Assembly (NCBI RefSeq): GCF_027924185.1
Contig: NZ_BRVO01000004.1
Location: forward strand, 186,001-250,000
Length of the DNA: 64,000 nt
Reading direction: 5' to 3'
Source of the DNA: Neptunitalea lumnitzerae
GTDB lineage: Bacteria; Bacteroidota; Bacteroidia; Flavobacteriales; Flavobacteriaceae
This document shows positions 1 through 64,000 of this stretch, one piece after another (the stretch's first letter is position 1; each line of letters begins with the position of its first letter). A program made the translations under genes and the position numbers. The notes beneath the pieces were generated by a model that saw only the letters and a program-made list of their open reading frames with translations, searched no databases and was not told the origin of the DNA.

Positions 1-797
1 ATAAATTAAGAAAAGCAACCGGTGCAGGTATGATGGACTGCAAAAAAGCGTTGGTTGAAGCAGAAGGTGATTTCGATAAAGCAATTGAAGTTCTTCGTAA
101 AAAAGGACAGAAAGTTGCTGCTAAAAGAGCTGACAGAGATTCTTCTGAAGGTGCTGTTATCGCTAAAGTTAACGATGCTGAAACTGCTGGTGTAATCATT
201 TCTTTAAACTGTGAAACTGATTTCGTTGCTAAAAACGAATCTTTCGTAAACTTAGCAAACGACTTAGCTGCTTTAGCTGTTAACACTGCTTCTAAAGAAG
301 AGTTATTAGCTGCAGACTATAACGGTACTACAGTTGCTGATAAATTAGTTGAACAAACTGGTGTTATTGGTGAGAAAATTGAAATCGGTGCTTTTGAAAA
401 ATTAGAAGCTCCATTTGTAGGTGCTTATATCCACGCTGGTAACAAAATTGCTACTATTGTTAGCTTATCTGCTAATGTAGAAGGTGCGCAAGCTGCTGCT
501 AAAGACGTAGCTATGCAAGCTGCTGCAATGAATCCGGTAGCTTTAAATGAAGAAGGAGTTGACCAAGAGACTATTGATAAAGAAATTGAAATTGCTAAAG
601 ATGTTTTAAGACAAGAAGGTAAGCCAGAAGCTATGTTAGAAAACATTGCTAAAGGTAAACTTAACCGTTTCTTTAAAGACAACACCTTAGTAAACCAATC
701 TTTCATCAAAGATTCTAAAGTTAGTGTTGCTCAGTATGTAAAATCTGTAAACGCAGATTTAACTGTAACAGGATTTAAAAGAGTTGCTTTAGGATAA
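1..797 (+). CDS. tsf: Elongation factor Ts, 5' end outside window
   Basis: EF-Ts is the cytosolic guanine-nucleotide exchange factor that recycles EF-Tu-GDP during translation. The reading frame is open from base 3 and reads KLRKATGAGMM before the first ATG at 30, which is the usual EF-Ts N-terminal UBA-like segment, so the gene enters from the left and only about ten codons are missing. The conserved TDFVAKNESF core motif follows, and the protein ends in TVTGFKRVALG. Codon choice is strongly biased (gct, gaa, aaa, tta), as expected for a highly expressed gene. In most bacteria rpsB precedes it; that gene would lie outside the window. A strong hairpin terminator follows. The call is secure; the true start cannot be seen. 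Confidence 0.97.
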   Translation, partial: KLRKATGAGMMDCKKALVEAEGDFDKAIEVLRKKGQKVAAKRADRDSSEGAVIAKVNDAETAGVIISLNCETDFVAKNESFVNLANDLAALAVNTASKEELLAADYNGTTVADKLVEQTGVIGEKIEIGAFEKLEAPFVGAYIHAGNKIATIVSLSANVEGAQAAAKDVAMQAAAMNPVALNEEGVDQETIDKEIEIAKDVLRQEGKPEAMLENIAKGKLNRFFKDNTLVNQSFIKDSKVSVAQYVKSVNADLTVTGFKRVALG

Positions 798-820
798 GCT
801 ATTCTTCCATATAATATTTA

Positions 821-853
821 AAAGCCGGTTTAATTGTAAACCGGCTTTTTTTA
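821..853 (+). terminator. Intrinsic terminator after tsf
   Basis: A perfect 12-bp stem (821-832 with 837-848, ATTG loop, GCCGG core) is followed by a T-run. An A-run on the left lets it also act on the convergent transcript ending at 884, so it is probably bidirectional. Confidence 0.9.
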
Positions 854-883
854 TATTTAGTTTTAACAGTTTACATTCCGTTT

Positions 884-1573
884 TTACAATGCCACCGCCA
901 AATGAATGGTGTGTGCTGCACCATGATCTTCACCATCAAACTCTCTAAACTTCTCGGCCTTATAACCAAAAATTAATTTTGCCTTAGGAAGCTTCTTTAT
1001 AAATAAAAATCTAAACTCTCTAGAATTGGCATAACGTTCACCAATTGCAGGGTCTTTTAAAAAATACCAAGTATAGCCGGTTTCTACAGCCCAAGTTTCT
1101 AAATTTAAGTCATGAAGCTCATACTCAAACCCCACATCAAAAGTGGTTCTTATATAGGCTTCATTATCCACTCCATCATAAAAAAAGTTTCGCCACTCCA
1201 ATCTACCTACTTGAATCATGGCCAAATGATTAATTAATTCGTTGCGTAAGCTAGCACCCACCCAAGGGCGTACCTCTAAGCTATTAACAATCTCATCATC
1301 AAAAGTATATTGTAAAGACAAACCTCCTTTAAAACCCCATACACCATACTTATAATTAGTACCAAAATCACCACTTAACCTTCTCCAACCAATTTCATCA
1401 AATATATGTTTGTAAGTTAAAGCACTACTATACCCCCAATTACCGCTACCAGCAAAAGACTTCCCCACAGATAAATTTCCAAAAAGTTCATCTTCTTGAG
1501 CATTCGTAACACTAGTAACTAAGAGTAAACAAATAACAACCACATATAAGTGTTTAAACTTCATCTTATTCAT
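884..1573 (-). CDS. Putative outer-membrane beta-barrel protein (DUF2490-like)
   Basis: A secreted protein of about 229 residues. The frame extends further upstream into the neighbouring gene, but the start at 1573 (MNKMKFKH; 1564 is an in-frame alternative) gives a clean signal peptide, VVICLLLVTSVTNAQ, and leaves 25 nt to the preceding stop. The mature part alternates aromatic and polar residues (GYSSALTYKHIF, RPWVGASLRNEL, VETGYTWYFL, FLFIKKLPKAKLIFGYK) and ends in hydrophobic AVAL, which fits a small outer-membrane barrel. The pattern recalls DUF2490 proteins, but that assignment is inference. It is the last gene of a three-gene reverse-strand unit with a sulfatase and a second barrel, which suggests a shared envelope or uptake role. 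Confidence 0.7.
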   Translation of the reverse strand: MNKMKFKHLYVVVICLLLVTSVTNAQEDELFGNLSVGKSFAGSGNWGYSSALTYKHIFDEIGWRRLSGDFGTNYKYGVWGFKGGLSLQYTFDDEIVNSLEVRPWVGASLRNELINHLAMIQVGRLEWRNFFYDGVDNEAYIRTTFDVGFEYELHDLNLETWAVETGYTWYFLKDPAIGERYANSREFRFLFIKKLPKAKLIFGYKAEKFREFDGEDHGAAHTIHLAVAL

Positions 1574-1598
1574 AGCATATTTAGTTTTTAAACATGTA

Positions 1599-2387
1599 TT
1601 ACTTAGGAAACAAGAATATAACAACTGCTCTCCAACCCCAGTCAGCTTGTTGCCCATCAGGCGCAGCAATATTAAACCTTGGCCCAATAGCCAACGAAAC
1701 CTTTTGCTTACCCAAACTTGTTAAACCACTCACTGTAGGATTTAACCATATATTAGAGGTACTAGCCTGCCAGTTTTGCGTCAACTCCATATTACAACCT
1801 AACCCAGCACCACTTGGCCAATTATAAGTTACAAAAGGCTGCAAGAACATTTGATTTACATCTGCCCTATCAGCGTCTCCGGCAACACTCCATATTTGAT
1901 TTACTAATGCCCCGTAAGTAACACCATTAGCTTGCTTAAGAATAACAGCCGTAGGTCCTACACCAAACTTTTTAGTAGTTAACAACTCATCGGTACCCGT
2001 TGGCACTAAAAACACTGGACCCACACCCCAAGTAAGTCCATTTTTAGATTCTTTAGGACTCAAAAAAGTACTTACTACAGCATCACTTAATCCGCTTTGC
2101 TTGGTACCGGGCGCATAAATATCGTACTGTGTAATAACTGGTAAAACAACTCTCCCTATTAAATTCCAATCTTCACTAATCCCAATAGGAATCACTGGCT
2201 GAATATTTAATGTATTCCGGGTTCCATTGTAATCACCTATACCATAATCCGTATTATTTTGGAAAGGCACACTGATTAAAGAAGCAACAGGATTGGCCAA
2301 TTTCTTAGCCAATGCCGCTGCATCATCTTGAGCGTATAGCAATGAAGATGCTAAAACACTACCTATAAACAATATAAACTTTTTCAC
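1599..2387 (-). CDS. Outer-membrane barrel, MetA-pathway/neuromedin-U-like transporter family
   Basis: A 262-residue protein with signal peptide MKKFILFIGSVLASSLLYAQ. The body resembles the Phenol_MetA_deg-like ('neuromedin U') barrel family: an early segment VASLISVPFQNNTDYG, NIQPVIPIGISEDWNLIGRV, GLSDAVVSTFLSPK, GVGPVFLVPTGTD, and a C-terminal strand WRAVVIFLFPK. Family members are predicted outer-membrane beta-barrels of uncertain substrate. It lies 35 nt after the sulfatase stop and 25 nt before the next barrel, so the three genes are probably one transcript. A role in passage of sulfated compounds or their products is inferred only from that neighbourhood. Confidence 0.8.
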   Translation of the reverse strand: MKKFILFIGSVLASSLLYAQDDAAALAKKLANPVASLISVPFQNNTDYGIGDYNGTRNTLNIQPVIPIGISEDWNLIGRVVLPVITQYDIYAPGTKQSGLSDAVVSTFLSPKESKNGLTWGVGPVFLVPTGTDELLTTKKFGVGPTAVILKQANGVTYGALVNQIWSVAGDADRADVNQMFLQPFVTYNWPSGAGLGCNMELTQNWQASTSNIWLNPTVSGLTSLGKQKVSLAIGPRFNIAAPDGQQADWGWRAVVIFLFPK

Positions 2388-2422
2388 ATCTAATAATTTA
2401 GATTATTTAACACAAATAACCG

Positions 2423-3991
2423 TTACTGTCTACTCCCCGCCATTAAAATCTTCTCAATTGCTTTATTAATATCTAAAGAGGCAGATTCTTGGCGAGGTGG
2501 AAACTCAGCAAATGTTTGTAGATGATCGGTTAGCATACCTATTGCCGGCTGCATCACCCATGACTTCATCATAGCAAGATGAAACCCTGTAATATCATCG
2601 TAATGCTCAAAAGGGTCTTTTCTTAAATTATAAAGCTGTGGCATGGTATGAGATATCATATCATCAAAATAGCGCTCTTTGGTAGCAAAGTGCATTTTCC
2701 ACGGACCTACCCTTATTGCCGTTAAATTAGTTTCATAGTAATAGAAGAAATAGTTACGAGCAGATTCATCTGTCTTACCTGTCCAATAATCCAAATTATT
2801 AAATCCATCTATATGAACCTTATAATTCATATCTCCAAACTTTTTCCCTTGCTTCAATTCTTCTATAATATTAGTATCGCCTACCGCAGCCATAACTGTT
2901 GGCAACACATCTTCATGAGAAGAAATACCATTTCTAATAAGCCCTGCAGGTATTTGCTTAGGCCATCTCACTAAAAACGGAGAACGCACCCCACCTTCAT
3001 AGGTTGTCATCTTTTCTCCGCGGAACATGGTAGTACCCGCATCTGGCCAAGTACTTTGCTCTGGTCCGTTATCGGTAGTATAAATTACCAACGTATTTTC
3101 TGCAATACCCAATTCATCTAAATAATCAAGCAGCTCCCCTACCTGCATATCATGCTCCATTAACCCACTACCAAACTTATCTATATCGGTACTTATACCG
3201 CCTGCCAAGTTCTTATGTTCATCTGTTAAATGTGTATATACGTGCATACGACTAGAGGCAAACCACAAAAAGAATGGCTTATCAGCTTTTTTTGCGCGTT
3301 TCATAAAATCTTTAGATTTATCCACTAAAACCTGATCAAAGGTTTTCATCATTTCTGAGGTTAACTGCCCCACATCTTTCACCTTTTGTTTCCCTATTTT
3401 ACCAAAACGAGGATCTACCGTAGTATCATCTACATCCGATGCGTATGATTCTATAATACCACGAGGTCCATACTTATCCTCAAACTTTTTGGTTTTAGGA
3501 TAATCAGGCTGTTCTGGTTCTTCGGATACATTTAAGTGATAAAGGTTTCCATAAAACTCATCAAACCCATGCACGGTAGGCAAATGCTCATTACGGTCTC
3601 CCAAGTGGTTTTTACCAAATTGCGCTGTCATATACCCCATAGGCTTTAATAACTCTGCCAATGTAGGGTCTTCTTTCTGCAAACCAATTGGGTTACCAGG
3701 CTGCCCAACTGTAGTTAACCCTGTACGCACTGGTTTCTGTCCTGTAATAAAAGCAGCCCTACCCGCCGTACAACTAGGTTGCGAATAATGATCTGTAAAC
3801 AATGCTCCTTCTTTTGCAATTCTATCAATATTAGGTGTAGGGTACTGCATACCCATAGAGTAAGCACTTAACGAGTTAGGTGCCACATCATCTACCATAA
3901 TAACAAGAATGTTTGTTTTTTTCTGAGCAAAAGTGTTTGTGCTAAAGGCAACACATGCCAATAACAACAGCCAAAAGAAATTCTTCTTCAT
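2423..3991 (-). CDS. Secreted sulfatase (arylsulfatase, formylglycine type)
   Basis: A type I sulfatase that would hydrolyse sulfate esters in the periplasm or outside the cell. The 522-residue protein has a signal peptide ending TNTFAQ, the metal-binding start NILVIMVDD (Asp34/35), and the sulfatase signature SCTAGRAAFITGQ. Cys74 of CTAGR is the residue normally converted to formylglycine, and the motif is the CxAxR form. Later conserved parts include GKNHLGD, YTTDNGPE and GGVRSPFLVRWP. The closing region with HTMPQLYNLRKDPFEHYD is typical. Substrate cannot be read from sequence. It is first in the reverse unit with two barrels. No formylglycine-generating enzyme is nearby. Confidence 0.93.
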   Translation of the reverse strand: MKKNFFWLLLLACVAFSTNTFAQKKTNILVIMVDDVAPNSLSAYSMGMQYPTPNIDRIAKEGALFTDHYSQPSCTAGRAAFITGQKPVRTGLTTVGQPGNPIGLQKEDPTLAELLKPMGYMTAQFGKNHLGDRNEHLPTVHGFDEFYGNLYHLNVSEEPEQPDYPKTKKFEDKYGPRGIIESYASDVDDTTVDPRFGKIGKQKVKDVGQLTSEMMKTFDQVLVDKSKDFMKRAKKADKPFFLWFASSRMHVYTHLTDEHKNLAGGISTDIDKFGSGLMEHDMQVGELLDYLDELGIAENTLVIYTTDNGPEQSTWPDAGTTMFRGEKMTTYEGGVRSPFLVRWPKQIPAGLIRNGISSHEDVLPTVMAAVGDTNIIEELKQGKKFGDMNYKVHIDGFNNLDYWTGKTDESARNYFFYYYETNLTAIRVGPWKMHFATKERYFDDMISHTMPQLYNLRKDPFEHYDDITGFHLAMMKSWVMQPAIGMLTDHLQTFAEFPPRQESASLDINKAIEKILMAGSRQ

Positions 3992-4476
3992 ATCAATTAA
4001 TTTATTTAGGTTTTAAGCACAAAAAATTGCTAATCCCAAAAGATTAGTTGGTTTGGTTTTCACCAAAGGGAAAAGGGGATGAGGGAATAATTTGTTACAC
4101 CTATGTAGATTTTTTAAAAAAACCTACACATTGTCCGTCAGAATAGAACTATATAATTAATCTAAGAATACTTAAATATAGTTAAATTTCTTTACACAAT
4201 TAAACAAACAGTCTTTTTTTTAACGTTAAAAAAATATACTTAACACTAATTTTCAGTCACATAAAAGAAAATAAGAAGCGTGTTATGCGCTAACAGAAAT
4301 TATATTTCATCATATTCTCAACATCACATCTCTTTACAATAAAAACTATGAAACATTACTTTTTACAGAAGCCACACTATAACCGTAAAAATTTAAGAAA
4401 ACATAAGTATTTTAACATTAATAATTTTCCTTACCTTTGGCATAGTTTTTAAAACTCTTACAACACAATCAAAAAA
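3992..4476. other. Intergenic region between divergent sulfatase and pyrH
   Basis: No convincing gene in 485 bases. It must hold both divergent promoters. On the pyrH side a TACCTTTG box lies at 4432-4439. On the sulfatase side there are small inverted repeats: TAATC/GATTA near 4032-4046, TTGGT/ACCAA near 4053-4067, and a longer imperfect one at 4104-4128 with TGTAG and CTACA flanking a T-run and an A-run. A 34-codon frame starting ATG at 4348 overlaps the pyrH promoter and looks random. Confidence 0.6.
4432..4439 (+). promoter_or_regulatory. -7 promoter element of pyrH
   Basis: TACCTTTG matches the Bacteroidota -7 consensus TAnnTTTG. The spacing gives a leader of roughly 33 nt to the pyrH start at 4477. 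No clear -33 TTTG is seen. Confidence 0.6.
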
Positions 4477-5184
4477 ATGCAATACAAAAGAATTCTTCTC
4501 AAGTTAAGTGGCGAAGCGCTTATGGGCGAAAGACAATATGGTATTGACCCAAAAAGACTTTCGGAATACGCACAAGAAGTTAAGCAAATTGTTGATAAAG
4601 GTATCCAAGTAGCTATTGTTATTGGTGGTGGAAACATCTTTAGAGGTGTAGCCGGAGCAAGCAACGGTATGGATAGAGTACAAGGAGACCACATGGGTAT
4701 GCTTGCAACCGTTATAAACGGACTAGCATTACAAAGTGCTTTAGAAGATGCTGGTGCGCAAACACGTTTACAATCGGCTATTCAGATTAACGAAGTAGCA
4801 GAACCTTTTATTAGAAGAAGAGCACTTAGACATTTAGAAAAAGGGCGTGTTGTTATTTTTGGTGGCGGAACAGGAAACCCTTATTTTACTACTGACTCTG
4901 CTGCAGTTTTAAGAGCCATTGAAATAGAAGCTGATGTTATTTTAAAAGGTACGCGTGTAGATGGTATTTACACTGCAGACCCCGAGAAAGATAAAAATGC
5001 TACTAAATTTGATTTCATTACATTTGACGATGTACTGAAAAAAGGTTTAAAAGTTATGGACACCACAGCCTTTACCCTTAGTCAGGAAAATGAATTACCA
5101 ATTATTGTTTTTGACATGAACAAACAAGGTAATTTACTAAAGGTTATGGAAGGAGAAAATATAGGAACGATAGTGAATTTATAA
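4477..5184 (+). CDS. pyrH: UMP kinase
   Basis: Cytosolic hexameric kinase that phosphorylates UMP to UDP with ATP in pyrimidine nucleotide synthesis. The 235 residues match the usual length. Visible family motifs are the N-terminal [14 protein letters not shown], the glycine-rich [11 protein letters not shown], the UMP-binding [13 protein letters not shown], the [18 protein letters not shown] segment, and [15 protein letters not shown]. It starts a short operon with frr 21 nt downstream, the order found in most bacteria. Here it is separated from tsf by an opposite-strand cassette. Confidence 0.98.
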
Positions 5185-5205
5185 AATTCTTAAATCTGGA
5201 ATTAA

Positions 5206-5760
5206 ATGAACGAAGAAATTGACTTTATATTAGATAGCGCCAAAGAATCAATGGAGGCTGCTCTTACCCACTTAGAAAAAGAATTTTCAAACATTAGAGC
5301 TGGTAAAGCAAGCCCTGCTATGTTGGGTAGCGTATTTGTAGATTACTACGGATCTATGACCCCACTTGCGCAAGTTGCTAACGTAAATACTCCTGATGCT
5401 AGAACCATTAGTGTTCAACCTTGGGAAAAAGCTATGTTACAGCCTATTGAAAAAGCTATTATGTTAGCCAATTTAGGGTTTAACCCAATGAACAACGGAG
5501 ATCTAATTATTATTAGCGTACCACCGTTAACTGAAGAAAGAAGAAAAGAATTAGTGAAGCAAGCTAAGAGCGAAACTGACGATGCTAAAGTTAGTATTAG
5601 AAGTGCTAGACAAGACGCTAACAAAGAAGTGAAAAAATTAGATGCTTCTGAAGATTTAAAAAAGAATGCTGAAGTAGATATTCAAGAACTTACAGATGCA
5701 TTTATTAAGAAGTCTGATGAACTACTTGTAATTAAAGAGAAAGAAATTTTAACAGTATAA
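5206..5760 (+). CDS. frr: Ribosome recycling factor
   Basis: RRF splits the post-termination ribosome together with EF-G. The 184-residue protein has the family core: LEKEFSNIRAGKASPAML, VDYYGSMTPLAQVANV, RTISVQPWEKAMLQPIEKAI, NNGDLIIISVPPLTEERRKELVK and SIRSARQDANKEVKK. It follows pyrH by 21 nt and is closed by a strong terminator at 5790-5820, so pyrH-frr forms a discrete two-gene unit. Confidence 0.98.
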   Translation: MNEEIDFILDSAKESMEAALTHLEKEFSNIRAGKASPAMLGSVFVDYYGSMTPLAQVANVNTPDARTISVQPWEKAMLQPIEKAIMLANLGFNPMNNGDLIIISVPPLTEERRKELVKQAKSETDDAKVSIRSARQDANKEVKKLDASEDLKKNAEVDIQELTDAFIKKSDELLVIKEKEILTV

Positions 5761-5789
5761 GCTGTTTAATTCTTAAGATTATACTAAAT

Positions 5790-5824
5790 AAAAGCGACTT
5801 TAACCATAAAAGTCGCTTTTATGC
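5790..5824 (+). terminator. Intrinsic terminator after frr
   Basis: Perfect 12-bp stem (5790-5801 with 5809-5820) around GCGAC, 7-nt loop, ending in TTTTAT. Confidence 0.88.
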
Positions 5825-5871
5825 GTTATTATCGCTAAATTCCCTAGTTCTCTTTAAAGAAGTATCACCTT

Positions 5872-8391
5872 ATGTACAGGCTTTTAATCCTAATTATTTT
5901 TTGTTGTACATCGGCAACAGCCCAATATCAAATTTCTGGTATCGTAACCGATGAAAACACCAACACCCCACTACCCTTTGCCAATGTTACTACCAACAAT
6001 GGCACAGGTACTATTACCAATAGAGATGGTGAATTTACCATATCTGAGAACACCCCTATAAAAGAACTCTCTATCTCATACATTGGTTATCAAACTAGCA
6101 CTATAGCTATAGCCAATCAGAAGAAGTTTTATAAAATAACTCTTAAAGAAAACGTAGAAAATTTAGCTGCGGTAACAATTTCTGCAACAGATAGTGTAGC
6201 ACTAAACATTATCAAAGAAGCAATTGCTAACAGAAAGCAAAACAATCCCGAGAAAGCACTTAATAGTTTTAGGTTTTTATCTTATAGTAAACTTTTAGTT
6301 ACCGCAAACCCCGACTCTATTTCTAATACTATAGACACTGTATACCAAATTAAGAATGGAGAAAAGAAATTAGTATATGTAGACTCTACCGATTACAACT
6401 TAAAAAAACGTTTAGAAAAATCACATTTATACATTACTGAAAAAGTATCCGAGTATAAATTCAATAAAACCAAAGGTAAAAGAGAAAACATATTAGCCAA
6501 CCGTATGGCAGGTTTTGAAGAACCTATTTATCAAGTACTAGCCATTCAAATGCAATCGTTCTCTTTTTATGACGATACCTATACTATATTTGGTACCTCA
6601 TATACAAACCCAATTACTCACAGCGCCTTAAAAGAGTATACCTATAAAATATTAGATACTGTACCAGGTAGCAGACCTGCTTATCTTGTTTACTACAAAC
6701 CAAAACGTACCGAAGATATTGCCGGATTACAAGGAGTAATGTATATTGACACCTCCTCTTTTGCCATACAAAAATCAGTAGCGCAACTAAAAGGCTCTAT
6801 AGATGTTGAAGCAAAACAAACCTTCACCTATCTACCCGAACAAAATATTTGGTTTCCGAAAAGCAAGACACTTGCTATAAAAAATGGAGAAACAGATCAA
6901 GCAGTTAGTCTATTTGGTGGTCGTATTAAACTGGAAGAAGATGAACATGAATTCCCCAGAGACAGCACCGTTATAAGAACTGACGAAAAAGATGACCAAG
7001 CTGCAGTTCAAATGATTTTGAAAGAGCAGAATTTTAATATAGCTATTAATAAGCCAGTAACTATTAAAGGACACGGATTAGAAATTGCATTTGACGACAA
7101 CGCTTTTAACCGTGATGAAAATTATTGGAATACGTACCGTATAGATAGTATTACGCCCAGAGGACTAGAAACCTACAGATACATTGACAGTGTAGGAAAA
7201 GCGGAAGACTACAAAGACAAAATAAACTTTGTACTTAAGCTAACCAATGGATACCTACCTACTAAATACATAGATCTTGATTTAAGATACCTACTTAAAT
7301 ACAACGCCCATGAGGGCTTTAGATTAGGTATGGGAGCCACTACCAACAAAAACTTTTCGAATGTTTTTAAAATTCACGGATACACTGTTTATGGTACCAG
7401 AGATAAAAAAATGAAGTTTGGTATTGGAAGTGACGTTAGGTTACACAAATTTACCAATACCTGGTTAGGCTTAATGTATATTGACGACTTAGAAGAAATA
7501 GGAAATCATAATTTTATAACAGACGGCAGAGCTTTCTATGTTTTTCAGCCAAGATTATTTAATATAGAAACCTTTCACAGAACCAAAGTAACACAGATAA
7601 GCCTATCACATAACATCACCTCAAAAATGCGTTTAAAAGTTATGTTGGCTCAAAACCAAATTGACCCAACGTATGCTTATACTTTTTTTAATGATGGGCA
7701 AAGCTTTCAGAACTTTACCACTACAGAGCTAACATCGGCAATTAGTTGGCAACCGTATAGCAAATTTATGCTAACCCCTGACGGGTTTAGTCAAATTGAA
7801 AGAGGATACCCATCATTTACACTACAAGTACAACAAGGACTTTCTGATTTTCTAAATGGAGATTTTAACTATACTAAATTCAACTTTAGAACACATTACC
7901 AAATTCAACCGCTAGAATCAGGCAAAAGTAGTATCACCCTAAATGCGGGTATTGCTTTAGGAGATTTACCTATCACAGAGGTGTTTCATGTATCACCTAA
8001 CAGCCCTAACAAAGCAAGTATTATGCGACGTTTTTCGGTAGCGGGGATAGATAATTTTGAAACCATGTATTTTAACGAGTTCTTCTCTGACCGATATGCT
8101 ACCGTAATGGGCAGACACGACTTTTTACCATTTAAAATTACCAATAAAATAAAACCACAATTAGCACTATTTAGCAAAGCGGGTTGGGGTAATATGAGTA
8201 ACAGAGAAAAACACGACTTCATTGAGTTTAAAACATTAGACAAAGGATATTTTGAAAGCGGCTTAGAACTTAACAATATACTATCTGGTTTTGGGCTTAG
8301 TGGGGCTTACAGATACGGCTATTACCACCTACCGCATTTTGATGATAACATCTCATTTAAATTTACATATAACTTTAGCCTTAATTTTTAG
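5872..8391 (+). CDS. DUF5686 outer-membrane protein with CarboxypepD_reg-like domain
   Basis: An 839-residue envelope protein. A signal peptide (ends ATAQ, about residue 18) leads into a carboxypeptidase-regulatory-like fold at about 19-105 (ISGIVTDENTNTPLPFANV, then GTITNRDGEFTI and ISYIGYQT). The rest matches DUF5686: IIKEAIANRKQNNPEKALNS near the start of the domain and a long C-terminal set of amphipathic strands ending in FTYNFSLNF with terminal Phe, as in outer-membrane barrels. The family is widespread in Bacteroidota and its function is not established. It stands between frr and the MMPL exporter on the same strand; the 80-nt gap to the exporter contains a separate promoter-like box. 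Confidence 0.88.
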   Translation: MYRLLILIIFCCTSATAQYQISGIVTDENTNTPLPFANVTTNNGTGTITNRDGEFTISENTPIKELSISYIGYQTSTIAIANQKKFYKITLKENVENLAAVTISATDSVALNIIKEAIANRKQNNPEKALNSFRFLSYSKLLVTANPDSISNTIDTVYQIKNGEKKLVYVDSTDYNLKKRLEKSHLYITEKVSEYKFNKTKGKRENILANRMAGFEEPIYQVLAIQMQSFSFYDDTYTIFGTSYTNPITHSALKEYTYKILDTVPGSRPAYLVYYKPKRTEDIAGLQGVMYIDTSSFAIQKSVAQLKGSIDVEAKQTFTYLPEQNIWFPKSKTLAIKNGETDQAVSLFGGRIKLEEDEHEFPRDSTVIRTDEKDDQAAVQMILKEQNFNIAINKPVTIKGHGLEIAFDDNAFNRDENYWNTYRIDSITPRGLETYRYIDSVGKAEDYKDKINFVLKLTNGYLPTKYIDLDLRYLLKYNAHEGFRLGMGATTNKNFSNVFKIHGYTVYGTRDKKMKFGIGSDVRLHKFTNTWLGLMYIDDLEEIGNHNFITDGRAFYVFQPRLFNIETFHRTKVTQISLSHNITSKMRLKVMLAQNQIDPTYAYTFFNDGQSFQNFTTTELTSAISWQPYSKFMLTPDGFSQIERGYPSFTLQVQQGLSDFLNGDFNYTKFNFRTHYQIQPLESGKSSITLNAGIALGDLPITEVFHVSPNSPNKASIMRRFSVAGIDNFETMYFNEFFSDRYATVMGRHDFLPFKITNKIKPQLALFSKAGWGNMSNREKHDFIEFKTLDKGYFESGLELNNILSGFGLSGAYRYGYYHLPHFDDNISFKFTYNFSLNF

Positions 8392-8445
8392 TTAAACTTG
8401 GTAGTAATTTAAAGCCTCAATTCTTTTAAAACCTTATTATTTAGC

Positions 8446-8453
8446 TAAATTTG
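8446..8453 (+). promoter_or_regulatory. -7 promoter element before the MMPL exporter
   Basis: TAAATTTG matches TAnnTTTG and lies 19 nt before the ATG at 8472, giving a very short leader. Confidence 0.55.
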
Positions 8454-8471
8454 CCACTCTAAAATAAAATC

Positions 8472-10898
8472 ATGGCAAAGAGAAAGTCCTCCGGATTTTG
8501 GAATTTTTTAGCTGGAAAACTTCTTAGAAACAGATTTCTAGTTATTTTAATGATTCTTGGTGCAACTGTATTCTTAGGTACCAAATGGAAAAACATGCGC
8601 TTCACCTATACAGAAGCTAACTTATTACCAGATCATGACACCGTTAACATACAGTACAATAAGTTTTTAGATATTTTTGGCGAAGAGGGTAACCTTATTG
8701 TTTTAGCAGTAAAAGACAGTGCCTTATTTACACCTGAAAACTTTAACAACTGGAACACGCTTAACAGAAGGTTACAAGCCTTACCAGAAACTACACTGGT
8801 AATGTCTACTGAAAACCTGCAAACCATTAAAAAAAATGTACAAGAGCAGCGTTTTGATTTAGAACCCCTCACAAAAGGTAAAATAAAAAACCAACAACAA
8901 CTAGATAGTATTACTGACAAGCTATTTAACAATTTACCTTTTTACGATAAATTACTTTTTAACAAAGAAGACCGTACCCTTAGAAGTGTAGTGTACATGG
9001 ATAAGGAGATTGTAAACACCTCTGTTAGAAAAGACTTTATTTTTAATGACTTTATCCCCCTTATAGAAGACTTTGAAAACCAAACTGGTTTAGATGTTAA
9101 AACATCGGGTATGCCATACATTAGAACCTTAAACTCTCAAAACATTATTGATGAGATTAGCATGTTTATTTTGGCAGCACTTGGAGTTACTTCTTTAATC
9201 TTCTTTTTCTTCTTTAGGTCGTTTAGGGCTACTTTCATTTCAATGATTGTAGTAATATTTGGAGTTATGTGGGCCTTTGGTATTTTAGGGCTATTAAACT
9301 ATGAAATTACTGTACTTACAGCTATTATTCCTCCGCTTATTATTGTTATTGGTATACCTAACTGTATTTTCTTAATTAATAAATATCAACAAGAGTACCA
9401 AAAGCACAGCAACCAAGCAAAAGCTTTACAGCGTGTTATTAGTAAAGTTGGTAACGCTACTTTAATGACCAACGCAACAACTGCAGCAGGTTTTGCTACC
9501 TTTATAATTACTGAAAGTAAGCTATTAAAAGAATTTGGTATTGTAGCCTCTATAAACATACTTGTGATATTTATGTTATCACTAACCATAATACCTATTA
9601 TATATAGTTTTATGGCTACCCCTAAAACAAAACACTTAAAGCACTTAAACAGACGTTGGGTAGAAGGTTTTGTAAATTACTTAGAACACTTAGTTAAATA
9701 CAGAAAAATATCGGTATACATTGCATCTATTGTTTTGCTCGTGGCTAGTATTATTGGTATTTATAAAATTAGAGTTTCGGGTAGTATTATAGAAGATATG
9801 CCAAAGAGTGCTCAGTTTTTCAAAGACATTAAGTTTTTTGAAGAAGAGTTTGACGGAATTATGCCTCTTGAAATTATGATTGACACCAAAAGAAAAAATG
9901 GTGTTATGAAGCTTCCTACTCTTAGAAGAATGGAAGAACTACAACAGCTAATTGAAGAAACACCACACCTTTCGCACCCGCTATCGGTAGTTAACTTAGC
10001 TAAGTACATAAAGCAGGCGTATTACAATGGCAACCCTAAATACTATGAACTACCAACCAGCCAAGAAAACACCTTTATTCTTTCGTATCTTAAAAACGGC
10101 GGAGTACAAGGCAACGTGCTTAACAATTTTGTAGGCAACGAAGGGCAAGTAGCTCGTATTACAACCTTCATGAAAGATATTGGTACAGACGAAATGGAAA
10201 AAATAGAAGAAGATCTTAAAACTAAGATTGAAAAGCTATTTCCAACAGATAGGTATACCGTTACAGTAACCGGTAAAGCCTATATGTTTACAAAAGGAAC
10301 CAATTACTTAATAAACAATTTAGTTGTATCGTTAGCATTAGCCATCTTCCTTATTTCATTATTGATGGCATATATGTTCCGCTCCTTCAAAATGATTGTT
10401 GTATCGTTAATACCAAACATACTACCTTTATTAATTACCGGAGGTATGATGGGGTATTTAGGCATACCATTAAAACCATCTACCATTTTGGTATTTAGTA
10501 TTGCCTTTGGTATATCGGTAGATGATACCATTCACTTCTTGGCTAAATACAGACAAGAGCTAAAACTGAACAACTGGAAAATTAAGAAATCTGTTTTTGC
10601 AGCCTTAAGAGAAAGTGGTGTGAGTATGTTCTACACCTCCATAGTACTTTTCTTTGGTTTTTCTGTATTTATGATATCTAGTTTTGGTGGTACAAAAGCC
10701 CTAGGTGGGTTAGTATCTTTCACCTTACTTTTTGCAATGTTATCTAACTTGGTTTTATTACCAACCTTGTTATTATCGTTAGAAAGAAGTGTAGCCAATA
10801 AAGAAGAATTTATTGAACCGAATATAGACATTCTAACACATGATGATGAGGAAGAAGAATTAGAAGCCTCTGAGGATGAAACAGATGAAAAAAAATAA
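8472..10898 (+). CDS. MMPL/RND-family membrane transporter
   Basis: An 808-residue inner-membrane protein with the duplicated RND/MMPL layout. There is one helix near the N-terminus (FLVILMILGATVFLG), a periplasmic domain of about 190 residues, and a five-helix bundle from about residue 225 containing IPPLIIVIGIPNCIFLINKY. A second periplasmic domain and a second bundle follow, with FSIAFGISVDDTIHFLAKYRQ, the family's characteristic helix-4 aspartate pair. The tail is very acidic (DDEEEELEASEDE). Such proteins use the proton gradient to export lipids or hydrophobic compounds; the substrate here is unknown. No membrane-fusion protein or TolC-like partner is adjacent. Confidence 0.9.
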   Translation: MAKRKSSGFWNFLAGKLLRNRFLVILMILGATVFLGTKWKNMRFTYTEANLLPDHDTVNIQYNKFLDIFGEEGNLIVLAVKDSALFTPENFNNWNTLNRRLQALPETTLVMSTENLQTIKKNVQEQRFDLEPLTKGKIKNQQQLDSITDKLFNNLPFYDKLLFNKEDRTLRSVVYMDKEIVNTSVRKDFIFNDFIPLIEDFENQTGLDVKTSGMPYIRTLNSQNIIDEISMFILAALGVTSLIFFFFFRSFRATFISMIVVIFGVMWAFGILGLLNYEITVLTAIIPPLIIVIGIPNCIFLINKYQQEYQKHSNQAKALQRVISKVGNATLMTNATTAAGFATFIITESKLLKEFGIVASINILVIFMLSLTIIPIIYSFMATPKTKHLKHLNRRWVEGFVNYLEHLVKYRKISVYIASIVLLVASIIGIYKIRVSGSIIEDMPKSAQFFKDIKFFEEEFDGIMPLEIMIDTKRKNGVMKLPTLRRMEELQQLIEETPHLSHPLSVVNLAKYIKQAYYNGNPKYYELPTSQENTFILSYLKNGGVQGNVLNNFVGNEGQVARITTFMKDIGTDEMEKIEEDLKTKIEKLFPTDRYTVTVTGKAYMFTKGTNYLINNLVVSLALAIFLISLLMAYMFRSFKMIVVSLIPNILPLLITGGMMGYLGIPLKPSTILVFSIAFGISVDDTIHFLAKYRQELKLNNWKIKKSVFAALRESGVSMFYTSIVLFFGFSVFMISSFGGTKALGGLVSFTLLFAMLSNLVLLPTLLLSLERSVANKEEFIEPNIDILTHDDEEEELEASEDETDEKK

Positions 10899-10899
10899 A

Positions 10900-10923
10900 G
10901 CCTGTTAATAAATTAACAGGCCT
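10900..10923 (+). terminator. Possible terminator hairpin after the MMPL gene
   Basis: AGCCTGTTAAT pairs with ATTAACAGGCCT around a two-base centre, starting just after the stop codon. There is only a short T-run, so efficiency is doubtful. Confidence 0.4.
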
Positions 10924-11110
10924 TACACCCCCAAACCTACTTTTACTTAACGGTTGTTAAGTACGAGTATGAGTTGCAAATATAATAAAGTTATCTTATA
11001 AAAAACAATATGGCACAACTAGTTAGCTTACAATTTTAGTATTTATAGTTATTTTTTTAAGTTAACTATGAATTAACTAGTTACAGCTTTCATCAATATG
11101 GGCAAAAAGT

Positions 11111-11118
11111 TATATTTG
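11111..11118 (+). promoter_or_regulatory. -7 promoter element of asnS
   Basis: TATATTTG is a full match to TAnnTTTG, 24 nt before the asnS start; a CTTT at 11087-11090 could serve as a weak -33 element. Confidence 0.65.
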
Positions 11119-11142
11119 CCTTTCTTTTAAAGAACAGAATAC

Positions 11143-12576
11143 ATGAAAACTTACAGTGTAAAAGAACTACTTTCAGAAGGAAAAACACAACAAGATGTTG
11201 TTGTAAAAGGATGGGTAAGAACATTCAGATCAAATCGTTTTATTGCTTTAAATGATGGGTCTACTATAAACAATATTCAGTGTGTTATAGATTTTGAAAA
11301 TACAGATGAAGAAGTTCTTAAAAAAATAACAACCAGTGCTGCTATAGAAGTAAAAGGTACTTTGGTTGCCAGTCAAGGAAGCGGACAGGCTGTTGAAATA
11401 CAAGCACAAACCATTACAATTTTGGGAGCATCTAACCCAGAAGAGTACCCTATACAACCTAAAAAACACTCTCTTGAGTTTTTAAGAGCTAATGCACATT
11501 TGCGCGTACGTACTAATACTTTTAGCGCTGTAATGCGTGTGCGTTCTGCCCTATCATTTGCAGTACATAAGTTTTTTCAAGAGGATGGTTTCTATTACGT
11601 AAACACACCAATTATTACTGGTAGTGATGCAGAAGGAGCCGGAGAAATGTTTAGAGTTTCTGCTTTAGATGCTAAAAACCCTCCTTTAACAGAAGAAGGT
11701 AACATAGATTATGCAGAAGATTTTTTTGGTAAGGAAACCAACTTAACCGTATCTGGTCAATTAGAAGCTGAAACCTATGCCATGGGATTAGGTAAAGTAT
11801 ACACTTTTGGTCCTACGTTTAGAGCTGAAAATTCTAATACAACACGTCACCTTGCAGAATTCTGGATGATTGAACCAGAAGTTGCCTTTATGGATTTAGA
11901 CGGCAACATGGATTTAGCAGAACGCTTTATCAAATCGGTTTTAGGATATGTTAAAGAACATTGTGCAGATGATTTAGCTTTCTTAGAGCAACGTTTATTA
12001 AACGAAGAAAAAACAAAACCACAGAACGAGCGCAGCCCAATGCCGTTACGTGAGAAAATTGATTTTATACTTGATAACAATTTTAAACGTGTAAGCTATA
12101 CAGAAGCTATTGAGATTCTTAGAAACTCTAAGCCAAACAAAAAGAAAAAGTTTGACTATATTATAGAAGACTGGGGTGCAGACTTACAGAGTGAGCATGA
12201 GCGTTACCTAGTTGAAAAACATTTTGAATGTCCGGTAATTTTATTTGATTACCCTGCAAAAATTAAAGCATTCTACATGCGCTTAAATGACGACGGTAAA
12301 ACCGTTAGAGCCATGGACATCTTGTTCCCAGGTATTGGTGAAATAGTTGGTGGTGCACAAAGAGAAGAACGCTACGAAGTTTTAGTAGATAAAATGAAAA
12401 CTATGGGTATTGATGAAGAAGAACTTTATTGGTACTTAGACCTAAGAAAATTTGGTACTGCTGTACACAGTGGTTTCGGATTAGGTTTTGAGCGTTTGGT
12501 TTTATTTGCTACCGGAATGACAAATATTAGAGACGTTATTCCTTTCCCAAGAACTCCAAAGAACGCAGAATTTTAA
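11143..12576 (+). CDS. asnS: Asparagine--tRNA ligase
   Basis: Class II aminoacyl-tRNA synthetase that charges tRNA-Asn. The 477 residues begin with the OB-fold anticodon-binding domain ([22 protein letters not shown], about 18-110). The catalytic domain follows, with [21 protein letters not shown] as motif 2 and [18 protein letters not shown] as motif 3. The [11 protein letters not shown] wording separates AsnRS from AspRS. A direct AsnRS means Asn-tRNA need not be made by transamidation. It is monocistronic, with its own -7 box and terminator. Confidence 0.98.
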
Positions 12577-12600
12577 CAAATTCAGTTAAAAATACTTCAA

Positions 12601-12639
12601 AAACAATCTACACCCTATGGGCTGTAGATTGTTTTTTTT
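12601..12639 (+). terminator. Intrinsic terminator after asnS
   Basis: AAACAATCTACA (12601-12612) pairs perfectly with 12623-12634. The loop itself contains CCC/GGG, extending the stem, and a T-run follows. Confidence 0.88.
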
Positions 12640-12667
12640 ACTTTTATAGCAAACACTTTATACATCA

Positions 12668-14125
12668 ATGTTAAAACAGCATTTACAGTTTAAATTATCG
12701 CAAAAGTTATCTCCGCAACAGATTCAACTTATGAAGTTGATACAGTTGCCTACACAGGCATTTGAACACAGGCTAAAACAAGAGCTTGAGGAAAATCCTG
12801 CGCTTGATACCGGTAAAGAAGAAATGCATGATGAACAGCACGATGAGTTTGATACCGACTATGAAGACTACGATAGCGAACGCATAGAAGCTGAAGACAT
12901 TAATGTAGATGAGTATTTAAGTGATGACGAAATACCTGATTATAAACTTCAGGCAAATAACTACAGTAGTGACGACGAAGAAAAAACACTTCCGTTTGAA
13001 GCCTCTGTGTCTTTTCATCAACATTTAGAAAATCAGTTAAACACTTTTACACTAAGTGAAGACGACCGTGAGATTGCCTATTTTTTAATTGGTAGTATAG
13101 ATGAAAGCGGTTATATACGCAGAAGTGTTTTAGACATTATGGACGATCTTGCGTTTACTCAGAATATTTTCACCACAGAAGAAAATATTGAACGCATGCT
13201 AAAAGATGTAGTGCATGAGTTAGACCCTGCCGGGGTTGGTGCACGTGACTTACAGGAGTGTTTACTTATTCAATTAAAAAGAAAAGAACCATCTTCAAGA
13301 ACCACTTTAGCTGTTGGTATTATCGAAGAAGCCTTTGAACAGTTCACAAAGAAACACTACGAAAAATTACTACAAAAATTTGGCTGTACAGAAGACGAAC
13401 TAAAAGATGCTGTACATGAAATTGAAAAACTAAACCCAAAACCAGGTGGTTCTTACACTAATAACAAAGTTGTTGAACATGTAGTACCCGATTTTTCGAT
13501 TAAGATTAGAGATGGTGAATTAGAACTTACTTTAAACGGAAGAAACGCACCAGAGCTTCATGTTTCTAAAGACTATAAAAACATGCTTGCTGGGTACAAA
13601 GAAGCCTCTTCAAAATCTAAATCTCAGAAAGAAGCCGTACAGTTTATCAAACAAAAACTGGATGCTGCCAAATGGTTTATAGATGCTGTTTTACAAAGAC
13701 AGCAAACCCTTTATGTAACCATGAATGCCATTATGGATTACCAACAGGAGTATTTTTTAACTGGTGACGAACAGAAATTACGCCCCATGATTTTAAAAGA
13801 TATTGCGGATGTAATTGGCATGGATGTATCTACCGTATCTCGTGTGGCTAACAGTAAATACGTAGACACACCTTATGGCACTAAACTTATTAAAGAATTC
13901 TTCTCTGAAGCTATGAAAAATAATGAGGGAGAAGATGTATCTACCATTGAGATTAAGCGTATACTACAAGACATCTTAGACGAGGAAGATAAAAGAAAAC
14001 CACTAACAGATGATAAGCTAGCTGCAATGCTTAAAGACAAAGGTTACCCTATTGCCCGAAGAACAGTTGCAAAATACAGAGAGCAATTAGATATACCTGT
14101 TGCACGTTTAAGAAAGCAATTGTAA
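12668..14125 (+). CDS. rpoN: RNA polymerase sigma-54 factor
   Basis: Alternative sigma factor that recognises -24/-12 promoters and needs an ATP-dependent activator. The 485 residues show the standard order. Region I is glutamine-rich (LSQKLSPQQIQLMKLIQLPTQAF). An acidic stretch follows at about 50-105. The core-binding domain contains LDPAGVGARDLQECLLIQL. The DNA-binding domain includes VIGMDVSTVSRVANSKYV and the RpoN box ARRTVAKYR close to the C-terminus. No enhancer-binding activator is encoded in this window. The next gene follows after one base, so the two are co-transcribed. Confidence 0.98.
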   Translation: MLKQHLQFKLSQKLSPQQIQLMKLIQLPTQAFEHRLKQELEENPALDTGKEEMHDEQHDEFDTDYEDYDSERIEAEDINVDEYLSDDEIPDYKLQANNYSSDDEEKTLPFEASVSFHQHLENQLNTFTLSEDDREIAYFLIGSIDESGYIRRSVLDIMDDLAFTQNIFTTEENIERMLKDVVHELDPAGVGARDLQECLLIQLKRKEPSSRTTLAVGIIEEAFEQFTKKHYEKLLQKFGCTEDELKDAVHEIEKLNPKPGGSYTNNKVVEHVVPDFSIKIRDGELELTLNGRNAPELHVSKDYKNMLAGYKEASSKSKSQKEAVQFIKQKLDAAKWFIDAVLQRQQTLYVTMNAIMDYQQEYFLTGDEQKLRPMILKDIADVIGMDVSTVSRVANSKYVDTPYGTKLIKEFFSEAMKNNEGEDVSTIEIKRILQDILDEEDKRKPLTDDKLAAMLKDKGYPIARRTVAKYREQLDIPVARLRKQL

Positions 14126-14126
14126 T

Positions 14127-14732
14127 ATGAGGCTATTTTTTAAACTAGTATCTGTACTGTTTCACCCTATTCTTATGCCTATACTTGGGGTATTTCTGTA
14201 TTTTAGAATATCACCCATCTATTTTTTACCAAAAGTGATTAACGCAAGTTTATTATCTGTAGGTATCTTAACTATACTTGTACCGTTATTGCTTGCCATA
14301 GTTTTAAAAAAATTAGGAGCTCTATCTAACTTCACCGCATCAAACACTAAAGAGCGTATTATACCTCTTGTATTCAACATTGTTATTATTCTGGTAATTC
14401 TTATTAGGTTAATACCAAAAACAGGCGCTACAGAGCTCTATTACTTCTTTCTGGCTATCTTAGCTAGTAATATTTCGTTGCTCATTATGGTGTTGTTTAA
14501 AATTAAAGCAAGTATACACCTAACCGGTATTACAGGAGTACTAATGTATATTATTGGCTTAAGCTTTCACTTTTCTAAAGATGTTACCTTATTAGCCGCA
14601 GCAATAATAGTATTCACTGGCATGGTAGCTTCAGCAAGATTATACCTTAAAGCACATACTGGAGTAGAAATTATTCTAGGGATTTTCATTGGGCTTATAC
14701 CCCAACTTTTAACTTTTCAATACTGGTTATAA
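14127..14732 (+). CDS. Six-helix membrane protein, degenerate PAP2-like
   Basis: A 201-residue integral membrane protein with about six hydrophobic helices. Two short motifs resemble the PAP2 phosphatase active site: KASIHLTG at about 131-138 in place of PSGH, and ARLYLKAHTGVEIILG near 169-184 in place of SR-x5-H-x3-D. In the second the expected Asp is Glu, and the classical first KxxxxxxRP motif is not obvious. It may bind or act on an undecaprenyl- or lipid-phosphate, or be catalytically inactive. It begins one base after rpoN, and its stop overlaps the stop of the convergent PorT-like gene in TTATAA. Confidence 0.72.
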   Translation: MRLFFKLVSVLFHPILMPILGVFLYFRISPIYFLPKVINASLLSVGILTILVPLLLAIVLKKLGALSNFTASNTKERIIPLVFNIVIILVILIRLIPKTGATELYYFFLAILASNISLLIMVLFKIKASIHLTGITGVLMYIIGLSFHFSKDVTLLAAAIIVFTGMVASARLYLKAHTGVEIILGIFIGLIPQLLTFQYWL

Positions 14733-15440
14733 AATATAAAAAACCAAGCCTGCATTTAAATAACTCATATCTAAAGATTCTCCAGTACTTCTAATAACTG
14801 TACCGTCTTTAAATAGTTTACTAAAAGCAAAACTACCATACAAGTTCCAGGTTTTATACCCCAAACTAACATAAGCAGCATATTGTAAAGGCTCTATAGT
14901 ATCATTCGTAAACACATCCTTTTCTGAGTCGGAAATAAACTTAGATAAACGCGAAAAAGCATAACTAATACGAACACCTGTATAGATACGCCAAAACTGA
15001 TTAGAAGTTGCTGTAGATGTACGCCAGCGGTATTCTATAGGTATCTCAATAGCATGTGTCTCAATCTTACTACGTTTGTAAGAGGTATCACCATCTATAT
15101 AATCATATTGCACCACACCATTTACCCGTGTAGCGCGCATATTATAATAAAAAGAATTATTAGTATACCCCAAACCTACACCAAAGCCCTTATTTCTATT
15201 TGTATTAATAGGGATATCTTTTATAAACCCCACAATAAAACCATTAGAAAAATTATTTTGTGTAAGATTAGCTGGTGTGTTAAGCAGTACATTATACACC
15301 ATACCAGCATAAAACTGATCTTCAAAGTAAGTTGAGTCTGGATACTTATAATGCAAGCTATCTGTAACAGCAGATTGCGCCTTTACCAAAGCAAGCGGTA
15401 ATACCAACAGTAACATTAATAAAGTAAACTCCTTTCTCAT
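14727..15440 (-). CDS. PorT-like outer-membrane beta-barrel protein
   Basis: A 237-residue protein with signal peptide MRKEFTLLMLLLVLPLALVKAQ. The body has alternating strands (YAGMVYNVLL, GFIVGFIKDIPIN, GFGVGLGYTNNSFYYNM, THAIEIPIEYRWR, WRIYTGVRISYAF, YAAYVSLGYKTWNLYGSFAFSKL, LNAGLVFYIL), matching the eight-stranded OMP_b-brl_2/PorT family. I do not claim it is PorT of the type IX secretion system, since many paralogues exist. It sits just downstream of the ExbB/ExbD operon but behind a strong terminator, so it is probably transcribed separately. It overlaps the convergent membrane-protein gene by six bases. Confidence 0.75.
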   Translation of the reverse strand: MRKEFTLLMLLLVLPLALVKAQSAVTDSLHYKYPDSTYFEDQFYAGMVYNVLLNTPANLTQNNFSNGFIVGFIKDIPINTNRNKGFGVGLGYTNNSFYYNMRATRVNGVVQYDYIDGDTSYKRSKIETHAIEIPIEYRWRTSTATSNQFWRIYTGVRISYAFSRLSKFISDSEKDVFTNDTIEPLQYAAYVSLGYKTWNLYGSFAFSKLFKDGTVIRSTGESLDMSYLNAGLVFYIL

Positions 15441-15463
15441 ACCACAAATATATATTAGAAATT

Positions 15464-15495
15464 AAAAAAGCGTTTCAAAATTGAAACGCTTTTTT
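15464..15495 (-). terminator. Terminator of the exbB-exbD-exbD operon
   Basis: A perfect 15-bp inverted repeat (15464-15478 with 15481-15495, core GCGTTTCAA) with A/T runs on both sides. It lies 32 nt after the last exbD stop and upstream of the PorT-like gene. Confidence 0.92.
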
Positions 15496-15527
15496 ATATC
15501 ATTTATTAAAGAATTAAAGATTCTTAA

Positions 15528-16010
15528 CTATTTTAAGCCTTCAAGAGGATCTCCCTCTGTTGTAATATAATTAATCTTTAATGCATTCGCATCACGTAAT
15601 GCTTCTTTAATATCGGTAACAATACCCATTTTAGTTTCTTTATCTACTTTTAAAGCAGTGATAAAACGATCTTGTAACTCTTGACGTAATCCTGATTGAT
15701 ATTCTAATACCAAATTAGGAATTTCATCTGGACTCACAAATTTATCGTTGATCTGAACTTGGTCCGAAGTACCACCTTTCTTTTGGTACTTAGGTGTTGG
15801 TTTCCCAGCGTAGATATACATAACAGGATCTTTCTTATCCAGTTTTTGTATTTCACTAGCTTTAGGTACCGAGTTCTTCACCATCAAATCACTATCCTTC
15901 ATAACAGTAACTGTCATAAAGAAGAAAAGTAACATAAATACGATATCCGGTAACGAAGCCGTAGATACCGCTGGTAATTCACCTGATTTCTTTTTCTTAA
16001 ATTTAGACAT
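15528..16010 (-). CDS. ExbD/TolR-family protein (second copy)
   Basis: A 160-residue subunit of a proton-motive-force-driven energiser that works with ExbB in the inner membrane. There is a short basic cytoplasmic start (MSKFKKKKSGELP) and one helix beginning SLPDIVFMLLFFFMTVTVM. Asp22 in that helix corresponds to the proton-carrying aspartate of ExbD. The periplasmic domain contains QINDKFVSPDEIPNLV and KVDKETKMGIVTDIKEALRDANALKINY. It lies 11 nt after the first exbD, and both are translated from one message. Such modules power TonB-dependent uptake or other outer-membrane work. Confidence 0.92.
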   Translation of the reverse strand: MSKFKKKKSGELPAVSTASLPDIVFMLLFFFMTVTVMKDSDLMVKNSVPKASEIQKLDKKDPVMYIYAGKPTPKYQKKGGTSDQVQINDKFVSPDEIPNLVLEYQSGLRQELQDRFITALKVDKETKMGIVTDIKEALRDANALKINYITTEGDPLEGLK

Positions 16011-16021
16011 AGTTATGAATT

Positions 16022-16633
16022 TTAATCTCTTTGTGTATCTGCTTCAGATAATTTTTGTGGAAAAAGTTCCTGTAGCTTTTTAATCTTAGGTTCTAGAGCT
16101 TCTTTTCTAGCATCAGATGTTTTCGCAGCATTATACTGTGCCCACATCTCTCTCCATTCAACCTCGTTAGGATACAATCTTTTACGCTCACGCTCTCTAA
16201 GACTGTTGTATGCCGCTTGTAACTCATTCTGTACAGCTACATACATTTCATAAGAGGTACCTCTATTGTTTTTTAAAGATATAACAGCTTTGTTAGGGTT
16301 ATCAGAAGACGCTGGGTCTTTAACACCCTGACAATATGTACAAGAACCATCACCACCGTTATCTAAAAAGTCTTCTGCAGCTTCTCTAAGGTCTTCAATC
16401 CCCATTAGCTCCTCTTCTACCAACAACTGATCTTGCTCATTTACCATAACCATGAAAACATTCTTTTCCTTGATCGGTGGAGCTTCCTGATTCGGCGGTT
16501 GTCTTTCCGGTAACTTAGCACTCACCCCTTGATTGGTTTCAATGGTAGTGGTTACCAGGAAGAAGATAAGCAAAAGGAAGGCGATATCCGCCATCGAACC
16601 TGCATTTACTTCCGGTGCTGATCTCTTTGCCAT
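16022..16633 (-). CDS. ExbD/TolR-family protein with periplasmic CxxC insert
   Basis: A 203-residue ExbD homologue with the membrane helix GSMADIAFLLLIFFLVTTTI and the conserved Asp16. It is longer than a typical 140-residue ExbD. The extra length includes GSCTYCQG (Cys98 and Cys101) and a charged C-terminal helix region. A CxxC pair in the oxidising periplasm could form a disulfide or bind a metal. It is followed closely by the second, shorter exbD, so the motor probably contains two different ExbD subunits. The start MAKRSAPEVNAG lies 2 nt after the preceding stop. Confidence 0.9.
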   Translation of the reverse strand: MAKRSAPEVNAGSMADIAFLLLIFFLVTTTIETNQGVSAKLPERQPPNQEAPPIKEKNVFMVMVNEQDQLLVEEELMGIEDLREAAEDFLDNGGDGSCTYCQGVKDPASSDNPNKAVISLKNNRGTSYEMYVAVQNELQAAYNSLRERERKRLYPNEVEWREMWAQYNAAKTSDARKEALEPKIKKLQELFPQKLSEADTQRD

Positions 16634-16635
16634 AA

Positions 16636-17052
16636 TTAATTAAACATTTTTTTGATTCCTGAAAGTAACATTGAACCTAAAGCTACAACCATTAAAATGT
16701 AGAAAGTAATTAAACCTGCTCCTACAGTTTTAGATTCTGCTTCAGTAACGTTAATATCTGCTCTAGATAATGCATCAAAGTCAATGTTGCTACCATCAGC
16801 TAACACATATCCTAAGATTACAACTACAGCTAAAGCGCCTAGTCCTATTAAAGTTCTTTTAATTTTTTCGCCAGAGCTAACAATATTGATAATACTAAAT
16901 ATTGCAACACCCACTACAGCGATAGCTAAAAGAATATAAGACACGTAAAATAATACGTCTGAATATGGATCGGTATTTTGAAGTAGTAAGTACCATAGAA
17001 CAAAGCAGATGATACCTAACGCCAAAATTCCTATATTAAATATTTTTTGCAT
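16636..17052 (-). CDS. Four-helix membrane protein in the ExbB/ExbD operon
   Basis: An uncharacterised 138-residue protein with four predicted helices (GILALGIICFVLWYLLL, VLFYVSYILLAIAVVGVAIF, LIGLGALAVVVILGYVLA and LITFYILMVVALGSMLL). A soluble acidic loop with FDALSRADINVTEAESK lies between helices 3 and 4. It sits between exbB (40 nt upstream) and the first exbD (2 nt downstream), which indicates a structural or accessory role in the same motor. I recognise no catalytic motif. Function unknown. Confidence 0.8.
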   Translation of the reverse strand: MQKIFNIGILALGIICFVLWYLLLQNTDPYSDVLFYVSYILLAIAVVGVAIFSIINIVSSGEKIKRTLIGLGALAVVVILGYVLADGSNIDFDALSRADINVTEAESKTVGAGLITFYILMVVALGSMLLSGIKKMFN

Positions 17053-17092
17053 AAAATCGAGTCTTAAAATTTATTAAATTTTGTGGTATTGA

Positions 17093-17815
17093 TTAAGAAT
17101 GTACTTTATTTCTAATCAATAAGTCTATTAAGATAATAGAAGCATCTTCCATATCATTTACAATACTATCAATCTTAGCGATGATGTAGTTGTAAAAAAT
17201 CTGAAGAATAATTGCCACGATAAGACCGAATACTGTTGTTAATAATGCTACTTTAATATCACCTGCAATTAAAGATGCATCAAGACCACCAGCAGAACTA
17301 ATTTTATCGAATGCTAAAATCATACCAATTACCGTACCCATGAAACCAAGCATAGGAGCAACCGCGATGAATAAAGACACCCAAGAAACGTTCTTTTCTA
17401 ACTGACCCATTTGAACACCACCATAAGCTACAACAGCTTTTTCAACAGCTTCTAGACCTTCATCTACTCTATCTAATCCTTGATAATAGATAGAAGCAAC
17501 AGGCCCTTTGGTATTTCTACAAACTTCTTTTGCAGCTTCTACACCACCTGAAGCTAAAGCTTCTTCTACACTAGCAGCTAATTTTTTTGTGTTTGTTGTT
17601 GCCATGTTTAAGTAAATAATTCTTTCGATAGCTACAGCTAAACCTAAAATTAAACACAATAACACGATACCCATGAATGATGGTCCACCTTCAATGAAAC
17701 GTTCTTTCAAAACTTGGTGAAATCCTTTAGTAGGCTCCGCATCTTGTGCACTTACAGTAGCAACATTTAAAATTGTTAATGCTGCAAAAGCAAACATTGA
17801 GAATACTCTTTTCAT
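17093..17815 (-). CDS. MotA/TolQ/ExbB-family proton channel protein
   Basis: A 240-residue inner-membrane stator protein. An N-terminal leader (ends TVSAQ) is followed by helix 1 (SFMGIVLLCLILGLAVAIERIIYL) and a cytoplasmic domain with VASIYYQGLDRVDEGLEAVEKAV. The paired helices FIAVAPMLGFMGTVIGMILAF and ALLTTVFGLIVAIILQIFYNYI carry the family signature GLLGTVxGM-like motif. With the two ExbD proteins downstream it would form a proton-driven motor coupled to TonB-type proteins. A TATCTTTA box around 17857-17864 on this strand could be its -7 element. It is first in a four-gene operon that ends at 15528. Confidence 0.92.
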   Translation of the reverse strand: MKRVFSMFAFAALTILNVATVSAQDAEPTKGFHQVLKERFIEGGPSFMGIVLLCLILGLAVAIERIIYLNMATTNTKKLAASVEEALASGGVEAAKEVCRNTKGPVASIYYQGLDRVDEGLEAVEKAVVAYGGVQMGQLEKNVSWVSLFIAVAPMLGFMGTVIGMILAFDKISSAGGLDASLIAGDIKVALLTTVFGLIVAIILQIFYNYIIAKIDSIVNDMEDASIILIDLLIRNKVHS

Positions 17816-17891
17816 TTCTTTCGACTTAAATTTTGTTAGTTAATAGGGTTTAAAGATATAAAATTTTTGTATCATTTTGTAAAAAAATATG

Positions 17892-17979
17892 CAGAGAGGA
17901 AGGGATTCGAACCCTCGATACGCTTTTGGCGTATACACACTTTCCAGGCGTGCGCCTTCGACCACTCGGCCACCTCTCT
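17892..17979 (-). tRNA. tRNA-Ser (GGA)
   Basis: An 88-nt class II tRNA read on the reverse strand. The acceptor pairs AGAGAGG/CCTCTCT with discriminator G. The D-arm is GGCCGAGTGG-type, the anticodon stem is CACGC/GTGTG around CTGGAAA (anticodon GGA), there is a long variable arm with TATACGC/GCGTAT pairing, and the T-arm is GGGTTCGAATCCC. CCA is not encoded. It reads UCC and UCU. Confidence 0.97.
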
Positions 17980-18049
17980 GTTTGTGCTATTTTTTCAGGG
18001 CAGCAAATAACAAATTTTTTTTGGAATGATAAAATAATAAGGGTTAATT

Positions 18050-19078
18050 TTAGGATAACTCACCACGAAGCGATGTTTCGTAAATAGTTTTGAAAACTCG
18101 CGGTTGAATTCCCTCTCCTAAAAGATACATTAATTTGGTTAAAGCCGCTTCGGTAGTAAGGTCTTTACCACTTATGATCCGCATTTTCTCCAAAGCTGCA
18201 CTGGTTTCATATTGCCCCATGGAAACACTTCCACCTACACATTGCGAAACATTTACAACAATTACTCCTTTAGAAACTGCCTTTTCCAATACGTTCAAAA
18301 ACCACGATTCGGTAGTGGTATTTCCTGCACCAAAGGTTTCCAGAACCACTCCTTTTACATTTGAATGTAGCATAATGGACGCCAAAACAGACTCCGTAAT
18401 TCCAGGAAAAAGTTTTACAATTGCCACATTATTATCTAATTTTTTATGCACCTTAAGGTCATTTTTACCATTTTTAGACAACAAATGCTCCTTAGAAATT
18501 TTTAAATGAAGGCCACTTTCGGCTAGCGGAGGATAGTTTAATGACAAAAACGCTTCAAAATCATCTGCATTTACCTTAGAAGTTCTGTTAGCTCTAAACA
18601 ATTTATATTCAAAATACAAACACACTTCTTGGATTACAGATTGTCCTTTTTCCTTTAACGAGGCAATTTGTACCGCTGTAATTAAATTTTCTTTGGCATC
18701 TGTTCTTAAATCTCCAATAGGCAATTGAGAACCTGTAAACACCACAGGCTTTGTTAAATTCTCTAGCATAAAACTTAAAGCAGACGATGTATAACTCATG
18801 GTATCACTACCATGCAATACTACAAAACCATCAAAAGCTGTATAATTACGTTCAATAATTTCTGCTAATTCCACCCAATACGATGGTTTCATATCAGAAG
18901 AATCTATAGGCACTTTAAAAGATACAGTTTCAATATCACAATCAATTTGATACAATTCTGGTATCTTACTTAACAACTGATCAAAATCAAATGCTTTTAA
19001 ACTCCCTGTTTCATAATCTTTCATCATACCAATAGTTCCACCGGTATAAATAAGCAATATTTTAGATCTATTTGCCAT
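18050..19078 (-). CDS. ansA: Type I asparaginase
   Basis: Hydrolyses L-asparagine to aspartate and ammonia; type I enzymes are cytosolic and no signal peptide is present. The start at 19078 (MANRSKILLIYTGGTIGMM) is preferred over an upstream in-frame ATG that would run into tatD; it gives 342 residues, the normal size. The first catalytic threonine is Thr15 in TGGTIGM, and the second motif is VLHGSDTMSYTSSAL. FTGSQLPIGDLRTDAKENL and VLETFGAGNTTTE are further conserved blocks. The start lies one base after the tatD stop, so tatD-ansA are translationally linked. Confidence 0.95.
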   Translation of the reverse strand: MANRSKILLIYTGGTIGMMKDYETGSLKAFDFDQLLSKIPELYQIDCDIETVSFKVPIDSSDMKPSYWVELAEIIERNYTAFDGFVVLHGSDTMSYTSSALSFMLENLTKPVVFTGSQLPIGDLRTDAKENLITAVQIASLKEKGQSVIQEVCLYFEYKLFRANRTSKVNADDFEAFLSLNYPPLAESGLHLKISKEHLLSKNGKNDLKVHKKLDNNVAIVKLFPGITESVLASIMLHSNVKGVVLETFGAGNTTTESWFLNVLEKAVSKGVIVVNVSQCVGGSVSMGQYETSAALEKMRIISGKDLTTEAALTKLMYLLGEGIQPRVFKTIYETSLRGELS

Positions 19079-19079
19079 C

Positions 19080-19844
19080 TTATATTCCAAATATTTCTTT
19101 AGCATTAGCAGTAGTAATCTCAGCAATCTCAGCCGGAGTAGATTTATATATTGTAGCTAACTTTTCTACCACATTTATGATGTACGAACTCTCATTTCTT
19201 TTTCCTCTGTAAGGCGTTGGCGCTAAATACGGAGCGTCAGTTTCTACCACTATATGAGACAAAGGTATTTCATGTAAAAAAGTATCTATCTTACCATTTT
19301 TAAAAGTAACTACACCTCCAATACCCAATTTCATTCCGTAACCAATAGCTTTTTTTGCTTGCTCTAGCGTTCCCGTAAAACAATGAAAAATACCGAATAA
19401 ATCAGCTCCTTTTTCCTCTTCAAGCACTTCAAAAACTTCATCAAACGCATCTCTACAATGAATATTGATAGGCATTTTATTGGCTTTTGCTATCTGTATC
19501 TGCTCTTTAAAAGCCATTCGCTGTTCGTTTATATAGGTTTTATCCCAGTACAAATCCATACCAATTTCTCCAACAGCATACGCCTTATGTGTTTTAAGCA
19601 TCTCCTTAACATGCGCTAATTCTTCCTTATAGTTTTCATTTACATGTGTTGGATGCAACCCGAACATTAAAAAAACTTCTTCAGGATATTTTTCTTGTAA
19701 CGTCAACATCTTATTTGTGTATGTTGAGTCTATAGCCGGTAGAAAAAATCTACTTACCCCATTTTCTTTAGCTCTTTCAATCATGGCATCTCTATCTTCC
19801 TCAAATGCCTCAGAATATAAATGTGTATGTGTATCTGTAATCAT
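19080..19844 (-). CDS. tatD: TatD-family metal-dependent hydrolase (DNase)
   Basis: A TIM-barrel metallohydrolase of about 254 residues. Metal ligands are visible in ITDTHTHLYSEAFEED (HxH), AVGEIGMDLYWD, INIHCRDAFDE, GIFHCFTGT and VVETDAPYLAP. TatD proteins are 3'-5' exonucleases implicated in DNA repair or degradation. The frame has an earlier ATG at 19865, but MITDTHTH at 19844 is the normal family start, and the CAAAAATA (TATTTTTG on this strand) at 19849-19856 leaves almost no leader. It is followed by ansA after one base. Confidence 0.94.
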   Translation of the reverse strand: MITDTHTHLYSEAFEEDRDAMIERAKENGVSRFFLPAIDSTYTNKMLTLQEKYPEEVFLMFGLHPTHVNENYKEELAHVKEMLKTHKAYAVGEIGMDLYWDKTYINEQRMAFKEQIQIAKANKMPINIHCRDAFDEVFEVLEEEKGADLFGIFHCFTGTLEQAKKAIGYGMKLGIGGVVTFKNGKIDTFLHEIPLSHIVVETDAPYLAPTPYRGKRNESSYIINVVEKLATIYKSTPAEIAEITTANAKEIFGI

Positions 19845-19848
19845 GCGG

Positions 19849-19856
19849 CAAAAATA
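19849..19856 (-). promoter_or_regulatory. -7 promoter element of tatD, possibly giving a leaderless mRNA
   Basis: On the reverse strand it reads TATTTTTG, matching TAnnTTTG. Its 3' edge is only 5 nt from the tatD start at 19844, so transcription would begin at or next to the ATG. Confidence 0.45.
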
Positions 19857-20111
19857 TAAAAGCAACTTCTTATAGCCTCACATTCAACAGAAAATATCCA
19901 CACCACTTACTTAACGATTTGTCAAAAGATGTTAAACCTACTTAAATAATCGCTACTACTCAATGTCATTATAACAAGATTCAAATTAAAAATCATAATT
20001 TTACTGCATTATCAAATTACAACACCCCGAGCATTGTCTCGATTTTAAAAAAAAGATGCTTGTAGTTATTTTATGCGCACAGTAAAAAACAACTACAATA
20101 GCCACCTTACT

Positions 20112-20552
20112 ATGGAACAGAATTTAAAAGAGTTTTTACTAGCAAAGGGATACAACAAAATTCCTTTAAGCTTTACCAACACTAATCACTTTGAACTAAG
20201 AGCCCACTTAAACGGTATTCAAGGAAGATTTATTTTAGACACTGGCGCCTCTAATACTTGTATTGGATTAGATTGCGTAGACCATTTTAAACTTTTTGCT
20301 GAAGATTCAGAAATAAAAGCTTCTGGAGCAGGCGGTAACAACCTACTTACTAAAGTTTCTAAAAACAATGTACTACATATAAAAGGATGGAGTAAAAGAA
20401 AACTAGAAGTGGTAGTTTTTGATCTTACCCATGTAAACCAAGCATTAACCATGCACGATGCCCTACCTGTACATGGAATTATTGGTGCAGACGTACTAAA
20501 AAAAGGAAAAGCAGTTATTGACTATAAAAAGAAAAACTTGTACTTAAAATAA
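20112..20552 (+). CDS. Retropepsin-like aspartic protease domain protein
   Basis: A protein of about 146 residues made almost entirely of one retropepsin-like fold. The catalytic motif is GRFILDTGASNTCIG (DTGAS), and a second conserved stretch is PVHGIIGADVLKKGKAVIDY. Bacterial proteins of this group are thought to act as homodimers, as in retroviral proteases. No signal peptide or membrane helix is seen, so it is probably cytosolic. The start at 20112 (MEQNLKEFL) fits where the domain begins; 20073 is an in-frame alternative adding 13 residues. It lies directly upstream of two tiny membrane-protein genes, which are possible partners by position only. Confidence 0.85.
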   Translation: MEQNLKEFLLAKGYNKIPLSFTNTNHFELRAHLNGIQGRFILDTGASNTCIGLDCVDHFKLFAEDSEIKASGAGGNNLLTKVSKNNVLHIKGWSKRKLEVVVFDLTHVNQALTMHDALPVHGIIGADVLKKGKAVIDYKKKNLYLK

Positions 20553-20627
20553 AAATACGTGTTTTTACCGATGTGTACCCTAGTTGAAAAATACACTTTT
20601 GTAATACCAACTAGAAAAAGAAAAACC

Positions 20628-20747
20628 ATGACACATCAAAATCAACATCAACCGCAAAACAGTTTAGCCGTATTAATAGTATGCTTATTCGGCTTTTTAT
20701 TTGGAGTATTTACATTAGTAAACTCACTACTATCTATAGCAATTTAA
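20628..20747 (+). CDS. Small single-helix membrane protein A (39 aa)
   Basis: Reads MTHQNQHQPQ, then a hydrophobic helix and the end FGVFTLVNSLLSIAI. The frame can be extended to 20559, but the internal ATG at 20628 gives a polar Gln/His-rich head followed by one membrane helix, and TTG at 20584 with an imperfect TTTTG box near 20597-20601 could promote it. The C-terminal half closely resembles that of the next small gene (FG-V-F-TLVN against YG-I-Y-TLIN), which argues that both are real. Function unknown. Confidence 0.6.
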   Translation: MTHQNQHQPQNSLAVLIVCLFGFLFGVFTLVNSLLSIAI

Positions 20748-20849
20748 ACTCTTAAACAATACAGTACGTTCACTAACGTTTTTTTCATAGTTACCCAATA
20801 ACTTACCCCCCCTACCTACTTATTAAATGGCATCATTTTTAATAATGCT

Positions 20850-20996
20850 ATGAAACCTATTAGAAGAATAAAATTTATCTACAGTAATCTGTTACTAAAT
20901 CCTAGTAGCCGAAAATCGGTGTTTTTAATTATTTTACTATGCCTTGCGTATGGCATTTACACACTTATAAACACCATCATTGCTGTAATTATATAA
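20850..20996 (+). CDS. Small single-helix membrane protein B (48 aa)
   Basis: A 48-codon frame from ATG 20850 to TAA 20996. The basic N-terminus MKPIRRIKF is followed by NLLLNPSSRKS and a single hydrophobic helix ending YGIYTLINTIIAVII. The positive-inside start suggests an N-in orientation. It shares the (F/Y)G(V/I)(F/Y)TL(V/I)N signature and the exact C-terminal distance with the 39-residue protein upstream, so the two look like diverged tandem copies. I recognise no family. The inference of a real gene rests on that similarity and on conservation of a helix to the stop. Confidence 0.6.
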   Translation: MKPIRRIKFIYSNLLLNPSSRKSVFLIILLCLAYGIYTLINTIIAVII

Positions 20997-21026
20997 TAAG
21001 CATCTTATATTCATTACCTAAATAAA

Positions 21027-22886
21027 TTACTCAAACACCAATTCTAAATTTACGGCATCTACACCTTTATAATACTCAGAGGTAATCATCAATTGTCCGG
21101 TTTCTAAATCAAAAACATGTTCTACAGGCCCAGCCACGGAATGCTTATCTTTAATACCAAAGAAATCAAAATAATCAATTGACCTTCCTCTCTTATTAAA
21201 AAAATGAACATAAGCTAACGACTCATATTCTTCTGAAAAGTTATCATTTGCATCAATTTCAATCATTCTTTTACCATTAGGGTAAAATAAACGTACTGAT
21301 TTAGTTTTTGTATCATTAGGATAATACACCTCTTCACGAGCCACTACTCCATTTCTATAATAAGCTTTCCAAGTTCCCGTTTTAACCCCTGTAAAAACCC
21401 ACTCGCCCTGACCTTCTTGCATTATATTTCCATCGTCATAAAATATTTTATACTCACCATCAAAACCTCCTGGATTCAAAAGACTCTTCAACTGTCCGTT
21501 TTCATAAAAAATCTCTCTACGTCTTACCGACCCAACTTCAAACGTCTCTTTAGACAATAAAACTCCGGCTTCAGTCCATTTAGTCTCAACACCTGTTTTT
21601 TTACCCCACTCACCATAAAAAGATTGTTGTTTTAAATTGCCATTTGGGTAATAATAACGCGCCTCACCATGCATATAAGAAGCATAGTAATACTTCTCAG
21701 GATCCTCTTTATTATACTCTGATAGCTTATAATTATAATTAGATCTTAAAGCTCCATTAGGATAATACAAAAAATGTTCTCCTACAGGCACTATTTTATT
21801 ATTCTTGATGGTTTCTTTATAGGTTCCCTTAAACTTTAGAGTTCCGTTCTTATAATACTCTAGCCAATCACCAGTCTTATTTTCTTTATAAAACATACCA
21901 TTAATAGCTATTTTAGATGTACTTTCAGAAAACACACCCGCTTTAGTGGTATCAGACACTACCACATCGGTACCTTTATAAACAGCTATAAGTTTTTTAT
22001 AATTTCTATCAGCTAAATAGCTGTAATTTTCATATGTTGAATCGGTAGCTATCCGTTCACTTTCAATTAAATCATCTTTTTTACGTACTTCTTTTAAAAG
22101 CCCACCTTTTTCATCAAACTTTTGCGTTACCTCAGAAACAAAATCTGCATTGTTTCGCTTCACTATTTTTTCTTTAAGCCTTCCACTTTCATAATATTCT
22201 TCAGAAACTTCATACTCACTATTCTTCTTCACCTGCTTACGAACAACTCCTGTATTATATAAATATTTTGAATCCTCATTCCCATCTGCACTTCCATGAG
22301 TATATCCCGTACGTTCTCCATTCTCAGAAAAATACTCTCCAGAAAAGCTACCATCCTTATTACGTTTAAACTTTCCTCTTAACTGACCGTTATCAAAATA
22401 TGCAACAAACTCCATCCTCACATTATTTTCATACACATACCTAGTCTTTAACCTCCCGTCTTTAAAAAAACGCTCTAATTTACCACTCCCATCTTTTTTA
22501 CAATCTTCTTCCTTTACCTGACCATTTGCGTAATATCTGGTAAAACATTTACTCTTATCTTCTTCACCATCTAGATAATACTTTATTTGCTCAACAACTC
22601 CATCCTTAAAAAATCGTTTATAAACACCATTCAACTTATTATCCTTATACGTCTTAATTTCATACAAACTACCATCGTCAGAATATATTTTCCACTCCCC
22701 TTGCTTCTTGCCTTGAGACCTATTTCCTTCTCTGTGAATTTTACCAGAATAATACCGTTCTTGTACAAACTTCATATCTTGAGCTAGTATATTTCCGCTA
22801 GTAAAAAGCAAAAGGAACAAAAAGCCATAACGAAAAGTAGAAAACAGTTGTAAAACAGATTTACGGGAGATTGTAGTACACAGCAT
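21027..22886 (-). CDS. Secreted MORN_2-repeat protein
   Basis: A 619-residue protein with an N-terminal signal peptide (FRYGFLFLLLFTSGNILAQ). It is built from many copies of the short MORN-variant repeat of about 20-24 residues, each like G-x-W-x-x-Y-x-x-G-x-L. Examples are GEWKIYSDDGSLYEIKTY, GVYKRFFKDGVVEQIKYY, GDWLEYYKNGTLKFKGTY and GTWKAYYRNGVVAREEVYY. Databases often label such proteins 'YwqK family antitoxin'; nothing here supports an antitoxin role. The repeats are read as a beta-solenoid-like scaffold outside the cytoplasm. It is downstream of the sucAB operon but separated by a terminator, with its own -7 box at 22966-22973. Confidence 0.85.
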   Translation of the reverse strand: MLCTTISRKSVLQLFSTFRYGFLFLLLFTSGNILAQDMKFVQERYYSGKIHREGNRSQGKKQGEWKIYSDDGSLYEIKTYKDNKLNGVYKRFFKDGVVEQIKYYLDGEEDKSKCFTRYYANGQVKEEDCKKDGSGKLERFFKDGRLKTRYVYENNVRMEFVAYFDNGQLRGKFKRNKDGSFSGEYFSENGERTGYTHGSADGNEDSKYLYNTGVVRKQVKKNSEYEVSEEYYESGRLKEKIVKRNNADFVSEVTQKFDEKGGLLKEVRKKDDLIESERIATDSTYENYSYLADRNYKKLIAVYKGTDVVVSDTTKAGVFSESTSKIAINGMFYKENKTGDWLEYYKNGTLKFKGTYKETIKNNKIVPVGEHFLYYPNGALRSNYNYKLSEYNKEDPEKYYYASYMHGEARYYYPNGNLKQQSFYGEWGKKTGVETKWTEAGVLLSKETFEVGSVRRREIFYENGQLKSLLNPGGFDGEYKIFYDDGNIMQEGQGEWVFTGVKTGTWKAYYRNGVVAREEVYYPNDTKTKSVRLFYPNGKRMIEIDANDNFSEEYESLAYVHFFNKRGRSIDYFDFFGIKDKHSVAGPVEHVFDLETGQLMITSEYYKGVDAVNLELVFE

Positions 22887-22965
22887 TATAAAATCGAATT
22901 AAATAACAGAAACGCAATATACCATTAATTACATTTCTTACAAGAAAAAAGAAGATATTGCCTTA

Positions 22966-22973
22966 CAAAAATA
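22966..22973 (-). promoter_or_regulatory. -7 promoter element of the MORN_2 gene
   Basis: Reverse strand reads TATTTTTG, about 80 nt before the gene start and just past the sucB terminator. Confidence 0.5.
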
Positions 22974-22978
22974 AGCAA

Positions 22979-23012
22979 TAAAAAAGCCTCTCAATTATAA
23001 AACTGAGAGGCT
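22979..23012 (-). terminator. Terminator of the sucA-sucB operon
   Basis: AGCCTCTCA (22985-22993) pairs with TGAGAGGCT (23004-23012). On the reverse strand the hairpin is followed by six Ts. It lies 25 nt after the sucB stop. Confidence 0.88.
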
Positions 23013-23037
23013 CTTATATATTTAAAAAGATGTATTC

Positions 23038-24249
23038 TTAAAGCTCTAAAGCTCTCTTAATATCACCATTCATTAACACGTTTACAGGATCTTCTACAGC
23101 CTCTTTTACTGCCACTAAGAAACCTACAGACTCTTTACCATCAATAATTCTATGGTCATATGACAACGCCACATACATCATAGGAGCAATAGCAATACCT
23201 CCGTTTTTAACAACAGGACGTTCTACAATATTGTGCATACCTAAAATACCACTCTGAGGAGGGTTAATAATAGGAGTAGACATCATAGAACCAAATACAC
23301 CACCATTGGTAATAGTAAATGTACCGCCAGTCATTTCATCAACGGTAATTTTTCCGTCTCTTGCTCTTAGCGCTAATCTTTTAATATCAGCTTCAACACC
23401 TCTAAAAGTTAAGTTTTCTGCATTTCTAACTACAGGTACCATTAACCCCTTAGGACCAGAAACCGCAATTGAAATATCGCAAAAATCGTATGAAATTTTA
23501 TAATCACCGTCAATCATAGAGTTTACATCTGGGTACATTTCTAAAGCTCTAACAACAGCCTTAGTAAAGAAACTCATAAACCCTAAACTTACACCATGCT
23601 TAGCTTTAAATGCATCTTTGTACTCATTTCTAAGTTCAAAAATAGCACTCATATCTACCTCATTAAAAGTAGTAAGCATTGCTGTTTCATTTTTAGCAGA
23701 CACTAAACGTTGCGCTACTTTTCTACGTAACATAGAAAGCTTGTTTCTAGTTTCTCCTCTGTTTCCTCCACCAGGAGTACCCATAGAAGGCACCGCATTC
23801 ACAGCATCGTCTTTAGTAACTCTACCATCTTTACCAGTTCCTTTTACCTCAGAAGCCTCAATACCTTTTTCTGCTAATATTTTTTTAGCAGCCGGACTTG
23901 CAGCACCCGTAGCATAAGTCTCCTTAGGAGCCTCTGTTTTTGGAGCTTCAGCCTTAGGAGCAGGCGCTTCTTCTTTTTTCTCTTCTGCAGGAGCACCACC
24001 TTCTGGTTTTGCAGCACTAGTATCTATCAAACATACTACTTCTCCAACTGCAACTGCGTCTCCTTCTTCAGCTTTAAGTGTAATTACACCACTAGCTTCT
24101 GCTGGCAATTCTAAAGTAGCCTTATCTGAATCTACCTCAGCAATAGCCTGATCTTTTTCAACGTAATCACCATCCTGAACCAACCAGGTAGCGATTTCTA
24201 CTTCGGTTATTGATTCTCCCGGAGAAGGGACTTTCATTTCTAAAACCAT
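23038..24249 (-). CDS. sucB: Dihydrolipoamide succinyltransferase, E2 of 2-oxoglutarate dehydrogenase
   Basis: The 403-residue E2 core of the complex that converts 2-oxoglutarate to succinyl-CoA. An N-terminal lipoyl domain carries the lipoylated lysine in EVDSDKATLELP (Lys43). An Ala/Pro/Glu-rich linker follows at about 77-115, then a peripheral-subunit-binding domain (AAKKILAEKGIEASEVKGTGKDGRVTKDD, in parts) and the catalytic acyltransferase domain ending with SYDHRIIDGKESVGFLV, which holds the active His and Asp. It follows sucA by 121 nt on the same strand. The E3 subunit is not in the window. Confidence 0.97.
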   Translation of the reverse strand: MVLEMKVPSPGESITEVEIATWLVQDGDYVEKDQAIAEVDSDKATLELPAEASGVITLKAEEGDAVAVGEVVCLIDTSAAKPEGGAPAEEKKEEAPAPKAEAPKTEAPKETYATGAASPAAKKILAEKGIEASEVKGTGKDGRVTKDDAVNAVPSMGTPGGGNRGETRNKLSMLRRKVAQRLVSAKNETAMLTTFNEVDMSAIFELRNEYKDAFKAKHGVSLGFMSFFTKAVVRALEMYPDVNSMIDGDYKISYDFCDISIAVSGPKGLMVPVVRNAENLTFRGVEADIKRLALRARDGKITVDEMTGGTFTITNGGVFGSMMSTPIINPPQSGILGMHNIVERPVVKNGGIAIAPMMYVALSYDHRIIDGKESVGFLVAVKEAVEDPVNVLMNGDIKRALEL

Positions 24250-24370
24250 ACGTTATAATTTTTATTTGGTATTGACATTTATATGAGCGCTCCTTTCCAT
24301 TGATATTTTCAAACTTCAAGAAATCAGACAGAGCCTTACTTAACTCAATCTAACAAACGCATTTTTATTA

Positions 24371-27166
24371 TTATTTGTTCATATTATCTTTAGACTTATC
24401 AAAAACGTACTCTATAACTTCGTTTTGACGTCTCTTATCTCTTGTTGCACTACCAGCTGCTGGCGACGCATAGAATCTTCTAGAAGCTACTCTAAAGTCT
24501 CTAGCAAAATCTAAATGCATAGACAAGTGCCCCCATGCTCCCATATTTCTAGGCTCTTCTTGTGCCCAAACAATATCGTCTGCATTTTTGTACCCCTCAA
24601 TAATAGCTTTCATTTTGTCATTATTAATAGGGAACAATTGCTCTAGCCTTACCAATGCAACATCTTTAGTTCTTTCCTTATCTTCTCTCGCCTGTAATAA
24701 GTCATAATAGAACTTACCAGTACAGAAAACAACTGTTTTTACATCTTTAGGATTTACAGAAGCATCATCTATAATTTCTTGGAAACTACCATTCGCTAGT
24801 TCCTCTACAGTTGAAACTGCTTTAGGATGACGTAGTAAACTTTTTGGAGTAAACACGATTAAAGGCTTACGGTAAGGTGCTTTTAACTGTCTACGTAATA
24901 AGTGGAAATAGTTAGCAGGCGTTGTACAGTCTGCAATAAACATATTATCTTTTGCACACAACTGAAGGTAACGCTCCATACGTGCTGATGAGTGTTCTGC
25001 ACCTTGCCCCTCGTATCCGTGAGGTAACAACATAATAAAACCACTCTGCATTTTCCATTTATCTTCTGCAGCAGAAATATATTGATCTAACATAATCTGC
25101 GCACCATTACTAAAGTCACCAAACTGTGCTTCCCAAATAGTTAATGTATTTGGATTTGCCATAGAATACCCATAATCAAACCCAACTACGCCATACTCAG
25201 ACAGTAACGAGTTGTAAATATAGAAATTCCCTTGTGCTTCACCTAATTGAGATAATAACACAACTTCTTCTTCACTATCCTCTACTTTAGTTACCGCATG
25301 ACGGTGAGAGAACGTACCACGTTCCACATCCTGACCAGAAATTCTAACATCAAAACCTTCTTCTAACAAGGTACCATACGCTAGCAATTCTCCCATAGCC
25401 CAATCAAGACTATTTCTATCAAAATACATAGCATTTCTATCTGCTATTAAACGCTGTATTTTTCTAATGAACTTTTTATCTTCAGGAAGTTTCGTAATTA
25501 CTTCAGCAATTTTATCTAGTTTGGCTCTGTCATAAGACGTATCTACATCTTCTAACATTTTCTCACGAAGTGCCAACTCAAAACCACTCCATTCATTTTG
25601 CATAAATGGCGTAATTACCGTTTTATCTTCTTTTCTAGAATCTTCTAGTTTAACCTCTAAACTATCTTTGTAATTTCTTTCTAAGGTACTCACGTAATCA
25701 CCATCAATTACACCTTCATCCATTAGCTTCTTAGCATATAAGTCTCTAACGTTACTGTGTGCAGCAATAGCTTTATAAAGTAATGGTTGTGTAAAACGAG
25801 GCTCATCACCTTCGTTATGCCCATACTTTCTATACCCTAAAAGATCTATAAATACATCTCTTTTAAATTGCATTCTAAAATCTAATGCAAATAAACTTGC
25901 ATGTACTACTGCCTCTGCATCATCTGCATTTACGTGTAATACCGGAGACAATGTAACCTTAGCCACATCTGTACAATATGTAGAAGAACGAGCATCTAAA
26001 TAGTTAGTAGTAAAACCAACTTGGTTATTTACTACTATGTGAATAGTTCCATTGGTTTTATAACCATCTAACTGTGCCATTTGCACCACCTCATAAATAA
26101 GGCCTTGCCCAGCAATAGCAGCATCACCATGCACTACAATTGGCAATACCTTAGAATAATCTTCAGGGTAATGATGATCTTGTTTTGCTCTTGTAATACC
26201 TTCTACCACCGCACCTACAGTCTCTAAGTGAGAAGGGTTTGGTGCAATATTCATATTAATACGGTTACCGTTATCGGTAGTTCTATCAGATGTCCATCCT
26301 AAGTGATATTTAACATCACCATCAAAAACATCCATCTCATAGTCTTTACCGTCAAACTCACTAAAAATATCTTTAGCAGACTTACCAAAAATATTAGTTA
26401 GCACGTTTAACCTACCACGGTGCGCCATACCCATTACAAATTGCTTTACGCCATATTCTGCAGCTTGCTCAATTACTGCATCTAAAGCAGGTATTAAAGA
26501 CTCACCACCCTCTAAAGAGAAACGCTTTTGCCCCACATACTTAGTATGCAAGAAGCTCTCGAAAGAAACAGCTTCGTTCAATTTTTTAAGAATATGCTTT
26601 TTTCTTTCCGGATTATAGGAAGGTCTATTCTCGTTGATGTTTAATTTCTGCTGAATCCATTGGATTTCTTCGGGTCTTCTTATATACATATATTCAACCC
26701 CAATAGACTCGCAATAAATATTTTGTAAATGCTTCAAGATTGTTCTTAATGAAGCTTTACCGATACCAAGAATTTTACCAGCTGAAAATTCAGTATCCAT
26801 ATCGGCTTCGGTTAACCCGAAATTCTCCTTCTCAATGGTAGGAGTATAAGTTCTTCTGTTACGTACAGGATTGGTTTTGGTAAACAAATGCCCTCTGGTT
26901 CTATACCCATTTATCAGCTCTACAACCTGAAATTCTTTCTGAACATTATCAGGAATTTCTACAACGTTATTGGTACCAGGTATAGGAAGCTTTACGCTTT
27001 CATGAGACTCTACCAATGTTGGTTCAGCACTCTCTAATCCAAAGTCAAAACCTTGAAAAAAAGCTCTCCAACTTGGCTCTACACTATCCGGGAATTGTAA
27101 GTATTGATCGTATAATTCTGCGAAGTATTCCGTATGAGCGGCATTTAAAAATGAAAATCTGTCCAT
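24371..27166 (-). CDS. sucA: 2-oxoglutarate dehydrogenase E1 component
   Basis: Thiamine-diphosphate-dependent decarboxylase of the TCA cycle. The 931 residues match the family. The short N-terminal E2-binding motif DRFSFLNAAHTEYFAELYDQY is followed by RGHLFTKTNPV. The ThDP region has HGDAAIAGQGLIYEVVQMA, NNQVGFTT and RKYGHNEGDEPRFTQP. The C-terminal half has LLPHGYEGQGAEHSSARMERYLQ and QEEPRNMGAWGHL. It is first in the operon with sucB and has a TATTTTTG box 39 nt upstream. Confidence 0.97.
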   Translation of the reverse strand: MDRFSFLNAAHTEYFAELYDQYLQFPDSVEPSWRAFFQGFDFGLESAEPTLVESHESVKLPIPGTNNVVEIPDNVQKEFQVVELINGYRTRGHLFTKTNPVRNRRTYTPTIEKENFGLTEADMDTEFSAGKILGIGKASLRTILKHLQNIYCESIGVEYMYIRRPEEIQWIQQKLNINENRPSYNPERKKHILKKLNEAVSFESFLHTKYVGQKRFSLEGGESLIPALDAVIEQAAEYGVKQFVMGMAHRGRLNVLTNIFGKSAKDIFSEFDGKDYEMDVFDGDVKYHLGWTSDRTTDNGNRINMNIAPNPSHLETVGAVVEGITRAKQDHHYPEDYSKVLPIVVHGDAAIAGQGLIYEVVQMAQLDGYKTNGTIHIVVNNQVGFTTNYLDARSSTYCTDVAKVTLSPVLHVNADDAEAVVHASLFALDFRMQFKRDVFIDLLGYRKYGHNEGDEPRFTQPLLYKAIAAHSNVRDLYAKKLMDEGVIDGDYVSTLERNYKDSLEVKLEDSRKEDKTVITPFMQNEWSGFELALREKMLEDVDTSYDRAKLDKIAEVITKLPEDKKFIRKIQRLIADRNAMYFDRNSLDWAMGELLAYGTLLEEGFDVRISGQDVERGTFSHRHAVTKVEDSEEEVVLLSQLGEAQGNFYIYNSLLSEYGVVGFDYGYSMANPNTLTIWEAQFGDFSNGAQIMLDQYISAAEDKWKMQSGFIMLLPHGYEGQGAEHSSARMERYLQLCAKDNMFIADCTTPANYFHLLRRQLKAPYRKPLIVFTPKSLLRHPKAVSTVEELANGSFQEIIDDASVNPKDVKTVVFCTGKFYYDLLQAREDKERTKDVALVRLEQLFPINNDKMKAIIEGYKNADDIVWAQEEPRNMGAWGHLSMHLDFARDFRVASRRFYASPAAGSATRDKRRQNEVIEYVFDKSKDNMNK

Positions 27167-27204
27167 GTTATCTTTTTCTGGAAACTGTGTTCTTTTTATT
27201 TTAG

Positions 27205-27212
27205 CAAAAATA
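27205..27212 (-). promoter_or_regulatory. -7 promoter element of sucA
   Basis: Reverse strand reads TATTTTTG (TAnnTTTG), about 39 nt before the sucA start. Confidence 0.55.
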
Positions 27213-27249
27213 CAATAATTATGTATATTAGTAGAAGGAATTCAACATA

Positions 27250-27259
27250 TTGTATACAA
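27250..27259. promoter_or_regulatory. Short palindrome between divergent sucA and barrel gene
   Basis: TTGTATACAA is a perfect 10-bp palindrome, about 40-50 nt before the start at 27301 and 85 nt from sucA. It could be an operator for either gene or chance in AT-rich DNA. Confidence 0.25.
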
Positions 27260-27300
27260 ATTTAGCAGAATTTATTAGATAGCTTCTTAAATTATTAATT

Positions 27301-27807
27301 ATGCATAAAAGACTGTTATTTACGACATTATTAATGTTATTCGCACTTTTTTCAAGTTTCGGACAAGATAATGACAATTTCTGGGATCACGTTAGATACG
27401 GTGGTGGCGTTGGACTCTCATTTGGTAGCGGATATTTTAACGCTGGGCTGTATCCTAGCGCCATTTATCAGTTTAATGAGTATGTTGCAACAGGGGTTGG
27501 TGTCAACTTTGCCTACACCAATAGTGATGGTTTTTATGAATCAACCGTGTGGGGACCATCGGTACTTGCTTTTTTCAATCCAATGCAAGAAATTCAACTG
27601 TCTAGTGAGTTTGAATATTCAAACATAATCCGTAATTATGGAAACATCAGCTCCTACGATGAGAATTATTGGCAACCAGCATTGTACCTTGGCGCAGGTT
27701 TTAGAACAAGAAATGTAACTGTAGGAGTACGTTATGACGTGTTACATGATAACGAAAAAAGCATCTACACCGAAGCGTGGATGCCTTTTGTAAGGGTTTA
27801 TTTTTAA
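27301..27807 (+). CDS. Small outer-membrane beta-barrel protein next to sucA
   Basis: A 168-residue protein with signal peptide MHKRLLFTTLLMLFALFSSFGQ and a barrel-like body (YGGGVGLSFGSGYFNAGL, YVATGVGVNFAY, IQLSSEFEYSN, PALYLGAGFRTRNVTVGVRYDVL) ending in an aromatic strand WMPFVRVYF. Homologues in flavobacteria lie beside sucA and, as I recall, are sometimes labelled 'alpha-ketoglutarate decarboxylase'. No ThDP motif or decarboxylase domain exists here, so that name is a neighbourhood artefact. Function unknown. It is divergent from sucA and nearly touches the convergent galE. Confidence 0.82.
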   Translation: MHKRLLFTTLLMLFALFSSFGQDNDNFWDHVRYGGGVGLSFGSGYFNAGLYPSAIYQFNEYVATGVGVNFAYTNSDGFYESTVWGPSVLAFFNPMQEIQLSSEFEYSNIIRNYGNISSYDENYWQPALYLGAGFRTRNVTVGVRYDVLHDNEKSIYTEAWMPFVRVYF

Positions 27808-27815
27808 CATAAGAA

Positions 27816-28841
27816 CTAAGAAAGTCCTCGCACTTTTTGTTCCCATTTCCATGCAGATGCCATAGCATCGTCTAGCGAAAGTTCAGACTTCCAGCCTAAT
27901 ACCTCATTAGCTCTGGTGGTATCTGCGTACACTGCAATTACATCACCTTCTCTTCTTGGTGCTATGCGGTAATTTAATTTCTGACCAGAAACTCTTTCAA
28001 AACTTTGAATCACCTCTAACACAGAACTACCTTTTCCAGTACCTAAATTGAAGATTTCATAATTCTTTTCATTCTTATCATTTAGTAATCGTTCTAAAGC
28101 TACAACATGCGCTTTAGCCAAATCAAACACATGAATATAATCTCTAACACAAGTACCATCTTCTGTTGGATAATCATCTCCAAACACAGCTAATTCCTTA
28201 CGTAAGCCTGCAGCAGTTTGCGTTAAAAACGGCACTAAGTTCTGCGGCACCCCTAACGGAAGCTCTCCTATTTCAGCAGATTCATGCGCTCCGATAGGAT
28301 TAAAATAACGCAATGCAATGGCTTTTAAACCATCAACAACCTTACAGGTATCTTTAATTATTTCTTCTCCTACCTGCTTGGTATTACCATAAGGTGATTC
28401 TGCTTTTTTAACAGGAGCTTTTTCAGTAATTGGCAAACTATCTGGCTCACCATATACTGTACAAGAAGAACTAAAAATAAAATTAGCTTCTTCTTTATTA
28501 GAAAGCTCTTGTAATATATATACTAAAGACCCCAAATTGTTTTCATAATACAACAAAGGTTTCTCTACACTTTCTCCTACAGCCTTAGAAGCTGCAAAAT
28601 GTATTACCCCAATAATATCAGTATACTTTTTAAAAAATTCTTGAACCTGAGCTTTATTCCTTAAGTCCAATTCTTCAAAGGCAGGTCTTACTCCTGTAAT
28701 ATTAGCAATCCCGTCTAACACATCAACACTAGAGTTAGATAAGTTATCTATAATAACCACGTCATAACCCTTTTCCTGAAGTGCTACTACAGTATGAGAC
28801 CCAATAAAACCGAGCCCTCCTGTAACCAATATTTGTTTCAT
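27816..28841 (-). CDS. galE: UDP-glucose 4-epimerase
   Basis: NAD-dependent short-chain epimerase that interconverts UDP-glucose and UDP-galactose for polysaccharide synthesis. The 341 residues show the Rossmann motif GGLGFIGSHT, the catalytic SSSCTVYG and YGNTK (the YxxxK pair), RYFNPIGAH and a C-terminal GWKSELSLDDAMASAWKWE. It lies 39 nt after a DegT-type aminotransferase on the same strand. Together they suggest supply of modified nucleotide sugars for surface glycans. Confidence 0.96.
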   Translation of the reverse strand: MKQILVTGGLGFIGSHTVVALQEKGYDVVIIDNLSNSSVDVLDGIANITGVRPAFEELDLRNKAQVQEFFKKYTDIIGVIHFAASKAVGESVEKPLLYYENNLGSLVYILQELSNKEEANFIFSSSCTVYGEPDSLPITEKAPVKKAESPYGNTKQVGEEIIKDTCKVVDGLKAIALRYFNPIGAHESAEIGELPLGVPQNLVPFLTQTAAGLRKELAVFGDDYPTEDGTCVRDYIHVFDLAKAHVVALERLLNDKNEKNYEIFNLGTGKGSSVLEVIQSFERVSGQKLNYRIAPRREGDVIAVYADTTRANEVLGWKSELSLDDAMASAWKWEQKVRGLS

Positions 28842-28880
28842 TATGTTATATTTAGAGTTGTTAGTTTCGTTTTAAAAAAG

Positions 28881-30014
28881 CTATGCGTTTAAAAACTCTT
28901 TTATCTTATCGGTAATAAAAGTTATTTGCTCGTCATCAAGCTCTGTGTGCATAGGTAAAGAAATCACTTCTTTGGATAACTGATTGGTAACTGTAAAATC
29001 AGCCTCATTATAGCGTGCATCTGTATACGCCTTTTGGCTATGTAGTGGTATTGGATAATACACCCCACAAGGAATTTGATGCTCTCCTAAGAATTTTACT
29101 AATCCATCACGTTTTCCATTGGTAATTCTAAGTGTATATTGGTGGTATACGTGACTACTTTCATCTCCATATTGCACTGGTGTTACAACACCATCAACAC
29201 CTTCTAAAGCAGCCGTATATTTTGCAGCAGAAGCTTTTCTGCTATTGTTATAAGCATCTAAATTTGGCAACTTAGCTCTTAATACGGCAGCCTGTAAAGC
29301 ATCTAATCTAGAGTTTACACCTACTACATCGTGGTGGTAACGCTCATACATACCGTGGTTAACAATACCTCTAATAGTATACGCTAAATCATCATCATTG
29401 GTAAAAATAGCACCACCGTCACCATAACAACCTAAGTTTTTAGAAGGGAAAAAAGAAGTTGCCCCTACATGCCCTATAGTTCCGGCCTTTTGTTTAGTAC
29501 CATCTGCCCATGTATAGTCTGCTCCAATAGCTTGTGCATTATCTTCTATTACAAAAAGATCATGAGCTTTAGCTACTTCCATAACAGCATCCATATTAGC
29601 TACTTGCCCAAATAAATGCACAGGCACTATAGCCTTGGTTTTTGGTGTAATAGCCTTTTTAAGAGCCTCAATATCTATATTAAATGTTTCTACATCAACA
29701 TCAATTAACACAGGGGTTAATTGTAACAAAGCTACCACTTCTACAGTTGCAGCAAATGTAAAGTCTACAGTAATTACCTCATCGCCTGGTTTTAAACCTA
29801 GCCCCATCATTGCTATTTGTAAAGCATCTGTACCGTTTGCACAAGGTATTACGTGCTTTACATTTAAATATTCTTCTAATTCTTTTTGAAACGCATGAAC
29901 CTGAGGGCCATTAACAAAAGCAGTATTTGACAATACTTCATCAAACGAAGTAGTAATTTGGTCTTTAATTTTTTCGTATTGACCTTTTAGGTCAACCATT
30001 TGAATTTTCTTCAT
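28881..30014 (-). CDS. DegT/DnrJ/EryC1/StrS-family sugar aminotransferase
   Basis: A PLP-dependent aminotransferase acting on nucleotide keto-sugars. The 377 residues include the PLP-binding lysine in FFPSKNLGCYGDGG (Lys192), the PLP-contacting EDNAQAIGA, ANGTDALQIAM near residue 60, and RLDALQAAVLRAKL. The close family covers WbpE/ArnB-like enzymes that make amino sugars for O-antigen or capsule; the exact sugar cannot be told. It is followed by galE, and a TAAATTTG box lies 33 nt upstream of its start. Confidence 0.92.
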   Translation of the reverse strand: MKKIQMVDLKGQYEKIKDQITTSFDEVLSNTAFVNGPQVHAFQKELEEYLNVKHVIPCANGTDALQIAMMGLGLKPGDEVITVDFTFAATVEVVALLQLTPVLIDVDVETFNIDIEALKKAITPKTKAIVPVHLFGQVANMDAVMEVAKAHDLFVIEDNAQAIGADYTWADGTKQKAGTIGHVGATSFFPSKNLGCYGDGGAIFTNDDDLAYTIRGIVNHGMYERYHHDVVGVNSRLDALQAAVLRAKLPNLDAYNNSRKASAAKYTAALEGVDGVVTPVQYGDESSHVYHQYTLRITNGKRDGLVKFLGEHQIPCGVYYPIPLHSQKAYTDARYNEADFTVTNQLSKEVISLPMHTELDDEQITFITDKIKEFLNA

Positions 30015-30046
30015 TTAAACTACCATCTTAATAATAAACAATATTA

Positions 30047-30054
30047 CAAATTTA
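30047..30054 (-). promoter_or_regulatory. -7 promoter element of the DegT-galE unit
   Basis: Reverse strand reads TAAATTTG, with a TTG 16 nt further upstream that could be the -33 element. Confidence 0.55.
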
Positions 30055-30157
30055 CGTATCCTTATACAATCAATACTATATTTATTATATAAATAACAGG
30101 TAGCCTTCTAACCCCTCCAGTACCTACCAATTTTTTAGTTCTTAAAACATCTTAAAT

Positions 30158-30187
30158 AAAAAAGCGACAACCAAAATTGATTGTCGC
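30158..30187 (-). terminator. Terminator of the lipoprotein/barrel pair
   Basis: GCGACAACCA (30164-30173) pairs with TGATTGTCGC (30178-30187). The only non-Watson-Crick position becomes a G-U wobble in the reverse-strand RNA, which also ends in a U-run, so it serves the gene stopping at 30217. Confidence 0.85.
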
Positions 30188-30216
30188 CCGAGAACTATAA
30201 AAGTGGATTTCTCCTA

Positions 30217-31908
30217 TTAAGAGCCAAACAACGACATACACGTATTAGCATCCAACGGGAAATCTAACTGATTTGCCTCTGAATAATCTACGGTATAGGT
30301 AGTTTCGTATATTTTATTGTTATACAGTGTCCAATAGTCGTAAGTTTGACCATCTTGGGTTATATCTGAATTAATGGTTAATTGGCCATCTTCCACATGT
30401 CCAATATATATGTATTCCCATAAACTAGCCCCTGCTGGTTTTTGGTATAAATAAAACGAAGGCTTTTCCACCGTTCCGTTAGCACAAGAAGCAGATCCTT
30501 TAAAAATAATATCACTAGAAAATAACGAAGCATCTAAAGTTACGGTGTTGTTAGTATCGCAGCCAGAATCTAAGTCAAAAGTGTACAACAAGTTACCTTT
30601 ATGAGTCTGGTCTACACCTTCATAAATATGTAACTCATAATCACTTTCATTAGGATAACCATAATAATGATAACTTACACTTGAACCATTGTAAACTGTT
30701 TTTGGCCCACTCGTGTAAACGTTTTTAAGACCATATTGTTCTTCCACAAATTCCATATAAAACGTACGCTCACTTGTACCTGTTCCAGGAACCGTAAAAT
30801 TAATAACCTTGTTACAATTTTCTGAGAGAGGTAGCCCTGATCCTCCCAATAAATCAATTGCGCCATCCCATACCGCAATAAAAACAGAGCCATCAATAAT
30901 CTCAATCTCAAAATGAGTTAAATGTGAAGTATGACCTATTGCCATTAATGTACCATTTACCTCCTCTACCACTAGCGTTTCTTCTACCGATAAATATGGT
31001 TTCTCCTCATCGTAACTACTCAGTGTCAGCTCATCACCCACCATGAAGGTAGTTTGCGTATTAATGTTAATGGCGTCAGGTGCTATTTCTGTAGCAATTT
31101 CAATTGGATTATTAAACGTTTTAACCTTAGTACCCGAAACAAACATCTGAACATCTGCAAAAGAAACAGGAAAAACTTTACCTGCAAACACTCCATCTGG
31201 CGTACTTATTAGATCTTTATAAATACCTCCGCCTGGCATAACTGCTATACACGCGTCATTGGTACCATCAAAATGAATCATTTGTACATCTAAGGTTCCT
31301 CCGGTTAATTGGTTTCCGTTAACATCATAAAACTTCGTTCCTGCCGGTATTGTAATTGATCCTCCCATTACTTTATCTCCGCTAGCATTCACCGTAATGA
31401 TTTCTGTGGTAGTAAGCTCTCCTCCTGTTAAAGAAAACTGTTCGGTAGCAACCGCTGCGCCAGATGGCGGATTACTTATATTTACCATGGGAAGTGTTAC
31501 AAATTTTTCTTTATCTGTATTGAACATTCTAAACTCTTTTCGTACAGGCAAATAACCAGGTGCATTTATTATAACTGTAAAGTTTAAAGGATTTCCCTCT
31601 TCTGGTTCAAACGAAGGATTTACAACCAACTGCAATTGTCCTCTTGTAAGTTTAAACTCTCTAGAACCTCCAGATTCAAAAATCAAATCTGCATCGTAGC
31701 CTTCTACTGTTACAGTTGCATCCTCTACAGGAAAACGGTAATCTGCTGCGTCTACCACATTTAGTTGCATACTATAGTTAATCAACGAAAATCCATCAGC
31801 TATATTTACATATTCACCTGAACTATCAATAATATCTTGTGGGCTTTTTTCACACCCTGAAATTACTAAGGCCATTGCTAAGCCAAATAGAATGTATATT
31901 TTTTTCAT
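30217..31908 (-). CDS. Large lipoprotein of unknown function
   Basis: A 563-residue lipoprotein with lipobox LVISGC (Cys19). After it comes a region that reads like beta-sandwich domains: PVEDATVTVEGYDADLIF, then VIINAPGYLPVRKEF, which resembles carboxypeptidase-regulatory or TonB-receptor-associated folds. A central part has GGSITIPAGTKFYDVNGNQL and EGTL-type strands, and a Cys-containing C-terminal part has SGCDTNN and GSASCANG. I recognise no named family. It is the downstream partner of an outer-membrane barrel gene (17 nt apart), so the two probably function together at the cell surface. Confidence 0.75.
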   Translation of the reverse strand: MKKIYILFGLAMALVISGCEKSPQDIIDSSGEYVNIADGFSLINYSMQLNVVDAADYRFPVEDATVTVEGYDADLIFESGGSREFKLTRGQLQLVVNPSFEPEEGNPLNFTVIINAPGYLPVRKEFRMFNTDKEKFVTLPMVNISNPPSGAAVATEQFSLTGGELTTTEIITVNASGDKVMGGSITIPAGTKFYDVNGNQLTGGTLDVQMIHFDGTNDACIAVMPGGGIYKDLISTPDGVFAGKVFPVSFADVQMFVSGTKVKTFNNPIEIATEIAPDAININTQTTFMVGDELTLSSYDEEKPYLSVEETLVVEEVNGTLMAIGHTSHLTHFEIEIIDGSVFIAVWDGAIDLLGGSGLPLSENCNKVINFTVPGTGTSERTFYMEFVEEQYGLKNVYTSGPKTVYNGSSVSYHYYGYPNESDYELHIYEGVDQTHKGNLLYTFDLDSGCDTNNTVTLDASLFSSDIIFKGSASCANGTVEKPSFYLYQKPAGASLWEYIYIGHVEDGQLTINSDITQDGQTYDYWTLYNNKIYETTYTVDYSEANQLDFPLDANTCMSLFGS

Positions 31909-31925
31909 TTGTTGCGTATTTAAAG

Positions 31926-32630
31926 TTATTTAGTAAGGTTTACAGCTATTCTAAAATTAAGAAATGGGTACCACCGATAATCTGAAATATCTTGTTGAAA
32001 TTTATCAAGATTAACCACTGTATTCTCTGCCAACAATTCGGTAGCCAAAATAGACCCTTCTGGCTCCCCTAAGTAAAAGGTACCAATTTCAAACCCTACC
32101 CCTACACGTTTTCTAGGAATGGCTCTACCAAAACCAAACCCTAAATAAGGGGCAATACCTGAGTAGTCTATATTAAAAATTACAGAACCCACATCTTCAG
32201 CTTGTATTTGCATTTCTTTATAAGAATACCCGCTAACATTATTACTTCTAACAGATAAATCTCCCTCAATAAAATACCCTAAGCCTCCTACTAATTTAAA
32301 ACTGCTACTTCTAAAAGGTAAATATTCAATACTCAAATCAAATTGAGTACTCTTAGGACCAGCATCTACTAAAAAATCTTCTCCTCCTATTACCTCCTCT
32401 TCTCCAGTCATTGCATTTTCAAGGTTCAAATAGTTACCTCTAAGTCTTAATGAAAATTGTTCATTAAGGGACATTCCTATCTCAGCCCCAACCCCTAATG
32501 CAGACCCATTAATGGCAAGTGCGAAATCTTTCTTTTTTTTACTTTCTAACTCTAGGTCTATATCAGTTTGTGCAACACTACACAACGTAAAGAACCCTAA
32601 AATTAAAAAGATATTTAATTTAGTTTTCAT
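31926..32630 (-). CDS. Outer-membrane beta-barrel protein of unknown function
   Basis: The start at 32630 (MKTKLNIFLILGFFTLCSVAQ) yields a standard signal peptide and 234 residues; the frame extends 15 codons further without need. Typical barrel strands follow: FALAINGSALGVGAEIGMSL, FSLRLRGNYLNLE, FDLSIEYLPF, FKLVGGLGYFIEGDLSV, IAPYLGFGFGRAI, RVGVGFEIGTFYLGEP and FLNFRIAVNLTK. It is the first gene of a two-gene unit with the lipoprotein downstream. No substrate is evident. Confidence 0.75.
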   Translation of the reverse strand: MKTKLNIFLILGFFTLCSVAQTDIDLELESKKKKDFALAINGSALGVGAEIGMSLNEQFSLRLRGNYLNLENAMTGEEEVIGGEDFLVDAGPKSTQFDLSIEYLPFRSSSFKLVGGLGYFIEGDLSVRSNNVSGYSYKEMQIQAEDVGSVIFNIDYSGIAPYLGFGFGRAIPRKRVGVGFEIGTFYLGEPEGSILATELLAENTVVNLDKFQQDISDYRWYPFLNFRIAVNLTK

Positions 32631-32827
32631 GAAATAAAGTTTTGATTGTTTCGCAAAATACTTCATACACGTCAAATTAAAATACTCAACAACAGGTATT
32701 TAAGAGCTAAGCAAGTATTTCATCCTGAAAAAACAGACAAAATACCTACCAAACCTTTAACGTGTAAAAAAATCCTACACAAACATAACGTCTTTAACTA
32801 TAATAAATAAGATTTCAATTAAATAAT

Positions 32828-32835
32828 TACTTTTG
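32828..32835 (+). promoter_or_regulatory. -7 promoter element of waaA
   Basis: TACTTTTG matches TAnnTTTG, 23 nt before the waaA start. Confidence 0.55.
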
Positions 32836-32858
32836 TATTTCAATCAAGCAGGTGTTTC

Positions 32859-34094
32859 ATGTACAACATTTTGGTTCTATTTATACAGCAAGTGCTAAAA
32901 CTGGTAGCTCTGTTTAATAAAAAAATGCAGTTATTTGTTTCAGGCAGAAAACATGTTTATACAAAACTGAAAAAAAACATTCAACCCAGTGACCAAATTA
33001 TATGGTTACATGCCGCCTCTTTAGGAGAATATGAGCAAGGCTTACCCGTAATTAATAAACTCAAGAAACTATATCCTTCTTATAAATTTTTAGTTACCTT
33101 TTTTTCGCCTTCTGGTTATGAGGTAAAAAAGAACAGCACCGATGCCGACATTATTACCTATCTACCGCTAGACACAAAACAAAACGTACAACGCTTTTTA
33201 GATATCACCAAACCAAGATTAGCCATTTTTGTAAAGTATGAGTTTTGGCCTAATTACCTGAGCGAACTTCAAAAAAGAAACATTCCTACGTTATTAGTTT
33301 CGGGTATTTTTAGAGAAAAACAAGCATTCTTTAAATGGTATGGTGGGTATATGAGAAAAGCACTAAAGGCTTTTAATCATTTTTTTATTCAAGAGGAAAC
33401 ATCCGCTCAGTTGTTACAATCTATACATTTAACCAACTATACGGTTTGTGGAGATACTAGATTTGACAGGGTATTACAAATTTTAAACCGAGACAACACA
33501 CTAGACTTTGTAAAAGAGTTTAAACAAAACACCCCTTGTATTGTTATTGGTAGTTCTTGGCCAGAAGACGAAGCACTGCTTATACCATACATTAACAACT
33601 CTACTAAAAACGTTAAATTTATTATTGCACCCCACGAAATAAAAACCCACAAAATAGAAGCTATTACCTCAGCTTTAAAGAAAAAAACAATTTGCTACAC
33701 AGAAATAGAGGGTAAAAACCTTGCCGATTACGATGTACTTATTATTGATACTATTGGTTTACTAACAAAGGTGTACAGCTATGCCGATATTGCGTATGTA
33801 GGCGGTGGCATGGGTACTAGTGGCTTGCACAACACGTTAGAACCTGCGGTATTTGGTATCCCTGTAATTATTGGCAAAAACTATGCTAAGTTTAACGAAG
33901 CAAAACTTCTTGTAGAAAAAGGCGGTGTTGTTTCCATTAACAACCAAACAGAGCTTACTACAATATTTAATACACTTTTAGACACTCCATCTGAACAACA
34001 AAGAATAGGTAACATAAATAATAACTTTCTACAAGCCAACAGCAAAGCAACAGAAAGTATTATAGCTTATATTAACAACTCGATAAAATTATAA
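32859..34094 (+). CDS. waaA: 3-deoxy-D-manno-octulosonic acid (Kdo) transferase
   Basis: Inner-membrane-associated glycosyltransferase that adds Kdo to lipid A precursors in lipopolysaccharide synthesis. The 411 residues include the N-terminal anchor MYNILVLFIQQVLKLVALF. The acceptor-domain motif HAASLGEYEQG follows, with the likely catalytic Glu57. Further blocks are VTFFSPSGYEV, KYEFWPNYL and the C-terminal GT-B donor-site motif YVGGGMGTSGLHNTLEPAVFG, quoted here in full family form. It is monocistronic by spacing. Confidence 0.94.
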   Translation: MYNILVLFIQQVLKLVALFNKKMQLFVSGRKHVYTKLKKNIQPSDQIIWLHAASLGEYEQGLPVINKLKKLYPSYKFLVTFFSPSGYEVKKNSTDADIITYLPLDTKQNVQRFLDITKPRLAIFVKYEFWPNYLSELQKRNIPTLLVSGIFREKQAFFKWYGGYMRKALKAFNHFFIQEETSAQLLQSIHLTNYTVCGDTRFDRVLQILNRDNTLDFVKEFKQNTPCIVIGSSWPEDEALLIPYINNSTKNVKFIIAPHEIKTHKIEAITSALKKKTICYTEIEGKNLADYDVLIIDTIGLLTKVYSYADIAYVGGGMGTSGLHNTLEPAVFGIPVIIGKNYAKFNEAKLLVEKGGVVSINNQTELTTIFNTLLDTPSEQQRIGNINNNFLQANSKATESIIAYINNSIKL

Positions 34095-34199
34095 CCTCAT
34101 AGTTTACAAGTACCTAAAAATCACTGTTTCATCTATATCATTTAGATTTCTTTAAAAGTTTTTAACGTTCCTTAAACTAGCTATCTATCTACATATCAC

Positions 34200-34207
34200 T
34201 AGTTTTG
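34200..34207 (+). promoter_or_regulatory. -7 promoter element of the small lipoprotein gene
   Basis: TAGTTTTG matches TAnnTTTG, 28 nt upstream of the start at 34235. Confidence 0.55.
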
Positions 34208-34234
34208 AATCAGAATCAATAAAAAAAAAGGATT

Positions 34235-34519
34235 ATGAAGAAGTTATTTTTAAGTATTACAATGGTAGCCGCTATGATGTTTGCAACAACGTCTTGTTCA
34301 GAAACTACCCAAGAAAAAACAGAAGATGCAGCTAAAAGCGCTGCTAACGACATTGACAGAGCTGGAGAAGAAATTGATGACGCTGCAGAAGGAACAATGG
34401 AACGATTAGGTAAAGCCTATGACGATGCTAAAGAATCTGTAGATGATGCAGGTGAAGATATTGAAGAAGCTGCTGACAAAACAGAAAAAACACTAGATCC
34501 GGATAATGATTTAGAATAA
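34235..34519 (+). CDS. Small acidic helical lipoprotein
   Basis: A 94-residue protein with a lipoprotein signal (MMFATTSC, Cys21). The mature part is a highly acidic, low-complexity amphipathic helix with spaced Asp/Glu/Ala/Lys: EKTEDAAKSAANDIDRAGEE, then EDIEEAADKTEKTLDPDND. The periodicity resembles entericidin- or apolipoprotein-like helices, or YtxH-like stress proteins. No enzyme function is likely. It has its own promoter box and a strong terminator, so it is a single-gene transcript, possibly stress-related (inference). Confidence 0.8.
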   Translation: MKKLFLSITMVAAMMFATTSCSETTQEKTEDAAKSAANDIDRAGEEIDDAAEGTMERLGKAYDDAKESVDDAGEDIEEAADKTEKTLDPDNDLE

Positions 34520-34551
34520 TAAATGCTAGGCTTAGCCTAACACTCCAAACC

Positions 34552-34586
34552 AAAAAGGTTGGCTTTATAAGCCAACCTTTTTTATA
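34552..34586 (+). terminator. Intrinsic terminator after the small lipoprotein gene
   Basis: AAAAAGGTTGGC (34552-34563) pairs with 34571-34582 around a 7-nt loop, ending in a T-run. A second smaller inverted repeat, TAGGC/GCCTA at about 34527-34539, precedes it. Confidence 0.9.
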
Positions 34587-34648
34587 TCTTTTTACCATTA
34601 GCGCAATCAATAAGAAACCTGTACCTTAGTATCTAAATTTCAATTTTC

Positions 34649-35542
34649 TTGAAGAAGTCTTTATACATAGTTGGCGCTATAACTTTGGGTATTTTATTAC
34701 CTCAATTGTATCAGCTTACTTTTTTAATACGGTATTCTTTAATTGTTATGCTACTGCTTACCTTTACAGGTATACGCATTACTTATAAAAATATTGGTCG
34801 CACACATATACAGGCCGCTCTTATTGTAGTAGTACTTACCTTTATCCATTACGGCTGGGTAAAACTATTTTTTCCAGAGCTTGCAATGGTAGGTTTTATT
34901 CTAGGTGCTGCACCTACTGCAGCAGCAGCAGCTGTGGTAGCTAATATGATGAAGTTAAACGTATCATTTGTTACTGTATCTACCGTGTTTAGCAATATTG
35001 TTTCTGTTATTTTTATTCCGGTAATGCTCCCCATTTTTATTAAAGAACCCTTAACCACTTCTCCACTTTTCATCGTATTACAAGTATTTATAACATTAGG
35101 TATTCCGCTTATAATTGGGCAACTTATTACATTATATTCCCCGGTTTTAAGTAATAAAATAACCCAATACAAACCTTTTTCATTTGTTCTGTTTATATTA
35201 AATATGTTTATAGCAAGTGCTAATTGTTCCCACTACATACAAAACAATGCAACCATATCTATACAAACCATAATTACTATTGCTGCTATTACCGTAGTAA
35301 TAGGACTCATTAATTTTAAGGTAGGAGAATGGACAGCTCCAAAAGCTTTAAAATATGAATCTGGATTAGCAACAGGAAGAAAAAACACCATGTTTGCCCT
35401 TTGGATATGCTTAACTTATATAAACCCCATGATTGGTTTAGCTCCTGTTTTTTATATAGTATTTCACAACGTTTACAACTCTGCTCAATTATGGTTCTTA
35501 GAACGTAAGCGAAATATCCCAAAAAAAACAGGCACTAACTGA
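34649..35542 (+). CDS. BASS-type (bile acid:sodium symporter-like) membrane transporter
   Basis: A 297-residue integral membrane protein with about nine to ten helices. GFILGAAPTAAAAAVVANMM and NIVSVIFIPVMLPIF sit where BASS-family proteins have their discontinuous core helices, and the C-terminal half has ESGLATGRKNTMFALW. Substrate unknown; sodium coupling is family inference. The start is TTG at 34649 (MKKSLYIVGA): an in-frame TAA lies at 34634 and the first ATG lies well inside a helix. Its last codons also encode, on the other strand, the terminator of the convergent operon. Confidence 0.8.
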   Translation: MKKSLYIVGAITLGILLPQLYQLTFLIRYSLIVMLLLTFTGIRITYKNIGRTHIQAALIVVVLTFIHYGWVKLFFPELAMVGFILGAAPTAAAAAVVANMMKLNVSFVTVSTVFSNIVSVIFIPVMLPIFIKEPLTTSPLFIVLQVFITLGIPLIIGQLITLYSPVLSNKITQYKPFSFVLFILNMFIASANCSHYIQNNATISIQTIITIAAITVVIGLINFKVGEWTAPKALKYESGLATGRKNTMFALWICLTYINPMIGLAPVFYIVFHNVYNSAQLWFLERKRNIPKKTGTN

Positions 35543-35558
35543 TAATATCAACTAGTGC
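35521..35558 (-). terminator. Terminator of the xth-ompA-like operon, inside the BASS gene end
   Basis: GGCACTA (35530-35536) pairs with TAGTGCC (35552-35558), and TGATA pairs with TATCA inside. The two AC mismatches on the forward strand become G-U wobbles in reverse-strand RNA, where the hairpin is followed by TG and seven Ts. It overlaps the BASS stop codon. Confidence 0.75.
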
Positions 35559-35584
35559 CCATTTATATAAGTATTTACCTTAAA

Positions 35585-36526
35585 TTATTTCACTTCTGAA
35601 AGTAATTTAGATATCTCATCTAATTTTGGAGTTAAAATAACCTCAATTCTACGGTTTTTAGCCTTTCCCTCTTTTGTTTCATTAGTAGCCACAGGAGCAA
35701 ACTCACCTCTACCCGCTGCAGTTATATTAGAAGCATCAATTGCAGGGTTTTCAGTTAAAAGTTTTACTATAGCCGTAGCTCTTTTAACAGATAAATCCCA
35801 GTTACCACTAATAACACCACTTGTGCTATAAGGCACATCATCTGTATGCCCTTCTATAAGCACAGATATATCTGGGTTTTGCGCTAGCACCTGCCCTAAT
35901 TGCTCTACAGCCTTTCTACCTTCAGTTCCTACAGACCAGCTTCCAGATTTAAACAACAATTTGTTTTCCATAGAAACATATACTTTACCATCTCTTTGCT
36001 CAATGGTTAATCCGTTTCCTTCAAAATCTAACAACGCTCTAGACAAAGATGTTTTCAATGCTTTCATAGCTTCGTCTTTAGCGGCAATCACCGCTTCTAA
36101 CTCATCTATTCGTTTTGAGCGTTCATCTAATTCTGCTGCAAGCTTTTGTAACCTGGCAGTTTCAGTTTCTAACTCTTCAAGTAATTCTCTATTCTTCTTT
36201 GCATTAGCAGCTAAGCTAGTATTACTACGCTTTTCAAGCGCATCGTAAGACTCTTTTAAATTTGCTAAATTATGTTCTATAGCAGCCTTTTCTTGTTGCA
36301 ATCTATTGCGTTCTGCCAATACTTTATCATATTCTTCTTGTAAAGTAGACAGCTCATTATTAAGTCTGTTGGTTTCTACTTCAAGCTCTTGTTTTTGCAA
36401 TGCAAGTGTATCACGTTCCTCCGTAAGCTCTGCATATTTATCCTCCAAATCTTTATATACTTTGGTAGACACACAAGAAGTTGTTAAGGCTATTAAAGCC
36501 ATAACAGTAATCACTTTTTTTATCAT
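35585..36526 (-). CDS. OmpA-family lipoprotein with coiled coil
   Basis: A 313-residue outer-membrane lipoprotein (lipobox ALTTSC, Cys18). A long coiled coil of about residues 25-165 is rich in Glu, Leu and Arg. The C-terminal OmpA/MotB-like peptidoglycan-binding domain has LLFKSGSWSVGTEG, ISVLIEGHTDDVPYS, NWDLSVKRATAIVKLL and GRGEFAPVATNETKEGKAKNRR, with the conserved Asp and Arg that hold diaminopimelate. It would tether the outer membrane to the cell wall across the periplasm. It follows xth by 3 nt. Confidence 0.92.
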   Translation of the reverse strand: MIKKVITVMALIALTTSCVSTKVYKDLEDKYAELTEERDTLALQKQELEVETNRLNNELSTLQEEYDKVLAERNRLQQEKAAIEHNLANLKESYDALEKRSNTSLAANAKKNRELLEELETETARLQKLAAELDERSKRIDELEAVIAAKDEAMKALKTSLSRALLDFEGNGLTIEQRDGKVYVSMENKLLFKSGSWSVGTEGRKAVEQLGQVLAQNPDISVLIEGHTDDVPYSTSGVISGNWDLSVKRATAIVKLLTENPAIDASNITAAGRGEFAPVATNETKEGKAKNRRIEVILTPKLDEISKLLSEVK

Positions 36527-36529
36527 AAA

Positions 36530-37294
36530 CTATTCATTAAGTTCAACTAAAATTGGGCAATGGTCACTGTGCTTTGCCTCTGGTAATATAACGGCTCTTT
36601 TTAATTTATCTTGTAATGGTTCTGCTACCATGTTATAATCTATACGCCACCCTTTGTTATTATTTCTAGCATTAGCGCGGTAGGTCCACCAAGAATAATG
36701 ATGAGGCTCTTTATTAAAAAATCTAAAACTATCTATAAATCCATTATTAATAAAGTTGTCTATCCACTCTCTTTCCACTGGTAAAAACCCAGACACCTTG
36801 GCATTTCTTACAGGGTCATGTATATCTATAGCTTCGTGACAAATATTATAATCACCACAAATAACCAAATTCGGTATATCTTGTTTTAAAGCATTTATAT
36901 AGGTTTGAAAATCTGCCATGTACTGTAGCTTCAATTCTAACCTGTCAATATTGGTTCCAGAAGGCAAATACAAGCTCATTACAGAAACCCCATCAAAATC
37001 GGCACGTATATTACGTCCCTCTTTATCCATATAATCAATTCCTGTACCATATACTACATTCTTAGGTTCTGTTTTGCTAAGAATAGCTACTCCACTATAT
37101 CCTTTTTTTTCTGCACTAAACCAATAATGGTATGGATACCCAGCTTCTTCAAACAATGATAAATCTAATTGATCTGCCGTAGCCTTGGTCTCTTGCAAAC
37201 AAATTACATCGGGGTTAGCACTTACCAACCATTCCAAAAACCCTTTTTTAATGGCTGCTCTAATACCATTTACATTATAGGATATTATCTTCAT
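36530..37294 (-). CDS. xth: Exodeoxyribonuclease III (AP endonuclease)
   Basis: Base-excision-repair enzyme that cuts at abasic sites and trims 3' ends. The 254 residues show the EEP-fold motifs: MKIISYNVNGIRAAI, VICLQETKA (catalytic Glu), GYSGVAILSK, VICGDYNICHEAID and the terminal KHSDHCPILVEL with the catalytic Asp-His pair. It is the first gene of a two-gene transcript with the OmpA-like lipoprotein, an unusual pairing that probably reflects shared transcription rather than shared function. Confidence 0.96.
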   Translation of the reverse strand: MKIISYNVNGIRAAIKKGFLEWLVSANPDVICLQETKATADQLDLSLFEEAGYPYHYWFSAEKKGYSGVAILSKTEPKNVVYGTGIDYMDKEGRNIRADFDGVSVMSLYLPSGTNIDRLELKLQYMADFQTYINALKQDIPNLVICGDYNICHEAIDIHDPVRNAKVSGFLPVEREWIDNFINNGFIDSFRFFNKEPHHYSWWTYRANARNNNKGWRIDYNMVAEPLQDKLKRAVILPEAKHSDHCPILVELNE

Positions 37295-37415
37295 CTATTT
37301 TAATTTTAACAGCTAAAATAAATATTAAGAATCTTTATACCTTACAATCGAACTTTAAATTTTTAATTTCGAGCTGATTTTGAAATAATTTGATAAGATT
37401 TCTGTTTTTAGAATA

Positions 37416-40400
37416 ATGAGAAAACTGCTACTATTATGTATTTGCTTCATCGGCTGGACCCTTCAGGCGCAGGAAATCTCTTCTAATTACAAAACGAAAA
37501 AAACAGCGGTTACCGGTACCATAACGCTTGATACAGTACCCATAAACAATACCTTTTTAGAAATTTATAATCTTCAGCAAGAACCTATTGACAGCTCCTT
37601 GTTTACGGTTGATTTTAATACTGCTACTGTAAATTTTACCCCGGAAGCATTGATTTTGTTAGATTCTGTTCAAATAAATTATTTAAACTATCCTGATTTT
37701 ATTACCAAATCTTATAGTGCTATTGACCCTAAATTAATTGTACCTTCTAACAATAAGCTTACTACTTTATATGCCTTACAGCAGCCCAAAAAAGAACAAG
37801 TAAACTTGTTTGATGGGTTGAATACTACAGGTAGTATTTCTAGAGGGGTTACGGTTGGGAATAATCAAAATGCTGTACTAAACTCGCAATTAGACCTTCA
37901 AATATCAGGAAAGTTAGCCAACGATATTACGCTTAGAGCATCTATTAGAGATGATAACATTCCTATACAGTCCAACGGATATTCACAAAGAGCACGAGAA
38001 TTTGACCAAATATTTGTAGAAATAGAAAGCACCAACTGGGGCATTAGAGCAGGTGACATTAATTTACAGAATAGCAATACCTATTTTATGAACTACACTA
38101 AAAAGGTTCAAGGGTTATTGCTGAATGCTAACCTTACCCCAAACCGAGACAGTAATACAGAAGTATTTGCTTCAGGGGCTGTGGTAAGAGGGGTGTATAC
38201 TTCCGTTAATTTTACAGGGGAAGAAGGCAACCAAGGTCCTTATAATTTATCTGGTTCTAGTTCAGAGTTATATGTTATTGTAGTTTCTGGTAGTGAGCGT
38301 GTTTATGTGAACGGTGTATTATTACAACGTGGAGAAAACAATGATTATGTAATTGATTATAGTACAGGAGAGGTAACCTTTACTGCAAAATACCCTATCA
38401 CCTCAGACATGAGAATTCGTATTGAATATCAGTATACCGATTATAATTACACGCGCTATGTAACCTATAATGGGGTTAAACATACCAATGACAAACTAAC
38501 TTTTGGCGCTTATATTTATTCTGAAAACGACGCGAAGAACCGACCAGTGCAAGCCAACCTTTCTGAAGAACAAATAGCTATTTTACAACAAGCCGGAAAT
38601 AATACCGACTTAATGACGGCTCCATCGGCTATGGAAAACACCTACAATGAAAATCAAGTACAGTATACAACCAACGTGGTTAATGGTGAACAAATATATG
38701 TGTATTCCGCAGATGAAAATGCTACCTTATACAATGTTACGTTTACCTATGTAGGCGCCAACGAAGGAAATTATGTTTTAAGTACAACTTTAGCAACCGG
38801 TAAGGTGTACGAATATGTTGCCCCTATTAATGGAATTAAACAAGGGGACTATGACCCAATAACCACTTTAACACCTCCTACTAAATTACAAATGGCAGTT
38901 GTAAACGGTAGTTACAGACCTACTGAAAAAACTACAGTTTCTTTTGAAGGAGCCGTAAGTAATAAAGATGAAAACTTATTCTCTGATTTAGATGATGAAA
39001 ACAATACTGGGCTTGCAGGGAAAATAACTTTTGAACAAAAACTAGTTGACAGCATTACCAAAATAAACGTTTTTGCCAACATAGATTATATAGATGAAAA
39101 CTTTGAGAGTATAGAGCGTATTTACAATATTGAATTTAACCGAGATTGGAATATTGATATCACTCCTACGGCTCAGCAAAATTTAATGACTGCTGGTATT
39201 AATTATGCCAACCCTAAAACAGGAAATGCACAATACAAATTTGAATATTTAGACTTGAAAGGGTACACCCAAGGAGGCAGACATGTGGGTATTGCTAACT
39301 TAAAACTGAATAATTTAGCCATAAGTACCAATAGCAGCTACCTTACCAGTGATGGAGAAATTACCAGTTCCAATTTTGCCAGAACCTATACAAGAGCAGC
39401 CTATAGTTTTAAAAAGCAATGGATTGGTGGAAGATTTAATTATGAAAACAACCAACAAACCGAAAAGGTTACTAATACACTAACTAACCTATCACAACGA
39501 TATAAAGAATACCAAGTATTTACAGGTATTGGAGACAGTTTACAAGTTTTTGCAGAAATAGGATACAAACACCGCGTTACTGATAGTATTTTAAATAATA
39601 GCCTACAGAAGTACAATACTTCGCATACCTATTATATCAACTCACAATTAATAAAAAACGAAAACACCAATTTAGCAGCTTACATTAGCTACCGAAATTT
39701 TATTTATGAAACCACCAATACTGAAGATGAAAACTCTTTAAACTCAAGAATTCAATACAACCAACGACTATGGAAAGGTTTTACCCAGTTAAGTACCGTA
39801 TACGAAACCAATGCGGGTACCATTGCACAACAAGAATTTAGTTATGTTGAGGTAGAAGCCGGACAAGGAACTTATACTTGGAATGATTATAACAACAACG
39901 GTATTCAGGAAATTGATGAATTTGAGGTGGCACAGTTTCAAGATGAGGCTACATACTTAAGAGTATTTTTGCCAAATCAGACCTATGTTAATACACACCA
40001 GAGTAAAATAAGTCAAACCCTTACCTTAAACCCAGGAACCTGGGGACAATCTAAAACCAAAATGGGTACTTGGGTAAGACGTTTGTATAACCAAACCTCT
40101 TTATTAATAGATAGAAAAACCAGAAGAGAAGGAAATAATTTTGACCTTAACCCATTTGGCAATACCTCATCAGATGATGTTTTAGGGTTAAGTCAATCTT
40201 TTCAAAACACCGTATTTTACAATAGAGGAAAGCAAAAATACACCACCGCTTACACCTACTTAAACACTAAAACAAAAACATTGTTAGCGGTAGGTGCGCA
40301 AGAAAGTAGCATACAAAGTCACCAAACACAATTTGCACATCAAATCAATAGTTTTTGGTTAGCATCTTTCACAGGTAAAACAACCATTACCTCTAGCATG

Positions 40401-40832
40401 TCTGAAAACTATGAAAGTAGAAATTATGAAATAGATGGATATAGTCTAGCACCTAAAATAAGTTACTTCTTTTCATTAAATAGTAAGTTAGATTTAACTT
40501 ACCAGTACCAAAATAAGCAAAACCAAACAGGTAATTTAGACAATTTAAAGCAGCATAATTTAGGGGTGTCTTTCAATTATGCCAATGCACAAAAAATATC
40601 GCTTAGTGGAGAAGTAGACTTCTACCAAAATACTTTTGAAGGTAATGCCTATTCCGCAGTAGGGTATCAAATATTAGAAGGATTACAAGAAGGGAAAAAC
40701 TTTACTTGGACATTACTAGCTCAAAAACAACTCACCAAATTTTTAGACCTGAACATATCCTATTATGGTAGAAGGTCAGAAAACTCAAACACCATACATA
40801 CAGGTACCATACAATTGAAAGCCTATTTCTAG
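37416..40832 (+). CDS. Very large putative outer-membrane beta-barrel protein, unknown family
   Basis: A 1138-residue protein with signal peptide MRKLLLLCICFIGWTLQAQ. The first 130 residues look like small beta-domains. From about 140 on the sequence is dominated by alternating strands: TTGSISRGVTVGNNQNAV, LDLQISGKLANDITLRASI, NWGIRAGDINLQ, YVIDYSTGEVTFT, and at the end ISYYGRRSENSNTIHTGTI and QLKAYF with a terminal Phe, as in outer-membrane barrels. No TonB box or plug signature is seen. The repeated 'DYSTGEVTF'-like strand also occurs in other large Bacteroidota surface proteins, but I cannot name a family. It is divergent from xth, and its stop overlaps that of the ankyrin gene. Confidence 0.72.
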   Translation: MRKLLLLCICFIGWTLQAQEISSNYKTKKTAVTGTITLDTVPINNTFLEIYNLQQEPIDSSLFTVDFNTATVNFTPEALILLDSVQINYLNYPDFITKSYSAIDPKLIVPSNNKLTTLYALQQPKKEQVNLFDGLNTTGSISRGVTVGNNQNAVLNSQLDLQISGKLANDITLRASIRDDNIPIQSNGYSQRAREFDQIFVEIESTNWGIRAGDINLQNSNTYFMNYTKKVQGLLLNANLTPNRDSNTEVFASGAVVRGVYTSVNFTGEEGNQGPYNLSGSSSELYVIVVSGSERVYVNGVLLQRGENNDYVIDYSTGEVTFTAKYPITSDMRIRIEYQYTDYNYTRYVTYNGVKHTNDKLTFGAYIYSENDAKNRPVQANLSEEQIAILQQAGNNTDLMTAPSAMENTYNENQVQYTTNVVNGEQIYVYSADENATLYNVTFTYVGANEGNYVLSTTLATGKVYEYVAPINGIKQGDYDPITTLTPPTKLQMAVVNGSYRPTEKTTVSFEGAVSNKDENLFSDLDDENNTGLAGKITFEQKLVDSITKINVFANIDYIDENFESIERIYNIEFNRDWNIDITPTAQQNLMTAGINYANPKTGNAQYKFEYLDLKGYTQGGRHVGIANLKLNNLAISTNSSYLTSDGEITSSNFARTYTRAAYSFKKQWIGGRFNYENNQQTEKVTNTLTNLSQRYKEYQVFTGIGDSLQVFAEIGYKHRVTDSILNNSLQKYNTSHTYYINSQLIKNENTNLAAYISYRNFIYETTNTEDENSLNSRIQYNQRLWKGFTQLSTVYETNAGTIAQQEFSYVEVEAGQGTYTWNDYNNNGIQEIDEFEVAQFQDEATYLRVFLPNQTYVNTHQSKISQTLTLNPGTWGQSKTKMGTWVRRLYNQTSLLIDRKTRREGNNFDLNPFGNTSSDDVLGLSQSFQNTVFYNRGKQKYTTAYTYLNTKTKTLLAVGAQESSIQSHQTQFAHQINSFWLASFTGKTTITSSMSENYESRNYEIDGYSLAPKISYFFSLNSKLDLTYQYQNKQNQTGNLDNLKQHNLGVSFNYANAQKISLSGEVDFYQNTFEGNAYSAVGYQILEGLQEGKNFTWTLLAQKQLTKFLDLNISYYGRRSENSNTIHTGTIQLKAYF

Positions 40833-41311
40833 TTTTCTAATAATTCTGCTATATCGTTTAACCCTTGAAGTTTTGCCTGCATTAAGGCAGTATTGCCACG
40901 AGTATCCTTAATGGTTTTATCAGCGTTGTTATCCAATAGCAATAATAAAATTTCCTTATTGGCAAACGTAGCTGCATATACCAAGGCTGTTGCTCCGTTA
41001 GCATTGGTAGCGTTAACATTAGCCCCTGAAGCTATTAAAAAGGCTACCACATCTTTATAACCTTTAAAACAAGCCCCCATCATAGCTGTATTACCAGAAT
41101 AATCTTTATCGTCAATATTAGCTCCGTTTTCCAGTAATAATTTTACAATAGGTAACGCATCATAATAAGCAGCCAATATAAGTGGTGTAGATCCTCTTTG
41201 GTCTCTTACATTTACCAATTCAGGCTGTACATCAATTAAATTAGCTACTTTCTCAGCATCTCCATTTCGTATGGCATTAAAAAACTTATCTAACAAGGTA
41301 TTACTTTCCAT
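40829..41311 (-). CDS. Ankyrin-repeat protein paired with catalase
   Basis: A 160-residue protein with about four ankyrin repeats, for example NVRDQRGSTPLILAAYYDAL, NIDDKDYSGNTAMMGACFKG, NVNATNANGATALVYAATFA and DKTIKDTRGNTALMQAKLQG. The start MESNTLLDKFFNAIRNGD at 41311 matches the family; the frame continues ten codons upstream without a typical N-terminus. It lies downstream of katA on the same strand. In Pseudomonas an ankyrin protein encoded next to catalase supports full catalase activity, so an accessory role for KatA is a reasonable inference. Its stop overlaps the convergent gene's stop in CTAG. Confidence 0.9.
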   Translation of the reverse strand: MESNTLLDKFFNAIRNGDAEKVANLIDVQPELVNVRDQRGSTPLILAAYYDALPIVKLLLENGANIDDKDYSGNTAMMGACFKGYKDVVAFLIASGANVNATNANGATALVYAATFANKEILLLLLDNNADKTIKDTRGNTALMQAKLQGLNDIAELLEN

Positions 41312-41401
41312 AACATATTTTTTTTTAAAATAACCCGGCATTATACTTTTACATCTTAAAGGTATGACACCAAACCAGTAAAGAATTTTCTAAGAAACAA
41401 T

Positions 41402-41442
41402 TTCAAGGCAAGCCTAGCAACAGTTAATCTCGATGATCGAGT
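41402..41442. repeat. Hairpin/palindrome element, copy 1 (katA-ankyrin gap)
   Basis: TTCAAGG, 15 nt, then TTAATCTCGATGATCGAGT. The end is a 13-nt palindrome, CTCGATGATCGAG (41429-41441), and the first part can form a small imperfect hairpin (CAAGG/CCTAG, with one A-A mismatch). A second copy with the same spacing lies at 46813-46853. Around this copy GAATTTTC (41383-41390) can also pair with GAAAATTC (41451-41458), enclosing the whole element. Function unknown. Confidence 0.6.
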
Positions 41443-41525
41443 TGGGAGGTGAAAATTCAATTCGTATGTATGCCGGGCGCATTACAACAATTTTATTTCA
41501 ACATTGGTACATCAAATTCATTTCT

Positions 41526-42968
41526 TTAGGCTAATCCTAAAGCTTTTCTAACACCTGCACCGTACTCAGGATCTGCACCATCAAAATGCACCAATTGTCT
41601 TTCTACAATTTCTATTGGCACACCCGCCATAGCCTCTGCTATGTTAGAAAACAAACGCTCTTTTTGTTCAGTACTAAACATTCTAAACAAATCTCCTGGT
41701 TGCTTATAATTTCCTATTACATCCTGATCTTCATATCTGGTAATATCACCATCTATCTTCATTGGAGGTTCTTGAGCAGAAGGGTCTTCTACAGGACCAT
41801 CAAAGGAGTTAGGCTCATAATAAGCGTCTGGATTACCAGAGTTATTATCAAAAAATCGCATCGAACCATCTTTATGGTAATGATTGACTTCACTAATAGG
41901 TGCATTTGCCGGTAAAGCCTCATAATGTGTACCTAAACGGTGTCTGTGTGCATCTGCATAAGAGAATATTCTTGCTTGTAACAATTTATCAGGTGAAAAA
42001 GCAATACCAGGAACAATGTTAGAAGGAGAAAATGCTGCATTTTCTATATACTGAAAATAATTATCAGGATTATAGTTTAGTTCCATTTCTCCAACGTCTA
42101 ACAATGGATAATCGGCATGTGGCCACACTCTGGTAATATCAAATGGGTTATATGGGGTATTAGTAGCTTCTTCTTCCGGCATAATTTGAACTTGTACTTT
42201 CCATTTCGGGAAGTTTCCTTCTTCAATAGCACCAAATAATTGCTCTTGGTAAGACTCTCTAGTTTTACCCACAACTTTTTCTGCTTCAGCATTGGTTAAA
42301 AATTCATGTCCTTGCTGAGTTTTAAAATGAAACTTAACCCAAAAGCGTTCACCCTCATTATTCCAAAAAGAATAGGTATGCGACCCATAACCATTCATGT
42401 GCATTGGCGATTTTGGCAATCCTCTATCAGACATTAAGATGGTAACCTGGTGCAAACTTTCAGGTGTTAACGACCAAAAATCCCACATGGCAGTTGCAGA
42501 TCGCATATTTGTTTTTGGATGTCTTTTCTGAGTTCTAATAAAATCTGGAAACTTATACCCGTCTCTTACAAAAAAAACAGGGGTATTATTCCCTACTAAA
42601 TCCCAATTTCCTTCCTCTGTATAAAATTTTAAAGCAAAACCTCTTACATCTCTTTCAGCATCGGCAGCTCCTTGTTCACCAGCCACTGTAGAAAAACGTG
42701 CTAACATTTTGGTTTGTTTCCCTACTTCCGAAAAAATCTTGGCTTTGGTATATTTAGAAATATCATGTGTTACGGTAAACGTACCAAAGGCTCCCCATCC
42801 TTTTGCATGCACAACACGCTCTGGTATGCGCTCTCTGTTTTGGTGAGCTAACTTTTCTATTAATTGATAATCTTGTAACAAAACAGGACCTCTGTTTCCT
42901 GCGGTTAAAGATTTCTGATTATTGGGTACCGGAGCACCGGCAGTTGTAGTTAATTTTTTTGAACTCAT
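41526..42968 (-). CDS. katA: Heme catalase (monofunctional, small-subunit type)
   Basis: Breaks down hydrogen peroxide in the cytosol. At 480 residues it is a small-subunit catalase. Active-site features visible are His54 in [12 protein letters not shown], the Asn in [14 protein letters not shown], and the heme-ligand tyrosine in [14 protein letters not shown]. No signal peptide is present. A TATATTTG box lies 22-29 nt upstream. The ankyrin gene follows after about 214 nt, with the hairpin/palindrome element in between. Confidence 0.97.
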
Positions 42969-42989
42969 GGCTTACTATTTTTATTGAAA

Positions 42990-42997
42990 CAAATATA
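42990..42997 (-). promoter_or_regulatory. -7 promoter element of katA
   Basis: Reverse strand reads TATATTTG, a full TAnnTTTG match, with TTTTTG about 22 nt further upstream as a possible -33 element. Confidence 0.6.
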
Positions 42998-43068
42998 AAT
43001 AGTTAAACACTATCAGAAACAAAAACATTATAGATATAAACTATACATAGATAAAACCCCCCTATAAA

Positions 43069-43100
43069 CAAAAAGACCTCTTAATAAATAAGAGGTCTTT
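43069..43100 (-). terminator. Intrinsic terminator after nhaA
   Basis: AAAGACCTCTTA (43072-43083) pairs with TAAGAGGTCTTT (43089-43100). On the reverse strand a T-run follows. It ends 22 nt after the nhaA stop. Confidence 0.85.
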
Positions 43101-43121
43101 ATATTTATATGATAAAGTATG

Positions 43122-44450
43122 CTATACTTCCTGCTCTACTATTTCTTTAGCCCCTTTTCCAATTACAATTTTTAAAACAACATACCCAATAATACAAGCA
43201 ATAAAAGAACCAGCCAAGATTCCTATTTTAGCTGAACTAAGTAACGAAGGTGATGTAAAAGCAAGGTTGGCAATAAACAATGACATGGTGAAACCTAGTC
43301 CACCTAAGAAACCAGCACCTATGATATGCTTAAAATTAACCCCATTAGGTAAATGTGCTATACCTGCCTTAACCGATAAGAACGAAGCCAACGAGATACC
43401 TACCACTTTACCTACAATAAGGGCTATGGCAATATGAAAAACTAAGTCATACTCTATAGCAGCGTCTCCAGTAAAGTTTACCCCTGCATTGGCAAAGGCA
43501 AATATGGGCATAATTACAAATGTTACCCAAGGATGTAAATCGTGCTCTATTTTTTGCAAAGGTGAGTTAATAAGCTCTGAAGCTTTTTTAAGAGTATGTG
43601 CAGCATCTACACGTTCCTCATCCATAATATGGTGACTCTCTAAATGTTCTTTATTCTGCACAAAACTCTGCACTGAATTTTGAATTTTATCAAAAAACTT
43701 ATCTAAAGTTGTTTGTCTGGTTGCCGGGATGGTAAATGCTAACAATACTCCAGCAATAGTTGGGTGAATACCAGACTTTAAAAAGAATATCCATACCACT
43801 ACACTTAACGGAAAGAAAATGTAACGCGAAAAATATTTTTTAACACCTAGGAATGCCATAAACCCTAAAATAATACCAGCGTACATAAGTAAATCCCATT
43901 GGATGTCCGATCCGTAGAAAATTGCAATCACAATAACAGCTGCTAAATCGTCTACTATAGCAAACGCCGTTAGGAACACTTTTAGCCCTAATGGAACTCG
44001 TTTACCAAATAATTGTAAAATCCCTAAAGAAAAGGCTATATCAGTAGCCATAGGTATTCCCCATCCTTTGGCTGTATCTGGGTTAGAGTTTAGTAATAAA
44101 TAAATAACTATAGGCACAATAACCCCACCTAAAGCAGCAATTACGGGTAACGATGCCTTCTGCATCGTTTTCAGCTCTCCATCTAAAATTTCCCGTTTAA
44201 TTTCAAGTCCTACATGAAAAAAGAACACGGCCATTAAACCATCATTTATCCACAAATAAAAGGGTTCCGTAAGCTCTATGCCATTCTCAATAAAACCAAA
44301 AGTAAATTCACTATTTAAAAATTCTGTGTAATAATGATGCCAAGGTGAGTTGGCAACTATGAGCGCGAGGGCGGTAGCAAAAAGTAAAAGAAAACTCCCT
44401 GAGTTAGAAGATTTCATAAAACTATCTACCGGCTTAAGTATTTTGTTCAT
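43122..44450 (-). CDS. nhaA: Na+/H+ antiporter NhaA
   Basis: Inner-membrane antiporter that expels sodium in exchange for protons. The 442 residues show twelve helices. The essential acidic residues are in PMATDIAFSLGIL (Asp137) and FAIVDDLAAVIVIA (Asp167/168). Other family blocks are FFFHVGLEIKREILDGEL and GAGFLGGLGFTMSLFIANLAF. A soluble loop of about 50 residues (270-300) is longer than in E. coli NhaA. It is a single-gene transcript with its own terminator and fits a marine lifestyle (inference). Confidence 0.96.
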   Translation of the reverse strand: MNKILKPVDSFMKSSNSGSFLLLFATALALIVANSPWHHYYTEFLNSEFTFGFIENGIELTEPFYLWINDGLMAVFFFHVGLEIKREILDGELKTMQKASLPVIAALGGVIVPIVIYLLLNSNPDTAKGWGIPMATDIAFSLGILQLFGKRVPLGLKVFLTAFAIVDDLAAVIVIAIFYGSDIQWDLLMYAGIILGFMAFLGVKKYFSRYIFFPLSVVVWIFFLKSGIHPTIAGVLLAFTIPATRQTTLDKFFDKIQNSVQSFVQNKEHLESHHIMDEERVDAAHTLKKASELINSPLQKIEHDLHPWVTFVIMPIFAFANAGVNFTGDAAIEYDLVFHIAIALIVGKVVGISLASFLSVKAGIAHLPNGVNFKHIIGAGFLGGLGFTMSLFIANLAFTSPSLLSSAKIGILAGSFIACIIGYVVLKIVIGKGAKEIVEQEV

Positions 44451-44742
44451 TTGTTTAAATTTAGGTACAATTTACGAATAAGTGTAATTTTTCGTATATG
44501 ATTAACGTCATTTTATTATTAATTCATAATCTTTATTAAAACCATCAAAGCATTTGGTTTTAACTTAAAAAAATGTTAAAAACCTAACCCTAAAAATTAA
44601 ACTCTTTAGATTAAAAAATTCTTTATCTAGAATATTTCTTAATAAAACATTTGACTGTTTTCTGCTATTTTATACCTTAGCCAACGCTATTATTTGTATT
44701 GATAATCTTCTTACAAGATTACCAAATCAGTAAATCAACCAA

Positions 44743-46572
44743 ATGAAAAAAATCAGTTTTTTTATAGGACTAGCATTAGGCTATACCATGATTGCCAATG
44801 CACAGGATCAAACCCCTAAAGAAAAAGAAGAAAACCTAGAAGAGGTGGTAGTTTCCTCTACCCGAATTGACCTTCCGTTTCCTGAAAACAGCCGAACCAT
44901 TCAGGTAATTACCGCAACAGACATCAAACAAAGTGGTGCTACTACGGTTGTAGAGGCATTACAGCAAGTTGCTGGGGTAGATATTAGACAACGTGGTTTA
45001 AAAGGATCACAAGCCGACTTGTATATAAGAGGTGGTAGTTTTGACCAAACCTTACTATTGATAGACGGTATTAAAGTAGAAGATGCACAAACAGGCCATC
45101 ATTCTTTAAACTTAGCATTACCTATTGAAGTTATAGAACGCATTGAAATTATAAAAGGGCCTGCTGCAAGGGTGTTTGGACAAAATGCTTTTACCGGTGC
45201 AGTAAACATTGTAACCAAAACTAAACCAGAAAAAATGGTGAAAGTAGCTGCTGAAACGGGCTCTTTCCACCAACTAAACGGAAATGTTACTATTGGTACC
45301 GATTTTGAAAAATCTTCGCATGTTGTGAGCTACCAAAGAAATAGGTCTGAAGGTTACAGATATAATACTGATTTTGACAATCAAACGTATTTTGTAAAAA
45401 GTACCTTTAATAAAAACCACAACCCTATTAATGTAATAGCCACCTTAGCAGAGCGTAAGTTTGGTGCTAACGGATTTTATGCAACTCCTGCCGCTACCGA
45501 CCAATATGAAGAAACAAAAGCTAGTTTGGTAGGTGTTTCTACTATTATTGAAAAAGGAAACCTTACCTTAAAGCCACGAGCCTACTGGAGACGTAACGAG
45601 GATATGTATTTATACATTAGAAATAATCCGCCTGCATACCGAAACTTACATATTACCAATAAGGTAGGTACAGAAGTGAATGCCGCCTACAAAAGTGATT
45701 TAGGGGTAACTGGGTTTGGTGTAGATGTGGCTAAAGTATTTATATCAAGTAATAACCTAGGTGATAACAACCGTTTTATGACGAATGTTTTCCTAGAACA
45801 TCAGTTTAATTTGTTGAACGATAAATTAGATATTACGCCAGGTGTTGCCGTTAATTATTTTTCAGATTTTAAATTTCATGCCTTTCCGGGTATTGATGTA
45901 GGCTATGTTATTACCGATTACATTAAAGCATATGCGAACGTTGGATACACATACAGAGTACCTACCTATACAGATTTATACTATACTTCTGCTACTACCA
46001 TTGGTAACAGTAATCTTGACACTGAAGAAGCTTTATCTGAAGAAATAGGAATTAAATATTTAGCACCTAATTTTCAGGTTACCCTAGCAGGTTTTAATCG
46101 TGATGCTAAAAAGTTAATTGATTACGTAAAAGAAAATGAAGCCGACCTATGGCAAGCGCAAAACATTAGAGATGTACAATCATTAGGTTTTGAAGCAGAA
46201 GTAACCTATCATTTCAACATAGGAGACTTTAAAAACACTTTAAAGTCGGGCTATATGTATTTAGATGATGATGTTAAGAATTTAGACCTTAACTATTCTC
46301 AATACTCTATCAACTCTACCAAGCACCATTTTACAGCATCTTACAGATCGCAGTTTATTAAAAACCTTAGTCAAGTAATTAGTTACCGATATATTGAAAG
46401 AACTTCTGGCTTTGCTTATAAAGTAATTGATGCAGGTATTGCTTATGAAGTACAAAATGCAACTTTTAACATACAGGCAAATAACATATTTAACGAGGAG
46501 TACACCGAGACTAACTTAGTACCTATGCCTAAAGGCAATATCTTATTTGGGTGTAGCTACACATTTAAATAA
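44743..46572 (+). CDS. TonB-dependent outer-membrane receptor (BtuB-like)
   Basis: A 609-residue receptor with signal peptide ending MIANAQ. A TonB-box-like EEVVVSSTRID lies near residue 32, and the plug domain has VVEALQQVAGVDIRQRGLKG, DLYIRGGSFDQTLLLIDGIK and IERIEIIKGPAARVFGQNAFTGAVNIVTK, quoted in segments. The 22-strand barrel ends with GNILFGCSYTFK. The plug and length resemble the vitamin B12/BtuB group, but no cobalamin riboswitch is visible in the 292-nt upstream gap, so the substrate is open. Confidence 0.92.
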   Translation: MKKISFFIGLALGYTMIANAQDQTPKEKEENLEEVVVSSTRIDLPFPENSRTIQVITATDIKQSGATTVVEALQQVAGVDIRQRGLKGSQADLYIRGGSFDQTLLLIDGIKVEDAQTGHHSLNLALPIEVIERIEIIKGPAARVFGQNAFTGAVNIVTKTKPEKMVKVAAETGSFHQLNGNVTIGTDFEKSSHVVSYQRNRSEGYRYNTDFDNQTYFVKSTFNKNHNPINVIATLAERKFGANGFYATPAATDQYEETKASLVGVSTIIEKGNLTLKPRAYWRRNEDMYLYIRNNPPAYRNLHITNKVGTEVNAAYKSDLGVTGFGVDVAKVFISSNNLGDNNRFMTNVFLEHQFNLLNDKLDITPGVAVNYFSDFKFHAFPGIDVGYVITDYIKAYANVGYTYRVPTYTDLYYTSATTIGNSNLDTEEALSEEIGIKYLAPNFQVTLAGFNRDAKKLIDYVKENEADLWQAQNIRDVQSLGFEAEVTYHFNIGDFKNTLKSGYMYLDDDVKNLDLNYSQYSINSTKHHFTASYRSQFIKNLSQVISYRYIERTSGFAYKVIDAGIAYEVQNATFNIQANNIFNEEYTETNLVPMPKGNILFGCSYTFK

Positions 46573-46601
46573 TTTTAGGCTCTTACAAGAGCTACACAAA
46601 C

Positions 46602-46646
46602 AAAAAAAACAGGTTTATTGAATTATTCAATAAACCTGTTTTTTTT
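46602..46646 (+). terminator. Intrinsic terminator after the BtuB-like receptor
   Basis: A 21-bp perfect stem including A/T runs (46602-46622 with 46626-46646), 3-nt loop, core ACAGGTTTATTGAA. Confidence 0.92.
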
Positions 46647-46812
46647 ATAACTACCTATAACAAGCAACAAAGTTTCTTATCTAAATTGTTGAGGAAGTCT
46701 CTTTATATGTTAGGTTAAAGTTTATAAATTGTTAAATTAATATTATACGCTCTCAAATCAAATTTATACTTTAGCGAGCTGAATTAAAAAACTGAGGTTT
46801 AAAGTAACTATC

Positions 46813-46853
46813 TTCAAGGTACATCTTGGAGCATTTAATCTCGATTATCGAGT
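46813..46853. repeat. Hairpin/palindrome element, copy 2 (porin leader)
   Basis: TTCAAGG, 15 nt, then TTAATCTCGATTATCGAGT, ending 7 nt before the porin start at 46861. The palindrome CTCGATTATCGAG is at 46840-46852. The leading part forms CAAG/CTTG (46815-46818 with 46825-46828). The sequence between differs from copy 1, yet a small hairpin can form at the same place. Confidence 0.6.
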
Positions 46854-46860
46854 AAAACCC

Positions 46861-48078
46861 ATGAGAATAATCAGCACCCAACTAACTACATTATTGAGCT
46901 TATTTTGTTTGTGTATTACTGTAATAGGTTTTTCACAAACCAATACCAACGACTCGGTTCCTAAGTTTTCCTTAGACTATGGCAAAAGAGGTTTAGAAAT
47001 AAAATCTTCCGACAATTCATTTTCATTACACCTACAAAGCAGGTTTCAATTTAGGTTTGCAACCCCTAATGATATTGACCCTGTTACATTAGACAATTAC
47101 AACGAGAAAGATAACACACTATTTAAAGTAAACAGAGCCCGTGTAAAAGTAGGAGGACATGCCTACAAAGAATGGCTTAAATACTATTGGGAATACGATA
47201 TTAATCAATCGAACCTATTGGATTATAGAATTATGATTGAAAAATGGAAGTGGCTTAACTTTAAAGTAGGACAATGGAAAGTAGAATATTCTAGAGAACG
47301 ACGAATTAGTAGTGGTGCCCAACAATTAGTAGACCGCTCTATTTTAAACAGGCATTTTACCGTAGACCGCCAACAAGGTGTTGAAGTATATGGTAATCTA
47401 AAAGGCAAAGGCATGTTGAACATGAGCTACTGGGCTGGGGTTTTTACTGGTACAGGTAGAGGAAACCCTGCTAATGACGACCATAACTTAATGTACTTTG
47501 GACGATTACAATGGAATGTATTAGGAGACGATATTGGCTTTAGATCTACTGATTTGACGCTACACAAAACACCCGAAGCCAACATTGCTGCTGCGGTAGT
47601 TACCAATGAAAGTCCGTACACCAGATTTTCAACTTCTGGAGGAGGTGCATTAGAGCGCTTTGAAGAAGGTGAAAATGGCCAGTACAGAGTAAATCAGTTA
47701 AACATAGAAACAGCTTTTGTGTATAATGGCTTTAGCTGGCAATCTGAATTTCATACCAAAGAAATTATAGATAAATATGATAACAACAGCATGACACACA
47801 TGACCGGGTATTATCTTCAGGGAGGTTACCTTGCTCATCAATCTTTTGATTGGTGGCCAAAACCTTTAGAAATTGCAGCTAGATTTGCGCATTACAACCC
47901 CGATAGAAATACCAGTGCTACTAATAACTTACAAGAAAAATCTATTGCTTTCAACTGGTTTTTTAAAAACCACTTAAACAAACTAACACTAGAATGTTCT
48001 TCGTTTGATTATGAAACTCCTGAATTAAATACAAAAAATGAATTTAGATTCAGAATACAGTGGGATATCTCTTTTTAA
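46861..48078 (+). CDS. Phosphate-selective porin O/P-family protein
   Basis: A 405-residue outer-membrane porin with a signal peptide ending VIGFSQ. The body fits the OprO/OprP family: FSLHLQSRFQFRFATP, FKVNRARVKVGGHAYKEWLKYYWEYDI, FKVGQWKVEYSRERRISSG, VDRSILNRHFTVDRQQGVEVYG and the last strand FRFRIQWDISF with terminal Phe. Family members pass phosphate or other anions. The hairpin/palindrome element sits directly at its ribosome-binding position, so translation or transcription may be controlled there (inference). Confidence 0.9.
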   Translation: MRIISTQLTTLLSLFCLCITVIGFSQTNTNDSVPKFSLDYGKRGLEIKSSDNSFSLHLQSRFQFRFATPNDIDPVTLDNYNEKDNTLFKVNRARVKVGGHAYKEWLKYYWEYDINQSNLLDYRIMIEKWKWLNFKVGQWKVEYSRERRISSGAQQLVDRSILNRHFTVDRQQGVEVYGNLKGKGMLNMSYWAGVFTGTGRGNPANDDHNLMYFGRLQWNVLGDDIGFRSTDLTLHKTPEANIAAAVVTNESPYTRFSTSGGGALERFEEGENGQYRVNQLNIETAFVYNGFSWQSEFHTKEIIDKYDNNSMTHMTGYYLQGGYLAHQSFDWWPKPLEIAARFAHYNPDRNTSATNNLQEKSIAFNWFFKNHLNKLTLECSSFDYETPELNTKNEFRFRIQWDISF

Positions 48079-48100
48079 AATAAACTTTCAATAGATAGAC

Positions 48101-48130
48101 AAAAGCTAACCAGATAGGTTGGCTTTTTTT
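48101..48130 (+). terminator. Intrinsic terminator after the porin gene
   Basis: AAAAGCTAACC (48101-48111) pairs with GGTTGGCTTTT (48117-48127), with one T-G wobble and a T-run. Confidence 0.85.
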
Positions 48131-48182
48131 ATGGTATTCCACAAACATGAGCTAAAGTAAACTTGTACTTTTAGCATTACTC

Positions 48183-48869
48183 ATGTTACAAGCTATAAAA
48201 AACATAACTAACATTTTCTTTCCTAAAACCTGTCCGGGTTGCAACAACTATTTAGACCTTTCGCAACACACCTTATGTTTAGATTGCAGACATACACTAG
48301 GTATTACAAATTTTCATGAAGACACCGAGAATATATTGGCAAGAACTTTGTACGGTAAATGCAGCATAGAAAATGCTACTGCAATGTTTATATTTAAAAA
48401 AGAAAGTACGGTACAACACCTTATTCACAACTTAAAATACAAAGGGCAACAACAAGTAGGTACCGTATTAGGGGCATGGTATGGCGACCTATTGAAAGAT
48501 GTTCACCGCTTTAAAAATATAGACGCTATTGTACCAGTACCACTACACCCTAGAAGAAAAAGGCAACGCGGGTATAACCAAGTAACCACATTTGCTAAGG
48601 AACTTTCTTTTGCTTTGAAAATTCCTCTAGAAGAAGACATTCTTATTAGAACCAGATACACCAAAACACAAACTTTTAAAAACCGACTTTTGCGCCAGTA
48701 TAAAAAAGAGGTTTTTGATGTACACCCCAATAACTTTAGAACCCCTAAACATATATTATTGGTAGATGATGTAATAACCACTGGCGCTACTATTATTAGC
48801 TGTGTAAAGGTGTTACAAAAAATACCCAACGTAAAGGTATCTGTAGCAGCAATAGCTTTTACAGAATGA
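48183..48869 (+). CDS. ComF-family phosphoribosyltransferase-like protein
   Basis: A 228-residue cytosolic protein. An N-terminal four-cysteine zinc-binding unit, CPGCNNYL and LCLDC, is followed by a type I phosphoribosyltransferase domain with the PRPP-binding loop HILLVDDVITTGATI and VPVPLHPRRKRQRGYNQ. ComF/GntX proteins are linked to DNA uptake or use in other bacteria, while the enzymatic reaction is unproven. It stands alone, with 52 nt to the following lipoprotein gene. Confidence 0.92.
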   Translation: MLQAIKNITNIFFPKTCPGCNNYLDLSQHTLCLDCRHTLGITNFHEDTENILARTLYGKCSIENATAMFIFKKESTVQHLIHNLKYKGQQQVGTVLGAWYGDLLKDVHRFKNIDAIVPVPLHPRRKRQRGYNQVTTFAKELSFALKIPLEEDILIRTRYTKTQTFKNRLLRQYKKEVFDVHPNNFRTPKHILLVDDVITTGATIISCVKVLQKIPNVKVSVAAIAFTE

Positions 48870-48921
48870 TTTCAAATATCACAAATTTAATGTTACTTTG
48901 TAACCTATTATAGCATTACGC

Positions 48922-50538
48922 ATGAGACACATTTTTATAAAGGTATTATTGGTAGTTTTTATATCGGTATTGTTAACCGAATGCGCCAAAAGAGGTACTC
49001 CGTCAGGTGGACCAAAAGATGAAACACCACCTGTTTTACTAAAAGCAACGCCTCCTTTAAATACTACCAACTTTAAATCGAAAGAAATTAAGCTATACTT
49101 TGATGAATTTGTAAAGCTTAACGACATACAAAAGCAGTTGATTATTTCGCCACCGATGGATAATGAACCAAACATCAATCCTTCTACCTCGGCTTCAAAG
49201 GTTTTTACAATTACCATTAATGATACTTTAAAAGCAAATACAACCTACGTTTTAAATTTTGGACAAAGTATTGCCGATTATCATGAAGGAAACCCGTTTC
49301 CATTTTTTAAATATGTGTTTTCTACAGGCGATTATATAGACTCGCTAACCGTTAAAGGATCTATTAGAGATGCATACGACAGAGAAGCAGAAAACTTTGT
49401 TACCGTAATGCTATACCCGTATGATGAGAATTATACAGACTCTTTAGTGTTTAATGAAAAACCGATGTATGTAACCAATACATTAGATAGTTTAAGCACT
49501 TTTGAAATTACCAATATAAGAGAAGGCAAATACAAACTTTTTGCTTTAAAGGACAAAGCTAACAACTTTGTTTTTAATCAAAAGACCGATAAAATTGCAT
49601 TTCACGAAGGTATTATTACGATACCTTCAGATAGCACTTACACCCTAAACTTATTTAAAGAAATAAATAACTATAGAGCTACCAAACCTGCCCTAGTTGC
49701 TAAAAACCGAATTGATTTTGGATTTGAAGGGGATAGCGTTGGCATGGATATTAAAATGTTATCTGAAGCTCCTGAAGATTTTAAATACCGTATTTTACCC
49801 GATACCGAAAAAGATACGTTACAATATTGGTTTACTCCTTTTGAAGCAGACTCTCTTATTTTCACCGTAGCCAAAGAAGAGGTTATTGACACCTTTACGG
49901 TGAGAATAAAAGAACTTTATGCAGACTCCATTACGCTTAAACCTAATTACAAGTCTATATTACCGCCTTATAAAACATTTAAAATTGGCGCTAATACACC
50001 TATTTCAAAGATAAACACCGACTCTATTACAGTGATGAGCAAAGACTCTGTGTTTATAGATTTTACTGCCGATTTATTAAAAGACAGTAACGAAATTAGA
50101 TTTACCGATTTTGACCCGGAAGAAGAAAGCTCCTATCAAATAAAATTATTCCCAGGAAGTATAACCGATATGTTTGGAAAAACTATTGACACCACCACCT
50201 ATAGCTTAAAGCGCAACAAATACACTACCTACGGTACCATAGTAGTAAAACTTTCTAATGTAGAACGCTACCCTATTATTGTACAATTAACAGATGCTAA
50301 AGGGGTTGTAAAGGAAGAGCAATTTGCAGAAACTCCAGAAACCACTTTTAATTTTAGTAGCATTGAAACAGCTACTTATTATATACGGGTAATTTATGAT
50401 GATAATAACAATAAAAAATGGGATACCGGTAACTACTTAAAAAACATACAACCGGAACAAATATACTATTACCCAGAACCTATTGAATTAAGAGCCAACT
50501 GGGAATTTGAACAGCAATTCAATTTGAATAAAGAATAA
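48922..50538 (+). CDS. Lipoprotein with N-terminal Ig-like (Big_5) domain
   Basis: A 538-residue lipoprotein (lipobox VLLTEC, Cys21). Next is RGTPSGGPKDETPPVLLKATPP, in parts, the usual start of a Big_5-type Ig-like domain that continues to about residue 135 (IKLYFDEFVKLNDIQKQLIISPP and TTYVLNFGQSIADYHEGN). The rest is a series of beta-domains with a calcium-site-like DDNNNKKWDTGNYL near the end. Proteins like this are common single-copy lipoproteins in flavobacteria, and their role is unknown. It ends at a bidirectional terminator. Confidence 0.85.
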   Translation: MRHIFIKVLLVVFISVLLTECAKRGTPSGGPKDETPPVLLKATPPLNTTNFKSKEIKLYFDEFVKLNDIQKQLIISPPMDNEPNINPSTSASKVFTITINDTLKANTTYVLNFGQSIADYHEGNPFPFFKYVFSTGDYIDSLTVKGSIRDAYDREAENFVTVMLYPYDENYTDSLVFNEKPMYVTNTLDSLSTFEITNIREGKYKLFALKDKANNFVFNQKTDKIAFHEGIITIPSDSTYTLNLFKEINNYRATKPALVAKNRIDFGFEGDSVGMDIKMLSEAPEDFKYRILPDTEKDTLQYWFTPFEADSLIFTVAKEEVIDTFTVRIKELYADSITLKPNYKSILPPYKTFKIGANTPISKINTDSITVMSKDSVFIDFTADLLKDSNEIRFTDFDPEEESSYQIKLFPGSITDMFGKTIDTTTYSLKRNKYTTYGTIVVKLSNVERYPIIVQLTDAKGVVKEEQFAETPETTFNFSSIETATYYIRVIYDDNNNKKWDTGNYLKNIQPEQIYYYPEPIELRANWEFEQQFNLNKE

Positions 50539-50542
50539 ACAA

Positions 50543-50573
50543 AAAAAGAGACGTTATGTAACGTCTCTTTTTG
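50543..50573 (+). terminator. Bidirectional terminator between convergent genes
   Basis: AAAAGAGACGTTA pairs with TAACGTCTCTTTT around TG (50544-50571), with A and T runs on either side. It serves the lipoprotein gene and the reverse-strand nitrilase that stops at 50576. Confidence 0.9.
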
Positions 50574-50575
50574 TT

Positions 50576-51349
50576 TTATAGAATAGTAAACTCATCTGCA
50601 TCTTGTAAAAACTTAAAACGCATTCTTGCTTGCTGTTGCGCTTCATAAGATAAGCTAACAACTAAAACCGTTTCAGTAGCTTCACTAAAAGTCATTTGAT
50701 CTCCTAAAGTATCATACACTGCGGAGTGCCCATTATAGGGTATTTCATTACCATCGTTCCCTACTCTGTTAACACCCACACAATAACTCATATTTTCTAT
50801 AGCCCTAGCCTTTAAAAGCGCATCCCATGCTGCTATACGTTTTACGGGCCAATTAGCGCAATACAATAAAACATCATATCCTACCGTGTTCCTTGCCCAA
50901 ACAGGGAATCTTAAATCATAACATACTTGTAAACATAATTTCCAACCTTTATAGGTTACTATGGTTGGTACATTGCCTTTGGTAAACACTTTTTCTTCTC
51001 CTGCCAAAGTAAATGTATGTCGCTTATCGTAATTAGCAAGTACCCCTTCCGCAGTTACAAACACAAATCTGTTATAATAGTTGTTATCTTCTGTACAAAT
51101 AAAACTACCACAAATAGCAGCTCCTCTTTCAGCAGCTAGCCCTTGCATCCATTCAATTGTTGCTCCTTGTAAAGTTTCAGCATAAGATTCAGCATTCATA
51201 GTAAACCCTGTAGTAAACATTTCAGGTAATACATAAACATCTGCTTGCGCTGCTTTTAAAACCAATTCTTTTAAATGGGTTCTGTTAACCTCGGGTTGTT
51301 CCCAAGCTAAATTAGCCTGCACTAATGCTATTTGTAAATTAGCTACCAT
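50576..51349 (-). CDS. Nitrilase-superfamily amidohydrolase (omega-amidase, YafV-like)
   Basis: A 257-residue cytosolic C-N hydrolase with the catalytic triad visible as Glu43 (LPEMFTTGF), Lys109 (NYDKRHTF) and Cys143 (QVCYDLRFPVWARN). The spacing and the ending SYEAQQQARMRFKFLQDADEF match the YafV/Nit2-like omega-amidases, which hydrolyse alpha-ketoglutaramate and similar omega-amides and thereby repair transaminase by-products. It starts 3 nt after the MutS-like gene stops, so the two share a transcript. Confidence 0.92.
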   Translation of the reverse strand: MVANLQIALVQANLAWEQPEVNRTHLKELVLKAAQADVYVLPEMFTTGFTMNAESYAETLQGATIEWMQGLAAERGAAICGSFICTEDNNYYNRFVFVTAEGVLANYDKRHTFTLAGEEKVFTKGNVPTIVTYKGWKLCLQVCYDLRFPVWARNTVGYDVLLYCANWPVKRIAAWDALLKARAIENMSYCVGVNRVGNDGNEIPYNGHSAVYDTLGDQMTFSEATETVLVVSLSYEAQQQARMRFKFLQDADEFTIL

Positions 51350-51352
51350 TTC

Positions 51353-53122
51353 TTAAATAATTTCCATTTTACGAAGTAAGAAAGAGGCATTCATATTTTG
51401 GCATACCCCATCTTTAAATCTATAATCAAAATACAATTCATCATTTACAATTTCAGCATCAAAATAATGATTTGCCACCTGCGGAATCTCATCCTCAAGT
51501 TCACATAAACTTAAATCATGTGTAGCAATAATACCCGTAGCATTTGCCTTTACCAATTTCTCTACAAACTTTCTAGATCCAATTGCCTTATCGGTACTAT
51601 TTGTACCTTTTAATATTTCGTCTAGTATAATAAAATAGGCATCGTCCTGTAAAGCATCTACAATGTATTTAAGACGCGTTAACTCTGAAAAGAAGTAAGA
51701 GCTATCATCATTCAACGAATCGCTTGTACGCATACTTGTAATAAGTTTTACAGGGGTATATTTACTAGACACTGCACATACCGGCAACCCTAAATTAGCC
51801 ATTACAATATGTAAAGATACCGTACGTAGAAAAGTACTCTTACCCGCCATATTAGCCCCGGTAACAATAAAAAATTGACGATTATCAATACTTAAGTTAT
51901 TGTCTACTCGTTTTTCAGGATTTAACAACGGATGCCCCAACCCTTCTGCATGTATACATTTAGCATCATTAGTAAGTACGGGGTATACATACGCTTCATG
52001 GTTAAACGCAAAGTTACCTAGAGTGTTATAGGCATCAAACCAGGCTACCACTTCAAACCAATCTGAAACCTTTGCCCCGTATTGTTGCATCCACTTTTCA
52101 ATACGGTAACTATTTCTAAGATCCATTAGAAAGAAACCATTTCCAAAAATGGCCCCCAGCATATTGTTTCTACTGTCAAGGGCATCTAACAATTTAGAAA
52201 AATCTTTAAAAATGGTAGACGCCAGCTTTTCAGATTCTTTTATAGCTGCTTGTTTACGCTTTAAAAGTTCACAAGAAAAGGACTCTTCTTCTATCGCCTT
52301 TAACAGTACCGAATATTGCTTAAAAGTATCTCTTGCCTTTTCTGTATTAGCAGCAAGTGCAGTAACCTTTTTAAGATATGCAGCCGTACTAAATAATCCT
52401 ACCGCTAAAACATACCCCATAGCATCCATAGGTATTACCCCCATAAGTACCAACACAAAAGCAATAACCGTAACAGCAGACAACCCATAAGCGGCATACA
52501 AAAAAAATGGTTTTGTAAAATGTGTATGCAATTTTAACCAACCTAATATTTCTTTATTAGGGGTCTCGGTTTTGATAAGTGTAGAAGCTGCGGTAAAAGA
52601 CTGTCTAAATTTAGTTTTACTTGCTAATTCCTGTATCACAGCTTGCTTCTTATCTATATCGGTAATACTATTTTCGGTAAGTAAATGAGCAAAGTAATCT
52701 GTTCCTTCTTTTAAACCGGTTCGGTTGATGTATTGAAAAAAAGAACCTTTACCAAACAAATCTATATCTAAGCTATAAAAATGTGTTGGGTTTACATAAG
52801 CTTCTCCAGCTGGCTCATTAGAGTAGTTACCCTTACCTATTTCTATTTCTCTTTGGTTAAGCGCTAAAAGTGCCTTTACAAAGTTTCTATGATCTTTTAA
52901 ATCGGTATATCTTGATATTAAAAACAGAAATGCCGCAGTACCAAGCACACCACATACTAAAGCCACTTGCCAACTATTCCAAAACAAATAAACTAACAGC
53001 ACCGTAAGCAAGAAAACCGATAGCCTGAACATACTAAAGTACCATAATCGTTTTTTTAGTACCGCTACCTCAGTAGTAAAAACATCTATTTGCTTGGTAT
53101 AAAATTGTGTCGATTTTTTCAT
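51353..53122 (-). CDS. Membrane-anchored MutS-like ATPase
   Basis: A protein of about 589 residues with the MutS C-terminal ATPase but no mismatch-recognition domain. Two hydrophobic helices lie near residues 35-72 (FRLSVFLLTVLLVYLF and VALVCGVLGTAAFLFLI) and two more near 206-250. A lever/clamp-like helical part runs to about 400. The ATPase has Walker A TGANMAGKSTFLR (about 421-433), the Ser-rich SMRTSDSLNDDSSYFFSEL and Walker B YFIILDEILKGTNS. The start MKKSTQF at 53122 is preferred over an ATG three codons upstream. DNA binding is unproven; location in the membrane is inferred from the helices. Confidence 0.88.
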   Translation of the reverse strand: MKKSTQFYTKQIDVFTTEVAVLKKRLWYFSMFRLSVFLLTVLLVYLFWNSWQVALVCGVLGTAAFLFLISRYTDLKDHRNFVKALLALNQREIEIGKGNYSNEPAGEAYVNPTHFYSLDIDLFGKGSFFQYINRTGLKEGTDYFAHLLTENSITDIDKKQAVIQELASKTKFRQSFTAASTLIKTETPNKEILGWLKLHTHFTKPFFLYAAYGLSAVTVIAFVLVLMGVIPMDAMGYVLAVGLFSTAAYLKKVTALAANTEKARDTFKQYSVLLKAIEEESFSCELLKRKQAAIKESEKLASTIFKDFSKLLDALDSRNNMLGAIFGNGFFLMDLRNSYRIEKWMQQYGAKVSDWFEVVAWFDAYNTLGNFAFNHEAYVYPVLTNDAKCIHAEGLGHPLLNPEKRVDNNLSIDNRQFFIVTGANMAGKSTFLRTVSLHIVMANLGLPVCAVSSKYTPVKLITSMRTSDSLNDDSSYFFSELTRLKYIVDALQDDAYFIILDEILKGTNSTDKAIGSRKFVEKLVKANATGIIATHDLSLCELEDEIPQVANHYFDAEIVNDELYFDYRFKDGVCQNMNASFLLRKMEII

Positions 53123-53173
53123 GTATAACAATTAATACGGAAAAATACTAAAAACAAACACTACAAAAAACAA

Positions 53174-53204
53174 AAAACCCTTAAGCTTTTGCTTAAGGGT
53201 TTTG
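53174..53204 (-). terminator. Terminator after the large TonB receptor
   Basis: AAAACCCTTAAGC (53174-53186) pairs perfectly with 53191-53203 around TTTT. On the reverse strand it lies 36 nt past the receptor stop and ends in a T-run. Confidence 0.9.
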
Positions 53205-53239
53205 TTATATATAATTCGGTTTTAAAACCTAGCTAATTC

Positions 53240-55828
53240 TTAGAAGCTATATTTTACAGAAAAGTTCCAAGTTGTTCCAGGTCCGTAAAAGATACCATAA
53301 CTATCTTTTTGGCTCACATATTTTCTGTCGAATAAGTTAAATACGTTAGCTCTAAAAATTAAGTTATCATTTCCTATAGCCCAGTTGTAACTAGCACCTA
53401 AATCAACTAAACCAAAATCGTTTAATTTTTCTGGCTCTACAGAAGAAGTAGCAGTACCACCATCTGTTTCTTGGTAAATATTTCCAACAAAGTTAAAGTT
53501 ACTGTTTACACTTAATTTGTTTAAAATAATATCATAAGAAGCACCTAAACCTCCAGTTAATTGAGGAGCACCACCTACACGTGTACCAGATAAATCAACT
53601 TCACCTTCAGCCTCTAAAGCATTGTTATTATCGGTATTGATAGTTGTAAAAGGAGTTGTTCCTTCATATCTATACTCACCGAATGTAAAATAACCATTTA
53701 ATTTAAGAGCTAAAGTAGGAGTATATTTCATATCTAACTCTAAACCTTTGTGTCTTTGAGTAATGTTAGTAAATCTAGTTAAAATAGACTCACCACCTGC
53801 ATTTTGACCACCAGAAGTATCAAATCTATTAGACCACTCTGTATAGAAAGCATTAAGGTTTAAAGAGAAATCTTGAGTACCAAAACGGTAACCAGCCTCT
53901 AAACCAATAATTTCTTCATTATCCGTTCCATTTTCAGCTTCAGCTGTATAATCATCATAAGATGGGAATACATTATCTAAATAAGGTTGTCTAGAATAGA
54001 ACCCTGCATTAAAGAACACTTTATTGTTTTCAACAAAAGTATAAGAAGCTCCCCCCTTAACGTTATAACCAATTTTACTTACAGTAGAACCTTCTACGTT
54101 AGTAGCAAAATTTGTTCTATCTTCTCTTTTATAAGATTGATTAGATACTGCACCTTGAACAAAAACAGAGAATACATCATTTGCATATTCAGCTTGTCCA
54201 AAAACACCTTGATAGTTTAAGTTTTCAGAGTAATCGTAAGCAACTCTTTCTCCCTCGTCTGCAAAATCAAATAATGAAGACCATGGATCTGCATCAAAAG
54301 TAGCAGTAACAATATCTCCATCATACTGAACGATATCACCAACTTGTCTACCAGTTAATCCTAATAAATCAACTAACTGACGGAAGTGATCTCCTTTATA
54401 AAAACGTACATCAGCACCAACATTCACAGTAAAATTCTCAGAGAATTCTTTTTCGTAGTTAGTTACTAAACCATACCAAGCGTGGTTATTCATAGAAGCT
54501 CTTAAAACAGTACCATTGTATGCTGAAGAAATACCACCTGCAACTGTTGGGTTATAATCATTTACAATATAATCCCAGTCAACTAAACCATCAGCTGTAT
54601 AAGCTCCAGATGGAGTAGAATTAATACCATTATCAATATATCCAGGTCCGTTACCTAAAGTACCTGTTCCACCACCTCTACCAACAGAAGCATAAACAAC
54701 AGTTGAAAGACTAGATGTATCATTAATATCCCAGTCCCAGTTTAAGTTCATAACTGGCTTATGATAGAAGTTCTTTCTAATTGTTAAGAACTCACCATTT
54801 AAATAACCATAGTTACTGTTATACTTTCTTCCATATGTTTCGTAAAGAGAAGCATCTTTAGTATAGTTCTGACCGTGAGACTGAGGAGCACCAACAACCA
54901 TAAAGTTAAATTTGTGATCTCCTGCTAATTTACCAACAGAGAAGAAGTAGTTTTGTCCTTCACCTTGAGTACCAGCAGCCCAATCTCTATAACCTTGCCA
55001 GTGGTCAACCATGAATGAGAATCCCCATCCATTCTCGTTAACACCAGTATTGTAAGAAACAGTTCCTTTAAAGTAACTATCGTTACCAGTCATAAATCTA
55101 GCAAAACCACCTTTTTTAAGATCAGTTGCTTTTGTTACAATGTTTACAGTACCCCCTACAGAAGAAATAGCTAATTTAGAAGAACCTAAACCTCTTTGAA
55201 CCTGAACTGCATTAGCAATATCTGCTAAACCAGACCAGTTAGACCAATACATATTTCCATCTTCCATTCCGTTAATTGGTTGCCCATTTAATAAGAATGC
55301 AGTGTTAGACTGATCAAAACCTCTTAAATACATTTGAGAATCTCCAAAACCTCCAGCTTGACTAGCTACATAAACGTTAGGAGTATTCTTCATAATCTCA
55401 GGAAATTCAACGTTACCTACACCTTGTGCTTGAATTTCTTCTGTTGTAATAGTAGAAACAGCAATAGGAGTTTTTCTATCGTCCTCTAAATCGATAACCC
55501 CTTTACCAATTACTACAACACCTTCTAATTCTTCAGCATCAGCTGATAAGGCAATTGTACCAACATTTTCAGTAGTACTAGAGAAAGAAACCTCTTTAGT
55601 AATAAAACCTACGTAAGAAATTGTTAAAACACCAGCAGAAGTAGCGTTAATTGTAAATTTACCGTCATAATCGGTAGTTGTACCATTTGAAGTTCCTTTA
55701 ACAGAAACCGTAGCACCCGGCAACGCCAAACCGTCACCGTCAGTTACAGTACCTGTAACCTGAGAAAAACCTACTGCACCTATTAATAAAAAGGCAGCAG
55801 TTAGAATTAATTGTTTGATTGCTTTCAT
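53240..55828 (-). CDS. TonB-dependent receptor with CarboxypepD_reg-like N-terminus
   Basis: An 862-residue outer-membrane receptor. After the signal peptide (ends GAVGFSQ) comes the CarboxypepD_reg-like domain VTGTVTDGDGLALPGATVSVKG to TISYVGFITKEV. The plug follows, with FPEIMKNTPNVYVASQAGGFG, MYLRGFDQSNTAFLLNGQPINGMEDG and VQVQRGLGSSKLAISSVGGTVNIVTKA. The barrel ends TWNFSVKYSF. No SusD partner follows, so it is not a standard SusCD pair. Strongly biased codons (tta, aaa, gct) suggest high expression. The substrate is unknown; the plug is closest to iron- or vitamin-type receptors. Confidence 0.93.
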   Translation of the reverse strand: MKAIKQLILTAAFLLIGAVGFSQVTGTVTDGDGLALPGATVSVKGTSNGTTTDYDGKFTINATSAGVLTISYVGFITKEVSFSSTTENVGTIALSADAEELEGVVVIGKGVIDLEDDRKTPIAVSTITTEEIQAQGVGNVEFPEIMKNTPNVYVASQAGGFGDSQMYLRGFDQSNTAFLLNGQPINGMEDGNMYWSNWSGLADIANAVQVQRGLGSSKLAISSVGGTVNIVTKATDLKKGGFARFMTGNDSYFKGTVSYNTGVNENGWGFSFMVDHWQGYRDWAAGTQGEGQNYFFSVGKLAGDHKFNFMVVGAPQSHGQNYTKDASLYETYGRKYNSNYGYLNGEFLTIRKNFYHKPVMNLNWDWDINDTSSLSTVVYASVGRGGGTGTLGNGPGYIDNGINSTPSGAYTADGLVDWDYIVNDYNPTVAGGISSAYNGTVLRASMNNHAWYGLVTNYEKEFSENFTVNVGADVRFYKGDHFRQLVDLLGLTGRQVGDIVQYDGDIVTATFDADPWSSLFDFADEGERVAYDYSENLNYQGVFGQAEYANDVFSVFVQGAVSNQSYKREDRTNFATNVEGSTVSKIGYNVKGGASYTFVENNKVFFNAGFYSRQPYLDNVFPSYDDYTAEAENGTDNEEIIGLEAGYRFGTQDFSLNLNAFYTEWSNRFDTSGGQNAGGESILTRFTNITQRHKGLELDMKYTPTLALKLNGYFTFGEYRYEGTTPFTTINTDNNNALEAEGEVDLSGTRVGGAPQLTGGLGASYDIILNKLSVNSNFNFVGNIYQETDGGTATSSVEPEKLNDFGLVDLGASYNWAIGNDNLIFRANVFNLFDRKYVSQKDSYGIFYGPGTTWNFSVKYSF

Positions 55829-55934
55829 GTGTTATTAGTTTAATTAAGCGCAACAAAATTGTACTATTCTCACTTAACGTATATTAAGCGAATGTTAAAT
55901 ATTTTAACACAGTCAAAGATAATTGTTATAAACA

Positions 55935-55962
55935 AAAAATGCGGTTTTAAAACCGCATTTTT
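55935..55962 (-). terminator. Terminator of the DUF3108-kynA-M23-pgi operon
   Basis: A perfect 14-bp inverted repeat without spacer (AAAAATGCGGTTTT and its complement), 24 nt after the pgi stop, with T-run on the reverse strand. Confidence 0.9.
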
Positions 55963-55985
55963 ACACATGATATTTTATCAATATT

Positions 55986-57629
55986 TTAATTAATTCCCTT
56001 GAAAATCTTCAAAAGATTAACAGTAGAATTGTCATGTTCTGAAATCTCGTCTGAAGTTATATCTTTCAGTATACCAGAGGCTAACTGCTTACCAAGCTCT
56101 ACTCCCCATTGGTCATAACTAAAAATATTCCATATAAATCCTTGTATGAAGATTCTATGCTCATACAGTGCAATTAAATTTCCTAAAGATTTTGGAGTTA
56201 ATTTCTCACCTAGTATAGTTGTTGTAGGTCTATTACCTGTAAACATTTTAAAGTTTACAAGCGCCTCATATTCTTCTTTAGCTACCCCTTTTTCTTCAAA
56301 CTCTGCAATTACTTGTTTCTTTGTTTTTCCGTTTAACAAAGCTTCCGTTTGTGCAAAAAAGTTTGCCATTAACTTATTGTGGTGATCTGTATCTCCGTGT
56401 AAGGATGCAATGTACCCAATAAAGTCTGTAGGGATTAATTTTGTACCCTGGTGAATTAATTGGAAGAATGCGTGCTGAGAATTAGTTCCTGGTTCTCCCC
56501 AAATAATAGTACCCGTTTGGTAATCTACAGGTTTTCCAGCTCTATCTACCCCCTTACCATTACTTTCCATAATACCTTGTTGTAAGTACGCAGAAAATCT
56601 TGATAAATATTGTGTGTAAGGAATGATAGCTTCACTTTCTGACCCGAAGAAATTGTTATACCATACCGTCAATAATCCTAAAATAACCGGCACATTCTCT
56701 TCAAATGGAGTAGTTTCAAAATGGCTATCCATTTCCATAGCACCTTCTAACATGCCATCAAAATGCTCATAACCTACTGCCAAACTAATAGAAAGTCCTA
56801 CAGCACTCCATAAAGAGAAACGACCACCTACCCAGTCCCACATAGGGAACACATTTTCACTTGCTATACCAAATTCTGATACCTTTTCTAAGTTAGTAGA
56901 TACCGCCACAAAGTGTTTTGCAACATCTGCTTGCGTACCATGCTTTAAGAACCAGTTTTTAATAGTAGTTGCATTACTAATAGTTTCTTGTGTAGTAAAA
57001 GTTTTAGAAACAATTACAAACAAAGTAGTCTCAGGGTCTAAAGTTGCAATGGTTTCATTTACATGATCGCCATCTACATTACTAACAAAGTGAACATTTA
57101 AGTGATTCTTATAGTACTTTAATGCCTCTACTACCATTGCAGGACCTAAATCTGACCCTCCAATACCAATATTTACCACATCTGTAAATGCTTTACCAGT
57201 GTACCCTTTAAACGCTCCATTAATTACTTTTTCAGAAAAGTCTTTAATCTTTCCTCTTACTTCATACACCTCAGGTACTACATTTATACCATCTACAAAA
57301 ATTTCTGCGTCTTCTGGTGCTCGTAATGCTGTATGCAATACAGCTCTGTCTTCTGTTTTATTTATATGATCGCCCTCAAAATACTTTGTAATAGCTTCAG
57401 ACAAACCAAGCTCGTTTGCTAACTCTAAAAGTAATTCAATAGTTTCTTCGGTTATTCTATTCTTAGAATAATCATAATAATAACCGCCTTGTTTTAATGT
57501 GAATTTTTCGGCTCTGTCAGCATCTTCCTTAAAAAGGTCTTTCATTTGAACCCCTTTAATTGACTCGTAGTGCTCTTGCAGTTTTTTCCAACTTTCTGTA
57601 GTAGTTGGGTTTGTTGTTTGTAGTGCCAT
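55986..57629 (-). CDS. pgi: Glucose-6-phosphate isomerase
   Basis: Interconverts glucose-6-phosphate and fructose-6-phosphate in glycolysis and gluconeogenesis. The 547 residues show the standard signatures [86 protein letters not shown] and the C-terminal GVELGKQLA. It is the last gene in an operon that begins with DUF3108; the gap to the M23 peptidase is 9 nt. Confidence 0.98.
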
Positions 57630-57638
57630 AAAATAATT

Positions 57639-58916
57639 TTATAATTCTGTTACCAACTCTTCATCTACAAAATCATCATACGGAATAGCATCTAGTCTCT
57701 TCTTTAATGGTTTTATAGCTTTAAAGAATTCTTCTTTTAAATTTTCGTCTAACGGATCAGATGGTGGCAATACTTCTCTTAGCGGATCTACTTGTTTTCC
57801 GTTTTTCCAAAAACGATAACAAACGTGAGGTCCGGTTGCCAACCCTGTACTACCTACCAACCCAATAATGTCTCCTTGTTGTACGTATTGCCCTGGTTTT
57901 ACCAAGCGCTTACTCATGTGCAAATATTGTGTTGTATAGGTATTATTGTGTTTTACTTTTACATAATTACCATTACCAGCGGTGTAGCTAGATTTTATAA
58001 CGGTACCACTAGCAGTTACCCTAATTGGGGTACCTGTTGGCGCAGCATAATCTGTACCTTTATGCGCTTTCCATCTTTTTTGTACCGGGTGAAATCTTCT
58101 TGGAGAATAACGAGAGGTAATTCTAAAAATATCTAACGGAGCTTTTAAGAAAAAACGCTTCATCTCGTTAGCATCTTCATCATAATAGCCTCTAGCCCCT
58201 TTTTTCTTATCGGTTACAAAATCAAATGCATAAAACTCTTTCCCTCTATGCTCAAAAAGCGCCCCTTTAATTCTTCCGGAACCCGCATAAATGGTGTCAT
58301 CTATAAATTTTTCGTCGTAGATAAGTTTAAATTTATCACCTTCTTGTAGTGTAAAAAAGTCAATTGTATAGTCAAAAACTCTGGCCATACGTTCCGCTAC
58401 ATCATACCCCATACCCGCTTCTAACATGGTTTGAGAAAGCGAGCTATTTTCTGTAATAACCCCAGAAACTTTTTTCTCTACAAACTTAACAGGTTTTCTA
58501 TCTTTATATGTTATAATAGAATCTGTAAAATCTAACACTACATAATCTATACTATTAGGCTGATATATAAAACATTGTGCTGCTTGTAGCGAATCTTTAG
58601 AGCACAAGATAGTGTAAGGTTTCCCTATTTGTAATTTACGTATATCAAAAGTATCTCTAGCTTTATTAGCTATTTCATAAACCCTAGGGTAGCTAATATG
58701 GTTTCTAGCTAATAACTCACCAAAACTATCCCCAGATTTAATGGTATCTTTTATAACTACAAAGTCATTTAAGTCGTACCCAAACTCTACTACAGGTTGA
58801 ATCTCTTTAATTTCTTTTACTTCTTCATTTTCTACTAATTCCTTGTCATTTTTAGGTTTCTCACTACATGCAAAAACACTCACCAAAACCCACACTAAAA
58901 GAAAAATTCGCTTCAT
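57639..58916 (-). CDS. M23-family peptidoglycan metallopeptidase, lipoprotein
   Basis: An envelope endopeptidase of about 425 residues. The lipobox is VSVFAC. The frame can start at 58922 (MIM) or 58916 (MKRIF); the latter is taken. An N-terminal region of about 45-130 (IKSGDSFGELLARNHISYPRVYEIA) resembles the LysM-like/OapA part of such proteins. The M23 domain at about 275-390 has the zinc ligands in HKGTDYAAPTGTPI, YLHMSKRL and GPHVCYRFWKNG. It would cut peptide cross-links in the cell wall. It overlaps no gene and lies between kynA and pgi. Confidence 0.93.
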   Translation of the reverse strand: MKRIFLLVWVLVSVFACSEKPKNDKELVENEEVKEIKEIQPVVEFGYDLNDFVVIKDTIKSGDSFGELLARNHISYPRVYEIANKARDTFDIRKLQIGKPYTILCSKDSLQAAQCFIYQPNSIDYVVLDFTDSIITYKDRKPVKFVEKKVSGVITENSSLSQTMLEAGMGYDVAERMARVFDYTIDFFTLQEGDKFKLIYDEKFIDDTIYAGSGRIKGALFEHRGKEFYAFDFVTDKKKGARGYYDEDANEMKRFFLKAPLDIFRITSRYSPRRFHPVQKRWKAHKGTDYAAPTGTPIRVTASGTVIKSSYTAGNGNYVKVKHNNTYTTQYLHMSKRLVKPGQYVQQGDIIGLVGSTGLATGPHVCYRFWKNGKQVDPLREVLPPSDPLDENLKEEFFKAIKPLKKRLDAIPYDDFVDEELVTEL

Positions 58917-58925
58917 TATCATTTA

Positions 58926-59885
58926 CTATTTTTCAGGATTAAACATATGATCTACCCATTGTTTTCCCCAATCATTTTGTTCTTGTTCAGTCCAAAGTTC
59001 AGGAAAAAATATAACTTTTTGAAAACTTGGAGGCAAATAATTTCTCCAGTTAGTACCACCTGTAGCGGCAACCTCACCAACCTCTTTGCGTAAATACCTA
59101 TATGCAGACCCCATGTGCATTAAAGGCCAATGAACGTTGGCACTCACATCTAAAGCACGCATCGCTGAAATTAATTTCTCATCAGCTTTCACCTCTTCTG
59201 GCAACTGCAAGTATTTTTGGTAAATAGAAGTATTTACCACCTCATTTGCTATACGCATAAAACGAGGGGTATAACGGTATTCAAATTGTTTCAGGGTTAA
59301 CGTTTTTTCACCAGTTTTGGTATCTACAGCACCTTTTTTCCAATAAATATTTTCATACTGCTCTTCAAGATTTTCTGAAGTTGCAAATTGATCTCTTACA
59401 GTATGATGTATTAAATTTTTTAATGGGGTAGCATACAACTCAATCATTCGATATTGAGCCGACTGAAAACCACTTGCTGGCAATAACGACATACGGTATT
59501 GTAAAAACTGCTCTTTATCCATTCCATTGATCATAATTTCAAAAGAAGAGATAAGCGTTTTAAAATACGTATTTATTCTATTAACTTTTTTTATAAAAAA
59601 ATCGGCATTCTGAAGTTTATCATCAATAATTTGTTTTTGCTCATGAATGATAAGCTTAAAATACAATTCGGTAATTTGATGATACATGATGAATATCTCC
59701 TCATCCGGAAAGTGAGTTCTAGGTATTTGTAAACTCAACAAAGTATCAAGATGTATATAATCCCAATAGGTTAAATATCTTTGGTGCAAAAGCCCATCTA
59801 AGTAAGAGCCTAAATCTTGCCCCGAGTTTTTATATTTTTCTTCAAGTTTTTTAACTCTTTCCGCAATTTCGGAATCTATGTTCAT
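58926..59885 (-). CDS. kynA: Tryptophan 2,3-dioxygenase
   Basis: Heme enzyme that opens the indole ring of tryptophan to N-formylkynurenine, the first step of the kynurenine pathway. The 319 residues contain FIMYHQITELYFKLIIHE, LLPASGFQSAQYRMIEL and the heme-ligand region HWPLMHMGSAYRYLR and GGTNWRNYLPPSFQKVIFFPELW. No kynB or kynU lies in the window. Its ATG overlaps the stop of DUF3108 in TGATG, and the M23 gene follows 3 or 9 nt later depending on its start. Confidence 0.96.
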   Translation of the reverse strand: MNIDSEIAERVKKLEEKYKNSGQDLGSYLDGLLHQRYLTYWDYIHLDTLLSLQIPRTHFPDEEIFIMYHQITELYFKLIIHEQKQIIDDKLQNADFFIKKVNRINTYFKTLISSFEIMINGMDKEQFLQYRMSLLPASGFQSAQYRMIELYATPLKNLIHHTVRDQFATSENLEEQYENIYWKKGAVDTKTGEKTLTLKQFEYRYTPRFMRIANEVVNTSIYQKYLQLPEEVKADEKLISAMRALDVSANVHWPLMHMGSAYRYLRKEVGEVAATGGTNWRNYLPPSFQKVIFFPELWTEQEQNDWGKQWVDHMFNPEK

Positions 59886-60670
59886 CAGTCAAAATTAATT
59901 TTAAATTGGTTTTTCAACCCTTTGTAAGCATCCAAATCTGCTTTAAGAGAACCCACTCTTAAATCGGCTTGAATTCTCAAAGGAATTTTATTATCGTCAT
60001 TAGACACCCACAAAGTTAAACTTTCTTTTTCTTTAAACACTCTTCCAGACTGAACATATGGTCTAAATTTTAAACATTCAACCTTTCCAAACTTTGTCTT
60101 TAACTCTTCTTTGCCTAAAAACTTCAATTTAAACTTAAAAACCTCATCATCATCATATAACATATCAATCTCTATATAATCATCTACTTTTAAATGATCT
60201 CTATCTACATTGTTTCTCAAATAATAAAATCCAGAGATAAGATCTTGAACATCTTTAGTAAAATCTATATAAGTAGTTTTATCATTTTTATGGTCTAAAA
60301 CTTCAGCTTTGTCTTTCTCATAGTCAAAATTAATCTCCATATCTTTGGTATAGCCACCCTCATCAATTTTTCTAATAAACTTATACGGTTTATTAGAAAA
60401 CTTATCAAAATAGCTCTCATAGGTATCTTCAACCTTAAAAAACCAACTAGCTAGTCCGGTTGTTTCGCCATACCCTACTGCATGGTACATCCATTTACCA
60501 TTAAGATAGGCATCCTTTAATTCTAACGTAGCATAACTAGCATTAAAAATTCCGTAGTGTATTCTAAATTTAAACCACTCACCCGCCTTATAAGAATTGC
60601 CTTGAGCGTTTACCTCTGCAACTCCAATAATAGCAAATAAAACAAGTAATTTTAAAATCTTCTTTTTCAT
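59885..60670 (-). CDS. DUF3108 domain protein
   Basis: A periplasmic protein of about 261 residues. The start at 60670 (MKKKILKLLVLFAIIGVAEVNAQ) gives a good signal peptide; the frame has an earlier ATG 11 codons upstream. The body matches DUF3108: YKAGEWFKFRIHYGIFNASYATLEL, WFFKVEDTYESYFDKFSNKPYKFIR, VQDLISGFYYLRN and FGKVECLKFRPYVQSGRVFKEKESLTLWVSND, each quoted in part. Its function is unknown. It leads the four-gene operon and is translationally coupled to kynA. Confidence 0.9.
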   Translation of the reverse strand: MKKKILKLLVLFAIIGVAEVNAQGNSYKAGEWFKFRIHYGIFNASYATLELKDAYLNGKWMYHAVGYGETTGLASWFFKVEDTYESYFDKFSNKPYKFIRKIDEGGYTKDMEINFDYEKDKAEVLDHKNDKTTYIDFTKDVQDLISGFYYLRNNVDRDHLKVDDYIEIDMLYDDDEVFKFKLKFLGKEELKTKFGKVECLKFRPYVQSGRVFKEKESLTLWVSNDDNKIPLRIQADLRVGSLKADLDAYKGLKNQFKINFD

Positions 60671-61276
60671 ATTTTTTGACTGATTGTGCTGTAAAAATAG
60701 CAAATTGATTAATATTTATCTTTTTACAGAACGTTATATTACAATTACTATACCGAAATAGTTTTCATTGAACAATCACAACTAAATAACCAGTAAAGGT
60801 ATTGTATTTGTAATTCAAATTAATTGCTTTTTAGATGTAATGCTCCTTTTTAAGTTTAATTCTTAAAACAGCATTCCTACTCACTACATAAATACAAAAA
60901 AGCAAAATCTTACAGGATTAAGATACTGTTAAAATATATCCTCATTTATAAGTATTTTTCAATTATCACAGCATCAAAATTGAAATAATCACTATATTTA
61001 CAACGATTTAACACTAAAAATTGCAAAGATATGACCCATAAAAACCGCTAATTTGAACATTTATATCTTTTCCCCTACCTTATTAAAAATACCTTTGTTT
61101 AACTTTTAATATTGAGTTTTAGCTCATTTTTATTAGACCCATAAGTTCTTATAAAGAACTATCCCCTCCCCCTTATCTTATTCCATAAACTTAATTTAAA
61201 AATTGAGGAAGCTCTCTGTAGCCTTTTTCAATACAACCAAATATTACACAACTTAATTATAAACTTTAAAAAAATT
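60671..61276. other. 606-nt intergenic region between divergent units
   Basis: I see no gene and no strong hairpin. It must carry the promoter of the DUF3108-kynA operon on the left and of the tail-collar gene on the right. No exact TAnnTTTG box was found close to either start. A small inverted repeat, GAG/CTC (about 61204-61215), lies in the leader of the tail-collar gene. Confidence 0.5.
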
Positions 61277-61843
61277 ATGGAAACGAACGAATACCTAGGT
61301 ATGGTAAAACTTTTTGCTGGAAACTATGCTCCGCTTAACTGGAGTTTTTGCAATGGAGCTTTATTAGAAATTAGTAAATATCAAGCTTTATTCTCTGTAA
61401 TAGGAAATTTTTACGGCGGGGACGGAAGAACCACTTTTGCACTACCAGATTTAAGAAGTAGAGTTCCCGTAGGTATGGGAGCTTCGCCAGGACATATTAA
61501 TTATGAATTGGGTCAGTTAGGCGGAAATGAAACTACCTACTTAACCACCAGCAATTTACCAGCACATACACATAATGCGCATTTGATGATTAGTAATGAA
61601 AACGCAAACTTGCGAACACCAGATGCTTCAGGCGTTTCATCATTAGCTGTTAACGGCGAATTAAACGGAAGAGAATTCGCTCCATTTCTTAATTATATAA
61701 ACGAAAGTCCAAACACTCCACTAAATAGTACTTCTGTAGTTAATGGCAGTACCGGAGGAAATGCACCTTTTGACATAAGACAGCCTTATGTAGCCTTAAA
61801 CTATATTATTTGTATTGATGGGCTATACCCCCCTAGATCTTAA
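61277..61843 (+). CDS. Phage tail-collar-domain protein (microcystin-dependent-like)
   Basis: A 188-residue protein with the collar-domain start METNEYLGMVKLFAGNYAPLNWSFCNGALLEIS, quoted here in part, followed by LFSVIGNFYGGDGRTTFALPDLRSRVPVG and the conserved SNLPAHTHNAH. These are features of the tail-collar/MdpB family. Such proteins occur both in phage tail fibres and as cellular proteins. No other phage gene is nearby, so a cellular role is more likely here. It has no signal peptide. A large SprB-repeat adhesin follows on the same strand. Confidence 0.88.
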   Translation: METNEYLGMVKLFAGNYAPLNWSFCNGALLEISKYQALFSVIGNFYGGDGRTTFALPDLRSRVPVGMGASPGHINYELGQLGGNETTYLTTSNLPAHTHNAHLMISNENANLRTPDASGVSSLAVNGELNGREFAPFLNYINESPNTPLNSTSVVNGSTGGNAPFDIRQPYVALNYIICIDGLYPPRS

Positions 61844-61889
61844 TTATCTACTATGATAAATATACATTTTTTATACCAACAGTAACTAC

Positions 61890-61914
61890 AGCACTCTTAG
61901 GAGTGCTTTGTCTG
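61890..61914 (+). terminator. Probable terminator after the tail-collar gene
   Basis: AGCACTC (61890-61896) pairs with GAGTGCT (61901-61907) around TTAG, followed by a T-rich stretch interrupted by G and C. Confidence 0.6.
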
Positions 61915-61973
61915 TTTAAACACTAAAAATGAAGCTTTTAAAACACTTGAGATCAATCTTTTAAAATAATTCT

Positions 61974-64000
61974 ATGAAACACATTTATTTTCTATGCAGT
62001 TTACTGCTGCTATTCCAGATATCTTGGGGACAAGTTTATCAGGAAAATTTTGAAGATGAGAGTTTAGGCTCTGCATCGTTTACAAGCAATGGCCAAATAT
62101 TTAATATTACTAGCCAAGCGCAAGGACCTTTTGATATTTTCTTATTTTCAGGAGGAGGGTACAATGGTACTACTAGTGACAATAAATTTATTGATAATAC
62201 GGGAGGTACCGCTGCTAATGTACCTGTTCAATTCACCATATCAGCAAATAGTGGAGCTACCTTTACTTTAAAAGGCTTATACATATTTTTATCTAGATAC
62301 AATTTGGTTTTCCCTTCCTCAGGATCAACCTGTACAATTACAGGTAAGCTTGCCGGAAGCACGCAATTCACTGCTACTAAAAGTTCAGGATTTGTTACTT
62401 CATTTACTGTCAACAATGGATTTACATATTTTGATATGTCTTCGGTTGGCGGTTCAGATAATTCTAACACCACTATTGATGAGTTTGTAATTACTACCAC
62501 GGGTAATTTTGAATATGTTGCCGTAGATGCCATGAGTTGGTCTCCAGCAACACCTGCCTGTAGTTTGTCTGCATCTGTAACTTCACAAACCAACGTTGCA
62601 TGTAATGGCAATAATACGGGCGCTATAACAGCCACAGCTAGTGGCGGTACTGGCCCATACACATATTCATGGAGCAACGGATCAACAACATCAAACACTT
62701 CTAGTACATTTAATACCATAGGAGCCTTATCAGCAGGAACGTATTCTGTTACAATTCAAGATGCAAATGGATGTACAGCTACAACTTCTACTACTATTAC
62801 GGAGCCTTCAGCAATTGTTTTAACAGCTGCTTCGCAAACCAATATTTTATGTAATGGTGATTTTTCTGGAGCTGCTTCTGTAAACGGTGCCACCGGTGGT
62901 ACTGCACCTTACAGCTATGATTGGTCAGGCACTCCTACTGGAGACGGAACTTCTTCTGTTTCTGGATTATACGCAGGAACTTGGACATGTACAGTAACCG
63001 ATGCAAACGGATGTACTGCCTCTCAAAGTTTTACCATCACAGAACCTGCAGCGTTTTCTATAAACTCTACAGTTACCGATGTTACTTGTAATGGTGGTAG
63101 TGATGGAGCGGTTGCTATAACCATTACAGGCGGAGCCACCCCATACAGTTATTTATGGAATAACTTAGCCACAACACCTAGTTTATCAGGATTAATTGCA
63201 GGCAATTATAGCCTTACAGTAACCGACGCAAACGGTTGTATGGAAACCGAATTTTTTACGGTTAACGAACCCGCCGCAATTTCTGCTAACGCAACAACTA
63301 CAAATGTATCTTGTTTTAGCAACAATGATGGCGCTATAGATATTCTACCTTTAGGTGGTGTTGCGCCTTACAGTTTCGCATGGAGTAATGGTGCTACTAC
63401 GGAAGATATTTTTAATATTACAGCAGGTAACTACACTGTAGATATCATTGATGGGAACGGATGTATACAATCATTTTCATACACCATAACCCAACCTTCT
63501 CAATTGACAGCTACGGCTATTGCAACCAACCCTGGCTGTTCTGATAACGATGGTAGTATTACAGCAAGTGTTTCTGGAGGTACTGCTCCTTATACTTATT
63601 TATGGAGTAATACCGCTACCACTGCAAGTATTACAGGATTAACCACAGGTACATATATGGTAACCGTTACAGATGCTCAAGGTTGTTCTACCACAGCTAA
63701 CGCTACCATAACAGCGCCATTAGTAAGCGCAAACATATCTGCATATACAAACAACTGTGGAACCGAAAATAACGGATCGGCAACAGTTACTGCTACAGGT
63801 GGGTCTACGCCTTATACTTATTTATGGAGTAACGGAACCACCACTGCTACCGCATCTAATTTAGCACCTGGAACATACACTGTTACAGTAACAAATAATG
63901 AAGGTTGTTCAGACACTGCTTCAATTACTATTATCACAAATCCTGCTCCGGTTATAAATGCACCTTCAGATATTACAGTTTGTGAAGACGAAATTGTTAA
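61974..64000 (+). CDS. Large SprB-repeat surface adhesin, 3' end outside window
   Basis: The frame opens at ATG 61974 with signal peptide MKHIYFLCSLLLLFQISWGQ and stays open for 675 codons to the edge. After an N-terminal domain of about 170 residues come six SprB-type repeats. Their core GG-x-x-PY(T/S)(Y/F)-x-W starts at 62643, 62895, 63129, 63354, 63576 and 63798, so spacing is 84, 78, 75, 74 and 74 codons. Each has a conserved Cys early and GxYxVTVTDANGC at the end. The last visible residues (PSDITVCEDE) start a different domain. Such adhesins are exported by the type IX system and move along the surface in gliding flavobacteria; a C-terminal sorting domain would lie beyond the window. Confidence 0.9.
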   Translation, partial: MKHIYFLCSLLLLFQISWGQVYQENFEDESLGSASFTSNGQIFNITSQAQGPFDIFLFSGGGYNGTTSDNKFIDNTGGTAANVPVQFTISANSGATFTLKGLYIFLSRYNLVFPSSGSTCTITGKLAGSTQFTATKSSGFVTSFTVNNGFTYFDMSSVGGSDNSNTTIDEFVITTTGNFEYVAVDAMSWSPATPACSLSASVTSQTNVACNGNNTGAITATASGGTGPYTYSWSNGSTTSNTSSTFNTIGALSAGTYSVTIQDANGCTATTSTTITEPSAIVLTAASQTNILCNGDFSGAASVNGATGGTAPYSYDWSGTPTGDGTSSVSGLYAGTWTCTVTDANGCTASQSFTITEPAAFSINSTVTDVTCNGGSDGAVAITITGGATPYSYLWNNLATTPSLSGLIAGNYSLTVTDANGCMETEFFTVNEPAAISANATTTNVSCFSNNDGAIDILPLGGVAPYSFAWSNGATTEDIFNITAGNYTVDIIDGNGCIQSFSYTITQPSQLTATAIATNPGCSDNDGSITASVSGGTAPYTYLWSNTATTASITGLTTGTYMVTVTDAQGCSTTANATITAPLVSANISAYTNNCGTENNGSATVTATGGSTPYTYLWSNGTTTATASNLAPGTYTVTVTNNEGCSDTASITIITNPAPVINAPSDITVCEDEIV

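Follow-up and report, generated by a model that had tools for sequence, protein, structure and literature searches.

The two palindromic copies found in the window (the whole 64,000-nt stretch of Neptunitalea lumnitzerae DNA analyzed here) represent truncated forms, unequal to each other, of a single dispersed element. Both very probably (roughly 0.86) belong to one family of non-autonomous palindrome-associated transposable elements (PATEs) that derive from, or share their ends with, insertion sequences of the IS200/IS605 group and are moved in trans. In common with PATEs, the element was found to lack terminal inverted repeats, to carry near-terminal palindromes, to be too short for a transposase, and to have ends of the IS605/IS200 type. 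Because it is dispersed, gene-less and bounded by transposon-like ends, its copies are most likely relics of mobile DNA and not a shared gene switch.

Two unequal copies in the window

Direct reading placed the copies at 41402-41442 and 46813-46853, exactly as originally predicted, with 32 of 41 positions identical overall and, again as claimed, 7 of 15 identical in the 15-nt spacer. The argument against chance also held: with up to three mismatches allowed, TTAATCTCGATnATCGAGT matched exactly twice in the window versus 0.06 matches expected, a number reached by none of 100 shuffles. A sequence profile made from 25 copies of named genomes and run against a 1.28-Mb set recovered copy 1 at 41398-41442 (E 8.9e-6) and copy 2 at 46811-46856 (E 2.8e-7), and the covariance model gave E values in the window of 8.1e-5 and 4.8e-8, respectively. 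The core palindrome CTCGATnATCGAG occurred six times in the organism's own genome compared with none for the pattern read backwards, so that the genome-wide count did not fall to random expectation. A small hairpin had been proposed for the 15-nt part of both copies; it was fair in copy 2 and weak in copy 1. The element, which itself reads along the minus strand, extends further left than the 41 nt first noted, with copy 2 beginning at about 46804 and the left end of copy 1 lying somewhere between 41378 and 41398. Copy 1 is degenerate, and copy 2 represents a short form with a single hairpin. The features of the window are as follows.

40829..41341, minus strand: neighboring gene, ankyrin-repeat protein of 170 aa (Ank_2, E 4e-27)
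41378..41440, minus strand: copy 1, degenerate, longest possible extent (the sequence profile covers only 41398-41442)
41378-41382, minus strand: candidate right cleavage site of copy 1, TTTAC (minus strand)
41406..41415, minus strand: weak subterminal hairpin of copy 1, AGGC-AA-GCCT (direct reading; fold z -0.68)
41429..41441, no strand assigned: terminal hairpin HP3 of copy 1, CTCGATGATCGAG
41441-41445: left border of copy 1, CCAAC in place of TTTAC
41526..42968, minus strand: neighboring gene, catalase of 480 aa (Catalase, E 1.3e-186)
46804..46851, minus strand: copy 2, short one-hairpin form, minus strand TCGATAATCGAG...TAGTTAC (profile and model)
46804-46807, minus strand: predicted right cleavage site of copy 2, TTAC
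46812..46831, minus strand: subterminal hairpin of copy 2, CTTCAAG-GTACAT-CTTGGAG, seven pairs, one of them wobble (fold z -2.10)
46832..46835, minus strand: guide tetranucleotide of copy 2, AATG (plus strand CATT), which on the minus strand lies 5' of the hairpin
46840..46852, no strand assigned: terminal hairpin HP3 of copy 2, CTCGATTATCGAG
46852..46856, minus strand: left flank or target site of copy 2, TTTAC (plus strand GTAAA), 4 nt ahead of the porin ATG
46861..48078, plus strand: neighboring gene, Porin_O_P family porin of 405 aa with its ATG at 46861 (E 2.4e-15)

The subterminal stem of copy 2 (46812-46818 with 46825-46831, loop GTACAT) keeps four of its seven pairs in the minimum-energy fold, and the build of this copy is that of six 60- to 61-nt copies in the sister species G001. 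Such a short form is probably a fusion of both hairpin modules through their common GCATT (guide) sequence. Copy 2 now makes up the last ∼57 nt ahead of the porin start codon, where any effect on expression, itself hypothetical, would be a by-product. By count on the alignment, the copy 1 locus exceeds the orthologous G001 spacer by ∼43 nt. The CCAAC left border of copy 1 and its weak fold count against the PATE reading.

Architecture and distribution of the element

The full element spans ∼100 nt, contains three hairpins and is free of genes. Read along the minus strand, it follows a TTTAC and runs hairpin, AATG, hairpin, spacer, AATG, hairpin and a closing TTTAC. After the bordering TTTAC the left end reads TCGATAATCGAG-ATTT-AAATG-hairpin, with the left-end guide 3 nt away from the perfect stem, and after the spacer the right end reads AATG-hairpin-TAGTTTAC, where the element stops. 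Alignments and folds revealed palindromes close to both termini and no terminal inverted repeats. Among 75 distinct model matches, 56 were 100 to 109 nt long and six were 60 to 69 nt, the longest falling at 140 to 149 nt; a transposase gene cannot fit because the element is too short. In an alignment of 43 of the 94 reference copies, picked for spread and few gaps, CATT (that is, AATG) stood behind 30/43 and 34/43 of the hairpins, and GTAAA marked the right end in 29/43. The left-border TTTAC was present in 55 of the 75 model-picked copies. The hairpins covaried, with 12 of 14 pairs changed on both sides, as against 0/500 shuffles.

Of the 397 Flavobacteriaceae genomes sampled, 95 contained the element, representing 70 of 237 genera. 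Two genomes, G001 and G022, held at least 66 matches each, with 66/66 scored candidates matching in both; the own genome contained 6 exact cores, G001 had 14 and G022 had 53. The expected preference for intergenic positions was borne out in 42 of the 48 copies examined (22 from about the first megabase of G022, 14 from G001, 6 from the own genome and 6 from others), and in this set the next called ORF often began no more than 60 nt away from the copy. Copies occurred in both orientations relative to genes, and the neighboring genes were unrelated. Comparison of two species of this genus, G001 being one of them, showed orthologous spacers that lack the element, and copy 1 is absent at the G001 site; these element-free spacers align too loosely to fix the insertion junction. 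A further candidate site, site A, was dropped, as it had been chosen from a match gap and contained no profile match. In four tandem pairs of copies, a 5-nt border was common to both members. With its dispersal, mostly intergenic placement, presence or absence between two species and transposon-like ends, the element strongly supports the suggestion of a tiny mobile repeat.

Strand preference was examined in G022, where 41 of 60 copies lay on the lagging-strand template (P = 0.006), a moderate bias in one genome. The test used 60 of the 66 matches with near-duplicate copies kept in; regional strand runs had been noticed before the skew, and origin and terminus were fitted from the skew alone.

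IS200-like ends and the guide rule

Searching 68 end segments of TnpA-Y1 loci gave 24 matches to the element at E ≤ 0.1, each of them at most 120 nt from tnpA and on the strand expected. Right-end segments matched the right end of the element in 16/16 cases and left-end segments its left end in 6/8, the other two hitting the wrong part of the profile, so that 22 of 24 corresponded to the appropriate end. In these longer relatives, the TnpA-Y1 gene between the matching ends was intact or decayed. Five G141 copies end in CTAATGCCTCGGGGCTTGCCCCGAGGATTATTTAC and diverge afterwards. Inspection of IS left ends by eye did not reveal HP3, which counts against the PATE reading, as do the two left-end matches to the wrong part of the profile.

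Each hairpin of IS608 is preceded on its 5' side by a guide that pairs with the cleavage site, and the element obeys this rule with AATG/TTAC at both ends. When the rule was applied to the relatives using a free hairpin finder, the predicted site was present in 9/27, compared with 30/652 for swapped guides and a mean of 2.27 (maximum 8 in 2,000 draws) for random guides. The low figure arose because T-A pairs past the conserved foot had shifted the guide. In a second test, whose design was chosen after the result of the first, the foot was anchored on the conserved CCYCG arm, omitting 7/35 right ends and 10/33 left ends. The predicted site was then found in 25 of the 28 anchored right ends, versus 38/384 for swapped guides and a mean of 1.77 (maximum 6) of 28 for random guides, and in 20 of the 23 anchored left ends, the controls covering right ends only. 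The natural guide/cleavage variants GATA/TCAT, AATG/TTAC, AATA/TTAT and AATT/TTAA could be read.

The element co-occurred with TnpA, being present in 21/40 genomes with TnpA versus 74/357 without. It does not itself encode a TnpA-Y1, as an autonomous IS200/IS605 element would; related TnpA was found only in the longer relatives. Several results speak against the PATE reading. TnpA searches found no match in either the own genome or G001, the latter having decayed PF01797 remnants only, and G022 was not among the TnpA positives, with no PF01797 match at E ≤ 0.001. Most copies sit in G001 and G022, both without an intact matching TnpA. Genome G141 has some of the most similar IS ends, and it yielded no element at E ≤ 1e-4. 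In element-bearing loci no Y1 gene was found outside those chosen for Y1.

By analogy with IS608, the hairpins of a single strand, the lagging-strand template, would be bound by a dimer of TnpA provided in trans; TTAC at each end would be paired by the AATG guides; the element would leave as a single-stranded circle; and it would insert on the 3' side of a TTTAC, with no duplication of the target. As far as the available text of these sources goes, IS608 and the IS200/IS605 group share with the element subterminal hairpins, a 5' guide tetranucleotide, guide-cleavage pairing, a TTAC target and lagging-strand preference, whereas the element is without tnpA or tnpB, and the guides and sites of IS608 differ between its two ends (PMC5934647, PMC6006769). 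In the available parts of PMC3119063, the PATEs of Haloquadratum walsbyi are described as having no terminal inverted repeats, IS605-type subterminal palindromes, a length too short for a transposase and a target oligonucleotide at the flank, with IS200-type transposase genes largely broken, 52-bp terminal-only forms arising by repeat-mediated deletion, and other small repeats nested in the palindromes. The present element resembles them in subterminal palindromes, missing terminal inverted repeats, a length too short for a transposase, short forms, a putative target oligonucleotide at the flank, nested repeats and largely broken transposases. Unlike these archaeal PATEs, it occurs in Bacteroidota as one family over 70 sampled genera, has an AATG guide and a TTAC site at both ends, and has one more hairpin, directly next to its left cleavage site. 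A PATE-like sequence of Halanaerobium hydrogeniformans is likewise bacterial and derived from an IS605 element of which only the ends remain but, from the portion of the report available, a single 271-nt copy rather than a dispersed family of ∼100- and ∼60-nt forms (PMC7290912).

Competing explanations and implications

An unlikely variant is that the element is a transposase-orphan PATE, amplified to dozens of copies in genomes that have no intact, recognizable TnpA-Y1 of its type (G022 none, G001 only decayed remnants) and now mobilized by a host or unrelated HUH enzyme, with HP3, not seen in the IS relatives, as a new recognition feature. Also improbable is that the mobilizer is a RAYT (TnpA-REP) and not an IS200-type TnpA, which would make the element one of the REP/BIME type. 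A high copy number and intergenic hairpins preceded by a 5' tetranucleotide are indeed shared with REP/REPIN sequences, and Bacteroidetes TnpA-REP subclass 2.6 is flanked by atypical structures (available text of PMC6006769). The own genome has a 2.6-like RAYT, but it is flanked by other repeats; searches for RAYT homologues detected none in the two genomes richest in copies, G001 and G022, and detected them in G008, G011 and G020, where no element was recovered. The PF01797 and RAYT searches showed no linkage and an opposite distribution, and the RAYT assignment was rejected: the element neither flanks nor co-occurs with a RAYT gene. In contrast to REP/REPIN sequences as the available text describes them, it also has two distinct IS-like ends and a terminal hairpin (PMC6006769), and its ends match those of the IS200 type.

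The two remaining explanations had been raised by the original prediction, and neither was supported. That CTCGATnATCGAG is the operator of a transcription factor common to the catalase/ankyrin and porin loci is slightly more doubtful still. The near-perfect 13-bp palindrome, its intergenic position, often within the 60 nt before a called ORF, and some copies that by eye lack other recognizable hairpins would suit an operator. Yet the palindrome changes by compensatory substitution (the HP3 variant CTCAATAATTGAG in 11/75 copies) and its bases are not kept, it is joined to transposon-like ends, and copy 1 is missing from the orthologous site of the sister species. The unrelated neighbor genes, the covarying hairpins and the unequal truncation of the copies likewise speak against a shared regulator site. 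A structured cis RNA or small RNA is the least probable. Three covarying hairpins, and the place copy 2 would take in the porin leader, are compatible with one, but G·U pairs were no commoner than A·C mismatches on either strand (29 versus 37 and 39 versus 43), unlike an RNA helix under selection; this wobble test speaks against RNA and does not choose a strand. The copies also lie in both orientations relative to genes, and at the gathering score Rfam gave only a tRNA in the window and no family in 12 element loci. A sub-threshold Rfam search of four loci was empty, and 13 sub-threshold Rfam matches were judged to be due to chance.

In the available text of the two reports, PATEs are known from haloarchaea, with one PATE-like copy reported from a bacterium (PMC3119063, PMC7290912). 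Our literature search found no paper on the element itself and no PATE family of comparable spread in Bacteroidota. A PATE moved in trans explains a class of repeated intergenic hairpins in a large bacterial family that might otherwise be taken for operators or riboregulators, and it points to the kind of mobilizer probably involved. Because the guide-cleavage code is readable in several natural variants, the family offers a natural test of target change in IS200/IS605 elements.

Copies in the window and spread across genomes

The original prediction placed two hairpin copies 5.4 kb apart, and both read back from the window DNA in position and sequence.

Copy 1, window 41378..41440 at its longest possible extent, minus strand: degenerate, between the catalase and ankyrin genes
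Copy 2, window 46804..46851, minus strand: short form before the porin gene

Their equal spacing and kept hairpin had been taken to speak against chance, and the copies are indeed the only window matches to the 19-nt pattern at ≤3 mismatches (0.06 expected). No meaning was found for the spacing; the copies are two separate relics. A possible third copy, strongly decayed, was seen at window 20000-20096 on the minus strand (covariance model E 0.015). A perfect inverted repeat, AAAACAGGTTTATTGAATTATTCAATAAACCTGTTTT, with A and T runs at its flanks, lies 3' of the TonB-receptor gene (window 46602-46647) and is likely a terminator.

Six occurrences of the 13-nt palindrome CTCGATnATCGAG, against none of its backward control, were counted in the organism's own genome (3.85 Mb), above random as anticipated. 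Counting the own genome, 13 of the 60 genomes scanned carried it; the sister species G001 had 14 copies and another family member, G022, had 53, against 0 or 1 per genome for the backward control. The covariance model (E≤0.01) detected the element in 11 of the 60, own included: at least 66 times each in G001 and in G022, and 11 times in the organism itself. In the wider sample, with nine candidates scored per genome, it was found in 95 of 397 family genomes and 70 of 237 genera (E≤1e-4). A pattern scan of named genomes returned at least 80 named records; the 80 listed are presumably all Flavobacteriaceae genera or so labelled (Salegentibacter, Aquimarina, Maribacter, Winogradskyella, Zobellia). 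The expected intergenic preference was borne out in 42 of the 48 copies whose gene context was determined (ORFs called by a simple script), the remainder lying in ORFs of 71-81 aa (four) or longer ORFs (two).

Build and structure of the element

Aligning the flanks of the copies revealed a larger unit with the palindrome at its right end. From 43 selected copies the consensus AGTAAACTACCTCGGGGCAAGCCCACGAGGCATT-spacer-ATTTTGATTTCGAGGCAAGCCTCGGAGCATTTAAATCTCGATTATCGAGTAAA was derived, with three hairpins and a length that leaves no room for a transposase. In these copies, 91% of cells pair, the covariation score lay beyond every shuffle, and 11/18 pairs had changed on both sides, as 1/500 shuffles did. 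Among 75 distinct model-picked copies, in an alignment that leans towards structure because it was fitted to the covariance model, 12/14 pairs had changed on both sides (0/500 shuffles), and the terminal hairpin also compensates (CTCAATAATTGAG in 11 copies). In single-stranded DNA folds, two full-length copies from a record of an uncultured Maribacter formed the three hairpins (z -2.85 and -1.58); z was -2.10 for window copy 2 and -0.68 for copy 1. The suggestion of a cis RNA is opposed by the plus-strand counts, in which G·U pairs are no commoner than A·C (29 versus 37, and 39 versus 43).

In six 60-61-nt copies of G001, one hairpin is fused to the terminal hairpin, and window copy 2 has the same build. 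Among palindrome-associated transposable elements (PATEs) of haloarchaea, PMC3119063 describes terminal-only forms of 52 bp. Small extra palindromes seem nested in hairpin loops of several copies (loci L046-L065 of G022, L147, L155, L157, L159, L165), one being CCTGTCTGTCCGATAGGCAGG in L159, at its CAAG loop; they resemble the small repeats that hit the palindromes of Haloquadratum PATEs.

Kinship with IS200-type ends

Likeness to IS200-type ends first became apparent at Y1 transposase loci of the family genome G007; taken in the opposite orientation, the element resembles a very small IS200-type transposon. Related TnpA genes were found in 40 of 397 family genomes at E≤1e-10 and in 22 at E≤1e-12 in a second search, and both TnpA proteins tested were PF01797 proteins. 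The element profile was run against 33 left and 35 right end segments, free of duplicates; of these 68, 24 matched (E≤0.1) and 44 did not. All 24 were on the expected strand within 120 nt of tnpA; 16/16 right-end matches fell on the element's right end and 6/8 left-end matches on its left end, with two elsewhere (L309, L312). The closest IS relatives included those of G141 and G395. Five G141 IS copies share terminal CTAATGCCTCGGGGCTTGCCCCGAGGATTATTTAC (element counterpart CTAATGCCTCGTGGGCTTGCCCCGAGGTAGTTTAC) and diverge beyond it, and four left ends read TTTAT followed by TCTAGGCGGGTAAATACCCCGAGGCTTGCCTCG, versus TTTAC followed by TCGATAATCGAGATTTAAATGCTCCGAGGCTTGCCTCG in the element. No 13-nt terminal hairpin was seen in IS relatives whose left ends were read by eye. 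The four G141 left ends read (L388, L389, L395, L396) are situated within the T-run after a terminator-like hairpin or immediately beyond it, and targeting of TTTAT may direct this IS to terminators.

The last base of the IS608 guide reportedly pairs with the cleavage site, which fits both IS608 guide-site pairs. PMC5934647 describes that guide as a tetranucleotide 5' of each hairpin (AAAG/TTAC, GAAT/TCAA) and supplies the pairing of its first two bases; the rule applied here comprised three Watson-Crick contacts. Right ends with a conserved foot had a predicted site within 14 nt in 25/28 cases, at offset 4 or 5 in 24/25 (the exception, L306, has it at both 0 and 4), with GATA/TCAT, AATG/TTAC and, once, AATA/TTAT; in controls on these right ends, swapped guides gave 38/384 and random guides a mean of 1.77 of 28, at most 6. 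Left ends had a predicted site within 30 nt upstream in 20/23 cases (AATT/TTAA or AATA/TTAT), 15 of the 20 at one distance, TTAA being common in AT-rich DNA. Because many ends are related, these cases count for far fewer than 45 independent tests; the weight of this sequence-level evidence for the putative code lies in the several kinds of guide/site pair. In the element, AATG precedes both hairpins (30/43 and 34/43 copies) and TTTAC marks the right end in 29/43, the left TTTAC of this set being part of the search pattern. TTTAC bordered 55/75 model-picked copies on the left, positions that the covariance model includes, and GTAAA followed the palindrome in 36/60 distinct copies found by palindrome alone.

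Movement and transposase supply

The G001 spacer orthologous to window copy 1 lacks the element and is locally ~43 nt shorter; likewise, own-genome spacers orthologous to G001 copies at three sites (B, C, D) are shorter and without a profile match. Being only loosely similar, these spacers fit insertion or deletion alike. Copy 2 borders a stretch that differs between the two species (window 46800-48078): the Porin_O_P gene that follows it is absent from the G001 locus, and a DNA search of G001 with this gene found nothing. There, the gene directly after the TonB-receptor gene is homologous to the ORF at window 48183, which we take to be comF-like. Four tandem pairs have a common 5-nt border (GTAAA in L034, L142 and L192; GTGAA in L038), which is what insertion of one copy 3' of another's bordering TTTAC would give. 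On the single-contig G022 chromosome, with origin (~1.2 Mb) and terminus (~3.1 Mb) placed by GC skew in 40 sampled pieces of 20 kb each, the IS top strand was on the lagging-strand template in 41/60 copies (p 0.006), a leaning like that known for IS608 and ISDra2 from PMC6006769.

Transposase supply speaks against this picture. No TnpA of the element-related type was found in the own genome or G001 in the 397-genome searches (E≤1e-10 and E≤1e-12); G022 was not among the positives either and had no PF01797 match at E≤0.001. The PF01797 matches in G001 were all decayed, and the own genome had a single one, RAYT-like:

Own genome, contig C3, ~393324-394674 (locus L071, 735-2085): RAYT-like Y1 gene, 181 aa, SHIH...YIHQNP

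Its flanks carry separate repeats (CTACTAGCGTGACGCTAGCAGGA, four upstream and one downstream), and it resembles a REPtron of TnpA-REP 2.6 type unrelated to the element. The element was not found at E≤1e-4 in G141, which carries the IS. Across the sample, co-occurrence nevertheless exceeded chance, with the element in 21/40 genomes with TnpA versus 74/357 without (Fisher p 4e-5, counting genomes as independent of kinship). Orphan populations without their own transposase are usual for MITE-like elements, and some other mobiliser may move this one.

The proposal of a tiny mobile repeat is upheld by dispersed, mostly intergenic copies with ends matching IS200-type ends, and a PATE family of Flavobacteriaceae is the best reading of the element. 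Literature searches found no published description of it; PATEs themselves are a known kind.
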